Origin: JBHIER01 sp046760705 [NCBI: bacterium]
GTDB lineage: Bacteria; JBHIER01; G020348925
DNA: 5,926 nt
Assembly (NCBI GenBank): GCA_046760705.1
Contig: JBHIER010000230.1
Span: forward strand, 1-5,926
Direction: 5' to 3'
Part shown: one piece after another, positions 1 through 5,926 of the stretch
How positions within the stretch are numbered: the stretch's first letter is position 1
Layout: each line of letters opens with the position of its first letter
Translations under genes and position numbers: made by a program
Notes under the pieces: generated by a model
The model's database searches: none
What the model was told of the DNA's origin: nothing
What the model saw: only the letters and a program-made list of their open reading frames with translations

Positions 1-1
1 G

Positions 2-310
2 AGTTGGATAGGAGCTCTCTACATACGGGGGAGAGCTATGGGCAAGTTTGTAGGTGCGATGGTAGGCGGAACAATAGGCCGTGCTCCCCAGTCCGTCCGA
101 CGCTACCTTGGACTTGGGCTGTTGCCGCAGGCAGGGGTGTCCATCGGTCTCGTGTATTTCTTGGGTGAACGCTATTCTGAACTGAGCCAGCAGGTAGCGG
201 CTGTGGTTCTCTCAGCCATCGTTGTCAATGAGCTGGTGGGCCCCATAGCAGTCCGCTGGGCTATCTCCAAGGCCGGTGAGGGGATTGGCGGGGAGTTTAA
301 AGGAGCATGA
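2..310 (+). CDS. C-terminal end of a Na+/H+ (CPA-type) antiporter, 5' partial
   Basis: The frame is open from the window edge through an internal ATG at 38 to TGA at 308-310, so this is taken as the last ~102 residues of a longer gene and not as a 90-residue gene starting at 38. A GLGLLPQAGVSIGL motif sits in a hydrophobic segment. It is followed by a second hydrophobic stretch (VAAVVLSAIVVNELVGPIAV) and a short polar tail with KAGE. This pattern is typical of the last two transmembrane helices of Kef/NhaP-like sodium/hydrogen exchangers, inner-membrane proteins that swap Na+ or K+ for protons. The preceding residues (GRAMGKFVGA) also fit the inter-helix segment of that family. No strong ribosome site precedes 38. 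The ion specificity cannot be judged from this piece. The next gene follows after 34 bases and may be cotranscribed. Confidence 0.8.
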   Translation, partial: SWIGALYIRGRAMGKFVGAMVGGTIGRAPQSVRRYLGLGLLPQAGVSIGLVYFLGERYSELSQQVAAVVLSAIVVNELVGPIAVRWAISKAGEGIGGEFKGA

Positions 311-344
311 TGTCAGGATCTGAAGGCGAGAAAGGGGGATTAGC

Positions 345-1085
345 ATGAAGCGTTTCCATTGGCAGATTATCTTAGGCTTGGTCTTAGTTGTATTATCGGC
401 GATTTTCTACTTCATTCACTATACAATTTTTCGCGATCCCCACCATATTTTCATTTACATGATAGGGGATGTTGCCTTTGTCTTTATTGAGGTTCTCCTG
501 GTTACCCTGATAATCCACCGGCTGCTGAGCGAGAGAGAAAAACGCGCCAGGTTAGAAAAGTTGAACATGGTCATAGGAGCATTCTTCAGTGAAGTTGGAA
601 CGAAACTGTTAACTTATCTTTCAGACTCCGACCCTAAATTGGATAAAATCAGAAAGGAACTTATCGTGACCGGGGACTGGTCTGAGCAGCAATTTTTTAG
701 GGTAAGCAAACGCCTTAAGAATTACGATTATGGAGTTCAGATTCAAAAGGTCGATTTAGAAGACTTACGGAGTTTCCTTGTTGGAAAAAGGGATTTTTTA
801 CTGCGGCTATTGGAAAATCCCAATTTGCTGGAACACGAGTCCTTCACAGAGCTTCTTAGAGCAGTCTTTCATCTTACTGAGGAATTAGAAAATAGAGAGG
901 ATGTAAGACAGTTGCCGGATATCGACTACGAACATCTCGCCGGTGATATAAAAAGAGCTTACATCTTACTGGTCTATCAGTGGTTAGATTATATGAAGCA
1001 TTTGAGTGATAATTATCCCTATCTTTTTTCTCTGGCTATGAGAACAAACCCTTTTGACCAAGAGGCATCACCGATAGTAAGGTGA
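345..1085 (+). CDS. Uncharacterised membrane protein with two N-terminal helices and a cytoplasmic helical domain
   Basis: The product has 246 residues. ATG 345 is preceded by AAAGGGGG about 6 bases upstream. Two hydrophobic segments are visible, at about residues 7-26 and 36-60, joined by a short loop containing FRDPHH. A charged, probably coiled-coil stretch follows (HRLLSEREKRARLEKLNMV, about 58-76), then a long soluble region rich in Leu, Glu and Arg with no catalytic motif that I recognise. The topology suggests an inner-membrane anchor with most of the protein in the cytoplasm. I believe similar proteins occur as conserved hypotheticals in several anaerobic lineages, but no function is known to me. 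The C-terminal 190 residues look all-helical. It may be cotranscribed with the antiporter upstream. A sensor or scaffold role would be a guess. Confidence 0.85.
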   Translation: MKRFHWQIILGLVLVVLSAIFYFIHYTIFRDPHHIFIYMIGDVAFVFIEVLLVTLIIHRLLSEREKRARLEKLNMVIGAFFSEVGTKLLTYLSDSDPKLDKIRKELIVTGDWSEQQFFRVSKRLKNYDYGVQIQKVDLEDLRSFLVGKRDFLLRLLENPNLLEHESFTELLRAVFHLTEELENREDVRQLPDIDYEHLAGDIKRAYILLVYQWLDYMKHLSDNYPYLFSLAMRTNPFDQEASPIVR

Positions 1086-1132
1086 ACGATAGGATGAAAA
1101 ACATTAATAAAATCAAGCTCCCAATCGCCTAA

Positions 1133-1249
1133 TATTTGATAAAAGGCCCTGAAGGAAAAGCTATGGCTTATGTTTGCCGGAATTATAGTTGCAAACAGTC
1201 GACGTCGGACAGAAAGGAAGTGCTCGAGTTACTCGAAGGTGTTCGATAA
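1133..1249 (+). pseudogene. 3' remnant resembling the tail of a YyaL/DUF255 thioredoxin-domain protein
   Basis: Between the membrane protein and the glutaredoxin-like gene, one frame reads LIKGPEGKAMAYVCRNYSCK and ends in a Leu/Glu-rich tail and TAA (1247-1249). The pattern GKA-x-AYVC-x-N-x-x-C, then a short helix, resembles the extreme C-terminus of YyaL/DUF255 (spermatogenesis-associated protein 20-like) proteins of some 600-700 residues. Only about 38 codons remain, and the same frame is closed upstream by TAA at 1130-1132. Before that stop the frame stays open from an ATG at 1094 (12 codons), which may be further remnant or chance. There is no good ribosome site for ATG 1163, so an independent 28-residue gene is less likely. 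The family match is from memory of the tail pattern and is moderately sure. Confidence 0.5.
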
Positions 1250-1272
1250 CTATAGATAAGGAGATATGAACC

Positions 1273-1554
1273 ATGAGCATAAAACACGTCCCAGGAGAAG
1301 ATAGAGGAAAGATCGTACTTTACGCAATGAGCACCTGTGGATGGTGTGCCAAGACCAAGGAGTTGTTGAACAGACTCGGGGTGGAGTATTCCTACGTGGA
1401 TGTGGACAACCTTGACTCGGACGAAAAACGATCCGTTAAGGATGAAGTTCGACGCTGGAACCCGGCCTGCTCCTTCCCGACCATCGTTATTGACGAGGAG
1501 ACCTGTATAAAAGGATATGATGAGCAGAGGATCAAGGAGGTACTTGGAAAATGA
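1273..1554 (+). CDS. Glutaredoxin-like protein with a CGWC active site
   Basis: The product has 93 residues. It shows the thioredoxin-fold layout of small glutaredoxins: a first strand ([13 protein letters not shown]) with a redox-active pair at Cys22 and Cys25, a helix, a second strand (EYSYVDVD), and the cis-proline segment CSFPTIVID before a final strand and helix containing KGYDEQRI. The cytoplasmic role is thiol-disulfide exchange. CGWC differs from the CPYC of classical glutaredoxins, so glutathione may not be the reductant. Start ATG 1273 is supported by AAGGAG at 1258-1263, 9 bases upstream. Its stop overlaps the next start in ATGA (1551-1554), implying translational coupling with the FTR-type reductase. 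I infer that this protein is a substrate or electron acceptor of that reductase. Extra cysteines near the cis-proline (ACSFP) and in the last strand (ETC) are notable. Confidence 0.9.
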
Positions 1555-2081
1555 CGGAAGTACAGGTCACTGATGAAGAGGTTGAACAGCTTTACGAAAA
1601 ATTGGGCAAGGGGGCCGAGGATGCAGGGTACCATCTCAACCCGGATGTTGCGTTTACCAAAAACCTCGTCAGAGGGCTCCTCATTAATGAAAAAAGATAC
1701 GGATATTGGGCGTGCCCCTGCAGGTTGGCGTCCGGTGTCAAGGAGGAGGATCTGGACATTATCTGCCCCTGCGACTACCGGGACCCCGATTTGAGCAAAT
1801 ACGGTGGATGTTATTGTGCACTCTACGTCTCAGAGGAAGTCTTAAAAGGTGAGAGGAGCGTTGGCTCCATTCCCGAGCGCCGTCCTCCTGAAGAAGAGCG
1901 GATAAGGCCAAAACCTACGCCGAAGGATGTCTCGGAACTTCCTATAACAGTGTGGAGATGTCGGGTCTGCGGGTATCTTTGCGCGCGGGAGAGCCCGCCT
2001 GAAGTATGCCCGATATGCAAGGCCAAAAGGGAACGGTTTGAAAGGTTCTCACCCCGCAGCGGTTCAAGAAGTATGAATTGA
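1551..2081 (+). CDS. Ferredoxin:thioredoxin reductase-type catalytic protein fused to a rubredoxin-like domain
   Basis: The product has 176 residues. Residues 1-93 carry the FTR catalytic (beta) signature: CPC at 55-57, CPC at 72-74 and CYC at 87-89. By analogy with the plant and cyanobacterial enzyme, Cys55, Cys72, Cys74 and Cys87 would bind a [4Fe-4S] cluster, and Cys57 and Cys89 would form the active disulfide that is reduced in one-electron steps and passed to a target. After a proline- and charge-rich linker (about 104-130) comes a small metal-binding domain with CxxCG at 136-140 and CPIC at 152-155, like the rubredoxin-type end of rubrerythrin. This domain could deliver electrons in place of, or between, ferredoxin and the cluster. 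The His of the usual CHC motif is Tyr88 here. The gene overlaps the glutaredoxin-like gene by 4 bases, which makes that protein its likely partner. Confidence 0.9.
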
Positions 2082-2115
2082 AAAATGACCCGCAAGGCAA
2101 AGGAGGCGAAAGGAG

Positions 2116-2745
2116 ATGAAAGTCCTAGTGCTCTATTACAGTATGTACGGCCATGTTTTCAAGCTGGCGAAAGCTGTGGCCGAGGGGGTGACTTCGGTAG
2201 AAGAGGTTGAAGGGATTTTGAAGTAAGTGCCAGATTTGCTGCCTGAAGGGGTCATTGAGAAGACCCCGGGCGTCAAAGAGGCCAAGGAGGCTCAGAAGGA
2301 TGTGCCGGTGGCCAGTCCTGAGGAGCTGGGAGACTATGAGGCCATCATCCTCGGCTCCCCCACGCGCTATGGGAATATGTGCGCTCAGGTGGAGAATTTT
2401 CTCGACCAGACAGGACCGCTCTGGGCCAAGGGGGCCCTCATCGGCAAGGTGGCGGGTGTATTCACCAGCACGGCCACGCTGCATGGTGGCCAGGAGACCA
2501 CTCTTTTTTCCATGTTTAAACCGCTCCTGCATCATGGCATGATCGTGGTCGGGATACCTTACTCTGAGCAGCGTCTCATGACAACCACCGGAGGAGGGAC
2601 ACCCTACGGTGCCACCACAGTGGCCGGAGTGCAAGGTGAAAGAGAGCCGTCGGCGGACGAATTGGCTATCGCCAAGACCTTGGGGCAGCGTGTGGCTCAG
2701 GTAGCCAAGGAACTCCAGGCCGGAAGGGAGGCCCTTCAAAAGTAA
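2116..2745 (+). pseudogene. wrbA: wrbA-like NAD(P)H:quinone oxidoreductase interrupted by an in-frame TAA
   Basis: ATG 2116 is preceded by AGGAGG at 2101-2106. The frame opens with [20 protein letters not shown], the flavodoxin-type first strand and FMN phosphate loop of WrbA (loop residues 9-13). Codon 37 is TAA (2224-2226). The same frame then continues without shift from VPDLLPEG to TAA 2743-2745 and carries the remaining WrbA hallmarks: SPTRYGNM (about 81-88), DQTG, HHGM and [13 protein letters not shown]. Total length with the stop is 209 codons, close to the usual ~200. The stop falls where WrbA proteins commonly have a basic residue before VP. GTG 2227 directly follows the stop, but a product from there would lack the FMN loop. 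WrbA is a tetrameric flavoprotein that reduces quinones by two electrons. The rest of the frame is undamaged, so a recent mutation, readthrough or a sequencing error are all possible. Confidence 0.85.
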
Positions 2746-2757
2746 AGGAGATTCAAG

Positions 2758-2968
2758 ATGGCTGATCAAGTTCAAAGGCGTGGGCTGAATTGATAGGGGT
2801 TAAGTCCTATCCTCTGTTGAGCGATTTCTGGCCCCACGTCGAGGTGGCCAAGTGCTATAGTGCGCTGAGGGAAGAGGGCTTCAGCGAGCGGGCCATTTTC
2901 GTTATTGACAAGCAGGGATCATTCGTTACATTCACTCTATACAAAGGAAAGAAAGGGGGTGTAGCTAA
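2758..2968 (+). pseudogene. Peroxiredoxin A remnant: 5' part with catalytic cysteine deleted, plus a frameshift
   Basis: A good ribosome site (AAAGGAG) precedes ATG 2758, which gives MADQV and a few codons, then TGA at 2791-2793. From about 2775 another frame reads KAWAELIGVKSYPLLSDFWP and then EVAKCYSALREEGFSERAIF and VIDKQG. This is the middle and C-terminal part of an AhpC/TSA (BCP/AhpE-like) peroxiredoxin. Roughly 80-90 codons that should lie between, including the peroxidatic Cys motif, are absent. After VIDKQG homology jumps frame near 2916-2918 into IIRYIH, as expected for the family. The loss of one G in a G run explains this. The restored frame ends in TAA 2966-2968, overlapping the next ATG by one base. 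The product cannot be an active peroxidase. The family normally reduces H2O2 and organic peroxides in the cytoplasm. Confidence 0.8.
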
Positions 2969-3267
2969 TGCCGACCTATGTTTTGATGACCAAGCTTTCT
3001 CCGGATGCAGCCAGAGATCTGGAGAAGATGGAGCAGATCGGCAAAGAGCTCGGGGATAAGATCCGGGAGAAATGTCCCGAAGTGAAGTGGATATGTCACT
3101 ACACCTTATTGGGTCCGTATGATTTCCTCGATATTTATGAGGCTCCCAGTGAGGAAGTGGCTGCCAAAGTTTCAATGATCACCCTCTCCTTCGGGATGGC
3201 TGCCGCGGAGAGTTGGACGGCCATCTCCTACGACCGATTTCTGGATTTAGTGAAGGAGATCGGTTGA
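2968..3267 (+). CDS. GYD-domain protein of unknown function
   Basis: The product has 99 residues, the usual size for this family. The start MPTYVLMTKLSPDAA, the central YTLLGPYDFLDIYEAPS and the late FGMAAAESWTA fit the GYD domain. GYD is a small alpha/beta fold related to dimeric ferredoxin-like (ABM-type) domains, named after a Gly-Tyr-Asp triplet that appears here as GPYD. No enzymatic role is established that I know of. ATG 2968 is preceded by a GGGGGTG site about 7 bases upstream. The gene is sandwiched: the frame-corrected stop of peroxiredoxin remnant A overlaps its start (TAATG), and the TTG that appears to begin remnant B overlaps its stop (TTGA). This implies a former three-gene operon in which only the middle gene has stayed intact, so its function may not depend on its neighbours. 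Confidence 0.9.
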   Translation: MPTYVLMTKLSPDAARDLEKMEQIGKELGDKIREKCPEVKWICHYTLLGPYDFLDIYEAPSEEVAAKVSMITLSFGMAAAESWTAISYDRFLDLVKEIG

Positions 3268-3414
3268 CAGAACACGAAAACGAGCTGGCCTTATAGGTAG
3301 GAGATAAGGACCCCGGACTTTAGTCAGCCGACCACCGGGGAGAAGGAAACCGTTGCCTTAAAGGATTTCTTGGGAAAGAGAAATGTTGTTCTTGTCCCCT
3401 CGGCTTTAATTTTC
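3264..3414 (+). pseudogene. Peroxiredoxin B remnant: N-terminal third only, with a stop and a frameshift
   Basis: AAGGAG at 3252-3257 precedes TTG 3264, which overlaps the GYD stop. The frame gives TEHENELAL, TAG (3294-3296), then VGDK. It then shifts by one base near 3310 and continues as PDFSQPTTGEKETVALKDFL followed by GKRNVVLVPSALIF, ending about 3414. Correcting the stop and one extra A yields the standard start of an AhpC/TSA peroxiredoxin: VGDKAPDF, the PTT..GE turn, a LKDF-GK segment, then the NVVL strand that leads into the peroxidatic cysteine. The similarity stops just before that cysteine and runs into the ribosome site of the cytochrome gene. It has its own start region, so it is probably a second peroxiredoxin gene and not the displaced missing part of remnant A. 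It is non-functional as it stands. Confidence 0.75.
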
Positions 3415-3419
3415 AGGAA

Positions 3420-3427
3420 GGGAGGTG
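3420..3427 (+). promoter_or_regulatory. Ribosome binding site fixing the cytochrome start at 3434
   Basis: GGGAGGTG lies 6 bases before ATG 3434, a good Shine-Dalgarno match and spacing. An in-frame GTG at 3425 lies inside this site and is therefore unlikely to be the start. With ATG 3434 the protein begins directly with a signal peptide. Confidence 0.7.
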
Positions 3428-3433
3428 AAAAGT

Positions 3434-3916
3434 ATGGGAAGAGTGAAGTTCTTCAGTTTGTTTGCCCTTTGTCTGGTTTTCGTCCTCGTCTTGGCTCTCT
3501 GGGCCTTCAGCCAGGAGAAGAAGGGACAGATGAAAGGGCAAAAAATGTTGACCCCGGCTCAACAGCAGGCCGAGCTGGCGAAGGTAGTAGAAAAAGGCAA
3601 GGCCCTTTTTTACGACAAGGAGTTGGGAACCAGTGGGATGACCTGCAACTCCTGTCATCTTGAAGGCGGCACCAAAACGAACCCGATGAAGATGAAGGGC
3701 ATGACCATGGATGCCTTTGATAACTTAGGGGCCCAATATCCAAAGTACTTCCCCATGGCCATGAAGGTCATGACCCTTGATCAGGTTATCAATTTCTGTG
3801 TCGTCAATCCTTTAAAAGGAAAACCCTTGACCTTGGATGACCCGAAACTTACCGCTTTGACCACCTACGTGGCATCCATAAAGGGGGAGGAAAAAGGAGA
3901 AAAAGAGAAGAAGTAA
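3434..3916 (+). CDS. Exported monoheme c-type cytochrome, methionine- and lysine-rich
   Basis: The product has 160 residues from ATG 3434. Residues 1-26 form a signal peptide or membrane anchor: a basic start, the hydrophobic core FFSLFALCLVFVLVLALWAF, then SQEKK. One heme c site, CNSCH, is at 71-75, preceded by a helix (ELAKVVEKGKALFYDKELG) as in class I cytochromes c. Downstream, FPMAMKVMTLDQVINFC supplies candidate distal Met ligands and a third Cys. NPLKGKPL and the final helix LTALTTYVASI resemble SoxX-like and related small cytochromes. The protein should act as a periplasmic or membrane-tethered electron carrier. It is unusual for a Met cluster right after the heme site (Met85, 87, 90, 92, then 108, 110, 113) and for a Lys/Glu tail. 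The specific partner is unknown. The gene starts where peroxiredoxin remnant B ends. Confidence 0.87.
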   Translation: MGRVKFFSLFALCLVFVLVLALWAFSQEKKGQMKGQKMLTPAQQQAELAKVVEKGKALFYDKELGTSGMTCNSCHLEGGTKTNPMKMKGMTMDAFDNLGAQYPKYFPMAMKVMTLDQVINFCVVNPLKGKPLTLDDPKLTALTTYVASIKGEEKGEKEKK

Positions 3917-3994
3917 TCTGGCTGTGTGACCAATCAGACTCTTGGATATGTAAACATGGTTTGATCCACGATCAGTTACGGGGACGAGATTTTG

Positions 3995-4028
3995 GTCGTG
4001 GGAACGGGATCACGCCCGCTCCCACGAC
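3995..4028. repeat. Long REP-like inverted repeat (hairpin)
   Basis: A 14-base arm (3995-4008) and its partner (4015-4028) are complementary except for one A-C mismatch, around a 6-base loop ATCACG. The arms read GTCGTGGGAACGGG and CCCGCTCCCACGAC. This GC-rich GTGGGA-GCGGG type of palindrome between genes resembles bacterial REP elements. A terminator for the upstream cytochrome is the alternative, but no T run follows the stem on either strand. Only one copy is present in the window. Confidence 0.55.
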
Positions 4029-4108
4029 TCCTCTTCGATGAGAGCATTTTGTTATGGTGTAAGCCCCATTCATTTCCAGTCCTTGAAAGGAGATTGAGTG
4101 GGCAGTTC

Positions 4109-4477
4109 ATGGGCAGCATTAATAAATTTGGCCTGGCTGTTTTTCTCTTAGTCTTTGGAACAGTTGCAACTTCGGCCGGTCATTTTTTCTTGGATGTAGG
4201 CTCACAAAATGCGGAATCTTCTGCTAAAACAGTAGAGGTACGTTCCGAAATTATGGGCGAATCCACGGGATGGAGTCTATTACAGGAGAAATGTACAAGA
4301 TGTCACACTCTCCAAAGGGTTTTCAGTAAGTCCAGAACCAGTGAAAACTGGGCGCGTTTGATGGCCCAGATGAGATCCTTTTTACCTGGTTGGATAAGCG
4401 ATGGAGAGGCGGCGCAAATTACCATTTATCTCCAAACCAGTGTGTGCGTTGCCTCGGATACAACGCTGGGCCAGTAA
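4109..4477 (+). CDS. Small exported or anchored monoheme c-type cytochrome
   Basis: The product has 122 residues from ATG 4109. The same frame is open to 3992, but the extra 39 residues look like translated non-coding DNA and include the REP-like hairpin, so the internal ATG is chosen. A hydrophobic segment begins right after it (FGLAVFLLVFGTVATSAG, residues 7-24). The only clear AGGAG (4088-4092) is 16 bases away, which makes the start less certain. Heme site CTRCH is at 62-66. The flanking LLQEKC, then NWARLMAQMRSF and ISDGEAAQITIYL, form the helix, distal Met region and final helix common in short cytochromes of the type C-x-x-CH-x-L…W…M…IS-x-x-E…YL. It is probably a periplasmic electron carrier. 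It differs in sequence from the cytochrome upstream, so it is not a recent duplicate. Confidence 0.78.
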   Translation: MGSINKFGLAVFLLVFGTVATSAGHFFLDVGSQNAESSAKTVEVRSEIMGESTGWSLLQEKCTRCHTLQRVFSKSRTSENWARLMAQMRSFLPGWISDGEAAQITIYLQTSVCVASDTTLGQ

Positions 4478-4552
4478 TTTTGGAGCCACGCAAAGACTTG
4501 AGAAAAACCCGGATTGCTGAGGGCTCCTTTAATATGTGCTTTAACCAACCGA

Positions 4553-4560
4553 GAGGAGGT
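4553..4560 (+). promoter_or_regulatory. Near-perfect ribosome binding site for the CxxC protein
   Basis: GAGGAGGT followed by GATGAT lies 6 bases before ATG 4567 and is almost fully complementary to the 16S 3' end. It settles the start at 4567, although the frame is open back to 4390 inside the preceding cytochrome gene. Confidence 0.75.
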
Positions 4561-4566
4561 GATGAT

Positions 4567-4764
4567 ATGGCGAAGAAGAGAGTGGTACCCGAGCACGAGC
4601 TCTATAAAGAGCACGGAGGCCATGAAGAGCATCTCTGTGAACTCGTGTCCAAGCGCAAAATGGACAGGGTCGCGGAACTTTCAAAGGGGGCGAACTACCT
4701 TTGCCACATTTGCGGTCGCGCCGCTGCTAATGCATCTAATCTCTGTGAGCCGGTGGAAATCTAA
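4567..4764 (+). CDS. Small CxxC protein of unknown function (65 residues)
   Basis: The start has a very strong ribosome site. The N-terminal part is rich in His and Glu (HELYKEHGGHEEHLCELV, residues 10-27). The C-terminal part holds CHICG at 46-50 and a final Cys60 in NLCEPV. Four cysteines (24, 46, 49, 60) plus several histidines suggest a bound zinc or iron ion, with CHIC as a zinc-ribbon-like knuckle. There is no signal peptide, so it is probably cytoplasmic. I think short proteins with a CxICG-R-x-A-x-N-x-x-x-LC ending occur in anaerobic sulfate-reducing bacteria, but I cannot name a function. It follows the second cytochrome by 89 bases and is separated from superoxide reductase by 360 bases. 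Confidence 0.78.
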   Translation: MAKKRVVPEHELYKEHGGHEEHLCELVSKRKMDRVAELSKGANYLCHICGRAAANASNLCEPVEI

Positions 4765-4848
4765 GGCGCACCCCGGGCAAGGACAAACGGGGATCGCTTA
4801 TGAGGCGTTCTCTCGGCTGAGGAAATGATAGCTGTGAAGTGGCTCTTT

Positions 4849-4884
4849 CAGAAAAATGCGTTAGCATTTTCTGGCCTCATTTTT
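4849..4884 (+). terminator. Possible transcription terminator after the CxxC gene
   Basis: CAGAAAAATGC (4849-4859) and GCATTTTCTG (4864-4873) pair over 10 bases with one bulged A around a GTTA loop. A TTTTT run follows at 4880-4884. The stem is AT-rich and the T run is 6 bases beyond it, so this is a weak candidate. Its place, about 85 bases after a stop codon and before a new gene group, fits. Confidence 0.4.
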
Positions 4885-4897
4885 CCAAATGTTAAAA

Positions 4898-4939
4898 GGG
4901 GGTGCATATTTCCAAAGTCCAGACAATTTATGCACCTCC
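4898..4939 (+). promoter_or_regulatory. Hairpin in the leader region upstream of superoxide reductase
   Basis: GGGGGTGCATA (4898-4908) can pair with TATGCACCTCC (4929-4939) over 11 positions, including one G-T (G-U in RNA) pair, around a 20-base loop. It lies about 185 bases before the superoxide reductase start. It has no following T run, so it is not an obvious terminator. It could be an operator or a leader RNA element, or chance. It matches no riboswitch class that I recognise. Confidence 0.35.
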
Positions 4940-5124
4940 CTCAAATCGAGCTATCTTCAGTTCTTCAGTGAGAATTACATGTCCAGAATCTGCGGTAGAC
5001 TGCCACTTCCCGGTAGTTTTAACCTGGTATTTTTTAAAAGAGAGGGCGATGCGCTGGGATTCTTCCGAGGATTTCGGGAATGTTGTTGGAAAAAACAGAA
5101 CTGTTTAAAATGGAGGATTGAAAA

Positions 5125-5508
5125 ATGGCTGAACGATTGTCCTGCGAAGAGGATCTCTTCTGCGGTGTGAATAAGGCGAAGGATCCTGGGGCAATGACTG
5201 ATCTGGAGAAGAAACCCACCCCGGTCATTGAGGCCCCGAAGACAGTGAGGAAGAATGAATGTTTCATTGTAAATATTGAGGTGGGTAAATTGCTCCAGCA
5301 CCCTAACGAGAATGGCCACTTTATCCAATGGTTGGAACTGTACGCTGATGAGACATATCTGGCCCGGATGGATTTTACGGCAAAGACGACCTGCCCTAAG
5401 ATGACAGTCTGCGTGAGCTTGGATCACGCTCACGGATTCTTGAGGGTGGTCGAGCGCTGCAATCTCCACGGGCTGTGGGAGGCGGTGAAACAGATAAAAG
5501 TGGAGTAA
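5125..5508 (+). CDS. Superoxide reductase (desulfoferrodoxin/neelaredoxin family), one His ligand apparently replaced
   Basis: The product has 127 residues. It should reduce superoxide to hydrogen peroxide at a mononuclear Fe(His)4Cys centre, with electrons usually from rubredoxin, in the cytoplasm. The iron-site motifs are clear: HPNENGHFIQW (His59, His65) and CNLHGLW (Cys112, His115). The N-terminal ligand normally sits in an EK-x-HTPVI or EKHVPVI segment. Here it reads LEKKPTPVIEAP, with Pro31 (codon CCC) where His (CAC or CAT) is expected. Cys7 and Cys13 near the start do not make the CxxC…CC rubredoxin-type domain of two-iron desulfoferrodoxins, so this is the one-iron type with a ~25-residue extension. 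GGAGG 8 bases upstream supports ATG 5125. The ferritin-like gene follows after 47 bases and is probably cotranscribed, linking superoxide removal with iron storage. Confidence 0.9.
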   Translation: MAERLSCEEDLFCGVNKAKDPGAMTDLEKKPTPVIEAPKTVRKNECFIVNIEVGKLLQHPNENGHFIQWLELYADETYLARMDFTAKTTCPKMTVCVSLDHAHGFLRVVERCNLHGLWEAVKQIKVE

Positions 5509-5555
5509 GAAGTTCCAAAAACAGTAGTAGTGCCGAAGAAGAAAGGAGGATACCA

Positions 5556-5926
5556 ATGGCTATTGACAAGAAGCAGTTGATCGATCTGCTCAACAAGGAC
5601 CTCGGCTTGGAGTACACGGCGATGGTTCAGTACGTCCAGCACTCCGGGGTTTTGACCGGAGCTGAGTACATGAATATCCAGAAGGAACTGGCGATTCATG
5701 CTGGTGAGGAACTGCAGCACGCCCTTACTCTGGCCGACCAGATCGACTACCTCGGCGGAGTACCGACAGTTGAAACTCCACCGGCTAAAATCTCCGATAA
5801 CAACCGGACCATGTTGGAACAGGATCTGGAGGGTGAGAACGATGCCATAAATCGATATATGGCCCGGATTGAACAGGCCGAAGAGCTGAAGCTCTTTCAT
5901 CTGGCTCAGAAATTGAGGGAAATCTT
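5556..5926 (+). CDS. Bacterioferritin-like ferritin-fold protein, 3' partial
   Basis: ATG 5556 follows AAGGAGGAT closely, and the frame stays open to the window edge (123 complete codons). The sequence has the four-helix ferritin pattern: LLNKDLGLEYTAMVQYVQHS for helix A with Glu19, AIHAGEELQHALTLADQI for helix B with Glu52 and His55, and DLEGENDAINRYMARIEQAE for helix C with Glu94. These positions match the diiron ligands of bacterioferritin (Glu18, Glu51, His54, Glu94). The remaining pair, expected near residues 127-130, lies beyond the window. LGG-x-P after helix B is also typical. No Met equivalent to the bacterioferritin heme ligand (Met52) is evident at the matching place, where Leu53 follows Glu52, so this may be a non-heme ferritin-like or Dps-like protein. 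It would oxidise and store Fe(II), lowering Fenton chemistry next to superoxide reductase. Confidence 0.87.
   Translation, partial: MAIDKKQLIDLLNKDLGLEYTAMVQYVQHSGVLTGAEYMNIQKELAIHAGEELQHALTLADQIDYLGGVPTVETPPAKISDNNRTMLEQDLEGENDAINRYMARIEQAEELKLFHLAQKLREI

Follow-up and report, generated by a model that had tools for sequence, protein, structure and literature searches.

Broken pieces of AhpE-like peroxiredoxin genes on either side of an intact GYD-domain gene in a probably eroding bacterial redox island

An intact gene for a GYD-domain protein is flanked on both sides by broken pieces of AhpE-like peroxiredoxin genes, and the part of the protein that carries the active site is absent from both pieces. 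They lie in a 5.9-kb piece of DNA, from which alone the bacterium is known here and which we call the window, meaning the whole stretch that was analysed. We consider it probable that the two pieces, remnant A and remnant B, are pseudogenes of an ordinary kind and that the redox island around them is eroding; they would most readily derive from two AhpE-like copies, one on each side of the GYD gene. The genes of the window are mostly encoded on the plus strand (Table 1).

Table 1. Recognisable features of the window, in order of position.
Feature	Positions	Strand	Matches and remarks
Small membrane-like protein	38-310	+	No Pfam family
246-aa protein	345-1085	+	Nothing above Pfam cut-off
YyaL/DUF255 (Thioredox_DsbH) C-terminal scrap, 35 codons and stop	1142-1249	+	Matches long frames in relatives
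Glutaredoxin-like gene, intact	1273-1554	+	PF00462, E = 1.4e-14
Catalytic chain of ferredoxin-thioredoxin reductase (FTR) fused to rubredoxin-like domain, intact	1551-2081	+	PF02943, E = 1.8e-20; PF21349, E = 7.8e-15
wrbA (NAD(P)H:quinone oxidoreductase), in-frame TAA at 2224-2226	2116-2745	+	TIGR01755, 198 bits for the portion downstream of the TAA
Remnant A, AhpE-like peroxiredoxin piece	2746-2968	+	AGGAG 2746-2750, ATG 2758, then residues ~82-140, break near 2918
GYD-domain gene, intact, 99 aa	2968-3267	+	PF08734, E = 8.2e-21, 74.3 bits
Remnant B, N-terminal ~50 residues of AhpE-like peroxiredoxin	3254-3414	+	AGGAG 3254, TTG 3264, TAG 3294-3296, break near 3310
SoxA/TsdA-like cytochrome c gene, intact, directly after remnant B	3434-3916	+	PF21342, E = 1.9e-13
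Second c-type cytochrome-like frame	to 4477	+	All matches weak
Small Cys-containing frame	4567-4764	+	No family above its cut-off
Stretch without recognisable gene	4765-5124		No Pfam match for one open frame and three readings of the forward strand
Superoxide reductase	5125-5508	+	PF01880, E = 1.3e-26
Ferritin-like gene	from 5556	+	PF00210, E = 5.6e-18

A first-pass annotation of the same DNA had proposed that two broken AhpC/TSA peroxiredoxin pieces flank the GYD gene, and searches with both pieces agree with this proposal. Remnant A is recognisable even unaltered: positions 2766-2966 match the Pfam AhpC-TSA domain (PF00578, profile positions 72-120 of 124) with E = 3.8e-6 and 27.3 bits (cut-off 26), and when the piece is read across the frame break the match covers profile positions 72-124 with E = 1e-8. 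As a reference we used the intact AhpE-like peroxiredoxin of a relative (locus L206, 162 aa), residues 82-135 of which align to window positions 2757-2918 with 67% identity (E = 1.8e-20). The closest solved structures in a sequence search (E = 2e-10) are one-cysteine peroxiredoxins known as AhpE (1xxu, 4x0x, Rv2238c), and the alignment with them runs over SKAWAE...SDFWPH...IIRYI. The frame of ATG 2758 differs from that of positions 2766-2918, and the end of the piece runs on in a third frame. The earlier description of remnant A as a C-terminal half is right about the family and the lost N-terminal half; about the last 20-25 residues are gone as well and a second break lies near 2918, and what is left is a middle piece. 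In a comparison with 64 relatives, from which loci L105 and L110 had been left out beforehand, remnant A is changed at 2 of 13 columns conserved in at least 90%, which falls within the range of the relatives themselves (median 0, worst 3). The residues ADQV behind ATG 2758 were considered as the stretch downstream of the active site and set aside, as they fit an ordinary N-terminus too. A search with remnant A found no match in 40 genomes of the phylum of genome G017.

Remnant B is weak on its own, with an AhpC-TSA E-value of 0.17 that improves to 0.011 when the piece is read through, both below the Pfam cut-off, and no solved structure was found with it by sequence at E = 0.01. Its relationship becomes visible in comparison with relatives. 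The read-through piece matches the peroxiredoxin of locus L129 with 50% identity (E = 2e-7), and residues 19-51 of the L206 protein, in an alignment over its N-terminal PDF...KNVVLV stretch, match window positions 3313-3414 with 51% identity (E = 3.5e-4), in agreement with its first description as an N-terminal piece. Besides the stop codon and frame break listed in Table 1, about two thirds of the gene is missing. In the same comparison of conserved columns remnant B keeps 5 of 9, and 3 of the 4 misses are at its broken end.

Both remnants thus align, without overlapping, to one AhpE-like (AhpC/TSA) peroxiredoxin family, remnant A by its Pfam match and remnant B by its alignment to the L206 protein. 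The peroxidatic cysteine is, as we count it, residue 55 of that protein; remnant B stops at residue 51 and remnant A starts at residue 82, and residues ~52-81, active site included, are therefore absent from both, as the first-pass annotation had claimed for the cysteine. Whereas AhpE-like peroxiredoxins carry a peroxidatic Cys or Sec in a TxxC/U loop and an unbroken frame of ~150-170 codons, neither remnant has either of these. What remains are recognisable homologues with stops, frame breaks and essential parts missing, as in pseudogenes, and the fragments are probably inactive. Each has a start codon with an AGGAG at the usual spacing before it, as had also been noted; each such site is by itself modest evidence, because the window holds 9 AGGAG-like sites against 4.3 expected by chance.

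The small lesions number five: the TAA in wrbA, two frame breaks in remnant A, and the TAG and one frame break in remnant B. Together with at least three missing blocks they lie between positions 2224 and 3414, and the other open genes that were counted have none. If lesions were spread evenly over the 4860 nt of coding DNA counted, which leaves out the YyaL scrap, the chance that all five would fall in wrbA and the remnants is 3e-4, an argument against sequencing errors scattered evenly. A reading of TAA and TAG as residues was rejected since frame breaks, which no genetic code repairs, are among the lesions.

The GYD gene between the remnants overlaps both of them (TAATG and TTGA, as seen in the sequence) and is undamaged, as had been reported. 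Like its relatives it is full length, matching positions 1-90 of the 91 of PF08734 at a score well above the cut-off of 31.4 bits, and it shares 55-69% identity with the best 80 of 138 relatives, which come from several phyla. Its model has a mean pLDDT of 95.4 and a predicted ferredoxin-like order of elements. The best solved matches to the model are weak (TTHA0845, E = 4.7e-4, TM 0.54) and resemble stand-alone ligand-binding domains of the Lrp/AsnC type; a search of solved structures by sequence returned none. The suggestion that the gene is under selection stands in part. Given 4-5 lesions in the ~330 nt of the remnants, the chance of none in the 297 nt of GYD is 0.03-0.01 under equal neutral decay; on the other side, the chance rises to 0.21 when wrbA is counted in, and of 47 conserved columns GYD retains 41, which places it close to the lowest of the 80 relatives (minimum 40, median 46). 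These comparisons leave selection on GYD plausible, if weakly supported.

Damage in the window extends beyond the surroundings of GYD, contrary to the earlier view of a decay around this gene specifically. The wrbA gene is otherwise well kept apart from its in-frame stop; it has a full-length counterpart in locus L132 (50% identity), and matches in 7 of the 39 genomes searched, at 54% identity at most. Of 28 genomes searched with the YyaL scrap, 7 have a long open frame of 575-797 aa that matches it, with a best E-value of 1.4e-6. Two of the YyaL-matching genes, in loci L104 and L115, were scanned and belong to PF03190, and both sit within an island led by a glutaredoxin-FTR pair. The scrap by itself gave no Pfam match and no plasmid match, and no other part of the gene was found. 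The window appears to have lost YyaL besides peroxiredoxin.

In order to see what an undamaged arrangement looks like, we examined genomic neighborhoods in relatives. The closest ones found share at most 69% (GYD) and 71-72% (FTR) identity with the window, and since none of them is close, an intact ancestor of the arrangement is unseen and two former copies are assumed. Eighteen loci with a glutaredoxin-FTR pair were compared. Sixteen of these (L101-L116) represent 16 of the 50 genomes in which FTR had a match in the phylum of genome G022, with related titles TA06/WOR-3, and L132 and L188 were met when the phylum of G003, which includes a Zixibacteria-titled genome, was searched for peroxiredoxin. 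A peroxiredoxin is present in 13 of the 18 (10 of 15 among loci taken from the FTR list), counts to be read with the facts that L101 was first met through its peroxiredoxin, that loci supplying four of the queries are included and that some contigs end nearby. Among the 13, the peroxiredoxin is truncated in L105 and runs into the next gene in L110. The same loci contain rubrerythrin (12), superoxide reductase (9), glyoxalase-like genes (8), YyaL (6), ferritin (6) and wrbA (1). These islands of two phyla share with the window the leading pair and, in part, superoxide reductase, ferritin, YyaL and peroxiredoxin; they differ from it in that neither GYD nor a SoxA-like cytochrome was found at any of the 18, and in that wrbA occurs in one only. 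The comparison is a loose one, because remnant A is less like the usual island peroxiredoxin (45-62% identity) than like copies encoded elsewhere (up to 71%).

The first-pass annotation had further supposed an ancestral operon of peroxiredoxin, GYD and peroxiredoxin, and here the searches give no support. The 76 peroxiredoxin loci examined (66 and a further 10) yielded no GYD gene, nor did the glutaredoxin-FTR loci. AhpE-like peroxiredoxin was found at none of the 80 GYD loci from the best 80 of 138 relatives, in contrast to the window, where GYD has a remnant on each side. Among 132 genomes of the G003 phylum, 79 have the peroxiredoxin and 100 have GYD, and the nearest pair on one contig among the matches listed is ~176 kb apart (G197, judged by eye). 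A search with a joined query in three further phyla (297, 282 and 47 genomes) revealed no adjacent pair; two of the 297 genomes hold both genes, on different contigs, and one match among the 47, in G949, ran across the remnant A and GYD parts of the query at a locus (L204) where no GYD was found. These neighbor searches are subject to short contigs, and divergent GYD proteins may be missed by them.

Truncated copies of the AhpE-like family, lacking the N-terminal half, occur at 3 of the 76 loci (L105, L204 and L213), and such decay is therefore not unique to the window. In L204 the start region seems to be kept upstream of the gap, much as in remnant A. By eye, the 5' side of L105 resembles the start of the gene that lies two genes before the peroxiredoxin in L132.

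Some further observations concern the surroundings of these genes. In three loci of the phylum of G002 (L206, L210 and L212) an AhpE-like and a second, presumably Bcp-like, peroxiredoxin flank one gene of unknown function; this pair was set aside as a model for the window, as its middle gene is not GYD and its second peroxiredoxin is of the other type. The 246-aa protein is 65% identical to a protein encoded at L018:10468-11205 (G015, a WOR-3-titled genome), ~4 kb from a GYD gene. Matches to it came from 8 of 100 genomes in that phylum, and placing the window by means of it was set aside because of this low count. Viral contigs searched with GYD and FTR yielded no relative, and plasmids searched with wrbA and GYD yielded matches below 60% identity, except for one wrbA match in the 60-80% band.

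Several other explanations of the remnants have to be weighed. The two pieces could be parts of a single peroxiredoxin gene that was rearranged around GYD, either by tandem duplication of a peroxiredoxin-GYD unit with subsequent loss of the outer parts or by a circle that opened inside the gene. The pieces fit this in that they align to the same family without overlap (remnant B to residues 19-51 and remnant A to 82-135 of 162) and that the same 30 residues are missing from both; for this reason the earlier claim of two genes, as opposed to one gene cut in two, is unproven, although the start regions on which it was based are present and support it. However, each piece has an AGGAG and a start at the right distance, only one 13-nt repeat pair is found in positions 2700-3480, and more steps are needed than for two decaying copies. 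We regard a rearranged single gene as unlikely. At least as unlikely, in our judgement, is that the breaks are faults of assembly or sequencing, the true genome being intact or the contig joining strains. The odd length of the window suggests that it is one whole short metagenome contig, which favors such faults, but the clustering of the small lesions in wrbA and the remnants argues against them, and missing blocks of tens of residues are atypical of base-calling errors. Much less probable still is that the fragments work as short proteins, or that programmed frameshifting joins them: ribosome-site-like sequences are kept in their start regions, but the active site is missing, there are several breaks in the frames, and the long frames that cover remnant A (2790-3059) and remnant B (3370-3663) enter the GYD and cytochrome genes out of frame.

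A different possibility is that the lost peroxiredoxins were selenoproteins and that the lineage lost selenocysteine decoding. At 66 peroxiredoxin loci the active-site codon is TGA in 20, of which a pattern recognised 18 and inspection by eye the other two (L129 and L173), and Cys in 45, of which 44 fit the pattern and one (L183) was read by eye; the site is missing in L105. Of the 10 further loci, 8 have Cys and two (L204 and L213) lack the site. The TGA forms, found in L129, L135, L136, L139, L154, L159 and 14 other loci, are probably selenoproteins, judging from the codon at the peroxidatic position. A selA match above cut-off is present in all 20 TGA genomes; it does not separate them from other genomes, because 31 of the 35 others in the search have one too. 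Selenoprotein peroxiredoxins and selenoprotein gene loss are described in PMC1794560. In a smaller tree, without the 10 further loci, the three sequences nearest to remnant A were TGA forms. It has been superseded by the tree with all relatives, in which the three nearest are the Cys forms L206, L205 and L207, and we therefore rate the selenocysteine reading lower. The sequence nearest to remnant B by tree distance is L129, a TGA form, and all these trees are weak, being built from fragments of ~45-60 residues. If this reading were true, loss of decoding would turn all such genes into nonsense at once, here leaving two copies dead and most neighbors whole, and the window would exemplify how the loss of one decoding trait can inactivate several genes jointly; we find this reading the most improbable of the readings considered.

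We therefore return to ordinary pseudogenes in an eroding island as the probable explanation. A thiol-redox and oxidative-stress island, comprising glutaredoxin, FTR-rubredoxin, wrbA, peroxiredoxin, superoxide reductase and ferritin, would be losing its members piecemeal. The AhpE-like one-cysteine peroxiredoxins, most likely two copies flanking GYD, may have become dispensable, and small lesions and larger deletions would then have taken out the catalytic part. The deletions that survived appear to be those that spared the start codons of GYD and the cytochrome gene together with their ribosome sites, possibly because both genes are still in use. The comparisons above correct two earlier inferences, that GYD and peroxiredoxin formed an operon and that the decay centred on GYD. 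What the window would then provide is a small case of a peroxide-defence island that erodes piece by piece, in a lineage for which the material searched holds no close relatives.
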